Source: Mucilaginibacter mallensis (GTDB lineage Bacteria; Bacteroidota; Bacteroidia; Sphingobacteriales; Sphingobacteriaceae). From it: a stretch of 64,000 nt of DNA. Numbering within the stretch: the stretch's first letter is position 1; every line of letters starts with the position of its first letter. The notes beneath the pieces were generated by a model. That model had not been told where the DNA came from, made no database searches, and was given only the letters and a program-made list of their open reading frames with translations. Below are positions 1 through 64,000 of the stretch, one piece after another. A program made the position numbers and the translations under genes. Location of the stretch: contig NZ_LT629740.1 of assembly GCF_900105165.1 (NCBI RefSeq), positions 2,294,001 through 2,358,000 on the forward strand. Reading direction: 5' to 3'.

Positions 1-914
1 GCATAATATACCCTTGGATTCGACATGATATTTACATTGATAAATGCCATTACCGAAATAAACATCAGTAAGGAAGTTACCTTATATCCCACATCGCCAA
101 AAATGGCGCTTGCCAGTGTGGCCGCCAGTGCGGGCTTATGCCTTAATCCTTCAAGCCCCCATGCCCTGAAATAAGCAAAATTGATGAGCAGGTACAGAAA
201 TATAACCGTGATCATACCGATAAATATGGCTTTAGGTATATTTCTTTTAGCGTTGATGCTATCACCCCCAAAGTTTATAGTTTGCTGATAGCCACCATAA
301 GTAAAAAATACAGCTACCAGGCTCATACCAAAACCGCTTATGTTATCTTGCACCAATGGGGTATTTACCATATTTACAACCACCAGTGAATTGCTTTTAA
401 ATATACTGGTACACAAAACCAGTATCAATCCAATTTTAAAAACTGTAAATACATTTTGTGCCCGTGAGCTCATTTTTATGCCGAATAAATTATTGCCATA
501 AAGAATAAGTACTGAAGTCATAGATATGAGTTTAATACCTATGGTATGTTGCAGATGCGGCGGCAGGAGCAAGGGGTTTAGGTATTCGGCACCGATAAGG
601 GCCACTGCGGCTACCGATGCTGCGTTACTGATCACAACTATCCAATTAATCATGAAGGCGAAGGCCGGATGAAAGCAATGCGAGAAAACCTTATAAAAAC
701 CGCCGGTAGTAGGGTAGCGGGCACCAATTTCAGCAAAAGTAAGTGCCCCGCATAAGCTGATGGCTCCTCCAAAAATCCAGGCACCAAAATACAGGTAGGG
801 GTTGCTAACATTGAGCGCCACCTGTGCTGGTGTTTCAAAAATACCCATGCCTATAACCAGGCTGATGACAATCATGGATAGATCGAAACGGTTGAGTTTA
901 GGAGTAATGCTCAT
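1..914 (-). CDS. APC-family amino acid permease, 3' end outside the window
   Basis: Partial gene: the reading frame opens with ATG at 914 and runs without a stop to base 1, giving about 304 residues. The product is very hydrophobic. It starts with a short polar segment followed by TM1, which carries a GMGIFETPA stretch, the glycine-rich unwound region typical of the amino acid-polyamine-organocation (APC) superfamily. A second APC hallmark, FAEIGARYPTTGGFYK, follows near residue 60. About eight to nine helices are visible before the edge. Family knowledge suggests a proton-coupled or exchange amino acid transporter of the LAT/YfnA type; the substrate cannot be read from the sequence. It is divergent from the LacI gene and shares its 235-bp upstream region. 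Confidence 0.88.
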   Translation of the reverse strand, partial: MSITPKLNRFDLSMIVISLVIGMGIFETPAQVALNVSNPYLYFGAWIFGGAISLCGALTFAEIGARYPTTGGFYKVFSHCFHPAFAFMINWIVVISNAASVAAVALIGAEYLNPLLLPPHLQHTIGIKLISMTSVLILYGNNLFGIKMSSRAQNVFTVFKIGLILVLCTSIFKSNSLVVVNMVNTPLVQDNISGFGMSLVAVFFTYGGYQQTINFGGDSINAKRNIPKAIFIGMITVIFLYLLINFAYFRAWGLEGLRHKPALAATLASAIFGDVGYKVTSLLMFISVMAFINVNIMSNPRVYY

Positions 915-1149
915 ATTAATATTAAATGCTGCATATAATATTAGCGCCAATTATTAGTTAATTGCAATATAGGTTAAGTATCGATAATATAATAATTATT
1001 TTAGTAAAAGGATTTATCAACAACTTGTACTTTGATTCAAAAAAGCGCAAGTGTTTAAACACCAAGTGAGTATTTTTCGTAGTTTTATACTGTATTACGC
1101 TTGTTGCTGTTAAAATTATAAGCCCGGTTAATTGCCTTGTGCAAATTGT
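915..1149. promoter_or_regulatory. Divergent promoter region between permease and LacI gene, with a 12-bp palindrome
   Basis: This AT-rich region separates two divergent genes. It contains a perfect 12-bp palindrome, GTGTTTAAACAC, at 1051-1062, about 90 bp upstream of the regulator start. A LacI autoregulatory site is possible but the sequence does not match the TTTGATAAAA-type sites upstream of the susC gene. No confident promoter was assigned. Confidence 0.35.
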
Positions 1150-2181
1150 ATGATTAAAAGGAAAATTTCAATTAAGGACATTGCAAAACTTACTGGTACC
1201 TCTATTACCACTGTATCTTTTGTATTAAATGGTAAGGGGCGTATCAGTAAGGAAATTTCTCAAAAGATATTAGAAGTAGCCCATAATGAAGGTTATGAAC
1301 CTAACAGGATGGCTGTGGGATTGCGTACAGGTGTATCCAAAGTTATTGGCTTAATAGTGGAAACCATAGGAGGGCCATTTTTCGGGGCCATGGCACGTGT
1401 GATTGAGGAGGTGGCCGAAAAAGCAGGTTACGGTGTTATATATTGCAGTACTAATAATAATATACAAAAGGGGAGGGATGCGATTAAGATGCTGCAACAG
1501 CAATTAGTTGATGGCTATATAATTACCCCTATGAAGGGCCTGGAAACCGAAATTCAATCCCTTGTTGAAAATGGCAAGCCGGTAGTGCTTATAGATGGCT
1601 ATTTCCCCGGGCATGATATTCCGCATGTGTTGGTTGATAATTATAACAGCACCTATATGGCCATTAATTTTCTTATCGAATCAGGCTACAGAAATATTGG
1701 TTTTGTAACTGCTGATCTGGATCTGGTACAATTGCAAGACCGTATGCAGGGATATAAGGATGCTTTAAAGGCAAATGATATTACAGAGAAGGCTAAACTG
1801 ATATACAAACTGCCATTTGATACGGAGAATAAAAAGGCAATAGCTGCTATAAAAACATTTATTAAACAAAACCCCCAGATGGATGCGGTATTTTTTACCA
1901 CCAATTATCTTGGTATTGCCGGGTTACAGAGTATAAACGAGCTTAATGTGAATATTCCTGATGATTTGGCGATAATAAGTTTTGATGATAACGAAATTTT
2001 TACCCTTTACCCTCCCGGCATAACCACTATTAAGCAACCTACCTATGAAATTGCAAAGTCGGCAATTGATGTACTGCTAGCTCAGATGACTAACGATAAA
2101 TACGATATCTCCACAATAAAATTGCAGATCCCGGCGCAGCTAATTGAGCGCGGATCGACCATAGCAAAAAGTACCGTATAG
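1150..2181 (+). CDS. LacI-family transcriptional regulator
   Basis: The product has 343 residues. A LacI-type helix-turn-helix lies at about residues 5-27 (KDIAKLTGTSITTVSFVLNG), followed by the hinge region and a periplasmic-binding-protein-like sensor domain ending with the usual DDNEIFTLYPPGITTIKQP segment. The frame can be extended 18 bases upstream to a TTG at 1132. The ATG at 1150 is preferred because MIKRKISIKDIAK is the normal family N-terminus. LacI proteins bind palindromic operators and release them on binding a sugar. The 633-bp gap downstream holds three palindromic sites suited to this regulator, so it most likely controls the susC-led mannan locus. The ligand is unknown; a mannose-derived sugar is the natural guess. 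Confidence 0.92.
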   Translation: MIKRKISIKDIAKLTGTSITTVSFVLNGKGRISKEISQKILEVAHNEGYEPNRMAVGLRTGVSKVIGLIVETIGGPFFGAMARVIEEVAEKAGYGVIYCSTNNNIQKGRDAIKMLQQQLVDGYIITPMKGLETEIQSLVENGKPVVLIDGYFPGHDIPHVLVDNYNSTYMAINFLIESGYRNIGFVTADLDLVQLQDRMQGYKDALKANDITEKAKLIYKLPFDTENKKAIAAIKTFIKQNPQMDAVFFTTNYLGIAGLQSINELNVNIPDDLAIISFDDNEIFTLYPPGITTIKQPTYEIAKSAIDVLLAQMTNDKYDISTIKLQIPAQLIERGSTIAKSTV

Positions 2182-2410
2182 AACGAATTATTAACTATTG
2201 GTGAAATAAAATAGGCCCACCTATAAACACAATTCTTTTTTTGATTTCTTAACTTTTGATGAGTTTTATTGCTCTGATTGACTGTGAAACTTCCTGGTGT
2301 TTAATTTTTATTAAATTATTGATAATATATAAAAGTAAAACTTTCATTTTATGGCTATAAAATTGCCATATTGTTGAAGAATTAATAAAAGTATATCGAT
2401 TTAGTAATAT

Positions 2411-2445
2411 TATAGTAAAATATTTTGATAAAACATTTTACTATA
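2411..2445. promoter_or_regulatory. Operator-like site with an 11-bp inverted repeat
   Basis: A perfect inverted repeat has arms TATAGTAAAAT (2411-2421) and ATTTTACTATA (2435-2445). Inside it, 2424-2445 begins with TTTGATAAAAC, the same left half as the perfect palindrome at 2646-2667. Two overlapping operator registers may exist here. Confidence 0.5.
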
Positions 2446-2486
2446 ATATCTTTGGATTATGCACTTGTCCAATATAGGCCATTGCA

Positions 2487-2508
2487 TTTGGTAAAACCTT
2501 TTATCATG
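2487..2508. promoter_or_regulatory. LacI-type operator-like site, imperfect copy
   Basis: Positions 2487-2508 read TTTGGTAAAA, then CC, then TTTTATCATG. This matches the perfect site at 2646-2667 except for one change in the left arm, three in the right arm and one in the centre. A further half-site, GTTTTATCA, follows at 2508-2516. Confidence 0.5.
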
Positions 2509-2645
2509 TTTTATCACCGGTAAGATCAATTCTTATCATACAGTCCTAATTTAGCACGGAAGAAAATATATTCCGGGCAAAATATCGTTCCAGAGCTATT
2601 TAATATGCGTTCCAGATTTTATCAGGTAGGGGATTTTATTGCCCA

Positions 2646-2667
2646 TTTGATAAAACGTTTTATCAAA
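2646..2667. promoter_or_regulatory. Perfect 22-bp LacI-type operator
   Basis: The arms TTTGATAAAA and TTTTATCAAA flank a central CG and form a perfect palindrome. A central CG within an A/T-rich palindrome is characteristic of LacI/GalR operators. The site lies 148 bp upstream of the susC start, in the gap directly downstream of the LacI gene. Binding by that LacI protein is an inference. Confidence 0.65.
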
Positions 2668-2751
2668 CTAAATATAAGATCATTAACATAAATGTGTTTG
2701 CATGGATAAAAAGGAGTAAAGTAAAAATCAAGAAGTAAGCTGTTAAAGCTG

Positions 2752-2768
2752 CCCGCCTCAGAGGCGGG
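2752..2768 (+). other. GC-rich hairpin in the susC leader
   Basis: CCCGCCTC (2752-2759) is followed by one base and then GAGGCGGG (2761-2768), a perfect 8-bp arm pair in otherwise AT-rich DNA. It lies 46 bp before the susC start codon. It has no run of T after it, so it is not a standard terminator; a leader structure affecting translation or mRNA stability is possible. Confidence 0.45.
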
Positions 2769-2814
2769 GCCTCAGCACGTCAACAATCATTCATTACGTA
2801 TCAATTTTTTAATT

Positions 2815-5800
2815 ATGATTAAATTTTTCTACAAAAAAATTCTTTACCGCATATGCCTTATCCCGATGCTATTTGCCGGGGTATTTGCGGCTAATGCCCA
2901 AAGTACGACAGGAAGTGCGCCATTAGTGACTGTAAGTGGTATAGTAAAGGATATGAACGGGCCTTTACCCGGTGCAAGTGTTATAATAACCGGTACTACC
3001 AACGGTACTCCAACCAATAACAACGGAAAGTTTTCAATTACCGTTGAGAGCGGTAAAACTATCACCATACGAATGATAGGGTATATTACCGAGGTTATTA
3101 AGGTTAATGCTCCAAACTCCAACCTTGTTGTTGAACTTAAGAACGACCAGCATATGCTTAAAGATGCAGTTGTAATTGGTTATCAGGAGGTATCGCGCAG
3201 GAGTGTTACTGCGGCAATAACTTCACTGGATCCAAAAACTATAGAAGATATTCCGGCACCAACATTTGATGCATTACTTCAGGGAAGAGTTGCGGGTTTG
3301 GATGTTCAGAATTTTTCAGGTGAGCCTGGTGTTAGTAGTACCGTTGCTATAAGGGGTAATACTGCTGTGGCTCGAAACATTAGCAGTGATAATACAACAG
3401 CAGCAGGAAAAGCAAGCCTTGCAAGGGCGGTTAGCGGTCCATTATATGTGATTGATGGTGTGCCTCAAACCACCGATGATATTGCGGCCATCAGTTATGG
3501 AAGTGGAACCGGTACAGATGTTTTGGCAGGTATCCCGATCAGCGATATAGCAGACATCGCTATCTTAAAAGATGCTTCTGCAGCCGCGGTATATGGGTCA
3601 AGGGGGGCGAGTGGTGTGATTGAAATCACAACCAAAAAGGGCGTTGCCGGCAAAACAAAAATTAATTTTTCAACCTATCATGGTATAACTGATAAACCTG
3701 CATTGGATAAAATATTAACTGGTGCTGCAGAAACCAGGGCTAAATTAGCGTTGATCGAACATTACGGCGATTATGGTAATCTGAAAGATATCCCTCAAAT
3801 ATTAACAGATACTTTGAACCCGGCATTTAATAACGCCAATGATTACAGAAAACAGATTTACCAAACCGGGTTAGTGGATAATTATGATTTCGCAATAAGT
3901 GGCGGAAATGATAAGGTTACTTACCGTTATGGGTTAAATTATTATAACGAGGATGGTATAATTAAAAAATCAGGGCTTAAACGCTACACCTTCAATAGTA
4001 ATATTGGATTGAATTTAGCCTCAAATTTTAAAATAAACACGCAGATCAGGTATTATAGGTTAGATCGGCCCCGATCTGTCAGTGATTTGAGCGGAGGAGC
4101 AGATCCTTTCACTGGTGGCTATTATGCTTCCAGTCCGCTTCCATCATCCAACCTGTATTTATCACCAGCTATGCAGAACTTTATTTTTGGTAACACCTCA
4201 ATTAACACCGACGATAACACCAGTAATAGCATCTCAATTAGCCCAAACATCAATTGGCAGATCTCTAAAAAATGGTCATTTAATACAGTAATTTCTTATG
4301 AGGCAACCAATAGCCGCCATGATACTTACACGCCGGGTGCGTACAGGTTAAGCGGTGAAGGGTATGCCGCGAGTTTTGCTGACAATCAGTTTAATTATTT
4401 GATGAGTAACACAATACAATACAATACCAACCTTGGCAAAGATCATCATATCAACTTATTAATGGGGCAAAATATGGAATATCATCAGTATAGAGCAACA
4501 GATGCAGAAGCTGATGGTATACCAAATGATCAGATCAGTGTGGTTGATGTAGTTAATAAAAACGCTTCAACGGCTTTTTCAGATTTGCAGGAGAATGGTA
4601 TAGAAACAGAATTCCTAAGGCTAAATTACGATTACAAAGGAAGATATCTTTTGTCGGGCGTATTGAATGAAGATGCCTCTTCTAAATTTGGCTCAGGAAA
4701 CAGAGCCGGGTTTTTCCCATCTATTTCAGCGGGATGGATCATCAGCGATGAAGCCTTTTTGAAAGATCAATCTTCATGGCTTACGCTCCTAAAACTACGT
4801 GGAAGCTTTGGTATCACAGGCAGGCAGCCGGATGATGGGAATAACTATTTATCGTATAATAATTATAGCGTTGGTGCAGGGTCTTTCCCTGGCAGTAGCA
4901 GCCCGCAAACCGGCGCAAATTTATCTTACACTTATAACGGCATTCCTGCAATATCTCCCAACTTTAATGGTGGTATAAGTAATAAGGATTTAACCTGGGA
5001 ACATTCAAAACAAACCAATATTGGTATTGATCTTACCATGTTAGATGGGCGTTTTAGTTTTGTAGCAGACGCCTATGTTAAAAGTACTGCACAAGGTATT
5101 TTTTCTCTTGACGTGCCGATAACAACAGGTTATACAACAATTACCACCAATGCGATCGGGACTCAGAATAAAGGTTTGGAGATGACTTTTATCGCACATT
5201 ATTTTAAACCTTCCCGTGCATTTCAGTGGGAAACAGACTTTAACATAGCATTCAATCAAAATGAAGTCACTTCGCTGCCGAACGGAGGCCGCGATATTCT
5301 AATAAACGGCGGATCGACAAGTTATATTTTAAGACAGGGGCAGCCAATAAATACGTACTTTTTGTTCCAGCAAACCGGGATTTATAAAACTGACGCCGAC
5401 GTACCTGTAAATCCTGTTACAGGCGCGGTGTTAAACTTTTACGGCTATCCTTTTAAAGGCGGTGACCCGATATGGAAAGACCAAAACGGAGATGGCGTTT
5501 TAGATCAGAATGACTATGTTGCATCCGGCAATCCTAATCCTGGAATTGTAGGCGGTGTTAACAATAATTTTTCTTATAAAAATTGGAGTTTAACTGTGTT
5601 TTGCACTTTCACGCTTGACAGAACAATTTACAACGACTACCTGGTTGGTAAATTATCACACTTGGTTCCAACAAATGATGGAAATTCAAACGTATATGAT
5701 GATTTAGTTAACAGTGCATTTCCTGATCTATCAGGTATCAACTACTGGCAAAACCCGGGCGATAACGCGAAATATCCTTCATTGAGTTCTGTATCAGGTA

Positions 5801-6075
5801 CGCGCTACAAATATGCTGCAGTGAGTACAGCATGGCTTCAAAGTGGTGATTATTTACGGGTTAAAACAGTAACAATAGGCTATTCATTTAACCCGGACGC
5901 AATAAAAAAACTGGGTTTATCACGCTTGAGAGTATATGGTATGGTTGATAACCTGCATATTTTTCAGGCAAAAGGTGTTCCTGATGCTGAAGCAGTTGAC
6001 GCATTTGGGGTTTATAATGGTAATGGTTACCCAATACCTAAAAAATTCACGCTTGGATTAGACCTTTCTTTATAA
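2815..6075 (+). CDS. SusC/RagA-family TonB-linked outer membrane protein
   Basis: This 1,086-residue outer membrane receptor has a Sec signal peptide (cleavage near ANAQ, about residue 29). A carboxypeptidase-regulatory-like domain follows at about 40-110, then a TonB plug with the SusC hallmark VYGSRGASGVIEITTKKG near residue 257, and a C-terminal beta-barrel. It has no N-terminal STN domain, unlike the second SusC in the window, so it is not built to signal to a FecR anti-sigma factor. With the SusD 27 bp downstream it would form the import pore for an oligosaccharide. The neighbouring GH92 genes suggest an alpha-mannoside. Expression is probably under the upstream LacI protein. Confidence 0.95.
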   Translation: MIKFFYKKILYRICLIPMLFAGVFAANAQSTTGSAPLVTVSGIVKDMNGPLPGASVIITGTTNGTPTNNNGKFSITVESGKTITIRMIGYITEVIKVNAPNSNLVVELKNDQHMLKDAVVIGYQEVSRRSVTAAITSLDPKTIEDIPAPTFDALLQGRVAGLDVQNFSGEPGVSSTVAIRGNTAVARNISSDNTTAAGKASLARAVSGPLYVIDGVPQTTDDIAAISYGSGTGTDVLAGIPISDIADIAILKDASAAAVYGSRGASGVIEITTKKGVAGKTKINFSTYHGITDKPALDKILTGAAETRAKLALIEHYGDYGNLKDIPQILTDTLNPAFNNANDYRKQIYQTGLVDNYDFAISGGNDKVTYRYGLNYYNEDGIIKKSGLKRYTFNSNIGLNLASNFKINTQIRYYRLDRPRSVSDLSGGADPFTGGYYASSPLPSSNLYLSPAMQNFIFGNTSINTDDNTSNSISISPNINWQISKKWSFNTVISYEATNSRHDTYTPGAYRLSGEGYAASFADNQFNYLMSNTIQYNTNLGKDHHINLLMGQNMEYHQYRATDAEADGIPNDQISVVDVVNKNASTAFSDLQENGIETEFLRLNYDYKGRYLLSGVLNEDASSKFGSGNRAGFFPSISAGWIISDEAFLKDQSSWLTLLKLRGSFGITGRQPDDGNNYLSYNNYSVGAGSFPGSSSPQTGANLSYTYNGIPAISPNFNGGISNKDLTWEHSKQTNIGIDLTMLDGRFSFVADAYVKSTAQGIFSLDVPITTGYTTITTNAIGTQNKGLEMTFIAHYFKPSRAFQWETDFNIAFNQNEVTSLPNGGRDILINGGSTSYILRQGQPINTYFLFQQTGIYKTDADVPVNPVTGAVLNFYGYPFKGGDPIWKDQNGDGVLDQNDYVASGNPNPGIVGGVNNNFSYKNWSLTVFCTFTLDRTIYNDYLVGKLSHLVPTNDGNSNVYDDLVNSAFPDLSGINYWQNPGDNAKYPSLSSVSGTRYKYAAVSTAWLQSGDYLRVKTVTIGYSFNPDAIKKLGLSRLRVYGMVDNLHIFQAKGVPDAEAVDAFGVYNGNGYPIPKKFTLGLDLSL

Positions 6076-6102
6076 GTGTATCACATCAATTAAATCAAGA
6101 AA

Positions 6103-7572
6103 ATGAAAAAATATTTTAAGAAATCAATAATCAGCGCTGTGTCACTAGCCTGTTTATTTGGTGCAGTATCTTGCAAAAAAATATTAGATCTGCAGCCTCA
6201 TGATGCAACATTCACCAGTGCATATTTTACCGATGGTGAAGATGCCAATACAGCAATAGCCGGCGCTTATGCTTTGTTGAGGTCAACGCTGTTGAATAAT
6301 TATTCATACTATGTGTTTGGTGACATTCCGGCAGGCGAGTTTAGCCCTAATACTGCTTATGACGATGCTAACGCTAATGTTGCATTAGGTCAGTTTACAG
6401 GCTTAAACGTAGGCCCCGGCATATGGAACTGGCAAAGTAATTATCAACTGATACAACAAATTAATTTAATTATTAATAAAGTTCCGGGTATCGATATCAG
6501 TAAATTTACCAACCAGGATGATAAATTACAGATAACCGGTGAAGCCTATTTTTTAAGGGCATACATCTACTTTTACATGAGTAGGGTATGGGGCGACGTG
6601 CCGCTTAAATTGGCTCCTGATTTGGATATTAGCACAGCTGTAAACATTCCACGTTCACCTGCTGCAACCGTTTTAGCGCAATGCCTTGCGGATTTGAAAA
6701 TTGCTGAGGCTGATTTAAAGTACGGCTACACCGACGTAAGTCAAACAGCGGTACGTGCTAACAAAGGTTCGGCAATGGCGTTACAGGCGCACATTAAAGA
6801 ATGGATGGGCGATTACGCGGGATGTGATACAGCAACCAACGCGGTTATTACACAGGGGGGGTACTCACTTCTTGACTCAGCCGATTACTCCAAAATATTT
6901 ATTGGAAAATCAGCAGAAGGTATTTTTGAGATAAATATTGATTACAGCCAGAATGAAGGCCTAGCTTTAAATGGCGGTGGTTATATACCAACTTTAGAGG
7001 CACCATTCCTTGCTAAGAAAACTTACCTGGAGTGGCCTTTGAACACGAGTTATTTTAATAGATTGTATACAGACACAAATGATATAAGAATACGCAAATT
7101 CTTTTATCAGCCAACATCAAGTGCTGGGCAAACTATAAAATACAGCAATATTACGTATGCCGATGGCTCAGCACAAAATGATCCGCGCTTATCTAATAAC
7201 ATCATTATTTTCCGCCTGGCGGATATCATGTTATTACGTGCCGAAGCGCTTAATCACTTAGGCAGGGACGCGGAAGCTGTTACGCTGCTTAACCAAATTC
7301 GTACCAGGGCTAATACAGTTCCATATCAAGGAGCCGGTTCCGCTCTTGCCACTGCAATTTTGGAAGAGCGCTTACGTGAATTATTTTACGAAGGGCAATC
7401 TTATTATGATTTGGTACGGACTAAACAACTTACTAATTATAATCAAAGTTTCTCGTCGGCCCAGTTTTTAAATGGTTCACCAAAGGGTGGCTGGTTATGG
7501 CCGGTTGATCCCAATATGTTTAAAGACGATTTTACCCTTACACAAACCCCTTACTGGCAAGGAAAACTTTAA
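6103..7572 (+). CDS. SusD/RagB-family surface glycan-binding lipoprotein
   Basis: The 489-residue product is a lipoprotein: a hydrophobic signal ends in a lipobox with Cys at about residue 24 (AVSCKK). The rest shows the SusD pattern, with an early NAAIAGAYALL-like segment, the family YFLRAYIYFYMSRVWGDVPL block near residue 150, and a C-terminal RLADIMLLRAEALNHLGR tetratricopeptide-like region ending in LWPVDPN and TQTPYW. It starts 27 bp after susC and acts as the lid and binding partner of that receptor at the cell surface. The ligand is inferred from the locus to be an alpha-mannan fragment. Confidence 0.95.
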   Translation: MKKYFKKSIISAVSLACLFGAVSCKKILDLQPHDATFTSAYFTDGEDANTAIAGAYALLRSTLLNNYSYYVFGDIPAGEFSPNTAYDDANANVALGQFTGLNVGPGIWNWQSNYQLIQQINLIINKVPGIDISKFTNQDDKLQITGEAYFLRAYIYFYMSRVWGDVPLKLAPDLDISTAVNIPRSPAATVLAQCLADLKIAEADLKYGYTDVSQTAVRANKGSAMALQAHIKEWMGDYAGCDTATNAVITQGGYSLLDSADYSKIFIGKSAEGIFEINIDYSQNEGLALNGGGYIPTLEAPFLAKKTYLEWPLNTSYFNRLYTDTNDIRIRKFFYQPTSSAGQTIKYSNITYADGSAQNDPRLSNNIIIFRLADIMLLRAEALNHLGRDAEAVTLLNQIRTRANTVPYQGAGSALATAILEERLRELFYEGQSYYDLVRTKQLTNYNQSFSSAQFLNGSPKGGWLWPVDPNMFKDDFTLTQTPYWQGKL

Positions 7573-7592
7573 TCTTTTAAAACTCAAGAGAC

Positions 7593-8285
7593 ATGAAAAC
7601 ATTTAAATATTTTACGCTATGTGCTTTTTTAATCACCGCATTTTATTCCTGCAAAAAAAGTGATGTTATCGGCGGTACGTTATTTACGGCTAAGGTAAAT
7701 ATGACAACCTATGATTATCTTAAGACTAACCATCTTTTTGATACGCTGGTTATTATGATTAATAAAATGGATTTAAAAGATGAAGTAAATTCAAGCGGTA
7801 CATTTTTTGCAGTTACTAATTATTCCATCCATAATTTTGTGCTCGCCAAACAAGCGGAGTTACAAACAGAGCAAAATAATGAAAACCTGAAATTTACTTT
7901 CGATTCCCTGAATTTTTCATCTTTAAAAGATTCGTTAAGGGCTTACATGTTCAAAGGGAAATTTACAAGGGATAACTTAACGCCCGCAGGAACGCTTGCT
8001 ACAGCCGATGATGGGGAAGTAAGGTTGATTCAACTATTACCTACTACGGATTATACCAGTACTTTATTTACAACAGAACCTCAATATATTTACCTGAGTA
8101 AACTCGTTGCCACCAAAGATTTCCCGCTTCCGCCGGTTTTGGACTCAACAACAGTAAAACAGCTTGATCCAAGCCAGATTTTAAACACGCTGTGTCAAAC
8201 CACGGGTATATTAACTACAACCGGGGTCTTACACGTGCTGAGTAACGATCACACCTTCACCTATTTTAATAACGTAAATAAATAA
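7593..8285 (+). CDS. Fasciclin-like accessory lipoprotein
   Basis: A 230-residue lipoprotein with lipobox Cys at about residue 20 (FYSCKK). The C-terminal half resembles a fasciclin (FAS1) fold: an early SGTFFAVTNYSIHNFV segment fits the FAS1 H1 region, and the end TTGVLHVLSNDHTFTYF fits the H2 region (G-V-hydrophobic-H-V-hydrophobic). FAS1-type lipoproteins are common third genes in Sphingobacteriaceae SusC/D operons, probably as surface glycan-binding or scaffold proteins. It follows susD by 20 bp, so it is in the same operon. Assignment rests on pattern recognition of a divergent domain. Confidence 0.65.
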   Translation: MKTFKYFTLCAFLITAFYSCKKSDVIGGTLFTAKVNMTTYDYLKTNHLFDTLVIMINKMDLKDEVNSSGTFFAVTNYSIHNFVLAKQAELQTEQNNENLKFTFDSLNFSSLKDSLRAYMFKGKFTRDNLTPAGTLATADDGEVRLIQLLPTTDYTSTLFTTEPQYIYLSKLVATKDFPLPPVLDSTTVKQLDPSQILNTLCQTTGILTTTGVLHVLSNDHTFTYFNNVNK

Positions 8286-8308
8286 TTAGGAGTTAAATTT
8301 TTTATAAT

Positions 8309-9277
8309 ATGAAAAAACTATATAAAGTTTTTATAACAGCCGCTTTATGCAGTGGCGTTGTAAGCTGCACAAAAGCTCCAAATGGTTATTTGAGCAGCCA
8401 GATAAGATATCCGGATAGCCCCATTCAAATACAACGTGGCAATGTTGTGCAAACAGACCCCGTAAACAGCGATGGTTCAAGCGCACCTGTTACTTATGAG
8501 TTACTTGACATCCGGAACGCGACAACGCACAAGCATGCAGACTCTGTATATCGTCCCCAAAATCACTATGTATTTACTTCCATATTTAATCCTAATGTAG
8601 ATACCACAATAGCGTTGTTGAACACCCATCGTAAACTTGTTGACGGCCCTTGTTTTGACTTTAATATTCATACCGGCGGATTTACATTTTATCAAACTAC
8701 AGCTAATGTGCCCTTAGGTACTTATGAATTTGATATTAAAGCCACCAATCAAAATGGGTCAAAAATTTATAAGAACATTGGTACTTTTACCTTGTTTGAC
8801 GGGCCTGCATACGAAATTGATGCCGGGGGTAGCGCATGGTTCCAGGATAACACAACGGCTAATGGAGACACCGGTAACCCTCTAGTAACTATTGAACAGT
8901 TGTCCACTACAGGTACATTGGCTATTTTAAAACTGGTTGATGAAAATGGTGTGCCATTTAATCCGAGTAAAGGTGAAATTATTGCGCGTGGTGATCGGAG
9001 TGATTTTGAAACATATGCTAAGTTCCATCCATTAATTGCTTCCGATACATCGTTAACCTGTAATTTTGAAATAACGCCTTTCCCTTTTCAACAATCGGCA
9101 TACGGTTATCTTATATATTACCGTATTCCCAGCCAGTTTGTTAAGTACGATGCCGGTAGTACACCAACTGCTGATCGTATCTATAGCGCAAATCCGAGGT
9201 TTGCTTTCCAGCTTTTCCAGCAAGGTACTTACCTGATAACAGTTCATGTGCCACACGTTACAAGAGATCCTATATAA
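8309..9277 (+). CDS. SusC/D-associated lipoprotein, DUF5007-like
   Basis: A 322-residue lipoprotein (Cys at about residue 20, VVSCTK). The body is beta-rich with a segment VPLGTYEFDIKATNQNGSK that looks like an Ig-like or cadherin-like domain, and a later part of unknown fold. Proteins of this type, often called DUF5007 or similar, sit at the end of SusC/D operons beside fasciclin-like lipoproteins. I expect a surface glycan-binding role, but no binding residue is identifiable. It starts 23 bp after the previous gene and is followed by a terminator hairpin at 9291-9323, so it closes the operon. Confidence 0.6.
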   Translation: MKKLYKVFITAALCSGVVSCTKAPNGYLSSQIRYPDSPIQIQRGNVVQTDPVNSDGSSAPVTYELLDIRNATTHKHADSVYRPQNHYVFTSIFNPNVDTTIALLNTHRKLVDGPCFDFNIHTGGFTFYQTTANVPLGTYEFDIKATNQNGSKIYKNIGTFTLFDGPAYEIDAGGSAWFQDNTTANGDTGNPLVTIEQLSTTGTLAILKLVDENGVPFNPSKGEIIARGDRSDFETYAKFHPLIASDTSLTCNFEITPFPFQQSAYGYLIYYRIPSQFVKYDAGSTPTADRIYSANPRFAFQLFQQGTYLITVHVPHVTRDPI

Positions 9278-9290
9278 ATATTATTTATTT

Positions 9291-9323
9291 AATCCGGTAC
9301 AGTACAAATCACTGTGCCGGATT
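9291..9323 (+). terminator. Terminator-like hairpin ending the first susCD operon
   Basis: AATCCGGTACAGT (9291-9303), a 7-base loop and ACTGTGCCGGATT (9311-9323) form a 13-bp stem with one G-T pair. The T-run after it is weak. It lies just past the last lipoprotein gene. Confidence 0.65.
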
Positions 9324-9376
9324 TACATTACCCAACTAAATTTGCATTTTAAATTAATTCGTATAAATCATTGCTC

Positions 9377-10057
9377 ATGAAAAAACTATTTCTTTTCAGC
9401 CTGTTATTCGCTGCTGCATTTGCTAATAACAGTTACGCTCAATCAACCGAAGTATATAAGCAAAAAGGCTATATCTTAACTGTCGAAAACCAGGACCCAG
9501 CTTTTAGCCAACCTGTAATAGATAAACTGGTTGAAACATTTTTTGAAGTGTATCCCAAGCTGTCAAAAACCTATAATAAAAAAGCTACTAAAACTGTAAA
9601 GTTTGTTATTGATACGGCATATGGGGGTGTAGCGGCTACAGCTAACGCCCGGGTTGTTTTCAGCTCGAAGTATATGACCAAACATCCAAAAGATATTGAT
9701 GTGGTTACGCATGAAGTGATGCATATTGTACAGGATTATGGCGACAGCAACGGCCCGGGCTGGTTAACCGAAGGTATTGCTGATTATGCCCGTTTTAAGT
9801 TTGGCGTAGATAACGCCGGTGCAAACTGGACGCTACCTGCCTATAAAAGCACCCAGAGCTATGAAAATGCTTACCGTGTAACCGCACGTTTTTTGGTATG
9901 GGTTGAAAATAATGTAAAAGCAGGTTTGGTGAAGGATTTTGATGCACAGCTACGTGCACACACTTTTACTGATAACAGCTGGAAAAATGCCACAGGTAAA
10001 ACATTAGATGAACTTTGGGCCGCTTACTCAGCCAACCCTAATTTAAACATGGTATAA
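9377..10057 (+). CDS. Secreted basic secretory protein (BSP)-like metallopeptidase homologue
   Basis: The product has 226 residues with a Sec signal peptide (cleavage after SYAQ). The central motif HEVMHIVQ at about residues 112-119 is an HExxH zinc site. About 15 residues later GWLTEGIADYARF supplies a downstream Glu, the gluzincin-like arrangement of the plant basic secretory protein family. The start used is the ATG at 9377; a TTG six bases upstream is also in frame but gives no better signal peptide. The gene sits between the susCD operon and the GH92 cluster. A role in attacking mannoprotein is a plausible inference, since yeast mannan is protein-linked. Protease activity is not proven for this family. 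Confidence 0.75.
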   Translation: MKKLFLFSLLFAAAFANNSYAQSTEVYKQKGYILTVENQDPAFSQPVIDKLVETFFEVYPKLSKTYNKKATKTVKFVIDTAYGGVAATANARVVFSSKYMTKHPKDIDVVTHEVMHIVQDYGDSNGPGWLTEGIADYARFKFGVDNAGANWTLPAYKSTQSYENAYRVTARFLVWVENNVKAGLVKDFDAQLRAHTFTDNSWKNATGKTLDELWAAYSANPNLNMV

Positions 10058-10126
10058 TATATTGATAGCTATAAATACGTGTGGCTGATCACTATTGATT
10101 AAACATCAAAACAAACAATTATTTAA

Positions 10127-12412
10127 ATGAAGTTATTTTTTAGCGCCTTTTTTATGCTGATAGTTGCATCTGTATATGGGCAACAAGCCGAAAAGGCCAA
10201 TGATCTGGTTGATTATATTAACCCTTTAATGGGAACAGACTCAAAGCCTGATCTCTCTAACGGAAACACCTACCCGGCAATAGCATTGCCATGGGGCATG
10301 AATACCTGGACCCCACAAACAGGTAAAATGGGCGATGGCTGGCAATATACTTACGGTGCCGACAAAATAAGGGGCTTTAAACAAACTCATCAACCCAGCC
10401 CGTGGATGAATGATTATGGTCAGTTTGTGATTATGCCGGTTACCGGCCATATGAAATTTGACCAGGATGGGCGGGCCAGCTGGTTTTCGCATAAATCAGA
10501 AATAGCACATCCTTACTATTATAGCGTTTATTTGGCCGATGCCGATGTAACTACCGAAATTACACCTACTGAACGCGCTGCACAGTTCAGGTTTACCTTC
10601 CCGAAATCAGATAGTTCCTTTATTGTGGTTGATGCTTTCAATAAAGCCTCTTATATAAAAATTTTACCAAAAGAAGGGAAAATTATAGGCTACAGCACTA
10701 AGTATAGCCGTGGTAAAATGGATAACTTTAAAGATTACTTTGTTATTTATATTGACAAACCCTTCACCATTGCCGAAACCTGGCATGGTAAAACTATTGC
10801 CAAAGATTCTCTTGAAATAACTAGCACCCACTCAGGTGCAGTTATCGGCTTTAAAACAATAAAGGGCGAGGTGGTAAATTTAAGGGTAGCATCGTCATTC
10901 ATCAGTTTTGATCAGGCGGAACTTAACTTGAAAAGGGAATTAGGCAATGATAGTTTTGACGTTACCTGCCAAAAAGCAAAAGCAGTTTGGAACAAAACAT
11001 TGAACCGTGTAAATGTAGAGGGCGGAAGTATTGATCAGATGCGTACATTTTACTCATGTATGTACCGTATGTTGTTTTTTCCTAATAAACTGTATGAAAT
11101 AAATACCCAAAATCAGATTGTACATTATAGCCCCTACAACGGTAAAATAATGCCGGGTTATTTATTTGGTGGCACCGGTTTCTGGGATACGTTTAGGGCA
11201 CTTTATCCGTTTTTGAACCTGGTGTATCCATCCATCAATAAAGAAATGCAGGAAGGCCTGGTTAACGATTATAAGGAAGGTGGATGGCTGCCGGAGTGGT
11301 CGAGCCCGGGTTATGCAGATATTATGGTGGGGAATAACTCGGCATCAGTTGTTGCCGAGGCTTACCTTAAAGGCTTGCGCGGGTATGATATTAATACATT
11401 GTATGATGCGCTGGTACACGGTGCCAATAATGAAGGTCCTATATCAGCTGTTGGGCGTTATGGTGTAAAATATTATAATCAGCTGGGTTATGTACCCTAT
11501 GATGTAAATATCGATGAGAACGCAGCCCGGACACTTGAATATGCATACGATGATTATGCTATATATGAATTGGGCAAAGCTTTAGGTAAACCAAAAGAAG
11601 AAATTGAAGTATACAGAAAACACAGCCAGAACTACCGGAATTTATTTGATCCGCAAACGGGATTAATGCGCGGAAAAAATAAGGATGGAAGTTTTGAAAC
11701 GCCGTTCAATCCATTTAAATGGGGCGATGCATTTACCGAAGGCAATAGCTGGCATTATACCTGGGGTGTTTTTCAGGATATTCAGGGCCTGGTTGATTTG
11801 ATGGGTGGTAAACAAAAGTTTGTGGCTAAACTGGATTCGGTATTTTCATTACCGCCAATTTTTGACAGCACCTATTATGGAGGTGTTATACACGAGATAA
11901 GAGAGATGCAGATTGCCAATATGGGCCAATACGCACATGGTAACCAGCCTATACAGCACATGATCTACCTGTACAATTATGCTGGTGAACCCTGGAAGGC
12001 ACAATACTGGGCCCGTGAAACCATGAACCGGATGTACAAAGCTACACCCGATGGGTATTGCGGCGATGAGGATAATGGCCAAACATCAGCATGGTATGTT
12101 TTTTCGGCAATGGGCTTTTACCCGGTAACCCCGGCAAGTGATCAGTATGTTTTAGGTGCGCCATTGTTTAAAAAAGTAACTTTGTCGTTAGAAGATGGCA
12201 AAAAAGTAATTATCAATGCCCCGGCAAACAGCGATAAAAATAAGTACATCACTACAATGACTTTTAATGGTGTGCCTTATGATTATAACTGGTTAAGCCA
12301 TAAAGCTTTGATGCAGGGCGCAGTAATTAATGTAGGGATGAGCGATGTACCCAATAAAAGCAGGGGCATTAAAGACAAAGATTTTCCATTTTCCTTGTCA
12401 GGGAAAAATTAA
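10127..12412 (+). CDS. GH92 exo-alpha-mannosidase, predicted alpha-1,2 type
   Basis: A 761-residue Sec-exported enzyme covering both GH92 domains, with the N-terminal beta-sandwich starting YINPLMGTDS and a C-terminal (alpha/alpha)6 barrel. The putative acid is E538 in TEGNSW. The base site is the D647-E-D649 motif in GDEDNGQTSAW. A His-Glu pair lies at 589-590 (VIHEI). The spacings E538/D647/D649 and H589-E590 reproduce those I recall for Bacteroides BT3990 (E533, D642, D644, H584-E585), where the His-Glu pair goes with alpha-1,2 specificity. GH92 enzymes are calcium-dependent inverting mannosidases. It is 6 bp from the next GH92 and co-oriented, so co-transcribed. Confidence 0.95.
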   Translation: MKLFFSAFFMLIVASVYGQQAEKANDLVDYINPLMGTDSKPDLSNGNTYPAIALPWGMNTWTPQTGKMGDGWQYTYGADKIRGFKQTHQPSPWMNDYGQFVIMPVTGHMKFDQDGRASWFSHKSEIAHPYYYSVYLADADVTTEITPTERAAQFRFTFPKSDSSFIVVDAFNKASYIKILPKEGKIIGYSTKYSRGKMDNFKDYFVIYIDKPFTIAETWHGKTIAKDSLEITSTHSGAVIGFKTIKGEVVNLRVASSFISFDQAELNLKRELGNDSFDVTCQKAKAVWNKTLNRVNVEGGSIDQMRTFYSCMYRMLFFPNKLYEINTQNQIVHYSPYNGKIMPGYLFGGTGFWDTFRALYPFLNLVYPSINKEMQEGLVNDYKEGGWLPEWSSPGYADIMVGNNSASVVAEAYLKGLRGYDINTLYDALVHGANNEGPISAVGRYGVKYYNQLGYVPYDVNIDENAARTLEYAYDDYAIYELGKALGKPKEEIEVYRKHSQNYRNLFDPQTGLMRGKNKDGSFETPFNPFKWGDAFTEGNSWHYTWGVFQDIQGLVDLMGGKQKFVAKLDSVFSLPPIFDSTYYGGVIHEIREMQIANMGQYAHGNQPIQHMIYLYNYAGEPWKAQYWARETMNRMYKATPDGYCGDEDNGQTSAWYVFSAMGFYPVTPASDQYVLGAPLFKKVTLSLEDGKKVIINAPANSDKNKYITTMTFNGVPYDYNWLSHKALMQGAVINVGMSDVPNKSRGIKDKDFPFSLSGKN

Positions 12413-12417
12413 AAAGA

Positions 12418-14703
12418 ATGAAGAAAATATTTACAGCGGTATTCTGTTTAGCCGCGCTATATGTTACGGCCCAAACCCCGAATTTAGTACAGTATGTCCA
12501 CCCCATAATCGGCACTGATCGTATGGGGCATGTATTCCCTGGGGCTACGGTACCATTTGGGATGGTACAGTTGAGCCCGGAGACAGACACGCTCAGCTAC
12601 GACCTTAACGGTAAGTATAATCCAGATGTATATAAATACTGTGCGGGCTACCAGTATACGGATAAAACGATTGTGGGCTTCAGTCATACCCACTTCAGTG
12701 GCACGGGCCACTCGGACCTGGGTGATTTCCTGGTGATGCCTACGGTAGGTAAGCTGCAACTGAATCCCGGTACGACCGATAAGCCCGGCAGCGGTTACCG
12801 GTCAGGCTTCTCGCATGCGAATGAAGTAAGCGAGGCTAATTATTATAAAGTAAAGCTGGATGCCAGCGGCATCATCGCTGAAATGACCACCAGCGCGCGG
12901 GTAGGTTTTCACCAATATACATTTCCCAAAACAGAGCAGGCCCATATTATACTGGACCTGATGGCGGGCATCTATAACTATCCCGGCAAAAACGTGTGGA
13001 CCTATGTGAAAATATTGAACGATAGCACGCTGGTAGGCTACCGCCAAACCAATGGCTGGGCCAGGACGAGGACACTATACTTTGCCATGGCATTCAACAA
13101 ACATTTTACCGCCCATGGTTTTGCCAATTATACTCCAAAAGAACCCTATAAAGGTTTCTGGGCTAAGTTCAACCAAACAAAAAACTTTCCCGAGATTGCA
13201 GGCAAGCAAATAAAGGCCTGGTTTGATTTTAATACAGATGAGGGGGAAAAGATCAAGATAAAAATGGCTATCTCGCCGGTAAGCATGGATGGCGCATTAA
13301 ATAACATGCAGGTAGAAGTACCAGACTGGGATTTCGAAAAGGTAAAGGCCGATGGCCAGGCATTATGGGAAAAGGAACTGCATAAGATCGAGATCAAGGC
13401 AAGCGAAGATGATAAGATCAACTTCTATACCTCGATGTACCACGCGATGATCAATCCAACGATCTATATGGATGAGGATGGCAAATACAAAGGCCTTGAC
13501 CAGAACGTGCACCAGGCTGATGGCTTTACCAATTACACCACCTTTAGTTTATGGGATACCCATAGGGCATTGCACCCGCTGTTTAATATTATTGAGCCGG
13601 ACAGGAATGCCGATATGATCAAAAGCATGCTGGCCCATTACGAACAAAGCCCGGAGCACATGCTGCCAGTATGGAGCAACAGCGCTAATGAGAACTGGTG
13701 TATGAGCGGTTATCACAGTGTATCGGTTATTGCGGACGCCGTGATAAAAGGTAACGCCCCCTTTGATGCCAACAAAGCGCTGGATGCCTGCATCGCCACG
13801 GCTACCCACCGGGATTACCAAAGCATAGGCCTGTTTATGGACAATGGTTATATCCCGGATGAAAAGGATGCTAACTCAGTATCCTCCACACTGGAATATG
13901 CATATGACGATTGGTGCATCGCACAGATGGCTAAAAAGCTCAACAGAACAGACATTTACAACCAGTTTATAAAATATGCACAAAACTGGAAGAATGTATA
14001 TGACCCTAAATCGGGCTTTATGCATCCGAAAGAGGCGGACGGCACATTCAGGAAAACAAAGTTCGATCCGTTTACAACAATCGATATGGGTTTTATAGAA
14101 GGTAATGCCTGGAACTATACCCTATATGTACCCCATGACCCGCAAGGACTGATAAAAGCGATGGGTGGCAACAAACGCTTCATTACGTATATGGACAGTT
14201 TGTTCAGCTATGACCTGCCGGACAAATACTTTGCAGAGACAGAGGACATCACCAAGGATGGGATCATCGGTAACTATGTGCATGGCAACGAGCCAAGCCA
14301 CCATGATGCCTACCTGTACGACTGGACGGATCAACCCTGGAAAACACAGGAGAAGATCAGGATGATCCTGCCAAAGATGTACAAATCGACTCCCGATGGC
14401 TTAGGCGGCAATGATGATACCGGCCAGATGAGTGCCTGGTATATCTTCAGCTCACTGGGCTTTTACCCGGTGGCTCCGGGCTCGGATCAGTATGCCATTG
14501 GCAGTCCGGCGGTTGACCATGCTACCATTAACCTGGAAGATGGCAAAAGCTTTACCATCAACGTAAAGAATCAAAGCCCTAAAAACGTTTATATACAAAA
14601 GATAACACTGAACGGCAAACCATTAAAGAGTTACTTCATCAGCCATGCTGATATTTTGAATGGTGGTGAACTCGCATTCGTTATGGGAAGCAGGCATAAA
14701 TAA
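12418..14703 (+). CDS. GH92 exo-alpha-mannosidase, non-alpha-1,2 motif type
   Basis: A 761-residue Sec-exported GH92 enzyme (signal peptide ending VTAQ). The putative acid is E561 in FIEGNAWNY and the base site is N665-D666-D667 in GGNDDTGQMSAW. HGNEPSHH precedes the last helices. The His-Glu pair tied to alpha-1,2 specificity is replaced here by other residues (ET in my hand alignment), so alpha-1,3, alpha-1,4, alpha-1,6 or another alpha-mannoside linkage is likely. Codon use is visibly richer in C and G at third positions than in the flanking GH92 genes, hinting at separate acquisition. The ATG at 12418 follows the previous stop by 5 bases. Confidence 0.93.
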   Translation: MKKIFTAVFCLAALYVTAQTPNLVQYVHPIIGTDRMGHVFPGATVPFGMVQLSPETDTLSYDLNGKYNPDVYKYCAGYQYTDKTIVGFSHTHFSGTGHSDLGDFLVMPTVGKLQLNPGTTDKPGSGYRSGFSHANEVSEANYYKVKLDASGIIAEMTTSARVGFHQYTFPKTEQAHIILDLMAGIYNYPGKNVWTYVKILNDSTLVGYRQTNGWARTRTLYFAMAFNKHFTAHGFANYTPKEPYKGFWAKFNQTKNFPEIAGKQIKAWFDFNTDEGEKIKIKMAISPVSMDGALNNMQVEVPDWDFEKVKADGQALWEKELHKIEIKASEDDKINFYTSMYHAMINPTIYMDEDGKYKGLDQNVHQADGFTNYTTFSLWDTHRALHPLFNIIEPDRNADMIKSMLAHYEQSPEHMLPVWSNSANENWCMSGYHSVSVIADAVIKGNAPFDANKALDACIATATHRDYQSIGLFMDNGYIPDEKDANSVSSTLEYAYDDWCIAQMAKKLNRTDIYNQFIKYAQNWKNVYDPKSGFMHPKEADGTFRKTKFDPFTTIDMGFIEGNAWNYTLYVPHDPQGLIKAMGGNKRFITYMDSLFSYDLPDKYFAETEDITKDGIIGNYVHGNEPSHHDAYLYDWTDQPWKTQEKIRMILPKMYKSTPDGLGGNDDTGQMSAWYIFSSLGFYPVAPGSDQYAIGSPAVDHATINLEDGKSFTINVKNQSPKNVYIQKITLNGKPLKSYFISHADILNGGELAFVMGSRHK

Positions 14704-14775
14704 ACTACTGAAGAGGGATTTAAGAGGGGAGCCGCACAATTAACAGCGGCCGAAGTATTTAATTAATATCGTATA

Positions 14776-17076
14776 ATGAGAAAAATATTGTTAACCGCCT
14801 TTGTACTTTCAGGGCAGTTATTATTCGCACAAACTAACAAACCGGGCAATTTAATTCAATATGTAAACCCTTTTATTGGCACTGGAGCTGTGGATACAAA
14901 CAGCCTTTCAGGTAGTAATTTTCCGGGGCCAACAACGCCGTTTGCCTTTGTCCAATTGAGCCCGGATACGCGTGATGCGCCGGACGACCCGGCATCTGGT
15001 TACGATTATAATGATAAAACCATAGTCGGTTTTAGTCATACCCATTTAAGCGGTACCGGTGTAGCCGACTTGTTTGACGTTTTATTAATGCCTACCACTG
15101 GTGCGGTTAAGCTGGATCCTGGTAAAGTCGAAGTTAAGGGAAGCGGCTATCGTTCCACTTTTTCGCATCAGCAGGAATCAGCCAAACCAGGCTATTACCA
15201 GGTAATGCTGAAAGATTATGGTATTAATGCGGAGCTGACCTCCACCTCGCATGTAGGGTTACACCGTTATACTTTTCCAAAGAGTGACAGCGCGCATATT
15301 ATTATTGATTTGAACCATTCGCTGGATAAAAAAAGGAGTTACTGGCAATGTCACATTATTGGCGCCGAAATACGGGTAGTGAATAACACAACAATTGAAG
15401 GCTACCGTATTTTAACCGGCTGGGCAAAGTTGCGCAAGGTTTATTTCCATGCTGAATTCTCCAAACCATTCACCAGCACCGTGCTGGCTAATGGCCGCAG
15501 AAGTGTTGAAAATATGCCGATAATTAATGGCACTTCGCTAAGGGCAGCCTTAAACTTTAATACAACTGATAACGAACAGATATTAGTAAAAGTAGCCCTT
15601 TCGCCGGTTAGCATACAGAATGCCCGCTTAAATATGCAGGCGGAACTAGCAGGTTGGGATTTTGACCAGGTGAGTAAACAAAGTGCAAGCCAATGGGAAA
15701 CAGAATTGGGAAAGATAAAAGTTGACGGCACCCTGCAACAAAAACAGATATTTTATACTGGTCTGTACCACGCCTTTACTCAGCCAAATAATGTGGCAGA
15801 TGTTAATGGCGATTACCAGGCATCAGACCTTACAATTGGTAATGCACCGGATAAGGCGCATTATTCTACTTTTTCCTTATGGGATACTTACAGGGCCGCG
15901 CACCCGCTGTATACTTTTATTCAGCCTGAGAAAACAGCTGCATTTATTAACAGCATGATAAGGCAATATGATACCTATGGCTACCTGCCCATATGGCAAT
16001 TATGGGGCGACGAGAATTATTGTATGATAGGTAACCACGCCATCCCGGTAATTACCGATGCCATACTAAAAGGTATCCCCGGTATTAATATTGATAAGGC
16101 TTATGAAGCAATAAAGGCATCTGCAACTACGGATCATCCCGGTTCGCCATTTACCACATGGGAAAAGTACGGCTATATACCTGAAGATATTGAATCACAA
16201 TCGGTATCTATAACAGTTGAAATGGCCTATGATGATTGGTGCGTAGCGCAGTTAGCCAAAAAACTAGGCAAAACTGCGGATTATGAGCATTTTATGAAGA
16301 GATCAGCTTTTTACAAAAATCTTTATAATCCTAAAACCGGTTTCTTCCAGGCCAGAAATAAGGATGGTAAATGGGTTACCCCATTCAACCCGCTGGATTA
16401 TGGCGGTAACGGCGGTAGCCCTTATACCGAAGCCAATGCCTGGCAATATGCTTGGTATGTACCGCAAAATGTGCCCGATCTGATCAAATTGATGGGAGGT
16501 AATCAATCATTCTCCGCTAAATTGGATACCTTCTTTTCTTTGGCTAACAAGCCGGGTGATGTAAACGGAAACGCATCTGGCTTTATAGGTCAGTATGCAC
16601 ATGGTAATGAGCCAAGCCATCACATCGCTTATTTGTATGATTATGCGGGGCAGCCATGGAAAACCCAGTTTTATGTAGCTAAGGTTTTAAACGAGTTGTA
16701 TAACAATTCTTCATCAGGTTATCAGGGTAATGAAGATTGTGGGCAGATGTCGTCATGGTACACTTTTAGTGCGATGGGCTTTTACCCGGTAAACCCGGCA
16801 AACGGTGTTTATGCTATTGGCTCGCCTATATTAAAGAATGCTGTTATGCAATTGAGCAATGGGAAAACTTTTAGTGTAACAGTGAAGAACAGCTCACCTG
16901 CAAATTGCTATATCCAATCGGTAAAGCTGAATGGTGTAGCTTATCATAAAGCTTATATCACCCAACTAGATATTATGAACGGAGGTAAACTTGATTTTGT
17001 AATGGGCGCAAAGCCTAACAAAAGCTGGGGCACTAAGCCGGATGATGTGCCACCTATGTGGGGTTATACCAATTGA
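14776..17076 (+). CDS. GH92 exo-alpha-mannosidase, non-alpha-1,2 motif type
   Basis: A 766-residue Sec-exported GH92 enzyme. N-terminal landmarks are YVNPFIGTG and FSHTHLSGTG. The putative catalytic acid is E552 in YTEANAWQY; the base motif is N652-E653-D654 in GNEDCGQMSSW; HGNEPSHH is present. The His-Glu specificity pair is absent, replaced by GD in a hand alignment. It is the last of three tandem GH92 genes, 72 bp after the second, and is followed by a strong terminator at 17098-17132. It probably acts in the periplasm on side chains or oligosaccharides imported by the SusC/D pair. Confidence 0.93.
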   Translation: MRKILLTAFVLSGQLLFAQTNKPGNLIQYVNPFIGTGAVDTNSLSGSNFPGPTTPFAFVQLSPDTRDAPDDPASGYDYNDKTIVGFSHTHLSGTGVADLFDVLLMPTTGAVKLDPGKVEVKGSGYRSTFSHQQESAKPGYYQVMLKDYGINAELTSTSHVGLHRYTFPKSDSAHIIIDLNHSLDKKRSYWQCHIIGAEIRVVNNTTIEGYRILTGWAKLRKVYFHAEFSKPFTSTVLANGRRSVENMPIINGTSLRAALNFNTTDNEQILVKVALSPVSIQNARLNMQAELAGWDFDQVSKQSASQWETELGKIKVDGTLQQKQIFYTGLYHAFTQPNNVADVNGDYQASDLTIGNAPDKAHYSTFSLWDTYRAAHPLYTFIQPEKTAAFINSMIRQYDTYGYLPIWQLWGDENYCMIGNHAIPVITDAILKGIPGINIDKAYEAIKASATTDHPGSPFTTWEKYGYIPEDIESQSVSITVEMAYDDWCVAQLAKKLGKTADYEHFMKRSAFYKNLYNPKTGFFQARNKDGKWVTPFNPLDYGGNGGSPYTEANAWQYAWYVPQNVPDLIKLMGGNQSFSAKLDTFFSLANKPGDVNGNASGFIGQYAHGNEPSHHIAYLYDYAGQPWKTQFYVAKVLNELYNNSSSGYQGNEDCGQMSSWYTFSAMGFYPVNPANGVYAIGSPILKNAVMQLSNGKTFSVTVKNSSPANCYIQSVKLNGVAYHKAYITQLDIMNGGKLDFVMGAKPNKSWGTKPDDVPPMWGYTN

Positions 17077-17097
17077 TATAGGAACAAATAGTTAATT

Positions 17098-17132
17098 AAA
17101 AGCTTGTTTTCGTTAAGAAAACAGGCTTTTTT
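17098..17132 (+). terminator. Rho-independent terminator after the GH92 cluster
   Basis: AAGCTTGTTTTC and GAAAACAGGCTT pair over 12 bp with one mismatch around the loop GTTAA, followed by a T-run (CTTTTTTAG). It lies 22 bp past the third GH92 stop and also faces the convergent AraC gene, so it may work both ways. Confidence 0.8.
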
Positions 17133-17164
17133 AGTTTTGTCCGCGGCTACATCTGGCAACCATA

Positions 17165-18049
17165 TTATTGCTGCCCTGCTGCCCGTTTTCTGTAATCAGT
17201 AGGTGATAGGCCAGCTTTTTCTTTGAATAACTTAGCAAAGTAGAAATAAGATTCAAAGTTTAATTTGAACGCGATCTCTTTTACAGACATGCCGGGTTGG
17301 TTCAATAACTCTTTTGCCTGCTCAATCTTAAGCTGAATATAATATTGCCCGGGTGACAAGCCTGTGTAATTTTTAAAAATTTTTCGAAACCGGGAATAGC
17401 CAATATTCAACTGAGCAGCGGCCTCCTCCGGGGAAAAATTTTCCGCGATATTGGCGCGAAATAACAACCGGGCCTGATTCACAATTACTTCATTTTCCTC
17501 CGATTCAAATGCATGCTGTTTGGTAATAGCATGACAATTTCCCATCAAATGCAGCGCAGCGCCGGATATTGAGGGTTGATATCCGGAAGTCTCCTGCTTT
17601 GTTTTTTCAATTATGCAATTAAATAAGTTAAATACATTTTCATTAAACCCTATATATAAGCAGGGCGTTTCCGGCCTGAAAAAATCTCTTTTAACGAGAT
17701 TGTCCAGAATTTCTCCCTTAAGGCCTATCCAGTATTCATCCCAGCCAGTTTGATCGTCCGGTTTATACCTATGTCTTTCACCTGGAAAGAGAAAGATAAG
17801 TGTGCCGGCTTTTACGTTTTTCATCTTGCAGTGGTCCGATTCAAAAATGCCTTTACCTTTTGTGATATAAATTATCTGGTATTCGTTTAAAATACGGCCA
17901 TTCCTCCAGTCAAAATTATGGTGTGAGGGATGCGTTTTTGACGGGTAGCACCCTGTAGCTTCCACATGCGTGCATCCGGTGTTTAAAACACATAATCCCC
18001 AGTTTTCATCATCCTGGCTAACTGGCAGATATTTATAATAATTAATCAT
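17165..18049 (-). CDS. AraC-family transcriptional regulator
   Basis: A 294-residue regulator. The N-terminal part looks like a cupin-type AraC ligand-binding domain (KGKGIFESDHCKMKNVKAG and LFPGERHRYKP, about residues 75-105). The C-terminal 100 residues hold the double helix-turn-helix with GYSRFRKIFKNYTGLSPGQY and the signature FESYFYFAKLFKEKAGLSP. Such regulators usually activate sugar catabolic genes. The gene is divergent from the sugar isomerase-like gene at 18440 and convergent with the GH92 cluster, so it may control the isomerase-like gene, the GH92 genes or both. Confidence 0.92.
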   Translation of the reverse strand: MINYYKYLPVSQDDENWGLCVLNTGCTHVEATGCYPSKTHPSHHNFDWRNGRILNEYQIIYITKGKGIFESDHCKMKNVKAGTLIFLFPGERHRYKPDDQTGWDEYWIGLKGEILDNLVKRDFFRPETPCLYIGFNENVFNLFNCIIEKTKQETSGYQPSISGAALHLMGNCHAITKQHAFESEENEVIVNQARLLFRANIAENFSPEEAAAQLNIGYSRFRKIFKNYTGLSPGQYYIQLKIEQAKELLNQPGMSVKEIAFKLNFESYFYFAKLFKEKAGLSPTDYRKRAAGQQ

Positions 18050-18439
18050 CTCCCGGAAAATTAAGCAAATAAATCAAAATCATGAAAAGACAATACATGG
18101 CATTAAAGCATGCCGCTGGTTTATAACAATGTTATAAAATTATTAAGATTTTTATACCGTATTAACTAAATGACATAATTAATATTTCGAATCAAAAACT
18201 ATATATCAAATATCAAATAAGCTATTTTTCGCCGTTCTGAATCAAAATACATTTGATTGCCAATTAATACCAATAGCGCTGAAGCCTTAGGATTAGGGAT
18301 TCAGCAGCTATTGAAGTTTTTCGGCATCGTATTATTTTAAAAAAAATATTGAATGCGTATTGATCAGTAGTTGCAGGTTAACCGGGACGTTAAAAATTTC
18401 TTGTAGTCCAATTACTATTCAATACAGCGAAAAATAAAA
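18050..18439. promoter_or_regulatory. Divergent control region between AraC and isomerase-like genes
   Basis: This 390-bp AT-rich region has three symmetric elements. TTTATAAC and GTTATAAA flank AAT at 18120-18138. AATCAAA and TTTGATT flank 5 bases at 18240-18258. A longer hairpin lies at 18271-18313, with CAATAGCGCTGAA pairing TTCAGCAGCTATTG through one bulge. The first two are operator candidates; the third lies about 130 bp before the isomerase-like start and may be in its leader. No gene was seen in the gap. Confidence 0.5.
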
Positions 18440-19882
18440 ATGACTGAAAAAAATATTAAACCTGTGCTTAAGGTCGGATTATTTGGTATAGGCCTGCAGG
18501 CATACTGGGAACAATTTGAGGGGCTTGAACAGCGCCTTGCCGCTTATGTTGATTTGGTACATGAAAAGTTAAAAGGCTATGGTGTCGAAGTTGTAAACCT
18601 CGGGCTGGTGGATACGCCGGAAAAGGCATTTGAATCGGGCAGCCGATTTAGGCGCGAGGAGGTAGACCTGATATTTTTATATGTTACCACTTATGCCTTA
18701 TCATCAACAGTATTACCGGTTGTAAGCAAGGCAAAAGTACCCGTTATTGTATTGAACCTTGCACCCGAAGCTGCTATTGATTATTCGGCGTTTAATAAAA
18801 TGAAAGATCGCACAGCTATGACAGGTGAGTGGCTTGGCTTTTGTTCAGCGTGCCCGGTGCCTGAAATTGCTAACGTTTTTAAGCGGTCAAATATTCCCTT
18901 TTACCAGATTACAGGTACGTTGCACAATGATCCTGTTGTATGGGCTGAGGTTGCTGAATGGATTGCAGCCGCTAAAGTAGCTCATGCCATGTATTATAAC
19001 CGGCTCGGTGTTATGGGTAATTACTATAACGGTATGTTGGATATCTACTCAAATCTAACGCTGCAATGCGCAACTTTTGGCGGTCATATTGAAATTATTG
19101 AGGTTGATGAGCTATCCGGTTTAAGAAACGGGATAAGTGAACAGGAGGCCGGCAAAAAGATAGAAGCGTTTTATAACAGGTTTGACGTACAGGAAGATTG
19201 CCTTGCCAGTGAAATAAAACGTGCAGCAATAACCGCTGCAGCGCTTGATAAACTAGTTGAAAAATACAGCTTAGGATCATTGGCTTATTATCATAAAGGA
19301 ACAGGTAACCCGCAAAATGAAGATACTATGAGTTCAGTTATCCTGGGCACATCCCTGCTAACGGCAAGCGGTATTCCTGTGGCCGGCGAATATGAAATAA
19401 AGAATGCACAGGCCATGAAGATAATGGATAGCTTTGGTGCAGGCGGGTCATTTACGGAATATTATGCCATGGATTTTATAGATGATGTTGTATTAATGGG
19501 CCATGATGGGCCTTGTCACCCCGCTATTGCCGAAGGCAAAATAAAGGTAAAACCCTTACAGGTATATCATGGTAAGGTTGGTAGCGGGTTATCAGTGGAG
19601 ATGTCTGTTAAACATGGCCCGGTTACCCTGTTATCAGTTATTGAAACGGTTGATGGCAAGGTGCAATTACTGATAGCCGAGGCTGAATCTGTTGCTGGTC
19701 CGATATTGGAAATTGGTAATACCAATAGCCGCTATAGGTTTCCGATCGGAGCAAGAGGGTTTGTAGAGGCTTGGAACGCTCATGGTCCAGCACATCATTG
19801 TGCGGTGGGGAAAGGACATATTGCGTCAAAAATTGAAAAATTAGCAAAACTGCTGAATATACAATCGATCAAGGTGTGTTGA
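18440..19882 (+). CDS. L-fucose/L-arabinose isomerase superfamily protein
   Basis: A 480-residue cytoplasmic protein of the sugar ketol-isomerase superfamily. The N-terminal part (KVGLFGIGLQAYWEQFEGL) fits the L-arabinose isomerase-type domain. A central block carries GEYEIKNAQAMKIMD and the metal-site-like MGHDGPCHPAI segment. The C-terminal region ends with WNAHGPAHHCAVGKGH, consistent with a last metal-binding His. In this superfamily a divalent metal is held by Glu, Asp and His and an aldose is converted to a ketose. The real substrate cannot be read; close homologues are often annotated only at superfamily level. It is divergent from the AraC gene and near the mannan genes, so a pentose or deoxyhexose side chain is possible. 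Confidence 0.8.
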   Translation: MTEKNIKPVLKVGLFGIGLQAYWEQFEGLEQRLAAYVDLVHEKLKGYGVEVVNLGLVDTPEKAFESGSRFRREEVDLIFLYVTTYALSSTVLPVVSKAKVPVIVLNLAPEAAIDYSAFNKMKDRTAMTGEWLGFCSACPVPEIANVFKRSNIPFYQITGTLHNDPVVWAEVAEWIAAAKVAHAMYYNRLGVMGNYYNGMLDIYSNLTLQCATFGGHIEIIEVDELSGLRNGISEQEAGKKIEAFYNRFDVQEDCLASEIKRAAITAAALDKLVEKYSLGSLAYYHKGTGNPQNEDTMSSVILGTSLLTASGIPVAGEYEIKNAQAMKIMDSFGAGGSFTEYYAMDFIDDVVLMGHDGPCHPAIAEGKIKVKPLQVYHGKVGSGLSVEMSVKHGPVTLLSVIETVDGKVQLLIAEAESVAGPILEIGNTNSRYRFPIGARGFVEAWNAHGPAHHCAVGKGHIASKIEKLAKLLNIQSIKVC

Positions 19883-19967
19883 GTAGTTTTTATTGGGCTA
19901 TGTTGTTGAATTTTAGATAGATTTATTAATCAGGTACTGCGCTCATCCCCAAAATACTTCATTCCTG

Positions 19968-19992
19968 TACTTTATATTTTAAGTATAAAGTA
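19968..19992. promoter_or_regulatory. 9-bp inverted repeat just upstream of the split kinase gene
   Basis: TACTTTATA and TATAAAGTA flank TTTTAAG at 19968-19992, 12 bp before the likely TTG start of the histidine kinase. It could be an operator at the kinase promoter or a weak terminator of the isomerase-like gene. Confidence 0.4.
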
Positions 19993-20004
19993 TATTGTGT
20001 TGCT

Positions 20005-20218
20005 TTGATTTATAAATCAGCGCAACACAAGTTGAAAAAAAATATATCCATATCGCTTTATTGGAAATGCCAGCTTATCGGGTGGTCGGTTGCTGCGTTG
20101 TATTGGAGTTATATAGGATACTCTGGCGGCCGTTTTAATGTTTTCATTGGTCTGTTTCAATTTTTGTCAGATGTTTTTGTTTACATATTGATCACCCACT
20201 TATACCGTAATTTTGCAA
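20005..20218 (+). pseudogene. Split LytS-type sensor histidine kinase, 5' fragment
   Basis: The first 71 codons of a membrane sensor kinase, with two hydrophobic segments (about residues 23-40 and 45-66). No ATG is available; translation would begin at the TTG at 20005 or at a second in-frame TTG at 20032. After codon 71 the frame enters a mobile element and stops at 20226. Removing 20219-25510 and one target copy (25511-25518) joins this fragment in frame to the 3' part at 25519 (junction N-F-A-I-K-H-K-W), restoring about 362 residues. The clean in-frame join shows the gene was intact before a recent insertion. Confidence 0.92.
20211..20218. repeat. Target site duplication, left copy
   Basis: TTTTGCAA immediately precedes the left terminal inverted repeat and recurs at 25511-25518 directly after the right one. 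Eight bases is the usual duplication length of IS1595-family elements. Confidence 0.95.
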
Positions 20219-20244
20219 GGCAATGATATATTACTTTACACCAA
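20219..20244 (+). repeat. Left terminal inverted repeat of the IS1595-family element
   Basis: The 26 bases are an exact reverse complement of 25485-25510. Identity stops at base 27 (A here, G in the reverse complement of the right end). Confidence 0.95.
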
Positions 20245-20285
20245 ATGAAAGTATTTATATTAAATGAAGATATTTAAAAATTTAA

Positions 20286-20750
20286 TTACAAAGTTTTTTG
20301 GGAAGAAAGACAAAAAATCACAAACTTCACAATCTCACTTAGAGCAAGAACAATTGTACCAATCGCAAGCCATAAGGTCAATCTGTTCAGCCGGGAAGTG
20401 TTTGCTTCCAAATGATTATCCAGCATTTGGTGCCGGGCAAGTTCAGAATCAGTCAACTTACGATTATTATCGTTTTCCAAAGCTTTAGCTTTATAGCCTC
20501 CGCTATGAACAAATAATCTTCCATCAAAAGTGGAAAGATAGTTGGGCAAAGTCTGATTTGATGGGTCTTTATAATCATTAATCCTTTGTATAAAACCATC
20601 TTTTTCCAGTTTGTGCAAAATCTCATCTATCTCTTTTTCATTTGGATAATTAAAGATTATTTTCACTTCTCCGAATGTTATATTCTTAGGTTGGTTAACT
20701 ATGAATTTAAGAATTTCATCTAACTTGTTAATTTCTGTGAAGTCGGTCAT
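20286..20750 (-). CDS. Cargo protein: winged-helix-like domain plus C-terminal membrane segment
   Basis: A 154-residue protein I do not recognise by name. The first 75 residues (INKLDEILKFIVNQPKNITF, then IDEILHKLEKDGFIQRIND) look like a winged-helix domain with a predicted recognition helix and wing. A charged helical stretch follows (about 90-120), then one strong C-terminal TM helix (WLAIGTIVLALSEIVKFVIF, about residues 127-147). It is the last gene of a minus-strand group that starts with the transposase and is 7 bp downstream of the 79-aa gene. A membrane-tethered DNA- or protein-binding role is possible but not shown. Confidence 0.65.
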   Translation of the reverse strand: MTDFTEINKLDEILKFIVNQPKNITFGEVKIIFNYPNEKEIDEILHKLEKDGFIQRINDYKDPSNQTLPNYLSTFDGRLFVHSGGYKAKALENDNNRKLTDSELARHQMLDNHLEANTSRLNRLTLWLAIGTIVLALSEIVKFVIFCLSSQKTL

Positions 20751-20757
20751 TGGTTTT

Positions 20758-20997
20758 TTAAACTGAGTGGAAAGGTAACTTTAAGCTATTTTTGAATTTA
20801 TCTAAATGGATCACATCACGAATTTCAGTTAATACATCTTTGTTAGGGCTATTTATCCAGTAAATACATAAAATATGACCATTTTGAATTAATTTTTTTA
20901 AATACAAAAAGAAATCATTTGCTAAATCATTATATCCTAAATCATAAAAAGTTTCCATTGCCAAATGAATATTCTTTGAGGTTTGAAAATGTTCCAT
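20758..20997 (-). CDS. Cargo protein: small hypothetical, 79 aa
   Basis: A 79-residue protein rich in Leu, Asn and aromatic residues, with no signal peptide or membrane helix. It reads as a compact alpha/beta protein (two helices around residues 8-36, a strand HILCIYWINS, another helix). It is not recognised. It lies 9 bp from the preceding gene and 7 bp from the following one in the transposase-led minus-strand group, and its codon use matches its neighbours, so it is likely a real gene. Confidence 0.6.
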   Translation of the reverse strand: MEHFQTSKNIHLAMETFYDLGYNDLANDFFLYLKKLIQNGHILCIYWINSPNKDVLTEIRDVIHLDKFKNSLKLPFHSV

Positions 20998-21006
20998 TTC
21001 AATAAT

Positions 21007-21468
21007 TTATTTAGATTTTTTAGGTGGAGGAACTCTCATTAACCCTGCAAGCAGATCATCAAATTTCACTTCCGGCTCAGGCTCTTGCTCAGGTTCTGCA
21101 GATTTGATTTCAGATTCTAACTTATCAAGTCCTTTTTCGGATAGAATAGATAAAATATAAAGGCACTTGAATAGTACGTTGGGATCGCTATCGCCTTTTA
21201 TATTGTCTTCTATTTTGCCAACACACACCGTAATTATATTTCTCAATGGTACAGCAATATCAGAATCACCTGCTTTATCTTTGAAAAAAATGGATTTATC
21301 ATTTTGATATAATACTGGTTTTCCAGTTGGAGTAGTTAAACCGATATAACTATTGAAGTCTTTTTGAGAAAAGTAAACGTGATTATCTTCTAATAGATAA
21401 TAGGCTATTTTAGCTTCACCCAATTGCAGGGTTTGTTGGTTTAATATTTTTAACTCTGTGGGCGGCAT
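21007..21468 (-). CDS. Cargo protein overlapping the transposase 3' end, 153 aa
   Basis: A 153-residue soluble protein of unknown function. The N-terminal half (LQLGEAKIAYYLLEDNHVYFSQKDFNSYIG) is beta-rich and is weakly reminiscent of the N-terminal part of P63C-type mobile-element proteins. A helical middle follows, then an acidic linker (EPEQEPEPEVKFDD) and a basic proline tail (VPPPKKSK). Its start overlaps the transposase end by 53 bp in another frame, so the two genes are translationally linked. That linkage and conserved reading frame suggest a function tied to transposition, but this is inference. Confidence 0.65.
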   Translation of the reverse strand: MPPTELKILNQQTLQLGEAKIAYYLLEDNHVYFSQKDFNSYIGLTTPTGKPVLYQNDKSIFFKDKAGDSDIAVPLRNIITVCVGKIEDNIKGDSDPNVLFKCLYILSILSEKGLDKLESEIKSAEPEQEPEPEVKFDDLLAGLMRVPPPKKSK

Positions 21469-22387
21469 TTTTAATATCGATTAGGTCATCGTATGTTAAC
21501 CTTCCTACAATATTAGATAAAATATAATCAAAACGTTCTGCCGTTCCTTTTTTTCTTGTGTTAAATCTTAACACAAATTCATTCACATAACTCTGTAAAT
21601 GATGCTTGCTTACCCAATGGTATTGCGAATCAATGCCTCGCTTTAAATGTGACCAAAAGTTCTCTACACCATTTGTATGAGCCATTTCATTAACGAATTG
21701 TTTAGCACCATGATTTACTCTTTTATGATTATACTTTTCATGCAAACGATTATATGATAACCATTCATCAGTGTAAACTGTTGCTCCCGCTGGAACCATT
21801 TTGTCTATAATGTCTTCTATCGTTTTACGGCCTACATCGTTAACAACCTGTGCATAGACATGACCATCTTTATCTCTTAATCCTATTACAGGCTTTTTTG
21901 AGGTTGTATTTCTACCTTGTGTGCCACCAGCCTTTTTCTTTTTGTGTTTATTAGCCTCTCTACCGCCCATATAAGTTTCATCGACCTGCACTTCATCTGT
22001 GAACTTAATATTGAAATCAGGGTGATTAAAAGCATACCGCAAGCGATGTAAAATAAACCATGCAGTTTTTTGAGTTACATCTATATCCTTTGCTAATTGG
22101 TGAGATGATATTCCTTTCTTATGGGATGAGAACACATACAAAGCCATGAACCATTTTACCAATGGAATTTTAGTATTATCGAATATGGTATTGGTTTTTA
22201 CATTAAAGTATTTACCAGTGTTTTTGCATTTGTATTTATTACCTGCACACTTATAGATTTTAGATTCTGGGTCAAATGGAGATATCACATTACCATTCCA
22301 TCTAATCTGCTCCATGCGTGTGATGCACTCCTGCTCAGACGGGAAAGTCTTGATTAAATCCAGTATACTTTTAAAGTCCGAAATCAT
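21416..22387 (-). CDS. IS1595-family ISXO2-like DDE transposase
   Basis: A 323-residue transposase. The N-terminal region carries a reduced zinc-ribbon-like segment (YKCAGNKYKCKNTGKYF) that keeps two of the usual four cysteines. A helix-turn-helix-like block follows (SSHQLAKDIDVTQKTAWFILHRLRYA, about 94-119). The catalytic core has D136 in VDETYMGG, D207 in VYTDEWLSY and E242 in NGVENFWSHLKRG, the signature of the DDE_Tnp_ISXO2 domain. It would cut and join the terminal repeats at 20219 and 25510. The frame is intact and starts at ATG 22387. Upstream, 71 bp separates it from a divergent cargo gene. Confidence 0.95.
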   Translation of the reverse strand: MISDFKSILDLIKTFPSEQECITRMEQIRWNGNVISPFDPESKIYKCAGNKYKCKNTGKYFNVKTNTIFDNTKIPLVKWFMALYVFSSHKKGISSHQLAKDIDVTQKTAWFILHRLRYAFNHPDFNIKFTDEVQVDETYMGGREANKHKKKKAGGTQGRNTTSKKPVIGLRDKDGHVYAQVVNDVGRKTIEDIIDKMVPAGATVYTDEWLSYNRLHEKYNHKRVNHGAKQFVNEMAHTNGVENFWSHLKRGIDSQYHWVSKHHLQSYVNEFVLRFNTRKKGTAERFDYILSNIVGRLTYDDLIDIKNAAHRVKNIKPTNPAIG

Positions 22388-22458
22388 AGTGTAAAGATAG
22401 GAATAAAATTTGACTTAAAGAAATATTTGAGTAGATATTTACACTAATTAATTATCCC

Positions 22459-23202
22459 ATGATATTTATAGAAATGGGAGTATTTTGGTTATTATTAATT
22501 ACATTTTGTATATTTCAAAGAAATAGAACCTGTAAAACTACAAACCTTATTAGCGAAAACATGAGACTTGAATCCTTTAGAGATTTATATAATTCAGAAC
22601 GTGAGTGGAAGTATAAATTAGATGACATAATACTAATTCCTATCGCCATATTAACAGGAGTTGGAAGCATTGTAAGTTTCATAGTTATTAATCATCCTAT
22701 AACTTTAAACTTTGAGGGTTATATAAATTTAGGTTTAATAATTCTTACACTAATATCAGTACTATGTAGTTTAGTTTCTTATACATTGTCATATGTAAAT
22801 ATATCAAACTGGTCTATAGGCTACGACTATTCTCATCCAACAGCTTGTAATGATGTGAACGCCTTCAGAGATGAATTGATTAGCGAAGGTAAAACTGATC
22901 TTATTGTAGAGAAAGAAACCGATGATTTTTTAGCTGAAATGTTTTCTGATTGTAGAGATGGAAATTTCAAAACCAATGAACACAGGGCAAAAAGAGTTGG
23001 ATATGGTAGATTATTTTTGTTGATTTCGGTATTTCTTACCTTCTTTTTATCAATAATGTTTATCTTTAGTTCTATGAAATTTCAAGAAATCAATTTTGCC
23101 AAAAAACCACCCACTACGGTGAAAGTTACTGAAGGTTCTATAATAAAAGATAAAACTTTGTTAATAGCCACACCGAAGCCTGATTCAGGAAAAAAGAAGT
23201 AG
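22459..23202 (+). CDS. Cargo protein: predicted four-TM membrane protein, 247 aa
   Basis: Unrecognised integral membrane protein. Hydrophobic helices are at about residues 5-20, 52-72, 78-100 and 181-203. A charged cytosolic-type region of about 75 residues lies between the third and fourth helices, and the short C-terminal tail ends in basic residues. The N-terminal pattern of an amphipathic stretch with WKYKLDD before a helical hairpin is reminiscent of SLATT-type membrane effectors of conflict systems, but I cannot establish this. It is divergent from the transposase and its stop is 2 bp from the convergent XRE gene. Confidence 0.65.
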   Translation: MIFIEMGVFWLLLITFCIFQRNRTCKTTNLISENMRLESFRDLYNSEREWKYKLDDIILIPIAILTGVGSIVSFIVINHPITLNFEGYINLGLIILTLISVLCSLVSYTLSYVNISNWSIGYDYSHPTACNDVNAFRDELISEGKTDLIVEKETDDFLAEMFSDCRDGNFKTNEHRAKRVGYGRLFLLISVFLTFFLSIMFIFSSMKFQEINFAKKPPTTVKVTEGSIIKDKTLLIATPKPDSGKKK

Positions 23203-23204
23203 CA

Positions 23205-23420
23205 TCAGATTTTTATAACTTCTTCCAATTTGACATCTAATCCTTCAGCTATCTCACATAGATAATAATATGACGGATTAATATTACCAGCTTCCAGCCG
23301 TTGGATTGACTGCTGATCTTTACCTATGGAATGGGCAAGTTGCACCTGTGTAATACCCTTTTCCTTTCGGATATCCCGGATACGTTCACCAAGTTTTTTA
23401 AGTAGTGCTTCCTTTTCCAT
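23205..23420 (-). CDS. XRE-family helix-turn-helix regulator, 71 aa
   Basis: A single-domain repressor-type protein. The helix-turn-helix is GERIRDIRKEKGITQVQLAHSIGKDQQSIQRLEAG, a typical XRE/Cro pattern, and it ends in SYYYLCEIAEGLDVKLEEVI. The ATG at 23420 is chosen; the frame continues upstream without a better start and would run over the operator repeats. It is divergent from the membrane TPR gene, and the 99-bp gap between them holds two abutting ACAAC-N6-GTTGT palindromes. Autoregulation plus control of the divergent gene is the simplest reading. Confidence 0.85.
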   Translation of the reverse strand: MEKEALLKKLGERIRDIRKEKGITQVQLAHSIGKDQQSIQRLEAGNINPSYYYLCEIAEGLDVKLEEVIKI

Positions 23421-23442
23421 TGGAAGTACATAAGTATAGTAA

Positions 23443-23474
23443 ACAACTTGGATGTTGTACAACGGATATGTTGT
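23443..23474. promoter_or_regulatory. Two abutting ACAAC-N6-GTTGT operator palindromes
   Basis: The first site is ACAAC (23443-23447), TTGGAT, GTTGT (23454-23458). The second is ACAAC (23459-23463), GGATAT, GTTGT (23470-23474). They touch with no gap, so they are 16 bp apart centre to centre. A candidate Bacteroidota -7 element of the TAnnTTTG form overlaps the right edge (23474-23481). Binding by the adjacent XRE protein is inferred from position and symmetry. Confidence 0.7.
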
Positions 23475-23519
23475 ATTTTTGAGATTATTTTGTACCTTAG
23501 TAATCCTGAAAATCCTTAT

Positions 23520-24482
23520 ATGAGAATTCAAGATTCTTGGGCGATAAAAGTGATAGTGAGATATATTGAGGCTTTAATGACTTTATATATAATTGGCTAT
23601 TTCTTTTTAGCCTTCTTTCTAATCTTTGGTTATATTTTTAAAAGAATTTATAATACCCTTGATTTTATACTTTTTTACATAGCTGGCATCAAATTTTTAA
23701 GACCTGATTTGGGGAAAAGAACCATTAAGTTAGATTCTGTTGATGGTTTTATGATCCCTTTTTTCATTTGTATGGGCTTGTTGTATGTATATGTCATTAA
23801 ACCACAAGATGACGAGGAAAAAGCTAATAACATAGCAGACCATAGACGTGTTGATTCTATGCAAAGAGTTGAGGATTCAGAAAATTATAATGAGCCTGCT
23901 GCCACTACAACATCTGATAATACACCCTCAACACAACCCACAACTGCACAAGATTATTTCAGATTAGGAAATGAAGTGGCCTATGGTAGGAACTATGAGG
24001 GTGCTATTATGGAATATGACAAGGCAATTGAACTTGACCCTAAAAACGGTGAATATTATTGTAACAGGGGTATTGCTAAGCATGAAATGGGTGGTAGTGA
24101 TAATGGCTGTTCAGATTGGCAAAAAGCTGCTGAATTAGGTAATAAATACGCAGTTAATGCACTTAGTAATTTTTGTAAAGTTAATCTTCCAGCAACAAAA
24201 GATACATCCCAAAGACAAGCATCCAGCGTTAATACCTCTTTAGCCGATACAACATTAACAAATAATGTTTCGCCTAGACAAATTCAATATACAGTAACTA
24301 CCGATAGAGCCTATTTTTATAATAACCCAGCTGACGTACAATCTATAAGGAAAGGATATTTAGTTGCAGGTGAAAATATTGTTGGTTCGGAGGAATCTAA
24401 TGGATTTGTTTATTGTGTGTTTACAAATTCAACAACCATGAAATCTTCCAAAGGATGGATATCTAAATCTTGTCTAAAATAA
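23520..24482 (+). CDS. Cargo protein: membrane-anchored TPR protein with SH3-like C-terminus
   Basis: A 320-residue protein from ATG 23520; a longer frame exists upstream but would start inside the operator repeats. It has two or three hydrophobic helices in the first 100 residues and a low-complexity Thr/Asp/Gln linker at about 115-145. Tetratricopeptide-type repeats follow (ARNYEGAIMEYDKAIELDPKN type pattern, about 148-220). The end resembles a bacterial SH3 domain (RAYFYNNPADVQSIRKGYLV and KGWISKSCL). Such proteins usually sit in the membrane with a scaffold part on one side. It is probably repressed by the XRE protein. No enzymatic motif was seen. Confidence 0.75.
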   Translation: MRIQDSWAIKVIVRYIEALMTLYIIGYFFLAFFLIFGYIFKRIYNTLDFILFYIAGIKFLRPDLGKRTIKLDSVDGFMIPFFICMGLLYVYVIKPQDDEEKANNIADHRRVDSMQRVEDSENYNEPAATTTSDNTPSTQPTTAQDYFRLGNEVAYGRNYEGAIMEYDKAIELDPKNGEYYCNRGIAKHEMGGSDNGCSDWQKAAELGNKYAVNALSNFCKVNLPATKDTSQRQASSVNTSLADTTLTNNVSPRQIQYTVTTDRAYFYNNPADVQSIRKGYLVAGENIVGSEESNGFVYCVFTNSTTMKSSKGWISKSCLK

Positions 24483-24512
24483 ATCATTGAATCAGTATAT
24501 ATAAAAAGCTTA

Positions 24513-25007
24513 ATGAACAATATTCATAATTTGATCATAGATGTAGATGAATTTTTAGATAATTCAATTAACTCTAATAATCTTGATAAGATTACCATAC
24601 CTAACAATAAAAACCTTAAAGATTTACTTGGTACGACTTTTCCGACTGAATCATCTTCAATTAACATTACTTTAAACTCACTGACATATCATTATAATTT
24701 GTTAAAGGGTGAATATTTAATGACCATCATACATGGAATGATTCTTACAAATAAGCGAGTATTTTTACATCTCCCAAGAGATAATAGAATAAGCATACCA
24801 TTATCCAATATCATATCGTATAACATTGATAAAGATAAAGCTATATTACAATTCTCATTTTTAGATGCTGAAGAAGCATTTGTTTTGAATCGTTGGATTA
24901 AACAATCTATTGTTATTAATGCTGTAGAAAATCATAAGAATGATATAGATTTTAAGAATGATGATTTAGTTAAAATAATCTGGACTCTAAAGAAGGATTT
25001 TTTCTAA
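24513..25007 (+). CDS. Cargo protein: possible bacterial PH-like domain, 164 aa
   Basis: An unrecognised soluble protein. The middle stretch GMILTNKRVFLHLPRDNRISIPLSNIISYNIDKDKAILQF resembles the beta-strand order of bacterial PH-like domains, where a LTNKR motif is followed by an I-P-L-x-x-I strand. I split it here only for description: LTNKRVFLHL, then ISIPLSNIISYNI. N- and C-terminal parts are helical and polar. It starts 30 bp after the TPR/SH3 gene on the same strand and probably shares its promoter, so the two may act together at the membrane. Confidence 0.6.
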   Translation: MNNIHNLIIDVDEFLDNSINSNNLDKITIPNNKNLKDLLGTTFPTESSSINITLNSLTYHYNLLKGEYLMTIIHGMILTNKRVFLHLPRDNRISIPLSNIISYNIDKDKAILQFSFLDAEEAFVLNRWIKQSIVINAVENHKNDIDFKNDDLVKIIWTLKKDFF

Positions 25008-25071
25008 TTTTAAAATGAACTAAAAAGCAGACCAGAGCCACATGTTTATTTACCTATTATCAATCAATAAA

Positions 25072-25094
25072 GCCTCCTGAAATCGTCAGGAGGC
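25072..25094 (-). terminator. Terminator hairpin for the 46-aa gene, probably bidirectional
   Basis: GCCTCCTGA and TCAGGAGGC form a perfect 9-bp stem around a 5-base loop. Read on the minus strand it is followed by TTTATT, and on the plus strand a T-run lies a little farther away (GGTTTTTT). It lies between the convergent 164-aa and 46-aa genes. Confidence 0.75.
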
Positions 25095-25135
25095 AGTCAA
25101 GGTTTTTTCATGAAATGGGTTTAATCTTAATTAAC

Positions 25136-25276
25136 TTACTTTTTACCACCCTTGCCGCTGGCTTGTGATACTACACTTCCAGCAAGGCTTTTTGCAATAG
25201 CCGAAGATTTAGGATTACTGAGTACTTTACCAGCTTTTGATGCCTCACTTGCTGAAGATTGTTTAGTGTTAGCCAT
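25136..25276 (-). CDS. Small basic Ser/Ala/Lys-rich protein, 46 aa
   Basis: A short gene starting ATG at 25276 and ending TAA at 25136. The product starts MANTKQSSASEASKAGKVLS and continues NPKSSAIAKSLAGSVVSQ before a GKGGKK end. It is basic and Ser/Ala-rich without cysteines. Short proteins of this style (ASK-A-x-VL, AKSLAGSxLSQ) recur on plasmids, integrative elements and phages; their function is unknown to me. It is supported by a dedicated terminator at 25072-25094 and its placement at the right end of the element. Confidence 0.75.
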   Translation of the reverse strand: MANTKQSSASEASKAGKVLSNPKSSAIAKSLAGSVVSQASGKGGKK

Positions 25277-25484
25277 AACTTAATATGTGACTTATTTTAT
25301 GTCACATTTAAATATACCCAATAAATCGCTTACTAACAATATTAGTTTTCAACAACCTGTTGGAATATCTCATTCCATATTATTATATAGAAATTATTGA
25401 CGTAGATAATTGTGAATAACTTAAATGAAGTTTAATTATCACTTTTCTAAACTATATTTGATTCAAGTGATGAAGAATTTTTAC
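25277..25484. other. AT-rich right-end region of the element
   Basis: Noncoding DNA between the 46-aa gene and the right inverted repeat. It must hold the promoter of the 46-aa gene, reading leftward. No further open frame or clear repeat was found. Confidence 0.5.
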
Positions 25485-25510
25485 TTGGTGTAAAGTAATA
25501 TATCATTGCC
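25485..25510 (-). repeat. Right terminal inverted repeat of the IS1595-family element
   Basis: Exact reverse complement of 20219-20244. A TTG at 25506 inside this repeat is in frame with the 3' part of the split kinase and could serve as a new start. Confidence 0.95.
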
Positions 25511-26393
25511 TTTTGCAATTAAACACAAATGGCAAAAGCTAGATTTTAACCAGCTATTAAAACGGATTGTTCCGGCAATTTTTGTAATGGGTTTGGCCTA
25601 TTTACTGGTGACGGTAATTAAAAGTTATTTATTCAGATTTTGGCTCGCGCCTGACAATGTACCGGCATTTATGATTTTTTTTAGGCTTAATTGGGCGATT
25701 ATGTTAATGGCCGGTATAAGATTAATGGCCATTTGGCTGCTGGCTTATCATTTGTACCACTATGCACAGCGGGAGATCAATATTGCAAAAGAAAATGCCC
25801 GTTTAGCCATCATTGCCAAGGATGCACAGCTTAGTAGTTTATCGGCACAACTTAATCCGCACTTCCTGTTCAATTCATTAAACAATATAAAGGCCCTGGT
25901 GATTGAAAACCCCAAATCTGCACGAAGGGCAATAGACTTATTATCTGATCTGTTACGGACGGCACTTTACAGCGACGATGTGTTACTAACTACTGTAAAG
26001 GATGAACTTGCCCTGGTCAAAGATTATTTTGAGCTGGAAAAATTACGCTTTGAAGAACGTTTGCAGTTTTGTATTGAGGCAGATGATCGATTGAATAATG
26101 CATTGATCCTGCGCTTCAGCATCCAAACGCTTGCAGAAAATGCGATAAAACATGGCATTGCCAGGCAAAAAAGCGGAGGCCTCGTCAGCGTAAAAGTTGT
26201 AGTGGTGGATAATTACATTAATATCAGCGTCCAAAACCCGGGAGAATTTAATATGGATGAACAAAATGAAGGTTTAGGAATTAAGAACTTAACTGAGCGT
26301 TTGCAGCTGCAATATAAAGGTTTGGCAAAATTCGGTATCATTAATGAGGCAGGAGGAAATGTCTTATCAACCATACTTATCCCACGCTCATGA
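25511..26393 (+). pseudogene. Split LytS-type sensor histidine kinase, 3' fragment
   Basis: Residues equivalent to about 72-362 of the original kinase, after the second target copy TTTTGCAA (25511-25518). It keeps two predicted TM helices, a linker helix, the His_kinase (PF06580) box with QLNPHFLFNSLNNIKALV, the N-box LAENAIKHG and the ATP-lid GLGIKNLTERLQ, so the catalytic part is intact. It could be translated from the TTG at 25506 inside the right inverted repeat, giving a 295-residue kinase lacking the first two TM helices. It overlaps the response regulator start (ATGA at 26390). Confidence 0.9.
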
Positions 26394-27088
26394 AAAAGAT
26401 AAAGACTATTATCATAGATGATGAGCGTACCGCCAGGGATGAAGTAAAAAGGCTACTGGAAAATTATCCTGATTTTGAAATAATAGGTGAGGCCAAGGAT
26501 GCGGATGAAGCAAAACTACTGATCGAATTAAAACAACCCGATTTGCTTTTTTTAGATATACAAATGCCTGAAAAATCAGGGTTTGATCTTCTGGAATCGT
26601 TGGATAAGGTGCCTCAAGTGATATTCCTTACTGCATTTGATCAATATGCTGTTAAAGCTTTTGAAGTGAGTGCTATTGATTATTTGATGAAACCGGTACG
26701 TGAAGAACGCTTTGCTAAAGCTATTGAACAGCTAAGATTAAAAGTAGCAAATACTACAGTCGAGAGTCAGATCTTTGTTAAAGACCGTCAGCAATATCAC
26801 TTTATCAGTTGGAGCAAGGTATATTTAATAGAATCAATGGATAATTATGCACGGTTATATTTTGATGATAAAAAGGTGTTCCTCAAAAGCTCATTAAACC
26901 AATTGGAAAAAAAGCTTGACGAAGCTGTTTTTTTCAGGATAAACCGGGCACAGATCATTAATATACATTTCATCGATAAAATAAACATAGTGCAGGGCGG
27001 CCGGATGAACATCAGCATGAAAACAGGTGAGGTGTTTGAAGTATCCGAAAGGCAGTCGGTAAAGCTCAAAAATATGGGGCGAACGTAA
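26390..27088 (+). CDS. LytTR-family response regulator
   Basis: A 232-residue regulator. The receiver domain (about 4-115) has the acidic pocket DDE at residues 9-11, the phosphoacceptor Asp in LLFLDIQMPEKSGF and the conserved Lys in LMKPV. The C-terminal LytTR DNA-binding domain (about 135-230) has the pattern FISWSKVYLIESMDNYARLYF and ends SERQSVKLKN. It overlaps the kinase stop by 4 bp (ATGA), so it is its translationally coupled partner. Since the kinase is disrupted by a mobile element, this regulator may now be unphosphorylated or driven by a truncated kinase. Target genes are not evident; the CocE-type gene follows 30 bp after it. Confidence 0.95.
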   Translation: MKKIKTIIIDDERTARDEVKRLLENYPDFEIIGEAKDADEAKLLIELKQPDLLFLDIQMPEKSGFDLLESLDKVPQVIFLTAFDQYAVKAFEVSAIDYLMKPVREERFAKAIEQLRLKVANTTVESQIFVKDRQQYHFISWSKVYLIESMDNYARLYFDDKKVFLKSSLNQLEKKLDEAVFFRINRAQIINIHFIDKINIVQGGRMNISMKTGEVFEVSERQSVKLKNMGRT

Positions 27089-27118
27089 TCAACAATTAAA
27101 AAAATTAAGACTAAAATT

Positions 27119-29392
27119 ATGAACAGAAAACTCTGTATGGCATTGTTATGCCTTATTATAGCCAATTATTGTATGGCGCAGCAAATCTATTTTACAAAAG
27201 TGGCTGCAACTGATAGTGTAGCAATAGCCCGGCAAATGCCAGGATTGACTACTGAAGTTTTATCGAAATATAAAAGTCAGGGCAATCAGGAAAATTACCT
27301 TGATAATTTATTCCGGCTGCAAATACTTGCAGGGAAGTATGCTGATGCAAAAGTGACCATTATCTCTTTACGCCAGTTCCCGGGACCGACAAACCTGCAA
27401 TACCTACAGGATGAGTTATTTGCTGAAACAAGATTACAGCAGATGAAAAATAACACATCTTTTAAAATGGAGTACGTCCAGTTATTCCGGGGCTTATTTA
27501 AGGGATTGAATGATAAAAGCGCCTATAAAAGTTATAGGTCATTTATTTCATCTGATGGTATTGATGAACTGAAAAGCGATTTTCAGAACTCGCTGCTAGT
27601 TACAGAGAAAAAAGACAGCCTTACTGTTACTGATGCAATATCGCTCTGCAGAAACTATTATGTGCTTCAGCTTTATCAAAATGTTGAGGTGATTTCAAAA
27701 CCTTTAATTAAGGAAGATTGCAACAGACGTTATGTTATTGAGGATAAACTTATAAAAACTCCGGACGGTGCTTTGATCAATGCTGTAGTTGTATTAAAAA
27801 GGGGAGTTAATATTCCGCAGCCGGCTGTTTTGCAATATACTATTTATGCCGATAGCAGCAATTGGACACGGATTGTTGAACCTGCTGCCTATGGCTATGC
27901 CGGTGTAATTGCCTATACCAGGGGGAAAGGCCGAAGTCCGGAAAAGATAGTCCCGTATGAAGATGATGGTAAAGATGCCAATGCGATAATCGACTGGATA
28001 AGCAAACAAGCCTGGTGCAACGGTAAAATAGGTATGTATGGTGGTAGTTATAATGGTTTTACCCAATGGGCTGCTGCTAAATACCATAACCCAGCGCTTA
28101 AAACAATTGTGCCATATGTAGCTGCAATCCCCGGTATTGGCTTGCCGATGGAAAACAATGTTTTTATCAACGCCAATTATGGCTGGGCATTTTATGTTAC
28201 AGACAATAAATACTTGGATGATAAAATATATTACGCCCCGAATCGCTGGCATAACATGAATAGTAACTGGTACACAAGTGGTGCAGCCTATAATAAAATT
28301 GACAGCGTAGACGGAACACCAAACCCATTGTTGCAATGCTGGCTTAAACACCCTGATTATGATAAGTACTGGCAGGATCAGGTGCCTTATGAAAAGGATT
28401 TCGCAAGTATAAATATCCCTGTGCTAACCTTTGAGGGCTATTACGATGACGGGCAAATCTCTGGATTGCATTATATGCTGGAGCATTTGAAGTATAATCC
28501 TAAAGCTGTTCATTATTTGATCATAGGTCCGTATGATCATTTTGGTACACAGCAGGGAGGTGTACCGGTTTTACGGGATTACAAAGTTGATCCGGTGGCA
28601 TTGATCAGTACCAGGGAGATTACTTTCCAATGGCTGGATTATATATTGAAAGGGAAGAAGAAGCCGGAAATCTTAAAAGATAAGATCAATTATGAAGTAA
28701 TGGGTAGCAACGTATGGCAACATAAGCCATCTATAGAAAAAATGGCTGATCATCAACTAAAACTGTATTTAACAAACTTTAAAAAAGGTAATAATTATGA
28801 TTTATCAGCCATAAAACCCAGTAAAAAAAGTTCAGTTAGTCAGGTAATTAATTTTGCGGACCCTAAAATCAGTTACGGGGATTATTATCCTTATCCTATT
28901 ATAAAAGATAACCTAGACAGGAGTAATGGGCTGTTCTTTATCAGCAAACCGTTTGATAAGCCGGTAGCTGTTAATGGTATGTTCAGCGGTGAATTTAAAG
29001 CAATGATCAATAAAAAAGATATGGATGTATGCGCAGCATTATATGAAGTAATGCCTGACGGTAAATATTTTGAATTATCTTATTTTATCGGGCGTGCCAG
29101 TTATGCAAAGGATATGAGTAAAAGAACACTGCTGCATCCCGGCAAAATTGAATCTATTCCGTTCACCAGAACAAGGCTGGTGAGCAGACAGATGAGTAAA
29201 GGCAGCCGCTTGTTAATTGTTTTAAATGTGCTGAAAAATTCATTCTCCGAAATTAATTATGGTACCGGCAAGGATGTTAGTAAAGAAACGATAAATGATG
29301 CAAACACGCCACTTAAAGTAAATTGGTTTAATGATAGTTTCATAAATATTCCTGTTGCGGATGGCGCTGAATCAAAAACTGAATCTAAATAA
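27119..29392 (+). CDS. CocE/NonD-family alpha/beta hydrolase (X-Pro dipeptidyl-peptidase S15-like)
   Basis: A 757-residue protein with a Sec signal peptide (cleavage near MAQQ). After a 180-residue helical N-terminal extension, the alpha/beta-hydrolase S15 domain has the nucleophile motif GGSYNG (Ser near residue 309), preceded by DWISKQAWCNGKIGMYG, and the Asp/His end of the triad in the GPYDHFG segment. A C-terminal jelly-roll domain (about 560-750) is typical of the CocE/NonD class. Family members cleave amide or ester bonds, such as X-Pro peptides or acyl esters. The real substrate is unknown. It follows the response regulator by 30 bp on the same strand. Confidence 0.9.
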   Translation: MNRKLCMALLCLIIANYCMAQQIYFTKVAATDSVAIARQMPGLTTEVLSKYKSQGNQENYLDNLFRLQILAGKYADAKVTIISLRQFPGPTNLQYLQDELFAETRLQQMKNNTSFKMEYVQLFRGLFKGLNDKSAYKSYRSFISSDGIDELKSDFQNSLLVTEKKDSLTVTDAISLCRNYYVLQLYQNVEVISKPLIKEDCNRRYVIEDKLIKTPDGALINAVVVLKRGVNIPQPAVLQYTIYADSSNWTRIVEPAAYGYAGVIAYTRGKGRSPEKIVPYEDDGKDANAIIDWISKQAWCNGKIGMYGGSYNGFTQWAAAKYHNPALKTIVPYVAAIPGIGLPMENNVFINANYGWAFYVTDNKYLDDKIYYAPNRWHNMNSNWYTSGAAYNKIDSVDGTPNPLLQCWLKHPDYDKYWQDQVPYEKDFASINIPVLTFEGYYDDGQISGLHYMLEHLKYNPKAVHYLIIGPYDHFGTQQGGVPVLRDYKVDPVALISTREITFQWLDYILKGKKKPEILKDKINYEVMGSNVWQHKPSIEKMADHQLKLYLTNFKKGNNYDLSAIKPSKKSSVSQVINFADPKISYGDYYPYPIIKDNLDRSNGLFFISKPFDKPVAVNGMFSGEFKAMINKKDMDVCAALYEVMPDGKYFELSYFIGRASYAKDMSKRTLLHPGKIESIPFTRTRLVSRQMSKGSRLLIVLNVLKNSFSEINYGTGKDVSKETINDANTPLKVNWFNDSFINIPVADGAESKTESK

Positions 29393-29556
29393 TATGGATT
29401 AGTCTGCCAGTTTAATCAGTAATATATCCTGCATAGTATTAAATAAGCTTTAAAAGCAGGGATCTTGGGCTTCCAATGTTTTTATCTAATTAAAAGTAAA
29501 TATAGTATCGATTTAGCAAAACTTTTTTAGCAAATTGCAGAACCAATTTACCAATT

Positions 29557-30240
29557 ATGATGAAAAGAGCCCTAACTGTACTTGTACTGTTATTTACCAT
29601 TGGCGCAGCTAAAGCGCAGGACTGGCCCAATCTAAAAAGATATCAGGATGTGAACAGCAAAGTACCGCCCCCTTCTTCCGGCGAGAAAAGAGTTGTATAT
29701 ATCGGCGACTCGATCACTGATTTCTGGATAAATAATGATTCCACATTTTTTGCCTCCAATTCTTATCTCAATCGTGGCATCAGCGGGCAAACAACCGGGC
29801 AAATGTTGCTGCGTTTCCGTCAGGATGTGATTGATTTAAAGCCAAGTGTGGTAGTAATACTTGCGGGTATAAATGATATTGCTCAAAATAACGGACCTGA
29901 AAGATTGGAGGATATATTCGGCAACATTATTTCAATGGTTGAGCTAGCCAGGGCAAACCATATTAAAGTAGTTATTTCATCAATATTACCGGCCTTTACT
30001 ATACCATGGCGTCAGGCGATTGATCCCGTGCCACAGATAGCTGCGCTTAATGAAATGTTAAAAACGTATGCTGATAAAAATAAAATAACCTACCTCGATT
30101 ATTTTACAGCTATGGCCGATGCCAGAAAAGGCCTGCCGGCTAATCTGTCAAAAGATGGCCTGCACCCTAACCTTAATGGTTACAAGGTAATGGAGCCCCT
30201 TGCTGAAAAAGCTATTCATGAGGCCCTGAATAACAAATAA
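29557..30240 (+). CDS. SGNH/GDSL-family hydrolase
   Basis: A 227-residue Sec-exported esterase-like enzyme. All four SGNH blocks are visible: GDSITDFW near residue 49 with the catalytic Ser, GISGQTTGQM with the Gly, ILAGINDI with the Asn, and KDGLHPNLNGY with the Asp/His pair near the C-terminus. Such enzymes often deacetylate sugars on plant or bacterial glycans. Its neighbours, a GH-D-like enzyme 25 bp downstream and a CocE hydrolase upstream, suggest it works on a decorated glycan. Confidence 0.93.
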   Translation: MMKRALTVLVLLFTIGAAKAQDWPNLKRYQDVNSKVPPPSSGEKRVVYIGDSITDFWINNDSTFFASNSYLNRGISGQTTGQMLLRFRQDVIDLKPSVVVILAGINDIAQNNGPERLEDIFGNIISMVELARANHIKVVISSILPAFTIPWRQAIDPVPQIAALNEMLKTYADKNKITYLDYFTAMADARKGLPANLSKDGLHPNLNGYKVMEPLAEKAIHEALNNK

Positions 30241-30265
30241 CACAGGTATACTCAATTATATAATT

Positions 30266-31936
30266 ATGCAAAGGCGACATTTTCTTAAACTTTCCGCGAC
30301 TACCACAACAGCCATTTTATTAAGCGGGCTTACCTATGCTACATCGACCCAAACCATGGCCATTAATATGCCCGATGAAGTTTGGGCGCAATCAGGCGAT
30401 GAATGGTTCCGGCTGGATGTTACTAACGGATCTGTTTTTAAGTATAAGGACATTGAAGTAGCGGTAAAGGCAAATAGTAATGCTAAAGGTGTTTACGTTA
30501 CTTCGCCTACACAACAATTAAATGCTGTCCGTTTAAAATGGAAACATAATACACCATCAACTGCTAAATTCCTGGGCGATCATTGGGAGCGTTCGTACGG
30601 CGACCTGCAATGGAAAACAGATAGGGCAGGGGTTAAAAACCCATGGTATGTGATCATATATGATGGCAGGCAAACAGCCTGTTTTGGCGTAAAAACCGGC
30701 GCTAACAGTATTTGTTGGTGGGGTTTAGGCGATGATAGCCTGGAGCTTACTTTAGATACCCATTCGGGCGGGAATGGTGTATTATTAGGTAACCGTATTT
30801 TGCATGCTGCCGATATTATTGCTACGGATGGAAAAGCCGGCGAAAACCCATTCCATACCGATCACCGGTTTTGCGGCATGATGTGCGAAAGACCTCGTTT
30901 ACCTAAAAAACCCATTTATGGTATTAACGACTGGTATTTTGCCTATGGCAATAACTCATTCGATCTGATAAAGAAAACCACCACTATGATGGCTGAGTTG
31001 GTTACCGATACCAGCAATAAACCATTTTCAGTGATTGATGCCGGTTGGGCCACCTATTCACCTTTATTACCCGGTGATGGCGGCTGGAACGATGATTTCT
31101 CAAAGCCTAACGATAAGTTTAAGGACATGCATTTGCTGGGTGATGAGATCAAGAAGCTAGGTATGCGCCCCGGTTTATGGATGCGCCCGCTTTGTGCCCG
31201 CCACGACGAAAAAGCAAGTTTACTTGCCCCAAAAATCCCCGGCAGGGATGATCCACGCAATCCGGTGCTTGACCCAACCATCCCCGAAAATATAGAACGC
31301 ATTAAACACAACTTTGATGTATACAAACAATGGGGCTATGAAATGGTGAAGCATGATTTTAGTACCTATGATATAACCGGGCGCTGGGGCGCAAGTATGA
31401 AAGATAGTATCACATCGCCGGGCTGGAATTTTAATGACAGAAGTAAAACTACTGCCGAGATCATTCTCGACCTGTACCGGGCTATTCGCGAGGCCGCGGG
31501 TGATGATATTTACGTAATAGGCTGTAATACCATGAGCCATCTGAGTGCAGGCATATTTGAAATGTGCCGTATTGGAGATGATACCAGCGGCAGAGAATGG
31601 GACAGGACACGAAAAATGGGAGTTAATACCCTTGCATTCCGCCTGCCACAGCATAATAAATTTTATGCAGTAGATGGCGATTGTGTAGGTATAACCACAG
31701 ATATAGCCTGGGATAGAAATAAGCAATGGCTGCAATTGCTGGCTGAAAGTGGCGCTCCGCTTTTCGTTTCCGGACAGCCTGAAGCGATGGGCGAAATACA
31801 AAAAGCAGCGGTAAAAAAAGCCTTTGCCCAGGCTGCAAAAATTCAACCCTTGGGCGAACCACTGGATTGGATGGATACCATGCAGCCAGAAAAATGGAAG
31901 TTGAATAACAGGGAAGTTGATTTTAACTGGGGATAA
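30266..31936 (+). CDS. Clan GH-D-like glycoside hydrolase (alpha-galactosidase-type)
   Basis: A 556-residue protein with a twin-arginine-like N-terminus (QRRHFLKLS), so Tat export is possible. It has an N-terminal beta domain and then a TIM barrel (about 200-540) with features of GH27/GH36-type enzymes: INDWYFAYG, DAGWATYSPLLPGDGGW, the nucleophile-like Asp in VKHDFSTYD near residue 364, and the acid/base-like RIGDDTSGREW near 440. Specificity is uncertain; alpha-galactoside, alpha-N-acetylgalactosaminide and beta-L-arabinopyranoside enzymes share this fold. It follows the SGNH gene by 25 bp and is likely co-transcribed. A terminator follows at 31977. Confidence 0.85.
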   Translation: MQRRHFLKLSATTTTAILLSGLTYATSTQTMAINMPDEVWAQSGDEWFRLDVTNGSVFKYKDIEVAVKANSNAKGVYVTSPTQQLNAVRLKWKHNTPSTAKFLGDHWERSYGDLQWKTDRAGVKNPWYVIIYDGRQTACFGVKTGANSICWWGLGDDSLELTLDTHSGGNGVLLGNRILHAADIIATDGKAGENPFHTDHRFCGMMCERPRLPKKPIYGINDWYFAYGNNSFDLIKKTTTMMAELVTDTSNKPFSVIDAGWATYSPLLPGDGGWNDDFSKPNDKFKDMHLLGDEIKKLGMRPGLWMRPLCARHDEKASLLAPKIPGRDDPRNPVLDPTIPENIERIKHNFDVYKQWGYEMVKHDFSTYDITGRWGASMKDSITSPGWNFNDRSKTTAEIILDLYRAIREAAGDDIYVIGCNTMSHLSAGIFEMCRIGDDTSGREWDRTRKMGVNTLAFRLPQHNKFYAVDGDCVGITTDIAWDRNKQWLQLLAESGAPLFVSGQPEAMGEIQKAAVKKAFAQAAKIQPLGEPLDWMDTMQPEKWKLNNREVDFNWG

Positions 31937-31976
31937 TTATTTGCAATAAACTATATATAATTATAACTTGTTAAAG

Positions 31977-32010
31977 CACTATATAAATTGCTGTAGCAAT
32001 TCATATAGTG
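31977..32010 (+). terminator. Terminator-like long hairpin
   Basis: CACTATATAAATTGCT and AGCAATTCATATAGTG pair over 16 bp with one mismatch around the 2-base loop GT, followed by TATTGTTT. The stem is AT-rich. It closes the CocE/SGNH/GH-D group and lies about 80 bp before the ECF sigma gene. Confidence 0.6.
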
Positions 32011-32089
32011 TATTGTTTGGGAAAAAATATTTGTTTATACGAAATAATACTTATTAAATTTAAAGCGCCAATTATACTTACCTGACGAA

Positions 32090-32671
32090 GTGATTAATAA
32101 ATTTATTGACAGTAATAGCATTAAACGATTAATTGCAGGGGATGAAACTGCATTTACAGCAGTATATATGCTTTACAGTGCGAAAACTTATAGGCTAGCC
32201 TATCGCTTTTTAAAGGATCAGGGCCAAAGTGAGGAGATTGTTCAGGAAACATTTATTACACTTTGGCTAAACAGGAATAAGCTAGATCCCGATGGTGATT
32301 TATGGCTTTATTTATATGTTATTTCCAAACGCCTGTCAATAAATTCATTAAAGCTGATCTGCAAATCAACCGATCAACGGAACGTGTTGATCCGGAATAC
32401 AATACAGGAGCATAACTCAACCGAAGAAGATGTAATTGCGCATGACCTGGAAGTATTTACTCAAAAAATAATTGAAAAACTCCCCCCGCAGCAACAGTTG
32501 GTTTTTAAACTAAGTCGTAATGAGGGGCTCTCCTATAAAGAGATTGCCGAAGAATTAAAGATCTCGCCTAATACGGTTAAAAACCACATGATACAAGCGC
32601 TCAAGACACTAAAAACGCATTTAAAAACCGCCGATCTGATTTTTGTGATTGCTGTCTTATTTCACCATTAA
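32090..32671 (+). CDS. ECF RNA polymerase sigma factor, FecI-like
   Basis: A 193-residue sigma-70 ECF protein starting with GTG at 32090. Region 2 is AFTAVYMLYSAKTYRLAYRFLKDQGQSEEIVQETFITLW and region 4 is EKLPPQQQLVFKLSRNEGLSYKEIAEELKISPNTVKNHM; each is written here in part. It ends in a short hydrophobic tail, as in many Bacteroidota FecI-type factors. Family logic: a FecR anti-sigma holds it until the STN-SusC senses its substrate, and it then transcribes the susC operon. Here FecR and SusC lie at 34282 and 35624, with an MFS gene on the other strand in between, which is not the usual direct neighbour order. Confidence 0.95.
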   Translation: MINKFIDSNSIKRLIAGDETAFTAVYMLYSAKTYRLAYRFLKDQGQSEEIVQETFITLWLNRNKLDPDGDLWLYLYVISKRLSINSLKLICKSTDQRNVLIRNTIQEHNSTEEDVIAHDLEVFTQKIIEKLPPQQQLVFKLSRNEGLSYKEIAEELKISPNTVKNHMIQALKTLKTHLKTADLIFVIAVLFHH

Positions 32672-32712
32672 GCATTCCCGCTTTGGCAAACAATGTTTGA
32701 AAACAGATGGCA

Positions 32713-34071
32713 TTAATGGGCGCTTTTTTTAAGCAGCCTGTAAATAAAAATGACCGCTATCAGCGTGAAACCGATGGAGATCGCCGCGCTTTTGAAAACT
32801 CCACCCAGGATCGCATTGTTACTTCCAACTGCCATCGCGCCAAATACTGCAACGCCTATAGCGCCTGCCGTTTGCCGTGCTGTTGTTAATATGGCCGAAG
32901 CCGTACCGGAAAGTTTTTTATCGACACTGGATAGTATACCGTTAATCATGGCAGGTACGGCAAGCCCCATACCGGTAGAAATGATCAGGAAAGGAAAAAA
33001 AAGCTGCCAATAAGGGGTAGAAGTCCCGGCAACAAACAAGCCGGCAAAACCAGCAGCAAATAAAATAAGCCCTGCTAATATAGGTTTCCAAAGGCCGTAA
33101 TTATTGATGACACGGGCACTGGCCACATTGGATATCACAAAGCCAACAGTAAGTGGAACAAAGGCAAAGCCTGCCGCCAGCGAGCTATAATGAAGCACTT
33201 TTTGAAGATAAAGGCTTAAGATAAATACACTGCCATAATAGGAGCCGTTTAAAACAGCACCGAGTATCAGCAGTGAATTGAAAGAGCCTGATTTAAATAA
33301 ATGAAGGGGGATCATTGGGTGATGTGTCTTTTTTTCAATGATCAGGAAGATAACAAACATGATTGCACTGAAAGCTAAGCCGCCGATGATCAGTGGGTTT
33401 GCAAAACCCAATCGTGGCCATTCAATAATGGTGGCTATCAAAGTAGTGATACCGAGTGCCCAGGTAGTCTGCCCTGCAATGTCAAACTGTTTTGCTGAAA
33501 CTTTAACTTGCGCATCCACGAGGCGAAAACTCATCAGGTAACCGGCCAAACAGATAGGTATATTGATCAGAAAGATAAATCGCCAGTTGGCCAGCTCAAT
33601 TAGTAGGCCGCCCAGGGTTGGCCCTGCTGCCATAGCCGCGCTACCCGCGGCGGTCCACAAACCTACGGCCCGCGCCCGTGTGTCGGGTTCGTGTGCAAAA
33701 CGCTGGTTGAGCAGGGAGAGCGAACTGGGGATCATCATAGCTGCACCGATACCCTGGATGATCCGGGCAATGATGAGGCAGATGGGGTTAGGCGCAAGGG
33801 CGCAACCTGCCGAAGCTATCCCGAAAATGATCATCCCGATCTGGAAGATCCGTTTCGAGCCCAACCGGTCGCTAATACTGCCTGCCGAAAGCATGAGCAT
33901 AGCGAACGCCAATGTGTAAGCATCTATCACCCACTGTAATGTGCTAATACCGACATGATAGGCACCCCCGATCTGCGGTAGAGCAAGGTTAACGATAGAA
34001 ACATCAAGCTGCGCGACTACAAAAGCAAGACTGGTTACCAAAACCGTCCATTTAAAAGAAGGGGAATTCAT
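32713..34071 (-). CDS. MFS drug exporter, DHA2 (EmrB/QacA) family
   Basis: A 452-residue polytopic membrane protein with about 14 predicted helices. Motif A-like GSISDRLGSKRIF lies between helices 2 and 3, motif C-like GPTLGGLLIELANWRFIFLINIP between helices 5 and 6, and the early LDVSIVNLALPQIG pattern is typical of the DHA2 family. These pumps export drugs, dyes or metabolites with protons. The ATG at 34071 is preferred over a TTG at 34110. The gene is clearly richer in G and C than its neighbours and sits inverted between sigma and FecR, suggesting independent acquisition. Confidence 0.92.
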   Translation of the reverse strand: MNSPSFKWTVLVTSLAFVVAQLDVSIVNLALPQIGGAYHVGISTLQWVIDAYTLAFAMLMLSAGSISDRLGSKRIFQIGMIIFGIASAGCALAPNPICLIIARIIQGIGAAMMIPSSLSLLNQRFAHEPDTRARAVGLWTAAGSAAMAAGPTLGGLLIELANWRFIFLINIPICLAGYLMSFRLVDAQVKVSAKQFDIAGQTTWALGITTLIATIIEWPRLGFANPLIIGGLAFSAIMFVIFLIIEKKTHHPMIPLHLFKSGSFNSLLILGAVLNGSYYGSVFILSLYLQKVLHYSSLAAGFAFVPLTVGFVISNVASARVINNYGLWKPILAGLILFAAGFAGLFVAGTSTPYWQLFFPFLIISTGMGLAVPAMINGILSSVDKKLSGTASAILTTARQTAGAIGVAVFGAMAVGSNNAILGGVFKSAAISIGFTLIAVIFIYRLLKKSAH

Positions 34072-34281
34072 AGGATGCTTAAACAAACTTTTAAGCGCGC
34101 AAGTTAGCAATCAATTCTACTTGATAGGTTTTATATAACCTGTGAAAAGTAAAAAAACGAGCCATAAAGAGAGATCTTACAAATAATTAATATATTTTTT
34201 ACTGCCGACTAGTCCTACCCCCTGGTTTTTTTGTTCCTACTATATAAACCAGCCATTTCAGGCAAATTATAAACACCAGGT

Positions 34282-35484
34282 ATGAACAAAGAGCGGCTGC
34301 AAGTCTTATTGCACCAGTATTTAAATGATACTATAAGTGAAAGCAATTGTATTGAATTATTAGACTACCTGGATAAGGCCGGTACTGATAAAATTGCCGA
34401 TGCAGTTATTATTGAATTAATTGATCTGGAAAGTGGCCCCAGCTTTGGAGAACAGCAAACCCATGAAATTTTACAACGCATCCAATCTGATTCACGTTTC
34501 AAAAGATCATCTTCCGAAAAAGAAGAGCGCTATAACCTGTTTATAATAAATAGAAACCGCTGGCTACAGGTAGCAGCAGCCATGTTAATATTGATAACAG
34601 GTGGTGTACTTTATCTTTTACATCAAAAAAATGTACAGGTAACTAAAAATAATATTGTCAAAGCGCAACAAACGCAAATACTACCAGGTTCAAACAAAGC
34701 CTATTTAACCATGGGTAATGGTAAGGTGATCTACCTTTCCAATGCAAACAACGGGGTTTTGGCTAAAACAAATTCAGTTAATGTACTTAAACCACGCAAT
34801 GGCCAGATTGTGTACAAGGCCAATACAGCAGCAACTGATCAAGCTATAACTTACAATACCCTAACCACCCCAAAAGGCGGTGAATACCAGGTGGTGCTGC
34901 CCGATGGTACCAAAGTATGGTTAAATGCAGCCTCGTCATTAAGTTACCCTACTGAATTTACGGGCAAAGAGCGTCATGTTAAACTTACCGGCGAAGCATA
35001 CTTCGAAGTGGCAAAAAATAAAGACAAACCATTTTTTGTAAGTATTGATGACGTGCAGGTAAGGGTATTAGGAACGCATTTTAACATTGAAGCCTATAGT
35101 GATGACCATAATATTAAGGCCACTTTGCTTGAAGGATCGGTGCAGGTAACAAAAAATCAAAATCGTTCATTGCTTAAACCCGGGCAACAGGCTGTTATAA
35201 ATAGCAATTCAAACAATATTATGATTGCTGATGCAAATATTGATGATGTAATGGCCTGGAAGAATGGCTATTTTATATTCGACCATGATAATATTACCGG
35301 TATTATGAAGAAAGTATCGCGCTGGTATGATGTTGATATTGAATACAATGGTAACTATGACGATCAAAAATTTGGAGGTACGTTTTACCGCTCAAAAAGC
35401 ATTGCAGAGTTATTGCAACATCTGGAAAAGGTAGGTAAGATACACTTTACCATTACAGGAAGGAGGATAATTGTTATGAACTAA
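34282..35484 (+). CDS. FecR-family anti-sigma factor
   Basis: A 400-residue membrane protein. The cytoplasmic N-terminal domain (about 1-90) would bind the sigma factor. One TM helix lies at about 94-114 (LQVAAAMLILITGGVLYLL). The periplasmic FecR domain (about 190-290) has TTPKGGEYQVVLPDGTKVWLNA and LTGEAYFEV, and the C-terminal DUF4974-like region (about 325-400) contains YDVDIEYNG and GTFYRSKSIAELLQHLE. It receives a signal from the STN domain of the SusC encoded 140 bp downstream and controls the sigma factor at 32090. Confidence 0.95.
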   Translation: MNKERLQVLLHQYLNDTISESNCIELLDYLDKAGTDKIADAVIIELIDLESGPSFGEQQTHEILQRIQSDSRFKRSSSEKEERYNLFIINRNRWLQVAAAMLILITGGVLYLLHQKNVQVTKNNIVKAQQTQILPGSNKAYLTMGNGKVIYLSNANNGVLAKTNSVNVLKPRNGQIVYKANTAATDQAITYNTLTTPKGGEYQVVLPDGTKVWLNAASSLSYPTEFTGKERHVKLTGEAYFEVAKNKDKPFFVSIDDVQVRVLGTHFNIEAYSDDHNIKATLLEGSVQVTKNQNRSLLKPGQQAVINSNSNNIMIADANIDDVMAWKNGYFIFDHDNITGIMKKVSRWYDVDIEYNGNYDDQKFGGTFYRSKSIAELLQHLEKVGKIHFTITGRRIIVMN

Positions 35485-35523
35485 ATCATTACTTCAAATT
35501 AACAATTATCTGTAAAAAATAAA

Positions 35524-35548
35524 CCAGGAGCGCTCGTAACGCCCCTGG
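35524..35548 (+). other. Hairpin in the susC leader between fecR and susC
   Basis: CCAGGAGCG and CGCCCCTGG (one mismatch) flank CTCGTAA. It lies about 75 bp before the second susC start and lacks a T-run. An mRNA processing or stability element separating regulatory from structural genes is possible. Confidence 0.45.
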
Positions 35549-35623
35549 CTGTAAAGCTCAAGGCTTTGTCAGATAATAAACAGTTGCAGCTTAATACAAT
35601 CCATTAACTAATCTAACACTCAA

Positions 35624-38600
35624 ATGTATAAAAATTTTACCGATTTTATTTGCGGTAGGCGACCTTGCCGCATCTATAAAACACTGCTCATCATGAAATT
35701 CACCCTTATTTTGCTAATGGTAACCTTCCTGCAGGTGTCGGCGGCAACGTATGCCCAAAAGGTTACTTTAAAGGTTAAAAATGCAACTATTAGGGAGGTG
35801 TTCTCAAAAATTCAGGCTCAAACCAGTTACGATTTTTTGTATAATGAAGATGAGTTAAACTTAGCCTCGCCCGTAACTTTAAACTTAAACAACATGAGTT
35901 TAAAACAGGCACTGGATATTTGTTTTAATAACCAGCCATTGGTTTACAGTATTGAAAATACTACCATCTTAATTACTAAAAAACCAGTAAAGCCTATTGA
36001 AAAAGCAATCTCAAAGGTAGTTACAGGCAAAGTAACAGACAGCACAGGTGCAGCATTGCCAGGTGTTACTGTAAAGGAGAAGGATACTCATAATGCAGTT
36101 ATTACAGATAAGAACGGAAATTACAGTATTACAGTAACTGAGAACAAAGCTGTGCTGGTGTTTTCCTTTATTGGCTTTTTATCACAGGAGGTGCAGGTAC
36201 CTGATAACGGTTCAATAAACATAAAGCTTAAAGAATATAATGCTAACCTTAACGAGGTTGTGGTTGTTGGTTACGGCACTCAAACCAAAATTTCATTAAC
36301 AGGTGCGGTAAACCAGGTTAATGCAAAGGATATTGGCGACAAACCAGTACTTAATGTGTTGCAGGCTTTGCAAGGCGAGTCACCCAACCTTATTGTTCAG
36401 CAAACTACGCTCGATCCGGGTAGTGGCGTAAACCTTAATATCCGCGGTGTAGGTACTACTGGCGATAATACCCCTTTAGTAGTTATTGATGGTATTGTGG
36501 GTGGTAATATCAATACCCTTAACCCTAATGATGTTGCCAGTGTTTCCATCTTAAAGGATGCAGGCTCGGCAGCTATTTATGGGTCACGCGCAGCAAATGG
36601 TGTTATCCTGGTGACTACCAAAAGTGGTAAAATAAATGAAAAGCCAAGTATTACACTCAATAGCAGTTACGGTATCCAGCATCCGGATGTGCTTTTGCAC
36701 AAGGTAGATGCCTGGCAAAATGCTTATTACAAAAATGAATCGCTGGTAAATTCAGGTTTGTCGCCGGCGTATACCCCTGAGCAGATCCAGCAGTTGCAAG
36801 AGCAAGGTAATGGTACCTGGGATGTGCAGCATGTGTTGAAGAACGCGCCTTTAATCTCAGAGAACGCTGCTGTTAGCGGTGGTGGCGCAACCAACTCGTA
36901 TTTTATTTCAGGAGGTTATCAAAACCAGGGGAGCAATATAGTAGGTAACGGCGGCTCGGGTGCTGATTATGGTTATCAGAAATATAACCTGCGCATGAAC
37001 CAAACCTCTATTATCGGTAAGTTTAAAGTAAACCTGATACTGAGTTATGATAAAAACCGGAACAAAACAAATACTGTTGGCGATAATAACCTTTTTGCTG
37101 ATGCAGATCGTGTGCCTTATAATTACAGCTGGCAGGATGCTAACGGCAATTACCTTACCAACCCGGTATCATCACAATTTAACGTATTGGGCGCGGTAAG
37201 GGAGGGGGGCTATAACCAAACCGATAACGACGAATTTTTTGGTACGCTTAAAGGTGAGTTAAACATCAGCAATAACTTTAAGCTAACTGGTATAATAGGG
37301 GGTACAGTTACCGATAACAGTACCTTTGGTAGAACTATACAGGTTAATGATGTGCCAACAGGTGTGTCAGGTAATAATACCCCTGTATATGATTACAGCC
37401 TAAAGCAGCTTTTAATAAATTCACAGGTTTTTGGTGAGTATACCAAGCAAATTAAGGATCATAAGTTTCATGTATTGTTAGGCGTATCAAATGAGTCATT
37501 CAACTCATCAGATTTTCAGTTGCAGGAATTATATACCGATCCACAATTGGGTACACCTACCACTGGTACTACGCTTGATGCTGCCAATTCACACAACAGT
37601 AATAATAACACCACAGAAACCAGCCTCGATTCATTCTTCGGCAGGGTAAATTATTCGTTTAAAGACCGTTATTTTCTGGAAGGTGATTTCAGGGAAGACG
37701 GTTCATCGAAATTTGCATCCGGGCACAGGTGGGGTTTCTTCCCATCAATTGCAGGTTCATGGATAGCTTCCGATGAGACATTTCTGCAACCAATAAAAAG
37801 TGTAGTTAATACCTTAAAATTCAGAGCATCATATGGTGTGCTGGGTAATCAGAATGTAAATGCATATCAGTATCAAACTACTTACTTTCCTTATCAAAAT
37901 GCTTATAGCTTTAACAATGTTATTGTTGGTGGCTCAGGCTATTCTCTAGGTAACCCCGATTTAACCTGGGAAAGAGCGGCTACTTTAAATATAGGCTTGG
38001 ATGCGGCCTTTTTAAACAATAACTTAAATGTATCATTAGATTATTTTAATAAAACAACCAGCGATATACTTGCTCCCCGTTCAGATGTTCCAGCACTTTT
38101 TGGTGCCGGTTTCCCCGATTATAATATATCAAAGGTACAGAACAGGGGTTGGGAAGCTACCGTTTCATACACCCTTAGAACAAACGCTGTTACACAAAGC
38201 TTTAGCTTTAATATTGCCAATAACAGCAATAAACTATTGGCCTTTAGTTATGGTGCCAGCCAGCAAATTGTTAACCTGGGCGAATACTCACTGTTAAGGC
38301 AGGTAGGTGACCCTGTAACGCAATACTATGGTTATAAAGTTGCAGGCATATTTCAAACCCAGGCAGAGGTTCAAAGCTCAGCAAAACCTGCCGGCTTGAA
38401 CCTTGCTCCCGGCGACCTTAAATATGTTGATGAGAACAAGGATGGTGTTATTGACCAGAGGGATATGGTGCCTTTGGGAAACCCTTTCCCCAAATTTACA
38501 TTTGGTTTTACCTATCGCATAGCAGTGAAAGGGTTTGATATGTCGTTATTTATACAAGGCGTTGGCAAACGTACCGAGCTGATAAGAGGAGAAGATGTTG

Positions 38601-39010
38601 AGCCATTCCATTATAATTATGGTAATACTTTGTTTGAAAATCAGACTGATTTCTGGACTCCTTCAAACCCGGGAGCTAAATACCCAAGGTTGGCTGCTAT
38701 CGGGTCTGATTCAAATACCAATAACTGGCGCGATGGTTCTGATATTTATAGCTTCAACGCTGCCTATGCACGGTTGAAAAATGTAAATATAGGCTATACA
38801 TTTCCAAGGGATATGACCAAAAAGGCCGGTATCGAGAAGCTTAGGGTATCTCTTATAGGTCAAAACCTGTATACCCTAACCAAGCTTAAATTTATAGATC
38901 CTGAAACTTCAACATTTGATAATAATACAGGCCTTCAGGCTCCTTCAAACAGCGGACGCTCATACCCAATGCCAATCTTTTATGGCTTAGGACTTGACGT
39001 GACCTTTTAA
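35624..39010 (+). CDS. SusC-family TonB-linked receptor with N-terminal STN signalling domain
   Basis: A 1,128-residue outer membrane receptor. It begins with a long basic leader (an alternative ATG at 35693 starts MKFTLILLMVTFLQ), with cleavage near TYAQ. A Secretin/TonB N-terminal (STN) domain follows (about 50-110: KNATIREVFSKIQAQTSYDF), then a carboxypeptidase-regulatory-like domain (about 135-215), a plug with ILKDAGSAAIYGSRAANGVILV, and the barrel. The STN domain is the contact for FecR, so substrate binding here should activate the ECF sigma factor. With the SusD 22 bp downstream it would import mannan oligosaccharides. Confidence 0.96.
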   Translation: MYKNFTDFICGRRPCRIYKTLLIMKFTLILLMVTFLQVSAATYAQKVTLKVKNATIREVFSKIQAQTSYDFLYNEDELNLASPVTLNLNNMSLKQALDICFNNQPLVYSIENTTILITKKPVKPIEKAISKVVTGKVTDSTGAALPGVTVKEKDTHNAVITDKNGNYSITVTENKAVLVFSFIGFLSQEVQVPDNGSINIKLKEYNANLNEVVVVGYGTQTKISLTGAVNQVNAKDIGDKPVLNVLQALQGESPNLIVQQTTLDPGSGVNLNIRGVGTTGDNTPLVVIDGIVGGNINTLNPNDVASVSILKDAGSAAIYGSRAANGVILVTTKSGKINEKPSITLNSSYGIQHPDVLLHKVDAWQNAYYKNESLVNSGLSPAYTPEQIQQLQEQGNGTWDVQHVLKNAPLISENAAVSGGGATNSYFISGGYQNQGSNIVGNGGSGADYGYQKYNLRMNQTSIIGKFKVNLILSYDKNRNKTNTVGDNNLFADADRVPYNYSWQDANGNYLTNPVSSQFNVLGAVREGGYNQTDNDEFFGTLKGELNISNNFKLTGIIGGTVTDNSTFGRTIQVNDVPTGVSGNNTPVYDYSLKQLLINSQVFGEYTKQIKDHKFHVLLGVSNESFNSSDFQLQELYTDPQLGTPTTGTTLDAANSHNSNNNTTETSLDSFFGRVNYSFKDRYFLEGDFREDGSSKFASGHRWGFFPSIAGSWIASDETFLQPIKSVVNTLKFRASYGVLGNQNVNAYQYQTTYFPYQNAYSFNNVIVGGSGYSLGNPDLTWERAATLNIGLDAAFLNNNLNVSLDYFNKTTSDILAPRSDVPALFGAGFPDYNISKVQNRGWEATVSYTLRTNAVTQSFSFNIANNSNKLLAFSYGASQQIVNLGEYSLLRQVGDPVTQYYGYKVAGIFQTQAEVQSSAKPAGLNLAPGDLKYVDENKDGVIDQRDMVPLGNPFPKFTFGFTYRIAVKGFDMSLFIQGVGKRTELIRGEDVEPFHYNYGNTLFENQTDFWTPSNPGAKYPRLAAIGSDSNTNNWRDGSDIYSFNAAYARLKNVNIGYTFPRDMTKKAGIEKLRVSLIGQNLYTLTKLKFIDPETSTFDNNTGLQAPSNSGRSYPMPIFYGLGLDVTF

Positions 39011-39032
39011 TTCACTAAAAATATAACATACC

Positions 39033-40655
39033 ATGAAATATTTTAAAAAATTATTCATTGCAACGTTGGCTATCATAGCTGTCAGCAGTTGCAAAAAGCT
39101 TGACCTGGTGCCTACAAATAAGTTTACCGATCAGGACTTTTGGACTACCAGCATAAACGTAAATAACGCGTTAAATAATAACTACAGCCTGATGTATAAC
39201 AGCAATCTTTATTTTTATAATGATGATATGTCTGACAATGCATATGGCAGTGGTAACGACCCTATAGCTACCGGAAGTTTTAACGCATCAACAGCCAAAT
39301 TTATTAATGATTGGAAGTATTATTATTCGGCCATAAACTCATGCAACCTGTTTTTGGCCTATGTTGATCAGAATAAAACCTTAGGTGCCGATGTAATTGC
39401 CCGTATGAAATGTGAGGTGCGCTTTATAAGGGCATGGGATTATTTTAATTTAATGAGATGGTGGGGTGATGTACCGCTGATCACCAGTGTTATAACACCA
39501 GACCAGGCTAAAGTGATTGGCAGGAGCCCGAGAGCTACCGTACTAAGTTTTGTAACCAGTGAGCTGGAAGCATGTGCTGCCGGTTTACCATCAAAAGACC
39601 AATATGCTGCTGCTGATAATGGCAGGATAACCAATGGTGCTGCGCTGGCATTGGAGGCCCGAGTACTGTTATATGAAGGTAACCGCATGCAGGACGTAGT
39701 AACCATTTGCGAAAAACTAATGAATAACCCATCTACCTATGGAAACTACTCATTAGCCAGCAATTATGGTGCTTTATTTAGTGATGCAACGGTGAACAAA
39801 ACAAATACTGAAACTATGCTCGCCTTACAGTATTCATCGGGTACAACAGGCAGGGCATGGTCTGAGGATTTTGATTTTGCGCCGATATCAACGGGTGCCC
39901 GAGTAAATAGTCTCGCACCAACACAGGAGCTGGTGAATGATTATATCATGACCAACGGAAAACCTATTACCGACCCTACATCAGGCTATGATCAAAACAA
40001 TCCTTATGTAAACCGCGACCCAAGACTTACCGCTACCATTGTATACGATCAGTATAAATGGTTAAATCCCGATGGCACCACACAGATCATCTACATAAAG
40101 CCAGGAACAGATCCGAATAAACCGCCGCTTAATGAATATGCACCGGGGAACGAAGCGGTTTCACAGTCAGGATACTACTGGCGGAAATATTTCGACCCTA
40201 ATCACCTGCCGGGATTTGTTTCCGGCTTGAATCTGCAAATGATAAGATGGGCCGAAGTTTTATTGGATTATGCCGAAGCTGAAAACAGCCTTGGGCAAAT
40301 GAATGCCGATGTTTGGAATAAAACTATCATGGCATTACGCCAAAGGGCTGGTTTTACCGATCCTAATGCATTGAACTATCCAGGAAATTCAGATATGACC
40401 AATATCATTATGCGTGAAAGGCGCACTGAGCTGGCAATGGAGGGTTTGAGAACTGAGGATATCCGCAGGTGGAAACTTTCTGAAACAGTGCTTAATGGTT
40501 ATGCGCATGGTGCCAGGTATGGCGATCCAACTGTTGATAATGGATATATAAGGGTGCAATTGCGCCACTTTGATGCTACAAAGAATTACCTGTGGCCTAT
40601 ACCGCAGTCGGAGTTAAATCTTGATAAAAATTTAACCCAAAATCCCGGCTATTAA
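39033..40655 (+). CDS. SusD/RagB-family surface glycan-binding lipoprotein
   Basis: A 540-residue lipoprotein with lipobox Cys near residue 21 (VSSCKK). The SusD pattern is clear: an early FTDQDFWTT and NNNYSLMY region, RFIRAWDYFNLMRWWGDVPLI near residue 140, IRWAEVLLDYAEAENSLGQ and RERRTELAMEGLRTEDIRRWK in the C-terminal part, and an end with LWPIPQSE. It partners the STN-SusC encoded just upstream. The glycan is inferred to be alpha-mannan because GH76 and GH92 genes follow in the same operon. Confidence 0.96.
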   Translation: MKYFKKLFIATLAIIAVSSCKKLDLVPTNKFTDQDFWTTSINVNNALNNNYSLMYNSNLYFYNDDMSDNAYGSGNDPIATGSFNASTAKFINDWKYYYSAINSCNLFLAYVDQNKTLGADVIARMKCEVRFIRAWDYFNLMRWWGDVPLITSVITPDQAKVIGRSPRATVLSFVTSELEACAAGLPSKDQYAAADNGRITNGAALALEARVLLYEGNRMQDVVTICEKLMNNPSTYGNYSLASNYGALFSDATVNKTNTETMLALQYSSGTTGRAWSEDFDFAPISTGARVNSLAPTQELVNDYIMTNGKPITDPTSGYDQNNPYVNRDPRLTATIVYDQYKWLNPDGTTQIIYIKPGTDPNKPPLNEYAPGNEAVSQSGYYWRKYFDPNHLPGFVSGLNLQMIRWAEVLLDYAEAENSLGQMNADVWNKTIMALRQRAGFTDPNALNYPGNSDMTNIIMRERRTELAMEGLRTEDIRRWKLSETVLNGYAHGARYGDPTVDNGYIRVQLRHFDATKNYLWPIPQSELNLDKNLTQNPGY

Positions 40656-40680
40656 TTCATAACCTATAAAATCGAAAAAA

Positions 40681-41817
40681 ATGAAGACATTAATAAAAAT
40701 GAGCTTTATGGTTATGATAACCATTATAGCTTTTACTTCCTGCAAAAAAGATACAAGGGCGCTCGACCTTACAGTAGCCCCGGTAACTACGCTTAATGCA
40801 CCTACCGACAATGCAAGTATTAACCTGCAACCGACAACTGGGCCAAGTATAGTATTTAACTGGAATGCCAGCACTACCCAGGATTTGGTATTGTATGAAG
40901 TAGCTTTTGATAAAGCCGGTGGTGATTTCAGCAATCCGGTTTATAAAGTGCTTTCTGATGGATCCGGTGTTCAGGCTCAGGCAACCATCACACAAAAGCA
41001 ATTAAATGCGATTGCATCAATGGCAGGCATAGCCGCCTCAACTACCGGCTCATTAAAGTGGACTGTTATTGTTTCTAAAGCAACAAACGCTAAACTTAGC
41101 ACCACCAGCCACACGCTGCAGCTCACCCGTCCGGCAGGTTTTGCTGTCCTGCCCGATTCGCTTTACCTAACCGGGTCAGCTACAGAGCATGGTACCAATG
41201 CATCAAAAGCTATTGCATTCAAGAAAACAGGAGATGGTGTATTTGAATTGTATACATCATTACAGGCAGGTACTTATAGTATGATTGATAAAACCACAGG
41301 CACGCCAACCACTTACTCCATACAAAACAATATAAATGTTGTGTTGAATGGTAGTACCACTGTAACAGGCAACAAAGCTGTGTACAGGATTTCTATCGAT
41401 CTAACCAATGCTGCTGCAACGCTTACTCAAATTGTATCTGTTGGCTTCTGGTCGGCACCCGACGGGAAGATCTGGTTTACACTACCTTATATTGGCAATA
41501 GCCAGTGGGAACTGGATAACTGGCCCCTGGTTATTCCGCAGGAATCATATGGAGCCGATAGCAGGTATAAATATCAGTTTACAATTATGAACTCCGCTGG
41601 GGTACAATCAACTGAATGGTATGGAAGCATCAATTCAGATAATCCTGACCCAAGTTCAACTACGCCGGCATCATACTGGTATATGTACCTGGTTGATAAT
41701 TCACAGTTTAATTTTTGTTTTAAGATACTGCCTGCAGACAATAATAAAAACGTGAATGTAAACGTGAACTTTAGTCCGGGCTTACCAAACTACAATAACA
41801 CAATTAGCCTTCATTAA
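40681..41817 (+). CDS. SusE-like surface glycan-binding lipoprotein
   Basis: A 378-residue lipoprotein (Cys near residue 21, FTSCKK). The first 140 residues match a SusE domain: a proline-rich start with VTTLNAPTDNASINLQP and a later FNWNASTTQDLVLYEVAFD, typical of the Ig-like first domain of SusE/SusF. Later domains are beta-rich and contain ELYTSLQAGTYSMID and WSAPDGKIWFTLP, in the style of the starch- or mannan-binding SusE/F modules. It starts 25 bp after susD. It would bind glycan on the cell surface and help capture substrate. Confidence 0.88.
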   Translation: MKTLIKMSFMVMITIIAFTSCKKDTRALDLTVAPVTTLNAPTDNASINLQPTTGPSIVFNWNASTTQDLVLYEVAFDKAGGDFSNPVYKVLSDGSGVQAQATITQKQLNAIASMAGIAASTTGSLKWTVIVSKATNAKLSTTSHTLQLTRPAGFAVLPDSLYLTGSATEHGTNASKAIAFKKTGDGVFELYTSLQAGTYSMIDKTTGTPTTYSIQNNINVVLNGSTTVTGNKAVYRISIDLTNAAATLTQIVSVGFWSAPDGKIWFTLPYIGNSQWELDNWPLVIPQESYGADSRYKYQFTIMNSAGVQSTEWYGSINSDNPDPSSTTPASYWYMYLVDNSQFNFCFKILPADNNKNVNVNVNFSPGLPNYNNTISLH

Positions 41818-41823
41818 TAATAA

Positions 41824-41853
41824 AAAGGGTTGCGGCGTTAGCTGTAACCCTTT
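41824..41853 (+). terminator. Intra-operon hairpin between susE-like and GH76 genes
   Basis: AAAGGGTT and AACCCTTT pair over 8 bp around a 14-base loop that can pair further (GC/GT). It lacks a good T-run and sits inside the operon, so it is more likely an attenuator or RNA-stability element than a full stop. Confidence 0.4.
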
Positions 41854-41872
41854 ACCCGTTAATTTCTATCTT

Positions 41873-43051
41873 ATGAAAACAAATAAATTTAAAAGCTTCA
41901 AGCCTGTTCAAATCATTTGTATTTTGGTGGCTTTGAGCTCCTGCTCAAAAAAAAGTGATTCGGGCGGAGGAGGAACCATCCCTGTAGATACAACAAAACA
42001 ACACGCTGTTGTTTATAATTATGCAGCATTGGCCGATTCATTGCAAAGCCAAACATATGTGACTTTCATATCAGCCGACCGTAATTACTTTATTCAGAAC
42101 AATAGCGGTAATAATACCTTCAATTACTGGCCTAATGCGCATATGCTTGATGTATTAACCGATGCATATTTGAGAACCAGCAGCACCAATTATTCACAGC
42201 GTATGAAAACGCTGCTTAACGGCATTAAAGCAGCAAATGGCGGAGCATATCCCAATGAATTTTATGATGATATGGGCTGGTTGGCCAATGCGAGCCTGCG
42301 CGATTATAATATTACCAAAGATGCCGATTATTTGAATGCGGCTCAGCTATTATATACCGAAATAAAAGGCGGATCAAATAATGTTGCCGGTGGAGGGATA
42401 GCCTGGCAACGAACGCAATTGTATTATAAAAACATACCATCTACAGGTAATGCCACCATACTAGCCAGCCGTTTTTATGAATTACAAGGTAATCAGGATG
42501 ATCTTACCTTAGCTAAAAGTTTGTATACCTGGATGAAAACTATTTTAGTCGATCCCACAACCGGCGTAGTTTATGATGGTATTAACCGTAATCAGGACGG
42601 AAAAATCGACAACTGGGTGTTTACCTACAATCAGGGGTTATTTATTGGCTCTGCCGTTGAACTTTATAATATCACAAAAGATCAGATGTATCTTCAGGAT
42701 GCCATCCGCACAGCAAATAACCTGGTTGCTGATCCGGATCTGGAAGTAGGTGGTATATTAAAAAATGAAGGACAGGGTGATGGTGGATTATTTAAGGGGG
42801 TAGCGGTGCGGTACCTGACATTATTGATTGAATTGACTGATCTTGATGCTGCTGATAAAACTAAATATTCGAATTTCCTGCAAAAAAATGCACAAACACT
42901 ATATATTAAAGGCATTGCACGGCCATCATTGATGATCAGCCCTGATTGGACCCAACAACCATCAGGTAGCACTGACCTCACTACGCAGTTAAGCGGTATG
43001 ATAATGATTGAAGCGGCTGCCAAACTAAAAGCGGAATCGGATATTCAATAA
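41873..43051 (+). CDS. GH76 endo-alpha-1,6-mannanase, surface lipoprotein
   Basis: A 392-residue lipoprotein with Cys near residue 24, followed by a Ser/Gly-rich tether (SDSGGGG). The (alpha/alpha)6 GH76 domain carries the hallmark pair of adjacent aspartates in YDDMGW (about residues 131-132), which act as nucleophile and acid/base. WQRTQLYYKNIPSTGNAT and FTYNQGLFIGSAVELY are also typical of the family. It would cut the alpha-1,6 backbone of fungal mannan, or mycobacterial-type mannan, to make oligosaccharides for SusC/D import. It is the only GH76 in the window and is the strongest indicator that the locus targets alpha-mannan. Confidence 0.93.
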   Translation: MKTNKFKSFKPVQIICILVALSSCSKKSDSGGGGTIPVDTTKQHAVVYNYAALADSLQSQTYVTFISADRNYFIQNNSGNNTFNYWPNAHMLDVLTDAYLRTSSTNYSQRMKTLLNGIKAANGGAYPNEFYDDMGWLANASLRDYNITKDADYLNAAQLLYTEIKGGSNNVAGGGIAWQRTQLYYKNIPSTGNATILASRFYELQGNQDDLTLAKSLYTWMKTILVDPTTGVVYDGINRNQDGKIDNWVFTYNQGLFIGSAVELYNITKDQMYLQDAIRTANNLVADPDLEVGGILKNEGQGDGGLFKGVAVRYLTLLIELTDLDAADKTKYSNFLQKNAQTLYIKGIARPSLMISPDWTQQPSGSTDLTTQLSGMIMIEAAAKLKAESDIQ

Positions 43052-43116
43052 ATGCAGTATTATATGCTTTAAGTCTGTAAGATCATCCCTCTGCCACAAG
43101 TAATACAATATTAAAA

Positions 43117-45273
43117 ATGAAAATAAGAAAAAAATATACACTGGGTTTAGCACTAATATTGCTAAAAGCATTTTATACGCCAGTACATGCGCAAACAGCC
43201 AATTATACCAAATATGTGAATACCTTCATCGGTACGGCGCCGCTTAATGATCCGAAGATTCTCGGCTATAAATTACCAGAGGGTTGGCGCTCATGGGCGG
43301 GATTGGTGTTTCCCGGTAGCTCGATGCCAAATGCCATGGTGCAGTTAAGTCCCATTACTGCATTTGGCTCAGGTGCGGGTTATCAATACGAGGATACCGT
43401 TATATATGGCTTTGCACATACTAATAAAGGACATTGGAACCTTTGTAATATACCTATACTGCCGGTTTCAAGTCCGACAGATAATAAATTTGGTTCAAGG
43501 TTCAGTCATAAGAATGAAAGCTCGGCGCCCGGTTTTTACCAGGTGTACCTTGACGATTATAAGGTAAATGTGAGCCTTACATCAACCTTAAGATGCGGCT
43601 ATCATAAATACGAATACAAAAATAATACCGACAGGCAAATACTTTTCGATCTGGCAAAAGCCAATAGCCGTGTAAGCTACTGGACAATTAAACAAGTGGG
43701 GGATGATGCGATAGAGGGTTTTCAAAATGGAGAGAACATTTACTTTTATGCCAAACTAAACACTAAAATAGCTAAGCTTGATACAGTTGCGGTAGGGCAT
43801 CATGATGGTTATGCCATGGTTCATTTAGCTGATGGCAGCAGTGGCCCTGTCGAGCTTAAAATAGGCTTGTCATTTGTTAGCACTGCAAACGCTAAACAAA
43901 ATTTGGAAGCTGAGATCGGTAATAAAAGCTTCGACGAAATCAGGAATGAAGCTACTAACACCTGGGAGAATTTGTTGTCAAAAATCCAGGTAAAAGGTGG
44001 AACAGATAAACAAAAACGGATGTTCTATTCCTGCCTGTACAGGTCATTTTTGTGGCCGGCCCTGCGCAGTGATGTAAATGGAGAATATACTGATGCAAAA
44101 AGTCAGGTAGTTAAAGCCGATTTTAATTATTACACCGTTCCATCATTATGGGATACCTATCGAAATAAGGATGTACTGTTAGAAATCATCTCGCCAAAAG
44201 TAACGCTTGATGTGATCAAATCTATGAAGGATATCGGGGATAAAACCGGCTTTATCCCTACGTTTTTTCATGGCGATCATGCTGCATCCTCTATTGCCGG
44301 TGCTTATTTAAGGGGTATTGATGATTTCGATATCCGGGACACCTATAAACTGTTGTTAAGAAATGCAAATGTAGCTGGTGGCACTCGTCCCTACATTACC
44401 GAATACATGCAGAAGGGGTATATATCTGACCCGGATGTAGCTAGTCCGGTAGTAGAGACAAAAGGTAAAGCAGGTGTTTCAACTACGCTGGAATATGCCT
44501 ATGATGATTACTCAGTTGCCCAGATAGCCAAAAAATTAGGTGATACAGCTAATTACCGGATCTTAATGGCGAGGTCAAAGAATTATAAAAACGTGTTTGA
44601 CCCGTCGACCCGGTTTATGCGTGGCCGGTTGGAGAATGGAGACTGGGTTAAAAACTTTAATCCGCAGTATCCGTATTATGAATATATGTACCGCGAGGCC
44701 AATGCCTGGCAGGTGTCTTTTTATGCGCCGCATGATATGCCCGGGCTGATTAAGTTATATGGCGGCCCCAAAAACTTTGAAGCCAAGCTCGATTCGTTGT
44801 TTACTTTGCCATGGAACCCTAATTATATAGCCCGTAACGTGGAAACCATGGTGGGGCAGTATTGCCAGGGTAATCAACCGGATCATGAAGCCCCCTTTGC
44901 TTATATATTTATTAACAAGCCTGAAAAGACGCAGAAAATGCTCGATTACATTATGAACAACCTGTATGGTATAGGTGATCAGGGCCTGGAATTAAGCGGG
45001 ATGGATGATGCGGGGGAAATGTCGTCATGGTATGTGTTTAGTTCATTAGGTTTATATCCATTTTCAGCAACCGATCCAAAGTATATTGTTACCGTTCCGC
45101 TTTTTGATGATGTGAAATGGAAAACAAGTACCGGTAAGGTACTTACCATTACCAAACCAAATAAAGGCAGGGTATTAACAGCCATAAAAGTAAACGGGAG
45201 AGTGAGTAAAGGTTACTTTGTATCGCACGATTTGTTTAAGAATGGCGGGAATATGGAGATGATAACAAAATAA
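43117..45273 (+). CDS. GH92 exo-alpha-mannosidase, divergent motif type
   Basis: A 718-residue Sec-exported GH92, shorter than the other three. The putative acid is E527 in YREANAWQV and the base motif is M629-D630-D631 in SGMDDAGEMSSW. The first residue of the DxD site is Met and the following Gln is Glu, unlike the other three copies. The specificity His-Glu pair is absent and the usual HGNEPSHH is QGNQPDHE. These changes suggest a different linkage or leaving group. It closes the operon 66 bp after GH76. Confidence 0.92.
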   Translation: MKIRKKYTLGLALILLKAFYTPVHAQTANYTKYVNTFIGTAPLNDPKILGYKLPEGWRSWAGLVFPGSSMPNAMVQLSPITAFGSGAGYQYEDTVIYGFAHTNKGHWNLCNIPILPVSSPTDNKFGSRFSHKNESSAPGFYQVYLDDYKVNVSLTSTLRCGYHKYEYKNNTDRQILFDLAKANSRVSYWTIKQVGDDAIEGFQNGENIYFYAKLNTKIAKLDTVAVGHHDGYAMVHLADGSSGPVELKIGLSFVSTANAKQNLEAEIGNKSFDEIRNEATNTWENLLSKIQVKGGTDKQKRMFYSCLYRSFLWPALRSDVNGEYTDAKSQVVKADFNYYTVPSLWDTYRNKDVLLEIISPKVTLDVIKSMKDIGDKTGFIPTFFHGDHAASSIAGAYLRGIDDFDIRDTYKLLLRNANVAGGTRPYITEYMQKGYISDPDVASPVVETKGKAGVSTTLEYAYDDYSVAQIAKKLGDTANYRILMARSKNYKNVFDPSTRFMRGRLENGDWVKNFNPQYPYYEYMYREANAWQVSFYAPHDMPGLIKLYGGPKNFEAKLDSLFTLPWNPNYIARNVETMVGQYCQGNQPDHEAPFAYIFINKPEKTQKMLDYIMNNLYGIGDQGLELSGMDDAGEMSSWYVFSSLGLYPFSATDPKYIVTVPLFDDVKWKTSTGKVLTITKPNKGRVLTAIKVNGRVSKGYFVSHDLFKNGGNMEMITK

Positions 45274-45301
45274 CCCACAAATCAGGAATTTGAAATGAGG
45301 C

Positions 45302-46918
45302 TCATTCTTCGTCATACGCGAAATGCTGCCTCATTTTTTCTTCTTCCAAATCAAGCAGATCCAATTGCTGGCGGATAAGCTCATCACTGATATTATCTTT
45401 TTTATTCAGAGTTTTTAACAGGTTTCGCTGTTCCTGCATAATATCAGCCATAATTTTCCGGTAATCCTTGTAAAAAGCATCGGCACGTGCTACACCGTCT
45501 TCCTTTTCCCAATCCTTTAACAAGGTCATATCCGCGGTTAATTTAATCTGAACGGATTTCAGCATTTCATTCCCGGCTAATTGATCGGCATATTTTTCCT
45601 GCAGTATTTGTAACGAAAGACCGGAAAGTTTTTTGCGGATCAGCTGTTTTTGTTGTTCCATAGATATGGTATAATCCGGATCAGGCATGTTAACCAACCG
45701 TACAAGGGCAGGCAGTGTAAGTCCTTGTAAAACAAGCGTAACAAGTATCACGGTAAAAGTGATAAACAGGATCATATCGCGGTTAGGGAATGCAGCGCCC
45801 GAGGATAGTGTAACCGGTATGCTCAATGCCGCCGCCAGTGATACTACACCACGCATGCCTGTCCAACCAAGCAATATGGGTGCTTTCCAGCCGGGATTCT
45901 TGTCCTGCACGGTAATAAAGCGGGCCATAAATATGGTAAATACAGTTGCGCCAAACGTACTGGCAAAACGGGTTATGATCAGGACTCCGGTAATTATCAA
46001 GCTATATATGATCGCGGGTTGCAAACCACCAGGGCCTAACCCCTTAATTATCACTGGCAGTTCAAGGCCTATCAATATAAACACAAATCCGTTCAGCACA
46101 AAAGCTACGGCTTCCCATACGTTAACACCCTGTAACCGGCTGCGGTTGCTCAAAAACTGATGCCGCCTTATTGATAAGAATAAACCACCGCTTACTACTG
46201 CCAGCACGCCCGAAAAATTAAATTCCTCAGCTATCATATACATTGCATAAGGCGTAATAAATGTTAGTACTATATCAATATTAGTGGTAGTTGGCAGCCA
46301 CCTGTGGATGGCGTAAAATACCAGCCCAACGGCAATCCCTATTAATATTCCCATCACAATTACCAATACAAAGCTGGTAGCGGCATGGCTAAAAACAAAG
46401 CTACCAGTAGCAACGGCTGCCAGCGCAAACCTGAAGATCACCAAACTGGAGGCATCGTTCATAAGGCTTTCACCTTCAACTATAGTAACAAATCGTTTTG
46501 GAACTTTGATGTTTTTTAAAATGGCCGAAGCAGAAACCGCATCAGGAGGAGAAATTATCCCTCCCAACAAAAAGCCTGTAGCTAAAGTAAACCCGGGTAT
46601 TAAAGCCGAAGAAACAAATGCAACCACACATGAGGTAATGATCACTATAGGAAAGGCAAAACTGATGATAACCCTTCGCCATTTCCACAGATCTTTCCAT
46701 GATGTGTACCAGGCTGCCTCATAGAGCAAGGGGGGCAGAAAGATCACAAATATCAAATCAGGCTTTATCTCTATACCGCTAAGTGCCGGCACAAAACCAA
46801 GCGGCAAACCGGCTAACACCAACAAAATAGGGTAGGCGATCTTGATTTTTTGAGCCAGCATCACAATAAACAGGATGACCGATAAAAGAATGGTTAATTG
46901 AATGGCCAGGTGATGCAT
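45302..46918 (-). CDS. Na+/H+ antiporter, CPA1 family
   Basis: A 538-residue protein. About 12 predicted helices fill residues 1-400, with PPLLYEAAW, the family block IISPPDAVSASAILK carrying the ion-binding Asp, and EGESLMNDASSLV. A cytosolic C-terminal region of about 130 residues, charged and helical, ends QHFAYDEE. The layout fits the bacterial form of CPA1 exchangers that keep pH and Na+ balance. It is convergent with the GH92 gene (28 bp apart) and unrelated to the mannan locus. Confidence 0.93.
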   Translation of the reverse strand: MHHLAIQLTILLSVILFIVMLAQKIKIAYPILLVLAGLPLGFVPALSGIEIKPDLIFVIFLPPLLYEAAWYTSWKDLWKWRRVIISFAFPIVIITSCVVAFVSSALIPGFTLATGFLLGGIISPPDAVSASAILKNIKVPKRFVTIVEGESLMNDASSLVIFRFALAAVATGSFVFSHAATSFVLVIVMGILIGIAVGLVFYAIHRWLPTTTNIDIVLTFITPYAMYMIAEEFNFSGVLAVVSGGLFLSIRRHQFLSNRSRLQGVNVWEAVAFVLNGFVFILIGLELPVIIKGLGPGGLQPAIIYSLIITGVLIITRFASTFGATVFTIFMARFITVQDKNPGWKAPILLGWTGMRGVVSLAAALSIPVTLSSGAAFPNRDMILFITFTVILVTLVLQGLTLPALVRLVNMPDPDYTISMEQQKQLIRKKLSGLSLQILQEKYADQLAGNEMLKSVQIKLTADMTLLKDWEKEDGVARADAFYKDYRKIMADIMQEQRNLLKTLNKKDNISDELIRQQLDLLDLEEEKMRQHFAYDEE

Positions 46919-47300
46919 AAACGAAAATACAATAAATAACCTGAATGTTATCCGTAAGACAGCCGGATTAGCTATGAAAAATTGGTGTGATTGCGGCTCA
47001 CGGCCATTAGAGCAGTATTGCTCATATGCAAAGCCTGCAACTTTTAGTTATCAGATACAATTGTTCAATAGGAGGTAGCCCAAGAATATCTTTTTGGTTT
47101 TGAAGCATTAATTTTAAAATTTTAAGCAGAATGGTTAATTAGCTTGGCAATTCTGCTTGAAATTTTAATAATATCAGGTATGTCCGTCAATCATAAAATG
47201 TCGTAAGTCGAGAGCCCAAAGTCTTGAGTCAAAATCCAAAAAGAACGAAATCTGGCTTTAGACTTACAGCTAAATACTGTTGACTTGACACTATGGCCAG
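46919..47300. other. Intergenic region with a long inverted repeat
   Basis: No protein-coding gene was supported in these 382 bp. They contain the hairpin at 47116-47166, annotated separately, and a low-complexity stretch at about 47205-47300 with repeated AGTC/GAGTC words typical of degenerate spacer DNA in this group. Confidence 0.5.
47116..47166. repeat. Long inverted repeat, 17-bp arms
   Basis: AAAATTTTAAGCAGAAT (47116-47132) and ATTCTGCTTGAAATTTT (47150-47166) pair with one mismatch around a 17-base loop. It could be a terminator or a small structured RNA. It is not adjacent to the 3' end of any gene I can see. Confidence 0.55.
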
Positions 47301-47474
47301 TTATAAAGAATACTGGAGGTTTTTGACGTAATTTTCTACCGCTGAAGCGAAAGTTCCGCCTTGTTTAAATACGGCGATCAGTTCCTCTTTGGCTATTCCA
47401 AATTCTTTCGACCAATAATTTAATTCCTGGTCATCTCCTGTGCTTATTATTTTATCTTGTGTTTGATTTTCCAT
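47301..47474 (-). CDS. Small DUF3606-like protein, 57 aa
   Basis: A short gene, ATG at 47474 and TAA at 47301. The product contains ELNYWSKEFGIAKEELIAVFKQGG and then AVENYVKNL, quoted in two pieces. This matches the DUF3606 pattern (acidic-aromatic-W-x-x-x-F-G-I-x-x-x-E-L, then G, then V-x-x-Y/H-L). Such proteins are small, cytoplasmic and of unknown role, frequent in Bacteroidota and Proteobacteria. Confidence 0.75.
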   Translation of the reverse strand: MENQTQDKIISTGDDQELNYWSKEFGIAKEELIAVFKQGGTFASAVENYVKNLQYSL

Positions 47475-47690
47475 AATTAAATGATTAATAGCTAATTACA
47501 ATGTTAGATAATAATTTGGATTTGATTGTTAACTAAACATTAACAATGAGTTAAGTTAGTGTAACTAATTCATCTCGTCTGTAGCCAATCATTCAACTAT
47601 AACAGATCTGTATCAAGAAAACGCAAAGTTGCACGAATGCTTACATTTACCGGATTAAAATCTGAATTTTAAATACCGCAAATAAATACT

Positions 47691-48356
47691 ATGAAGAAAG
47701 CGATATATTATATTTTAACCTCTGTTATGAAAAGAGAAAAACTGCTCGCATTACTAAGCGATAAGGAAGAGAAAGAATTGCTTGCGTTTAAAAAGAGAGG
47801 TTATTTGTATGATATCGGCTGGATCAATTCATTAAGCACAGGAACTATTGTTGATCAGTCGGGTAAACCATTGCCCTGGGTTACCTATCCTTATATTAAA
47901 TTTATAGAAGAAAGGCTTAAGTGCGGTTTTGAAATCTTTGAGTTTGGGAGCGGTAATTCAACCCTTTATTATGCTGATAAAGTTGCCGGTGTGTACAGTG
48001 TTGAAAATAATGAATTTTGGTATGATAAAATAAAAAGCACAATGCCTTCAAATGTTAAATTATCTTATTGCGAATTAGTATATGGGGGATCGTATTGCAA
48101 ATATGCAACTCAAACCGATAATCAGTATGATATGATAATAGTTGACGGCAGAGATCGGGTAAATTGCTGTATAAACAATTTATCGGCGCTTAAATCAACA
48201 GGCGTTATGGTACTCGACGACTCGGAAAGGGAACAATATGCCCCGGGTATTAACTTTCTGACTAAAAGAATTGACTTTTGGGGAACGGCTCCTACCGTAA
48301 ATTATCTGAAATGCACAACCGTATTTTACCGGGATAATAATTGTTTAGGCATATAG
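47691..48356 (+). CDS. SAM-dependent methyltransferase-like protein
   Basis: A 221-residue soluble protein. A Rossmann-like region starts with FEFGSGNSTLYYA, which fits methyltransferase motif I (E/D-x-G-x-G), continues with VYSVENNEFWYDKIK (the acidic residue after strand 2), and has YDMIIVDGRDRVNC at the motif IV position. The pattern is typical of small class I methyltransferases linked to glycan or surface modification, as in the FkbM-like group, but the substrate is unknown. It is a single gene between the DUF3606 gene and the giant Ig-repeat gene. Confidence 0.75.
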   Translation: MKKAIYYILTSVMKREKLLALLSDKEEKELLAFKKRGYLYDIGWINSLSTGTIVDQSGKPLPWVTYPYIKFIEERLKCGFEIFEFGSGNSTLYYADKVAGVYSVENNEFWYDKIKSTMPSNVKLSYCELVYGGSYCKYATQTDNQYDMIIVDGRDRVNCCINNLSALKSTGVMVLDDSEREQYAPGINFLTKRIDFWGTAPTVNYLKCTTVFYRDNNCLGI

Positions 48357-48375
48357 CATTTTAACACATGCTATA
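48352..48375. terminator. Bidirectional terminator-like hairpin between convergent genes
   Basis: TATAGCAT (48352-48359) and ATGCTATA (48368-48375) form a perfect 8-bp stem around 8 bases. It overlaps the methyltransferase-like stop codon and faces the end of the giant gene. Confidence 0.45.
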
Positions 48376-48395
48376 TACCTAATTTCAATAATTTA

Positions 48396-51300
48396 TTACT
48401 TAACAATAGTTACAGAGCCGGAAAGTACCTGGCTTTTAACTTTGGTATCAATTACATAATAATATACACCCATTGGTAATGGGCTACCATTATAGGTGCC
48501 ATCCCATGGTGTATTATATCCTACTGAATGAAATACCTTTGCGCCATACCTGTTGAAAACATCAACAGTAGCGTTATAATAAGCCACCAGGCCTACAACG
48601 TTCCACTGGTCATTTATGCCATCTCCATTAGGTGTGAATGCGTTAGGTACGTTTAATTGAGGCGATACCACAATATTAACCGAACTTGTACTGGTGCAAC
48701 CCAAAGTGTCAGTAACCAAAAGGGTATAGGTGAGGTCCTGATCTCCTGTAATAACGGGATTCTTTACAGTATTATCGTCTATGTCTATTTTCGGGGTCCA
48801 TAAATACTTCACAGTTGGGTCACTTACCGTTGGCTCTAAAGTTATTTTGCTGCCGCGTAACACGTACCTGGTGCCTCCGGCATTAACGGTTGGTGGCGGC
48901 ATGAAAGTTATAACCAGGCTATCAGTTGGCTGATAACATTTGCTATTTGAATTATTTGTTAGATATAGCTTTACTGAACCTTGCTTTATATCATCAGCAC
49001 CTGGGACATAAATAGCATTTAAAGCAGTGGCATTTGGAAGAAATTTTCCTGTTCCTCCTGTCCATGTGCCTGATGCTCCCGGAACTTTTATTGAACCTTT
49101 TAATTGGATGCCTTCAGTTTGCGAACATACAGTTATATTGCCTCCCGCGCTCTCACCTGAAAATGTCGTGAATGTTACTGTCAGGGAAGATGTAGAAATG
49201 GCGCAATTATCTTTACTGGTGGAAGCTAAAGTAAGCACTACACTGCCGTTTGCTATATCTTGGGCTGAAGGTATGTAATGTGAATTTTTTATTGAATCGG
49301 CTTCAGGTGAAAACGTTCCGCTACCGGCGGTTGTCCAAATACCTGTACTGGTGCCCCCGGATATAGTACCATTAAGCGGTACTGACGGTGACACTAAGCA
49401 AGTTGGAAAACTGACGCCTGCCGTAGCAATAGGCGGATCATCAACTTGTACTGTATCAGTTTTTGGCGGGCTTGTACATCCACCAATAATAAGATATACG
49501 CTATATACGCCACTGGCACTTTTAGCAGCCGAAACAATTGTTGGGTTTTGTAAGGTAGATGTAAAGCCGTTTGGCCCTGTCCATAGGTATTTTGCGCCCG
49601 GAACTGGATTGGTACTCAATTGAATAGTGCTATTTAAGCATACCGGCGAGTTGCTGGTAGCTGAGGTAGGTGGTGCAGGTACAAAATTAACCGTTGCTGT
49701 ATAGATGAATGGTGTTGATGGTACGCATCCGTTACTCATTGGTGTAATAATGTAGTTAACTTTTATAGGCGCGCTGCTGGTATTTACCAATGCCTCGTTA
49801 ATTGATGATGTTGTTTGATTTGATACAGCCGGGTTACTTATACCAGCCACTGCTGCACGTGCCCATGTAAATGTGGCTGATGGTATGTTTGATGTAATAG
49901 TATAGCTTTGAGGTACGCCGCTACATGCTACCCCGGTTTTGGGACTGGTTATCGTTACTGCTGGATTAACAGTAACTACCAGATTGAACGATACACCGTC
50001 GCAGGTTGAATTATGGTAGTTAAATACATACGTTACGTTAATAGGAGCGTTTGTGTTATTGAATAAAACCTCCTGTATAGTGCCTGTTTGCCCTGATACC
50101 GGTGAATTTGTTATGCCCGGTACTGCTGCACGTGTCCATGTATACGTAGTAGCAGGGTCATTAAATTGAACGGTATAGTTGCTGGAAATGCCATAACATA
50201 CTGTAGCCACAGCCGCGCTTTTTACAAATGGTTCGGGGTTTACAGTAGCAACATAAGAAAATGCAGCGCCCGAACAGCCGTTAGCTAATGGAGTGATCAA
50301 ATAGGTTACCTTAATTGGCGATAGGGTAGTATTTGTTAATGTTTCAGTAATGCTTGATGATGTTTTACCTGAAACCGCCGGATTACTTATTCCTGCTACA
50401 GCTGCACGTTTCCATACAAAGGTAGCTGAAGCAATATTTGAGGTTATAGTATATGCTTGCGGTTCGCTGCTGCATATATTAGCTGATGGAGCACTTGTTA
50501 TCTGCGGTAATGGATTAACTACAACATTAACCTTTGTTCTTGTATCTGTACAGGTATTACCTGTAGTTTGTACATAATATGATGTATTTGAAGTTAAAGG
50601 CGGCGTTATAAATGGGTTACTTACCGATACCAGGTTACCACCAACAGGTGCATCATACCATGCATAGTTGCCCGCTGTCGATCCTGCACTACTTGCTGTA
50701 AGTGTTGCTGAAGAATTACTGCATATGGGCCCGATAGCCGCAACTACTGGTTGAACAGGTAATGCTGTAATATTAACTGTTACTGCTGTTCTGGGGCTCG
50801 TTAAGCCGGCCACAGTTGTTTGTACGTAATAAGTGACAGGATTTGTTAATGCAGGGGTTGTATATGAGGCTCCTGTTGCTAATGGGGTTCCGCCTGTGGC
50901 AGCAGCATACCAAACATAAGCCCCACCCGGAGCGGTAGCGGTTAACGTGGCGGTGGTGCCCGGGCAGATTGTAACGCTTGTAGTAGCAGTTGGTGCTTTA
51001 GGTACTGTACTGGTAGTGAATGTTATGGTTACTGAAGCTGATTTATTAGCACAGGGTGCTTCAGAATTACTTGTGGTTAAAGTAAGTTTTACAGATGTTT
51101 CACCAGCCTTTGGTGTGTAAATGGCTTTCAATGAAGTAGGGTTGGTAATTGTGCCTTTGCCGCCAGTCGTCCATTTTACTGTTACACCTGATGGGCCATT
51201 TAAAGTTCCGGCTAACTGAACCGGAGTATTAACCGGTACTGATTGATTTGGGCCGGCAGTTAAAATTATCGGCTGGCTAATAATTAAGGTTTCCGGATCG

Positions 51301-53738
51301 GAAACGGTAGGACAAGACCCGCTTGATATGGTATTGGTTATAGTATATGTTCCCGGTTTGCTTTTTTGCAGATCTACTTCACCTGTACTAGCATTAAAAA
51401 ATACCAGGTTTGGAGATGAGGCAGTAAATACTCCTGCGCTCCCTGAGCCGGGGGCTGAGAAAAGTGCTATAGGATTAGAGCCACTCTGGCAAACGGGGCT
51501 ATCATAAGTAAATTTAGGGTTTGGATTTGAAGTAATAGTGATAAAGGTACTGGACGTTGATGTACAGGTACCAGCTTCTGAATAAAATATCTGGTATCTC
51601 CCCTGGGGGCTTAAGGTAGTATTAATGGTACCTGTTGTAGGGGCAATAATCAAAGTGGCAGGTATAGCACTAAACGTTCCACCCGGGTTGTTAATTTTAG
51701 GTGTTTGATTCCCGCCGCCACTGGTACAAAATGTACCTGATGAGTACTGAAATTGCGGGCTTGGTATAGAGATCACCTGTGCAATAACCGATGTTAATTG
51801 ACTTGTACATGAGGTAGGAGATATGTTTTCAACATAATAGGTTGTACTTGCCGATAATGAAGGTATGGTATAAGTTGCACCGGTGGCTAATAAATTTCCA
51901 TTGCTGGCTGCATCATACCATTGGAAAGTACCACTGCTTGCGCTTGCTGTCAGGGTTTGTGGTGATCCAGGGCATACTGGCGGGCCGCTTACCGCTTTAG
52001 GGGCAGTTGGAGCCGGATCAACAGTAACTGTTACCGCGGTACGTATAGTAGCACAGCCATTTATTGTTGTACCTTCTACATAAAAAGTAGTAGTAGCAGT
52101 TAATGCGGGCGTAATATAATTTGCACCCGATGATAAATAATTGCCACCTGTTGCTTTATCATACCATGTATAGCTACTAAATCCCGATGCGGTAAGCGAT
52201 GTGGCATTGCCCGAACAAACCGATGTGCCTGCTGCTTTAGGGCCTGCCACCGGTGCAAGTATTGTAACTTTCACGGCTTTTCGCGGGCTAACACAACCAT
52301 TTACTGTTGTTTGTACATAGTAGGTGGTGGTAGTAGTTAATGCTGGTGTAGTATAACTGGAATCAGTAGCTAATAATTTTCCGCCGCTGGCGCTATCATA
52401 CCATTGGTATATACCTCCCGGGGCAGTTGCCGTTAGCGTTGCTGTTGAACCGGCACATATCAATGGTTCCGAAGCTGATGGCGCATTAGGCGGCGTGTTT
52501 ATAACGACATTTATTGGTGTACGGCCACTTGTACATGATGAATTACTATTTTGAACATAATAAGTTGTTGAATGAGTAAGAAGCGGAGTGGTATAAGTTA
52601 CCGTACTTGACAGCATTGTACCACCAGTTGGTGCGTCATACCATTGATATGTGCCTGAAGGTGTAGTGCTGGCCGTTAACATGATGCTGTTGTTAGGGCA
52701 AATGGTATCTGTTTGTGCAACTGGTGGTGCCGGGTTGGGGTTTACCGTAACAGTTACAGGTGTTCTTACACTAACACATTGACTTATTGATGTTTGTACG
52801 TAATATGTGGTTGTGGCTGTTAATTGAGGCGTAGTATAGTCAGGACTTGAAATTAAAGATGTACCTCCGGTAGGTACATTAAACCAGTCAAATATTCCGG
52901 ATGATGCATCAGCATGCAAGTGTGCCGAAGAACCTGAACAGATAGTAATATTTGCAGCCGTAGGTGTAGGAGGGGTGGGGATTACTCTTGCTGGTACTGT
53001 AATTGTTGAGCTGGTACAGCCGCTTTTAATTCCTACTAAATAGTAATTGACATTGCTTGTAATTGGGGGAGTAGTATACGTTGAAGTACTACTTAGCAAA
53101 TTACCACCCGAAGGTGCATCATACCAGGAATAGCTATCGGCACCGGTTGCTGATAATGTAGCTGTACTGCCAGAACATACGGTATCTCCTGTAGCTATCG
53201 GATTGCTAACAATGTTTACATATACTGGTGTTCTTGCACTTGTACATCCTGAAATTGTTGTTTGAACATAGAAAACAGCAAATTGTGTAATATTTTGAGT
53301 AGTATAAGTACTTCCGTCTAGCAGGAAGTTTCCACCTACGGGGGCGTCGTACCATTGATAATCACCACCGGGCCCTGTTGCAGTTAAAGTTGCGGGGCTA
53401 TTACGACAAACTGTAACACTTTGTGCAGTTGGCGGATTAAGATTTGCGACATTAGTAATGGCTATTTTTTGTACAACAGGCTGGCAGCCAGAAGTTTTAT
53501 CGGTTACTGTAACCGTGTAGGTGCCAACCTTGTTTACTGTTATATTGGGAGTTGTTTCACCTGTGCTCCAGATATAGCTATATGGTGGTGTGCCTGCTGA
53601 TGCTGAAGCGGTTAAAATTACACTGCTTCCCGGACAAAGATTAGGGCTTGATGATGTAATGGATGCACTTAAAGTACATTGACTGTAACCGAAGAAAGAT
53701 GAAAAGAGAAAAATTAAACCAAGTAAAGTACTCTTCAT
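48396..53738 (-). CDS. Giant Ig-like repeat protein with type IX (CHU_C) sorting domain
   Basis: A 1,780-residue secreted protein with a signal peptide ending FGYSQ. A PKD/SprB-like domain is followed by seven tandem Ig-like modules of about 85 residues, each with a C-G/N-S-x-A-T-L-T-A opening, a WYDAxxGG core and a TYYVQT...R-T-x-V ending. After a different Ig-like section come two more WYDA modules, three PKD-like modules (KRAAVAGISNPAVSG type), further beta domains, and the gliding-motility-associated type B sorting domain (NAFTPNGDGINDQW, GVYYYVIDT). It is expected to be exported by the type IX secretion system to the cell surface as an adhesin or mechanical stalk. Confidence 0.92.
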   Translation of the reverse strand: MKSTLLGLIFLFSSFFGYSQCTLSASITSSSPNLCPGSSVILTASASAGTPPYSYIWSTGETTPNITVNKVGTYTVTVTDKTSGCQPVVQKIAITNVANLNPPTAQSVTVCRNSPATLTATGPGGDYQWYDAPVGGNFLLDGSTYTTQNITQFAVFYVQTTISGCTSARTPVYVNIVSNPIATGDTVCSGSTATLSATGADSYSWYDAPSGGNLLSSTSTYTTPPITSNVNYYLVGIKSGCTSSTITVPARVIPTPPTPTAANITICSGSSAHLHADASSGIFDWFNVPTGGTSLISSPDYTTPQLTATTTYYVQTSISQCVSVRTPVTVTVNPNPAPPVAQTDTICPNNSIMLTASTTPSGTYQWYDAPTGGTMLSSTVTYTTPLLTHSTTYYVQNSNSSCTSGRTPINVVINTPPNAPSASEPLICAGSTATLTATAPGGIYQWYDSASGGKLLATDSSYTTPALTTTTTYYVQTTVNGCVSPRKAVKVTILAPVAGPKAAGTSVCSGNATSLTASGFSSYTWYDKATGGNYLSSGANYITPALTATTTFYVEGTTINGCATIRTAVTVTVDPAPTAPKAVSGPPVCPGSPQTLTASASSGTFQWYDAASNGNLLATGATYTIPSLSASTTYYVENISPTSCTSQLTSVIAQVISIPSPQFQYSSGTFCTSGGGNQTPKINNPGGTFSAIPATLIIAPTTGTINTTLSPQGRYQIFYSEAGTCTSTSSTFITITSNPNPKFTYDSPVCQSGSNPIALFSAPGSGSAGVFTASSPNLVFFNASTGEVDLQKSKPGTYTITNTISSGSCPTVSDPETLIISQPIILTAGPNQSVPVNTPVQLAGTLNGPSGVTVKWTTGGKGTITNPTSLKAIYTPKAGETSVKLTLTTSNSEAPCANKSASVTITFTTSTVPKAPTATTSVTICPGTTATLTATAPGGAYVWYAAATGGTPLATGASYTTPALTNPVTYYVQTTVAGLTSPRTAVTVNITALPVQPVVAAIGPICSNSSATLTASSAGSTAGNYAWYDAPVGGNLVSVSNPFITPPLTSNTSYYVQTTGNTCTDTRTKVNVVVNPLPQITSAPSANICSSEPQAYTITSNIASATFVWKRAAVAGISNPAVSGKTSSSITETLTNTTLSPIKVTYLITPLANGCSGAAFSYVATVNPEPFVKSAAVATVCYGISSNYTVQFNDPATTYTWTRAAVPGITNSPVSGQTGTIQEVLFNNTNAPINVTYVFNYHNSTCDGVSFNLVVTVNPAVTITSPKTGVACSGVPQSYTITSNIPSATFTWARAAVAGISNPAVSNQTTSSINEALVNTSSAPIKVNYIITPMSNGCVPSTPFIYTATVNFVPAPPTSATSNSPVCLNSTIQLSTNPVPGAKYLWTGPNGFTSTLQNPTIVSAAKSASGVYSVYLIIGGCTSPPKTDTVQVDDPPIATAGVSFPTCLVSPSVPLNGTISGGTSTGIWTTAGSGTFSPEADSIKNSHYIPSAQDIANGSVVLTLASTSKDNCAISTSSLTVTFTTFSGESAGGNITVCSQTEGIQLKGSIKVPGASGTWTGGTGKFLPNATALNAIYVPGADDIKQGSVKLYLTNNSNSKCYQPTDSLVITFMPPPTVNAGGTRYVLRGSKITLEPTVSDPTVKYLWTPKIDIDDNTVKNPVITGDQDLTYTLLVTDTLGCTSTSSVNIVVSPQLNVPNAFTPNGDGINDQWNVVGLVAYYNATVDVFNRYGAKVFHSVGYNTPWDGTYNGSPLPMGVYYYVIDTKVKSQVLSGSVTIVK

Positions 53739-54179
53739 ATATATTATAATGAATGCTGAAGAAAGTCAGTTTTATAATTATTATTTAGCACTGTGCTAAA
53801 CCGTGTTTGGCAACTTGTATTGTTTGATATTGAATGAAATTGTTTCATTACAAAAGCTCTTTACAATGGTTGTTAAAATGCAGCTTTATCCCCATGCTCT
53901 TTTTTGTAAAACCGATTAAAAAAATTGGATGAAAAAAATATTATAATAAATAAATAATACACTTATTGTCATCAAATAAGGCTAAATAATAAATAAAAAA
54001 TAATATTTATTACTAGCTCCAAAAGATATTTTTTATGCATTAAAAATCCCTTAAACTTAACGATTTGATACTGTATAATTGAAAATTATACGACATTTAT
54101 AATATTAAAGTTTGCGTTTTCGAGAAAAATATGCAGATATTCCTATAGGGAAAATTATATTTTCTTGTTATGATAAATA
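53739..54179. other. AT-rich intergenic region upstream of the giant gene
   Basis: 441 bp with no supported gene. It must include the promoter of the giant surface protein (reading left) and the 3' end region of the kinase gene. Poly-A/T tracts are common (about 53930-54010), as in strong UP-element-like promoters, but no clear box was assigned. Confidence 0.5.
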
Positions 54180-55670
54180 TTACATATTATGCAATAGATG
54201 CATCGTTTCTTTCAAATTTTGGTACAGGGTTTTGAAAGCAGAAAAGCCTTGATTGTAGGCTTGATGAGTGGGCTGATGGGGTATCAGGCTCATTTCAGTA
54301 ACTGGTGGTTTTTGTGAGATATGCAGATCTAAATTAAGTGCATCAATAGCAAGAAATATTGCTCCCATTGCAGATGCGTCTTCCTGTTGAACGATTACTA
54401 ATTTTTTGCCGGTAATATTTGCCAGCATCTGTGTCCAAACGGTTGAAGTAATAAAACCGCCACTTATATTTAGTTGATCAATTGGAGCCGCTGATTGTTC
54501 CACAGTTTGGAGCACATCATACAAAGCAAAGCAGATACCTTCAAGTCCAGCTCTTAAAAAGTGAGCCTGCGTATGTTGGGGTTTAATATTAAAAAATACG
54601 CCACAGCTTTGGGTATCCCAAAGGGGTGCTCTTTCGCCATATAGATAAGGTAGAAATATTAAGCCATCACTTCCGGCTTCAATAGTTGCAATCTGGTTGA
54701 AAACAGTATCGTAATCGCTGTGGCCAGGCAATTGTTTATTAAGGAATGTTTTTATTAGCCAATTTAATGCTATGCCGCCATTATTTACTGCACCACCGCA
54801 AACAAAGGTTTCCTTTTTCAGCAAGTAATTAAACACCATGGCCGGGTAATTATATACGGGTTGTTTGCTTGTAATACGCACAGCGCCGCTGGTGCCTATG
54901 GTTAATGAAGCTGTTCCGGGTTCAGTAACAAAACTTCCTAAATTTGCGCAGCACCCATCGCTGGCGCCAATAATAAATGGAGTGTCAGTATTAAGCTTTA
55001 ATGATAATGCGAGCCCCTTGTTTAAATCAGCACGTTTATAAATTGTATTTACCGGTTCCGAAAGTTTATCCTCTGTAATACCAACCAAATCGCAAGCCGT
55101 CGGGTTCCATTTAAGGTTTATAATATCAAACAGGCCTGTTGCCGAAGCAATAGAACAATCAACCTGGAATTCATTAAAAAGTTGATACCATATATATTCC
55201 TTAATTGAAATGAATTTATGTGCAGCAATAAATAACGCATTTTGATTTTCCCGAAGCCACATCAATTTGCAAAGCGGAGTCATGGCGTGGATAGGGGTGC
55301 CCGATGTTTTATAAATAAACTCACCCTGTGCAGTAGCTCTTAGTTTCTGGGCAATATCCTCGCTGCGGGCATCGGCCCAGGTAATCATATCAGCCAGCGC
55401 TTTTCCATCAGCATCAACAGGAATAACACTGTGCATGGCACTGCTCAGGCTGACAGCATAAGGCGGATACCCAATTTTTTTTACAGTATCAGTAATACAA
55501 CTGATAAATGCTTCAAAAATTAATGCTGGATCCTGTTCGCTATAACCAGGCTTAGGGCTCTTAACCGGATAATAATGTTGTGAAACATCAATTGGCTCAC
55601 CACTAAAACTAACAGCCACTGCTTTAGTACTACCAGTGCCTATATCAATCCCTAACAAATATGCTTGCAT
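54180..55670 (-). CDS. FGGY-family carbohydrate kinase, gluconokinase-like
   Basis: A 496-residue kinase. The FGGY N-terminal domain opens with LLGIDIGTGSTKAVAV (ATP phosphate-binding loop), followed by SSAMHSVIPVD and TWADARS, which fit gluconokinase/xylulokinase-type substrate contacts. The C-terminal FGGY domain has GTSGAVRI, GGAVNNGGIALNW and LNISGGFITSTVWTQMLANI. The pairing of TWADAR with GGAVNNGG is most like GntK-type gluconokinases, but xylulose and other substrates cannot be excluded. It stands alone, so it probably serves general sugar-acid use. Confidence 0.85.
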   Translation of the reverse strand: MQAYLLGIDIGTGSTKAVAVSFSGEPIDVSQHYYPVKSPKPGYSEQDPALIFEAFISCITDTVKKIGYPPYAVSLSSAMHSVIPVDADGKALADMITWADARSEDIAQKLRATAQGEFIYKTSGTPIHAMTPLCKLMWLRENQNALFIAAHKFISIKEYIWYQLFNEFQVDCSIASATGLFDIINLKWNPTACDLVGITEDKLSEPVNTIYKRADLNKGLALSLKLNTDTPFIIGASDGCCANLGSFVTEPGTASLTIGTSGAVRITSKQPVYNYPAMVFNYLLKKETFVCGGAVNNGGIALNWLIKTFLNKQLPGHSDYDTVFNQIATIEAGSDGLIFLPYLYGERAPLWDTQSCGVFFNIKPQHTQAHFLRAGLEGICFALYDVLQTVEQSAAPIDQLNISGGFITSTVWTQMLANITGKKLVIVQQEDASAMGAIFLAIDALNLDLHISQKPPVTEMSLIPHQPTHQAYNQGFSAFKTLYQNLKETMHLLHNM

Positions 55671-55984
55671 TTATTATTTGTATTAAGGCACTAAAGTAGT
55701 TTTTATACCAGTAATACAGGCAGGATAAATCAACTTCATGGTTATTTTCAATGGGTTTATATAGACTAAGTATTAGTTTATAAATATTCATCTACCCGGA
55801 AATTTCTGTTGATATGCTGTTTATAGATTATGAACCGGCAACAAATCATATTGTTTACAAATAGTGTGCTATTAATTATTTTTTTAATATAAAACATAAA
55901 CCTTATTTTTATACTACACTAGTTAATTTAACAAACAATACCGATAAAAGGTATATTGCGTTTGCGCGCGAGACAGGTTTTAAT
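55671..55984. promoter_or_regulatory. Divergent promoter region between FGGY kinase and sigma-like gene
   Basis: 314 bp of AT-rich DNA between two divergent genes. Nothing specific is visible beyond A/T runs around 55880-55930. Confidence 0.45.
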
Positions 55985-56449
55985 TTGAAGACGGAAAAGC
56001 AAATATCAATAAACTTATATCAATACAATGTACGCGAGCTTTATGATAGGTACTCGGGTATGCTGTTTGGTTATATTTATGAAATAGTAAAAGATAATAA
56101 ACTCGCGGAACAGCACCTTATAAATATCTACAATTTTATACCTGACCATATTAACGAATTAGCTGATGAGGGAACTAATACCTGGGGCCAATTGCAGCAA
56201 TTAGCTAAAAAATATTTGGAATATTCTATAGGTACAATACACAGCAGTCAATTTAACGGCGCGGATTTAAGTAAATATAATGGGCGTAACAGGTTTTTGG
56301 GTTTAATGACCCATGAACAAAGGCACGTGTTTTATAACGCTTATTATTGCGGAAAAACAATTGCAGAATTATCTGAAGAATTAAATAAATCAGAAGAAAT
56401 GATACGAATGGCTTTAAAAGAAGCTTTCATAATAATAAAAAAAGGGTAG
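55985..56449 (+). CDS. Degenerate ECF sigma factor-like protein
   Basis: A 154-residue protein starting with TTG at 55985; no ATG is available at the proper place. Residues 12-55 resemble sigma region 2 (LYDRYSGMLFGYIYEIVKDNKLAEQHLINIYNF type pattern). Residues 105-152 resemble region 4 (THEQRHVFYNAYYCGKTIAELSEELNKSEEMIRMALKEAF type). The usual acidic and aromatic contacts of region 2.3/2.4 are poorly conserved, so promoter recognition may differ. Its stop overlaps the start of the anti-sigma-like gene by one base, supporting a sigma/anti-sigma pair. Confidence 0.75.
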   Translation: MKTEKQISINLYQYNVRELYDRYSGMLFGYIYEIVKDNKLAEQHLINIYNFIPDHINELADEGTNTWGQLQQLAKKYLEYSIGTIHSSQFNGADLSKYNGRNRFLGLMTHEQRHVFYNAYYCGKTIAELSEELNKSEEMIRMALKEAFIIIKKG

Positions 56450-56949
56450 TGGATATTCAGGAATACATAGAAAGTGGGATACTGGAAACTTACGTACTGG
56501 GTATGGCATCTGAAGCCGAGGCCCGGGAACTTCTTCATTTTAAAGAGAAGTACCCTCAGGTACAAACTGCTTTGCATGAGTTAGAGAATGACCTGGAACT
56601 TATTGCTGAACGAATGGCTATTACGCCTCCGCCCGGAACCTGGAGTAAGATTGAAGCAAGTATTAATGAATTAACTGCTATACCTGAATATGAACAACTA
56701 AGGCTTAAAGAACCGGGCAAGGAAAATGGCTACGATTTTAAAACGGCAAACAGGGACTATATAGAGGTAGCCGAGTCACAGTCAACCCATATGACGATTC
56801 ATAAGAGTTGGAAATGGGTATTTGCAGCCGTATTTGTGTTAGGTAAGATATTTCTTGCCTGCGCCATATATTTCTACCTTGAAAACCGCCAGGCCCAACA
56901 GCAGATACAGGAATTAAAAACTGAACTCAGGCAAAATCATTTACGCTAA
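56449..56949 (+). CDS. Short RskA-like membrane anti-sigma factor
   Basis: A 166-residue protein starting with GTG at 56449, one base into the stop codon of the sigma-like gene. The N-terminal part (DIQEYIESGILETYVLGMAS, EARELLHFKEKYP) is the typical Bacteroidota anti-sigma domain without a zinc motif. One TM helix lies near residues 121-142. Only about 25 residues follow it, as a short coiled coil (AQQQIQELKTEL), so the large periplasmic RskA domain is missing. It would sequester the neighbouring sigma-like protein at the membrane. Confidence 0.8.
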   Translation: MDIQEYIESGILETYVLGMASEAEARELLHFKEKYPQVQTALHELENDLELIAERMAITPPPGTWSKIEASINELTAIPEYEQLRLKEPGKENGYDFKTANRDYIEVAESQSTHMTIHKSWKWVFAAVFVLGKIFLACAIYFYLENRQAQQQIQELKTELRQNHLR

Positions 56950-57422
56950 ACTATCCCTTGCAGCTCTTTTCGCAAGCATACACTATTTGTTAACGTAATG
57001 TATGGGCCATAATTATCAATCACCTTGTAGTTTTGTTTGTTATACAGATTTACAGCCTCAGTATTAGTTTTCAGGGTCTCAAGTACGGTATATTTAAAAC
57101 CTTTTTCGGCTGCCCATAATTCCAGTTCCTTTAAAATGCCCGATGCTATTCCATTACCACGCGCAGTGGGACTAACAAACATCCTTTTTATCTCAACACT
57201 ATCATCATTATACTGCTTAAAGCAACCGCAGCCTACCGGTTTATCATTTAAATAAATTACAACAGCTGTATCCAGGTAATCCAGTTTATTATGTGGAGTA
57301 TAATCAGCCTGAGCTTCGCCATTCAATTCCTGCAGGAATTTATCCAGCAAGCTTACCAGCGAGTTAAAATCAGGGTCAGTATTATTAGTTCTTTTTAACC
57401 TGATATCGGGCGATAAATTCAT
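56946..57422 (-). CDS. GNAT-family N-acetyltransferase
   Basis: A 158-residue acetyltransferase. The acetyl-CoA-binding motif A is RMFVSPTARGNGIASGILKELELWA, quoted in part as RGNGIAS, followed by YTVLETLKTNTEAVNLYNKQNYK. This is the standard GNAT fold, acting on an amine of a small molecule or protein that cannot be named. It overlaps the anti-sigma gene end by 4 bp in convergent orientation and is followed by the exonuclease gene on the same strand. Confidence 0.92.
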   Translation of the reverse strand: MNLSPDIRLKRTNNTDPDFNSLVSLLDKFLQELNGEAQADYTPHNKLDYLDTAVVIYLNDKPVGCGCFKQYNDDSVEIKRMFVSPTARGNGIASGILKELELWAAEKGFKYTVLETLKTNTEAVNLYNKQNYKVIDNYGPYITLTNSVCLRKELQGIV

Positions 57423-57445
57423 GGGTATTCTTTAAAACTATTAGG

Positions 57446-58153
57446 TTATTCAACAATGGTTATGCAATCGTCTGTTATCAGGTCCTCGCCGCGATATCGC
57501 CTTAACAACTGTGCAGTAGCAACTACATCCTTTTGACAATAGATACATATACGATCGAGCCGGTTTTCATTCCAGTAAACATTCGCCACCTGGCTGCCAT
57601 CAATGTCATCCTTAGGAGTGGGGATATTAAAGATAGCGGCAAGTAAGGCAAGTGAGGTGTAATTTTTATAATCGCCGAATTTCCAAAGCTCCATAGTGTC
57701 CAGATGGTTTATTTCCCATGGTTTTTTGCCAGATAGTTCCAGCTGTACAGGGATTTTTAGGCCATTTACCAGCATACGGCGACATATGTACGGAAAATCA
57801 AATTCTTTGCCGTTATGCGCGCACAGGATCAAATTGCTGGGCTGGCTGGATAGCATTGCTGAGAATTTCTCCAGTAATTCCTTTTCATCGTGCGAGAAAA
57901 AGGATTTTACGCGTAGTCCGGTTTTTTTACCCCCGGTGAATATACCTACTGAGATGCAGATGATCTTGCCAAACTCGGCCCATATACCGGCGCGTTCATA
58001 AAAATCTTCCGCGGTTTCTTCTTTACGCTGGCTTAGCGTTTTTTTATCCCACAATTTCTGGAAATTTTCAGGTACTTCATCGTGGCTGCTGTATTGGGGT
58101 ACAGTTTCAATATCAAGCACCATCAGGTTGTGCAGGTCGTATTGTTCAAGCAT
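57446..58153 (-). CDS. PolB-type 3'-5' exonuclease (DEDDy, PF10108-like)
   Basis: A 235-residue nuclease. The DEDDy motifs are visible: exo I in VLDIETVPQ, exo II in LCAHNGKEFDFPYI, and exo III in YCQKDVVATAQLL, with DTMELWKFGDYKNYTSLALLA between. It is a stand-alone version of the proofreading exonuclease of family B polymerases and is found across Bacteroidota; a role in nucleic acid repair is likely but not proven. It starts at ATG 58153. Confidence 0.88.
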   Translation of the reverse strand: MLEQYDLHNLMVLDIETVPQYSSHDEVPENFQKLWDKKTLSQRKEETAEDFYERAGIWAEFGKIICISVGIFTGGKKTGLRVKSFFSHDEKELLEKFSAMLSSQPSNLILCAHNGKEFDFPYICRRMLVNGLKIPVQLELSGKKPWEINHLDTMELWKFGDYKNYTSLALLAAIFNIPTPKDDIDGSQVANVYWNENRLDRICIYCQKDVVATAQLLRRYRGEDLITDDCITIVE

Positions 58154-58176
58154 GGAGGTAAATTATAAAATTTGAA

Positions 58177-58271
58177 TGTCATTTCGACGAGGAACGGGGA
58201 GAAATCTTTTGCACCATGCAATTGCGCTAATGCAGATCGAAGAAGATTTCTCACTATCGTTCGAAATGACA
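58177..58271. repeat. 95-nt nested palindromic element
   Basis: The outer arms TGTCATTTCGA (58177-58187) and TCGAAATGACA (58261-58271) are perfect. The inner arms GAGAAATCTT (58199-58208) and AAGATTTCTC (58243-58252) are also perfect. The whole folds into a long hairpin between two co-oriented genes. The TGTCATTTCGA...AGAAATCTT form is a repeated intergenic palindrome type I associate with Bacteroidota genomes; copy number here was not tested. Confidence 0.75.
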
Positions 58272-58278
58272 GTGAGAA

Positions 58279-58683
58279 TTACCGTATCATAACCCCTGGT
58301 TTATTCACTACCGGCAGTTTTATAAAGTTAAGCTCAACTATGCTTTCGGGTAAAAAGATGAATTTTTTATCGTAGATCTCCTTGCCGATGTAGTAGCTCA
58401 GCCAGTATTCATTATTGAGGCCGAAAGTAGCCTCGTCAATGGGTTCTATCAATACAAATGAATTGCTCTCAACAATTGGGAACATATGGCGCAGGGTAGA
58501 GGTCTTTACCTGTTCGCCATCTTTTTCACCGTAACCTTTTGAGGTGACCAGCACGTTTTCAATCGGTACACCTTTAAGATTTATTAAATATACATACCAG
58601 ATCTTGGTTTCAACGCTCTCTTTCTCCAGCGCAACCGCTATAGCTATATCCTCAACAATGTTTTCCGGAAGGTCTTTAATCAT
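58279..58683 (-). CDS. Conserved hypothetical protein, 134 aa
   Basis: A soluble 134-residue protein without signal peptide or membrane segment, of unknown function. It is rich in beta-strand patterns (KIWYVYLINLKGVPIENVLV, SNSFVLIEPIDEATFGLNNEYWL), which suggests a single beta-rich domain. It lies 95 bp downstream of topA on the same strand. Homologues next to topA in other Sphingobacteriaceae would support a link, but I could not test this. Confidence 0.75.
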   Translation of the reverse strand: MIKDLPENIVEDIAIAVALEKESVETKIWYVYLINLKGVPIENVLVTSKGYGEKDGEQVKTSTLRHMFPIVESNSFVLIEPIDEATFGLNNEYWLSYYIGKEIYDKKFIFLPESIVELNFIKLPVVNKPGVMIR

Positions 58684-58703
58684 TTTGGTTGATTGGGTAT
58701 ATC

Positions 58704-58767
58704 GGTTGATTGAGTTAATTAAGTTGAGAATAAAATTAAACTATTCACCTAATCAACTAAATCAACC
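58704..58767. repeat. Imperfect inverted repeat downstream of topA
   Basis: GGTTGATTGAGTTAATTAAG (58704-58723) pairs with CTAATCAACTAAATCAACC (58749-58767) with two mismatches and one gap. It lies between the topA stop and the 134-aa gene start and may act as a weak terminator or be degenerate repeat DNA. Confidence 0.45.
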
Positions 58768-58778
58768 AGTCAACTGAA

Positions 58779-61115
58779 TTATTTTTTCTTTGCAAACTTT
58801 TTACCACCTTTTTTCGGCTCCTTTTCAGCAATAGCTGCCAGTGCTTTACACTCTTCAAAGGTTAATTCAAGCGGATCTTTGTCTTTGGGTATCTTAACAT
58901 TTAATTTGCCAAATTCAATATAGGGGCCCCAGCGGCCGTTCAATATTTTTACAGTAGGATCTTCGTCAAACGCTTTGATCAGCTTTTCTGCATCTTTTTT
59001 GCGTTTCTCCAATATCAGCTCAATTGCCTGCTCTTCAGTAAGGTCAAGCGGGTCAATACCTTTCGGCAACGAATAAAAAGCGCTGTTATGCCTTACATAT
59101 GGGCCGAACTTGCCAATGGCAACGGTCATATCCTTGTCCTCAAAAATGCCAACCTTTTTAGGTAATTTAAACAATTCTAAGGCATCTTCAATGCTGATGG
59201 TCTCAATGCTTTGGCCTGAGCGCAAACTCGCATATAGAGGCTTCTCCGGCTCTGCATCGGTTGCGTTTTCACCTACCTGCACAAACGGACCGTATCGACC
59301 GATACGTACTGATATTTTTTTACCGCTTATCGGGTGTACGCCTAATTCACGCTCGCCGGTTGCTTTATCAGCAGTTTGTATGGTGCTTTCAACATCCTTG
59401 TGAAAAGGATCATAGAAGGTACGGATCATATCCGTCCATTCCTTCAATCCCTGTGCTATCTCATCAAACTGTTTTTCAACACTGGCGGTAAAGTTGAAAT
59501 CAACAATACCTTTAAAATATAACACCAAAAAGTCGTTTACAACTGCGCCAATATCAGTAGGGAATAATTTGCCTTTTTCGGCACCTGTATTCTCAACTTT
59601 TTCTTCCTTAACTATATTGCCGCTTTTAAGCGTTAATACCCTGAAAGCTCTTTGTTTGCCTTCACGTTCCTCTTTTACCACATAGCCACGGTTTTGTATG
59701 GTTGATATGGTAGGAGCGTAGGTTGATGGACGGCCGATACCCAGTTCTTCTAATTTCTTTACCAAACTGGCCTCGGTATAACGGGCAGGGGGGCGTGAAA
59801 AGCGCTCTGTAGCCGACATCTCCTGTAAGGCCAGGCGCTGTCCTTTGGTTAAAGGTGGCAGCATGGCGTTTTCGCCATCCTGTTGTGGTTCATCCTCTTC
59901 ATCGCTTGATTCGAGGTAAACTTTCAGGAAACCGTCGAACTTCATCACCTCTCCATTAGCTACCAATTCCTCTTTACGGGTTGATATGCCGATTTTTGCG
60001 GTGGTTTTCTCAAATTGGGCTTCACTCATTTGTGAAGCAATGGCGCGTTTCCAGATCAGGTCGTATAGACGTTTTTCAGAACCATCACCGTCAATACTAT
60101 GCTGGTTAAAGTAAGTAGGGCGTATAGCTTCGTGAGCTTCCTGTGCGCCTGCACTTTTGGTTTTATATTTTCTTTGCTGGTGATATTTGTTACCATATGC
60201 TGATACGATCTCATCTGCAGCTGCATTTAATGCAGTATCAGACAAATTGACGGAATCGGTACGCATGTAGGTGATAAGTCCGGATTCATATAGCTTTTGG
60301 GCTACCTGCATGGTGCGCGAAACTGAATAACCCAGTTTTCGACTGGCTTCCTGTTGCAGGGTTGATGTAGTAAAAGGTGCTGCGGGTGAACGTTTTGCCG
60401 GGCGTGTTTCAAGTGAGTTTATATCAAAATCAGCGCTGATGCAATCTTGTAAAAACTTTTCTGCATCATCTTGTTGGGCAAACCTTTCAGGTAGCTCAGC
60501 TTTAAAAGCCTCTTTGCCTTTACCAAAAATGGCTACAATTTTAAATGCAGCCTCCGATTTAAATTTATTTACCTCACGTTCGCGATCAACAATAAGTCTT
60601 ACAGCTACTGATTGTACACGGCCTGCAGAAAGTGATGGTTTTACTTTTTTCCATAAAACAGGAGAAAGTTCAAAACCAACCAGCCTGTCTAAAACACGGC
60701 GGGCCTGTTGTGCATTTACCAGGTTGTAATCTATTTTACGTGGATTTTCAATAGCACGCAAAATTGCGGGCTTGGTTATCTCATGAAAAACAATGCGTTT
60801 GGTATTGGCTTCTTTTAGTCCTAATGTTTCAAATAAATGCCACGATATGGCCTCTCCCTCACGGTCCTCGTCCGATGCCAGCCAAACCATGTCGGCTTCT
60901 TTGGCTAATTTCTTTAAGTCGCTAACTACCTGTTTTTTGTCGGCAGGAACTTCATATTTTTGTTCAAAGTTATGAGCTATATCTATTGCATCTTCAGACT
61001 TAACTAAATCACGAATATGTCCATAACTCGACTTAACCGTAAAATCTTTGCCGAGGTAGCCTTCTATGGTTTTGGCTTTCGCCGGTGATTCAACTATTAA
61101 TAGATTTTTAGCCAT
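58779..61115 (-). CDS. topA: DNA topoisomerase I
   Basis: A 778-residue type IA topoisomerase. The Toprim domain opens with LLIVESPAKAKTIEGYLG and has SDEDREGEAISWHL, with the metal-binding acidic residues. The catalytic Tyr is in ITYMRTDSVNLS, and GRPSTYAPTISTI is also standard. Three C-terminal Topo_C repeats (GRYGPFVQVGE, GKFGPYVRHNS, GRWGPYIEFG) replace the zinc fingers of the E. coli enzyme, and a Lys-rich tail (KKGGKKFAKKK) ends the protein. It relaxes negative supercoils. The gene starts at ATG 61115. Confidence 0.97.
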   Translation of the reverse strand: MAKNLLIVESPAKAKTIEGYLGKDFTVKSSYGHIRDLVKSEDAIDIAHNFEQKYEVPADKKQVVSDLKKLAKEADMVWLASDEDREGEAISWHLFETLGLKEANTKRIVFHEITKPAILRAIENPRKIDYNLVNAQQARRVLDRLVGFELSPVLWKKVKPSLSAGRVQSVAVRLIVDREREVNKFKSEAAFKIVAIFGKGKEAFKAELPERFAQQDDAEKFLQDCISADFDINSLETRPAKRSPAAPFTTSTLQQEASRKLGYSVSRTMQVAQKLYESGLITYMRTDSVNLSDTALNAAADEIVSAYGNKYHQQRKYKTKSAGAQEAHEAIRPTYFNQHSIDGDGSEKRLYDLIWKRAIASQMSEAQFEKTTAKIGISTRKEELVANGEVMKFDGFLKVYLESSDEEDEPQQDGENAMLPPLTKGQRLALQEMSATERFSRPPARYTEASLVKKLEELGIGRPSTYAPTISTIQNRGYVVKEEREGKQRAFRVLTLKSGNIVKEEKVENTGAEKGKLFPTDIGAVVNDFLVLYFKGIVDFNFTASVEKQFDEIAQGLKEWTDMIRTFYDPFHKDVESTIQTADKATGERELGVHPISGKKISVRIGRYGPFVQVGENATDAEPEKPLYASLRSGQSIETISIEDALELFKLPKKVGIFEDKDMTVAIGKFGPYVRHNSAFYSLPKGIDPLDLTEEQAIELILEKRKKDAEKLIKAFDEDPTVKILNGRWGPYIEFGKLNVKIPKDKDPLELTFEECKALAAIAEKEPKKGGKKFAKKK

Positions 61116-61258
61116 TTAATCAGGTTATTTTTTGCAAATAAAACATAAAGAAAGCGAAACGCAAATTTGTTTTTTGGAATGATGCGCCGAAATGGTGTCA
61201 ACCGGGCAGTTTTTATGCCAATGAAGGATAATGTTAAAACAGGAACGGCTACTGAGAT

Positions 61259-62347
61259 CTACATTAAAAAACCACCACCAAGCAGGTCGTTCCCCTCATA
61301 AAATACAGCCGATTGGCCTGGGGCTATGCCCGAAACATTATGATGGAAATCCACCTTCATATGCTCGCCCATTTGCAGGATGGTACTTTGAGTACCCGCA
61401 TCTTTATACCTGATCTTGGTTACTGCTTCAATTGGTTCATTGATGCTTTCGTATTTAATAAGGTTAAGATTTTTAACCCAGGCTTGTTTACGTTCCAACG
61501 CATCGGCAGTACCTAATACAACGGTATTGGTAACAGGATCGATATTGGTAACAAACATAGGCTGCCCTAAAGCAATGCCTAAACCTTTACGCTGACCTAT
61601 GGTGTAGAAAGGATAACCCTGATGCTTGCCCACTATGGTACCGTCTGTTAAAACGAAATTACCCCCGGCTACACGTTGTTCCAGATCTTCCACTTTGTGC
61701 CTTAAAAAGGCTCTGTAGTCGTTATCGGGGACAAAGCATATTTCGTAGCTCTCGCTTTTGCCGGCTAGTTCAATCTGTCCCATATCCATAGCCAGCTGCC
61801 TGATCTCAGGTTTAGAATAACTACCTAACGGGAATTTGGTACGTGCCAGGTTTTTTTGTGATACGCCCCAAAGCACGTATGATTGATCTTTGTTTTCGTC
61901 TTTACCTTTTGATATTACATAGCGGCCACTATCCTGTAAGCGGATATTGGCATAATGCCCTGTTGCAATAAATTCGCAATCAAGCTTATCGGCACGTTTA
62001 AGTAAAGCTTCCCATTTAATGTGGGTGTTACATAAAACGCATGGGTTAGGGGTGCGGCCTGCCAGGTATTCATCAACAAAATTGTCGATCACAAAATCGC
62101 CGAACTCACTCCTGATATCCAATATATAATGCGGGAAACCATAGCCAACTGCTAAAGCGCGGGCATCGTTAATGCTATCCAGACTACAACAGCCGGTTTC
62201 TTTTGAACTACCGCCTGAAGAGGCATAGTCCCAGGTTTTCATGGTAAGGCCGATAACTTCATAGCCCTGCTCATGCAGCATTACTGCCGCTACCGAACTA
62301 TCAACTCCGCCGCTCATTGCCACTAATATCCTGCCGTGCTTACTCAT
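61259..62347 (-). CDS. mnmA: tRNA-specific 2-thiouridylase
   Basis: A 362-residue cytoplasmic enzyme. The PP-loop ATP motif is VAMSGGVDSSVAA at the N-terminus. The two catalytic cysteines are in NPCVLCN and YEICFVPDNDYR. FIATGHYAN and the C-terminal beta-barrel (YTIGQRKGLGIALGQPMFV, GQSAVFYEGNDLLGGG) complete the family. It makes the s2 group of 5-methylaminomethyl-2-thiouridine at tRNA position 34. Length and motifs are normal and the start is ATG 62347. Confidence 0.96.
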   Translation of the reverse strand: MSKHGRILVAMSGGVDSSVAAVMLHEQGYEVIGLTMKTWDYASSGGSSKETGCCSLDSINDARALAVGYGFPHYILDIRSEFGDFVIDNFVDEYLAGRTPNPCVLCNTHIKWEALLKRADKLDCEFIATGHYANIRLQDSGRYVISKGKDENKDQSYVLWGVSQKNLARTKFPLGSYSKPEIRQLAMDMGQIELAGKSESYEICFVPDNDYRAFLRHKVEDLEQRVAGGNFVLTDGTIVGKHQGYPFYTIGQRKGLGIALGQPMFVTNIDPVTNTVVLGTADALERKQAWVKNLNLIKYESINEPIEAVTKIRYKDAGTQSTILQMGEHMKVDFHHNVSGIAPGQSAVFYEGNDLLGGGFLM

Positions 62348-62436
62348 ATTGGGCGCAAAGATACGATATTGTGATTTAGGTTAATAGGGGTGAAGGTCAG
62401 GAAAGGGTAAGTTTTGTGTACTGGTGAGTAGTTGAA

Positions 62437-62512
62437 TAGTGAGTGGTGAATAGTTATCTTGTTTTGTTGCGTATTTGATGCTCGAAATGCATAAACTACT
62501 CACCATTCACTA
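62437..62512. repeat. Imperfect inverted repeat between the TIGR02117-like gene and mnmA
   Basis: TAGTGAGTGGTGAATAGTTAT (62437-62457, 21 bases, quoted here as TAGTGAGTGG then TGAATAGTTAT) pairs with the arm at 62491-62512 that reads CTCACCATTCACTA at its end. Two or three mismatches occur. The right arm covers the stop codon of the upstream gene. It resembles degenerate TAGTGAxTGGTGA repeats and may act as a terminator. Confidence 0.4.
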
Positions 62513-63190
62513 ACGGTAGTGATAAAATATCCCTCTGTCATAAGGTGTCCATAAACAAGCTTTTTGTCCGCAGGCTTTTAGGGCATTGTTGGCCCAGGTG
62601 TTGCAGGTGTAAAACAAATTGTAACTTCCCTTGGCTTCGTAAAAAGCATCATGGCTATCATAATTGGCATTTGTTTTTATGTTGATGATATTGCCTTGTG
62701 CATCTCTCTTAAAGCTGCTGTCAACATAAGCTACCAACCGGGCATATTGATTATTACTGATAATGATCTTTTTGCAATCAGTGCCTATTTGCGGCACATT
62801 ACAAAATGTAGTATGTATGGCCGATGTGCTTAAAGCGAATGCTGCCCTAAAAGCAACACTGAATTTTAACTGGGCCCAAGTAGGGGTGTTGAGATAAAAG
62901 CCTTTATCGCCCCAGCCCAATGCCACATATTTTGCGATAGTATCCCGGCTTATGGTGTTCTGATATCTGACCTCCGTGCTCCAGTCTTTCACCGCATTTT
63001 TTACCGGAACAATAACATCGGTATGATCGCCATTGGTGAGGATATAGATGGCAACATTATTGGATGTACCGGGCTCTTTAGCAACCGGGATCATAGATAA
63101 AACAAAAACGGCCAGCAGATAAACTGAAATAAATAATACAAAACTCAATATTATCCAGGCAATGGCTCTTGCAATCTTCTTAAATATCAT
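62510..63190 (-). CDS. TIGR02117/DUF2459-like membrane-anchored protein
   Basis: A 226-residue protein with one N-terminal TM helix (AIAWIILSFVLFISVYLLAVFVLSM) and an extracytoplasmic domain. Landmarks are ILTNGDHTDVIVPV near residue 50, LGWGDKGFYLNTPTW, and NLFYTCNTWANNALKACG, which fit the TIGR02117 (DUF2459) family, where conserved His and Cys residues suggest a papain-like or transglutaminase-like fold. The function is not known. It is unrelated in sequence to its neighbours. Confidence 0.8.
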   Translation of the reverse strand: MIFKKIARAIAWIILSFVLFISVYLLAVFVLSMIPVAKEPGTSNNVAIYILTNGDHTDVIVPVKNAVKDWSTEVRYQNTISRDTIAKYVALGWGDKGFYLNTPTWAQLKFSVAFRAAFALSTSAIHTTFCNVPQIGTDCKKIIISNNQYARLVAYVDSSFKRDAQGNIINIKTNANYDSHDAFYEAKGSYNLFYTCNTWANNALKACGQKACLWTPYDRGIFYHYR

Positions 63191-64000
63191 TAAATCAGGT
63201 TGTAATAATTGAGTCCTAAAGTTAGTATTTCAATTGTCAGGTAGAGCGTATGATAATTTAAATAACCTGACTAAACACTATTTAATTGATTATCAGTTGT
63301 TAATAATTTGCCGTTGCAATATTGGTAATGGGGATAAATCTCTTATTAACTTTAGGTTAATTTGTATTTATAATCAAATATTTATGTAGATTATATCAAT
63401 ACTTTATTTAGATATGCTGAGATTTATCGTTGTGATATTTATCTTTCGTTATTGTAAATCAAGATAATTCAAAAAGACCAAAATGTAGCCAATAGCCTAA
63501 TTATTTTGGAGCAGATGAACCAGAATTAAGAATGGGATTTTTCTTGATTGTTTGCAATTTCAAATCGTCGCTCAAGCGGAATATTTACAATGATTTTTTA
63601 TCTCTAAAATGTAGGTGTGTGTGTTTTGGGATATCCATTCAAGTTATTATGGGCAACTACAAACATCAAGTAAGCCAGTTAATATATTGCCTCAGCAGAT
63701 AATTTATTATTTCCTGTAGGTTAATGGCGGGTGCCATCCTGCTTCTTTTTGCTCAACATAATTCGTTGGATTAATCAGATGTGTGTGAGCCTGTTTACTT
63801 AATTTTATTGACCTGTGCATATTCCACTAATCAGGTATTACTGGCTTGTAAAGCAATAATTAAATTAAATAAGACCTGTCTTTAATACGGTTGTACAGCC
63901 TTTTTTTAGAAAATAAGCAGAAAAACTAAGTTTAAATCATTTAAATGAGGTTTTATTCACTTTTTTCGGTAGGGTAAATTTTAATATTGGGACGTATTTG
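63191..64000. other. Terminal 810-bp region without recognisable genes
   Basis: AT-rich DNA with no convincing coding frame, rRNA or tRNA on either strand. A short hairpin-like GGTTGTACAGCC followed by a T-run at about 63888-63907 could be a weak terminator for a gene outside the window. Nothing else could be supported. Confidence 0.5.

Follow-up and report, generated by a model that had tools for sequence, protein, structure and literature searches.

Abutting palindromes beside a 71-residue XRE gene in Mucilaginibacter mallensis: putative operators whose arms covary with the recognition helix of the adjacent regulator

Introduction

What is the role of two touching palindromes in the short gap between a small regulator gene and a divergent membrane-protein gene? 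This question arises from a locus of Mucilaginibacter mallensis, which lies in a window of 64 kb (the whole stretch of DNA that was analyzed). From comparison of the locus with its relatives, we consider it quite probable that the neighbouring 71-aa XRE protein uses the two palindromes as operators, with site 1 repressing the divergent promoter and site 2 tightening autorepression.

Results

Two abutting palindromes between xre and the divergent gene

ACAACttggatGTTGT at 23443-23458 and ACAACggatatGTTGT at 23459-23474 are both of the form ACAAC-N6-GTTGT, with identical arms and 0 bp between them. The first-pass annotation had described two touching palindromes with the same arms and a 6-bp spacer, and these were found. 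The 99-bp gap that it gave between the XRE and TPR/SH3 genes was also confirmed, from the xre ATG at 23420 (minus strand) to the ATG of the TPR gene at 23520 (plus strand). As for the label of the latter gene, the TPR part is borne out by a TPR_11 match (2e-9), whereas the SH3 part had no family match. The genes and sites are as follows.

23205..23420, minus strand: XRE/HTH_3 regulator of 71 aa, recognition helix KDQQSIQRLE at residues 34-43 (Pfam HTH_3, 5.2e-14)
23443..23458, no strand: putative operator site 2, which abuts site 1 on its xre side; a second site is present in 5/40 nonredundant loci
23459..23474, no strand: putative operator site 1, primary and conserved, ACAACATATCCGTTGT on the xre strand, -54 to -39 from the xre ATG
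23520..24482, plus strand: divergent membrane protein with a TPR region, the predicted repressed target
24513..25007, plus strand: 164-aa protein of no family, possibly co-transcribed

Read in the orientation of xre, the distal site ACAACATATCCGTTGT matches the relatives in position and in its central AT, and the proximal site ACAACATCCAAGTTGT is an extra copy. The junction of the two sites, GTTGTACAAC, is a perfect 10-bp palindrome. It was considered as an operator and rejected, because single-site relatives retain ACAAC-N6-GTTGT. Since most relatives carry one such palindrome, the 16-bp unit is the real register.

ACAAC-N6-GTTGT occurs twice in the 64-kb window, against 0.04 expected from dinucleotide shuffles of the window, and none of 100 shuffles contained two sites. 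In the whole 6.0-Mb genome, the pattern was found 10 times and a reversed control pattern 17 times; a single site is thus not unusual. Seven of the eight other exact matches are inside open frames of at least 199 codons, and one is in a hairpin. No genome-wide regulon was found among the exact matches in the 6.0-Mb genome. Because the other matches sit in open frames or a hairpin, XRE is suggested to be a local regulator. In the hairpin (L010, 1491-1526, near 5460081 of the same genome), ACAAC-N6-GTTGT forms the tip of a structure with 15-bp arms outside long frames, which may be a terminator.

XRE is a small HTH_3 protein

The HTH_3 domain of XRE scored 52.5 bits in Pfam against a cutoff of 23, which places the protein in the XRE/HTH_3 (Cro/CI-type) family. 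In the AF2 model (mean pLDDT 97), the recognition helix spans residues 36-43 and starts at Q36. The best Foldseek matches by E-value were C.AhdI (1y7y, TM 0.91), which ranked first, and C.BclI; C.Esp1396I matched too. The control-protein models of PADLOC also match XRE (best Control_protein, 2e-7). In a profile alignment to the 434 repressor (1r63), Q36-Q37-S38-I39 of XRE falls on QQSI.

NCBIfam returned 16 matches for XRE, every one under the curated cutoff. XRE was not classed as a HipB/Y4mF type II antitoxin, given no match over the NCBIfam cutoff and no toxin family among 6 neighbours. The plasmid search gave no match and the phage search two matches only (39-40%).

The palindrome recurs ahead of xre homologs

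An XRE homolog was found in 20/60 relatives at E 1e-8 and in 24/301 family genomes at E 1e-15, the genome of the window being counted in both. A scan with one genome per species yielded 88 relatives, mostly from Mucilaginibacter, Pedobacter, Dyadobacter and other Bacteroidota, of which the best 80 were kept. These include two pairs with identical XREs as well as MAGs labelled Saccharibacteria and Ignavibacteria. Closer homologs have the identical palindrome about 40-55 bp ahead of the start codon, and distant homologs have other palindromes.

A motif-free scan of the upstreams of the best 80 of 88 relatives found perfect 5-bp arms with a 6-bp spacer in 68/80, against 19.0 on average in 10 shuffles. 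In these upstreams, odd spacers remained at background level; spacers of 4, 8 and 10 were also raised (42, 52 and 38), as expected of longer palindromes. In 64/80 named loci (best 80 of 88), one of five arm types forms an exact operator at -92 to -40. For exact operators of four arm types at -90 to -40, the operator end is 33-70 bp from the start codon, with a median of 38. These results look like what operators of the adjacent XRE would give in sequence comparison. The first-pass annotation had expected the same palindromes upstream of homologous XRE/TPR pairs: they do recur before xre homologs, but XRE and TPR do not form a conserved pair.

Of 40 nonredundant ACAAC-operator loci including the window, 5 have a second site with no more than 1 mismatch, always at +16; no further offset up to 60 bp gave one in the 40 loci. 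A weak +16 second site as a rule for all relatives was rejected, since a PWM scan of the 40 loci ranked +16 fifth (z 2.15), and +16 fell outside the top eight once loci whose second site is exact had been taken out. Thus, the abutting second site is confined to a minority of relatives, and tandem binding is not the general design. A different arrangement was seen in L123, L171 and L173, whose RQQ-type XREs accompany a pair of GCAAC-type sites, each with 0-1 mismatch, that do not abut but lie 34 bp apart.

The operator arms covary with the recognition helix

The helix-arm set comprised 146 loci, reduced to 120 unique upstreams with close relatives retained; 15 had no readable helix signature, and L177 was excluded for its short upstream. 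Helix classes were named by XRE residues 36, 37 and 40, and arms were counted if exact. The QQQ class (Q36, Q37, Q40) had exact ACAAC-N6-GTTGT in 53/57 unique upstreams, the exceptions being L108 and L130 (without a site), L055 (1-mismatch sites) and L050 (a variant). ACAAC was also found with QQH (2/2), and ATAAC with QPN (7/7). TCAAC arms accompanied RQE (3/6), PQE (2/2), AQE (1/1) and PQS (3/3), and TAAAC arms RQN (4/8) and PQN (2/2). The remaining 3/6 RQE and 4/8 RQN loci have no exact arm, and several of these show near matches by eye. GCAAC arms were seen in the RQQ loci, 3/5 exact and 2/5 with one mismatch. Classes with a single locus gave ACAAC for QQN, ATAAC for QPQ and ASG, and TAAAC for HQY and KQT, and no exact arm for AQN, KQN, KQQ, PQY, RQY, NRQ and YHL. 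Helix classes with at least two loci never combined exact arms from more than one of the four tested types.

All 71 XRE columns were compared with the arm bases by permutation in 57 nonredundant loci. The top-ranking column was 36 for arm base 1 (z 14.4) and 37 for arm base 2 (z 17.5), and column 40 came second for each; the helix-arm numbers are inflated by the shared ancestry of the loci. By raw mutual information, column 40 (0.62) exceeded column 37 (0.54) for arm base 2. An XRE tree built without the helix columns was poorly resolved and showed 9 arm changes, with only 2-4 independent pairs per trait. The pairs were almost all concordant, in an underpowered and non-significant test.

The helix-arm rule was fixed before new loci were fetched. 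Of 68 new loci, 57 were outside the rule, 6 were duplicates and 5 were scored. Two of the five were exact and two had one mismatch; one was a miss, and none had the exact arm of another type. L212 (GPQSIERVE, exact TCAAC) lay outside the helix pattern of the script and was uncounted in this test.

The 434 repressor reads ACAA with Q28 at base 1 and Q29 at base 2, and in the Q28A variant the preference at base 1 becomes T. Natural A, P and R variants at column 36 of XRE mostly have T at arm base 1 (G in RQQ). By sequence comparison alone, operator base 1 is associated with helix position 36 and base 2 with position 37.

Two further groups of loci were observed. For KDRQA[ILMV]EK-type helices (L025, L227, L236-L247), none of the five arm types occurs as an exact operator, and some of their upstreams hold TGTCA...TGACA and ATGACAAATTTGTCAT-like repeats. 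In L022, L050 and L115, the recognition helix is followed by DFNPT, and an altered palindrome (ACACTCTATCGAGTGT or ACAATCTATCGTATGT) occupies the same place; in L022, the helix is changed too. The DFNPT loci hint that the loop after the recognition helix also influences specificity.

A promoter-like box stands at a conserved distance from the operator

Promoters of Bacteroidota carry TAnnTTTG as their -7 element and TTTG around -33 (PMC2483708, PMC7366714); one of these papers reports no -33 motif in RNA-seq data from Flavobacterium (PMC7366714). Three candidate elements were assigned in the window.

23431..23438, minus strand: TATACTTA, weak candidate for a -7-like element of the xre promoter, placed where relatives have [AT]C[CT]TT[TG]A
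23471..23473, plus strand: TTG within the arm of the operator, a possible -33 for the divergent (TPR/SH3) promoter, with conserved spacing to the TAnnTTTG box
23493..23500, plus strand: TACCTTAG, predicted -7 (TAnnTTTG, 1 mismatch) of the divergent promoter, at a conserved distance from the operator

On the divergent side of 66 nonredundant loci, TAnnTTTG with at most 1 mismatch peaked at offsets 17 (15 loci), 19 (13) and 18 (9), and the single-offset maximum in 200 base shuffles was 8. The box was located at offsets 15-20 from the operator in 44/56 divergent loci, or 38/49 once near-identical flanks were removed, compared with 1-18/56 for ten other six-base ranges. By locus type, among the 64 named loci with an exact operator (from the best 80 of 88 relatives), it was present in 26/36 close divergent, 18/20 far divergent, 0/7 close tandem and 1/1 far tandem loci; the seven close tandem loci are one related conjugative element and so make one comparison, not seven. 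A -7-like box at a conserved distance on the divergent side is thus well supported in the alignments. The first-pass annotation had a -7 box overlapping the site, which we took as TATTTTTG (23474-23481); the relatives support TACCTTAG instead.

With the TTG-bearing arms (ACAAC and TCAAC), the box was at 15-20 in 39/45 divergent loci. With ATAAC and TAAAC arms it was there in 5/11, the TAAAC loci having it at 14-15. Since ATAAC and TAAAC arms lack TTG, a -33 role does not apply to them. The operator TTG may therefore serve as -33 in most arm classes, not in all. An overlap of operator and promoter is suggested by this spacing. Transcription of the TPR gene would be expected to start near 23505.

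On the xre side, TAnnTTTG was in excess at offset 3, right after the operator (10/66 against a shuffle maximum of 6). A further element, [AT]C[CT]TT[TG]A, was observed at +24 to +30 (23429-23435 of the window), with one T at 97% and a position fixed to the operator, not to the ATG.

The fixed distance between operator and -7-like box in most divergent loci makes it likely that both sides are controlled. The view that the layout controls both promoters is upheld to that extent, although the abutting pair on which it was based occurs in a minority of relatives.

The facing gene changes

The TPR gene is not a constant partner of xre. A TPR match was found in 34/60 genomes, full length only in that of the window, and a conserved XRE/TPR pair was accordingly rejected; the whole TPR protein was not found beside xre among the 60 relatives searched. 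Among the neighbour ORFs of the relatives, it matches one TPR protein, which is not itself a divergent partner.

Neighbour genes were called by a longest-ORF script, so that some of these ORFs may be spurious. In the best 80 of 88 loci, the nearest upstream gene was divergent in 67 (63 within 400 bp), tandem in 11 and absent in 2. The 63 divergent partners from these loci form 52 BLAST groups and are mostly unrelated. Pfam found scattered domains in 4 of 10 divergent partners examined, and PADLOC had no match in the same 10. An N-terminal hydrophobic stretch was detected in 40/63 partners against 210/586 other ORFs (p 3e-5), where hydrophobic and lipobox counts were made by crude rules on partners of at least 80 aa and other ORFs of at least 100 aa. 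The facing genes are enriched in predicted exported proteins.

Homology of the partners depends on the identity of the XREs. Partners were homologous in 9/10 pairs at XRE identities of at least 85%, in 1/24 at 75-85%, in 3/126 at 65-75% and in 3/1793 below. Thus, the regulator-operator unit is kept, and the facing gene changes as XREs diverge.

Seven of the 11 tandem loci are a conjugative element, in which the operator is present with no divergent gene. A coupling-protein gene and an RteC-family gene flank XRE there, and genes for relaxase and TraG are close by; the Pfam names are from one related locus, L037, and homologs in the seven were identified by BLAST. This context suggests that XRE may control transfer or excision of the element. 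In L036-L040 (whole-genome loci), L085, L086, L091, L094, L095, L100 and L102, XRE with one operator is flanked by the gene of a T4SS coupling protein and by one of the rteC family.

Positions 20000-25999 of the window have a GC content of 30-35%, compared with 37-42% on the flanks. This part encodes an IS1595-type transposase (21416-22387) as well as several proteins that match no family, and is possibly acquired DNA.

Discussion

Under the proposed mechanism, XRE would be a minimal HTH_3 regulator, folded like C.AhdI and reading DNA by a recognition helix that resembles that of the 434 repressor. An XRE dimer would read ACAAC and GTTGT by its recognition helices, Q36 contacting arm base 1 and Q37 base 2. 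At site 1, the bound dimer would cover the -33 region of the promoter that drives the divergent membrane gene, and would repress this promoter. Site 2 fills the gap toward xre, and its occupancy would be added over the xre promoter, giving tighter autorepression. Since 16 bp is about 1.5 helical turns, two dimers would lie on opposite faces of the DNA. Their binding may be cooperative.

XRE could instead be an activator-repressor switch in the style of restriction-modification (R-M) controllers, in which site 1 turns xre on at low XRE and site 2 turns it off at high XRE. We think this unlikely, but it deserves consideration in view of the fold matches, of which C.AhdI is the best by E-value and C.BclI and C.Esp1396I are others, and of the PADLOC control-protein matches. 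Two operators before the own gene also recall the controller operators (PMC3115060). The operator, however, stands at a fixed distance from a divergent -7-like box, and site 2 is missing in 35/40 nonredundant loci. The half-site differs from the usual one, and no R-M match was found beside xre among 7 proteins at 20286-25007 (Pfam) or 6 of them (NCBIfam, PADLOC); a weak PADLOC hit among these neighbours was PDC-S27 (0.0015).

The operator could also serve xre autoregulation alone, with the divergent gene an unrelated bystander. That the seven conjugative-element loci retain the operator without a divergent gene is in agreement with this idea, as is the fact that the divergent genes are mostly non-homologous. 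A bystander would hardly account for a -7-like box at a fixed distance in 44/56 divergent and 0/7 close tandem loci, and we regard this explanation as improbable. That the palindromes serve another regulator or are a chance repeat is scarcely credible, for even though single sites are not above the control pattern genome-wide, the arms vary with the helix of the adjacent XRE and exact operators of the five arm types stand at -92 to -40 in 64/80 named loci (best 80 of 88).

Operators of the adjacent XRE, acting on the divergent promoter and on xre, thus remain our preferred reading. A wider one, on which our judgment is evenly divided, is that these proteins form a minimal-regulator family of Bacteroidota, in which a bidirectional operator-promoter unit is kept and the facing gene is swapped for unrelated, often exported proteins over short evolutionary distances. 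The helix-operator pairs would then be a natural code reproducing the contact map of the 434 repressor. In the code proposed as part of this wider reading, QQ would specify ACAAC, QP ATAAC and RQQ GCAAC; non-Q36 would specify TCAAC with E or S at residue 40 and TAAAC with N, Y or T.

In most of the loci examined, the regulator adjoins its own putative operator, and each pair is therefore a ready-made record of protein-DNA specificity. Natural change of helix-turn-helix specificity becomes directly testable with small proteins, and the helix-operator pairs could yield orthogonal repressor-operator sets. It is also predicted that unrelated exported proteins across many Bacteroidota share one type of switch. 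No operator code of this kind for XRE proteins was found in the open literature searched; comparable correlation studies exist for other families, namely MerR (PMC5045206) and IclR (PMC8222616).

Comparison with known systems

XRE shares with the 434 repressor and Cro the QQSI recognition helix, by alignment, and the half-site ACAA. In both, a change at the first Gln of the helix accompanies a change at operator base 1. The spacing is different: ACAA and TTGT are 6 bp apart in the 434 operator (ACAA-N6-TTGT), whereas the XRE site is ACAA-N8-TTGT. XRE, at 71 aa in all, is without the C-terminal oligomerisation/cleavage domain of 434-type repressors, and no phage-like family was found among the window neighbours scanned (Pfam, NCBIfam, PADLOC).

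The R-M controller proteins C.AhdI and C.Esp1396I are similar to XRE in size (~70-80 aa) and fold, and both kinds of protein have operators, sometimes two, before their own gene. The half-sites of the C-box are usually GACT..AGTC, with CTAAGN5CTTAG of C.Csp231I as an exception (PMC3115060). The ACAAC/GTTGT of XRE differs from the usual GACT/AGTC, and a divergent gene is the usual neighbour in XRE loci, unlike in those of R-M controllers.

Small XRE regulators of conjugative elements are matched by seven named loci, in which homologs of the coupling protein and of the RteC family flank xre. Unlike these, most loci face an unrelated, often exported, single protein. Nothing is out of the ordinary in a small XRE having an operator beside its own gene; the unusual features are the natural series of helix-operator pairs and the changing facing gene.
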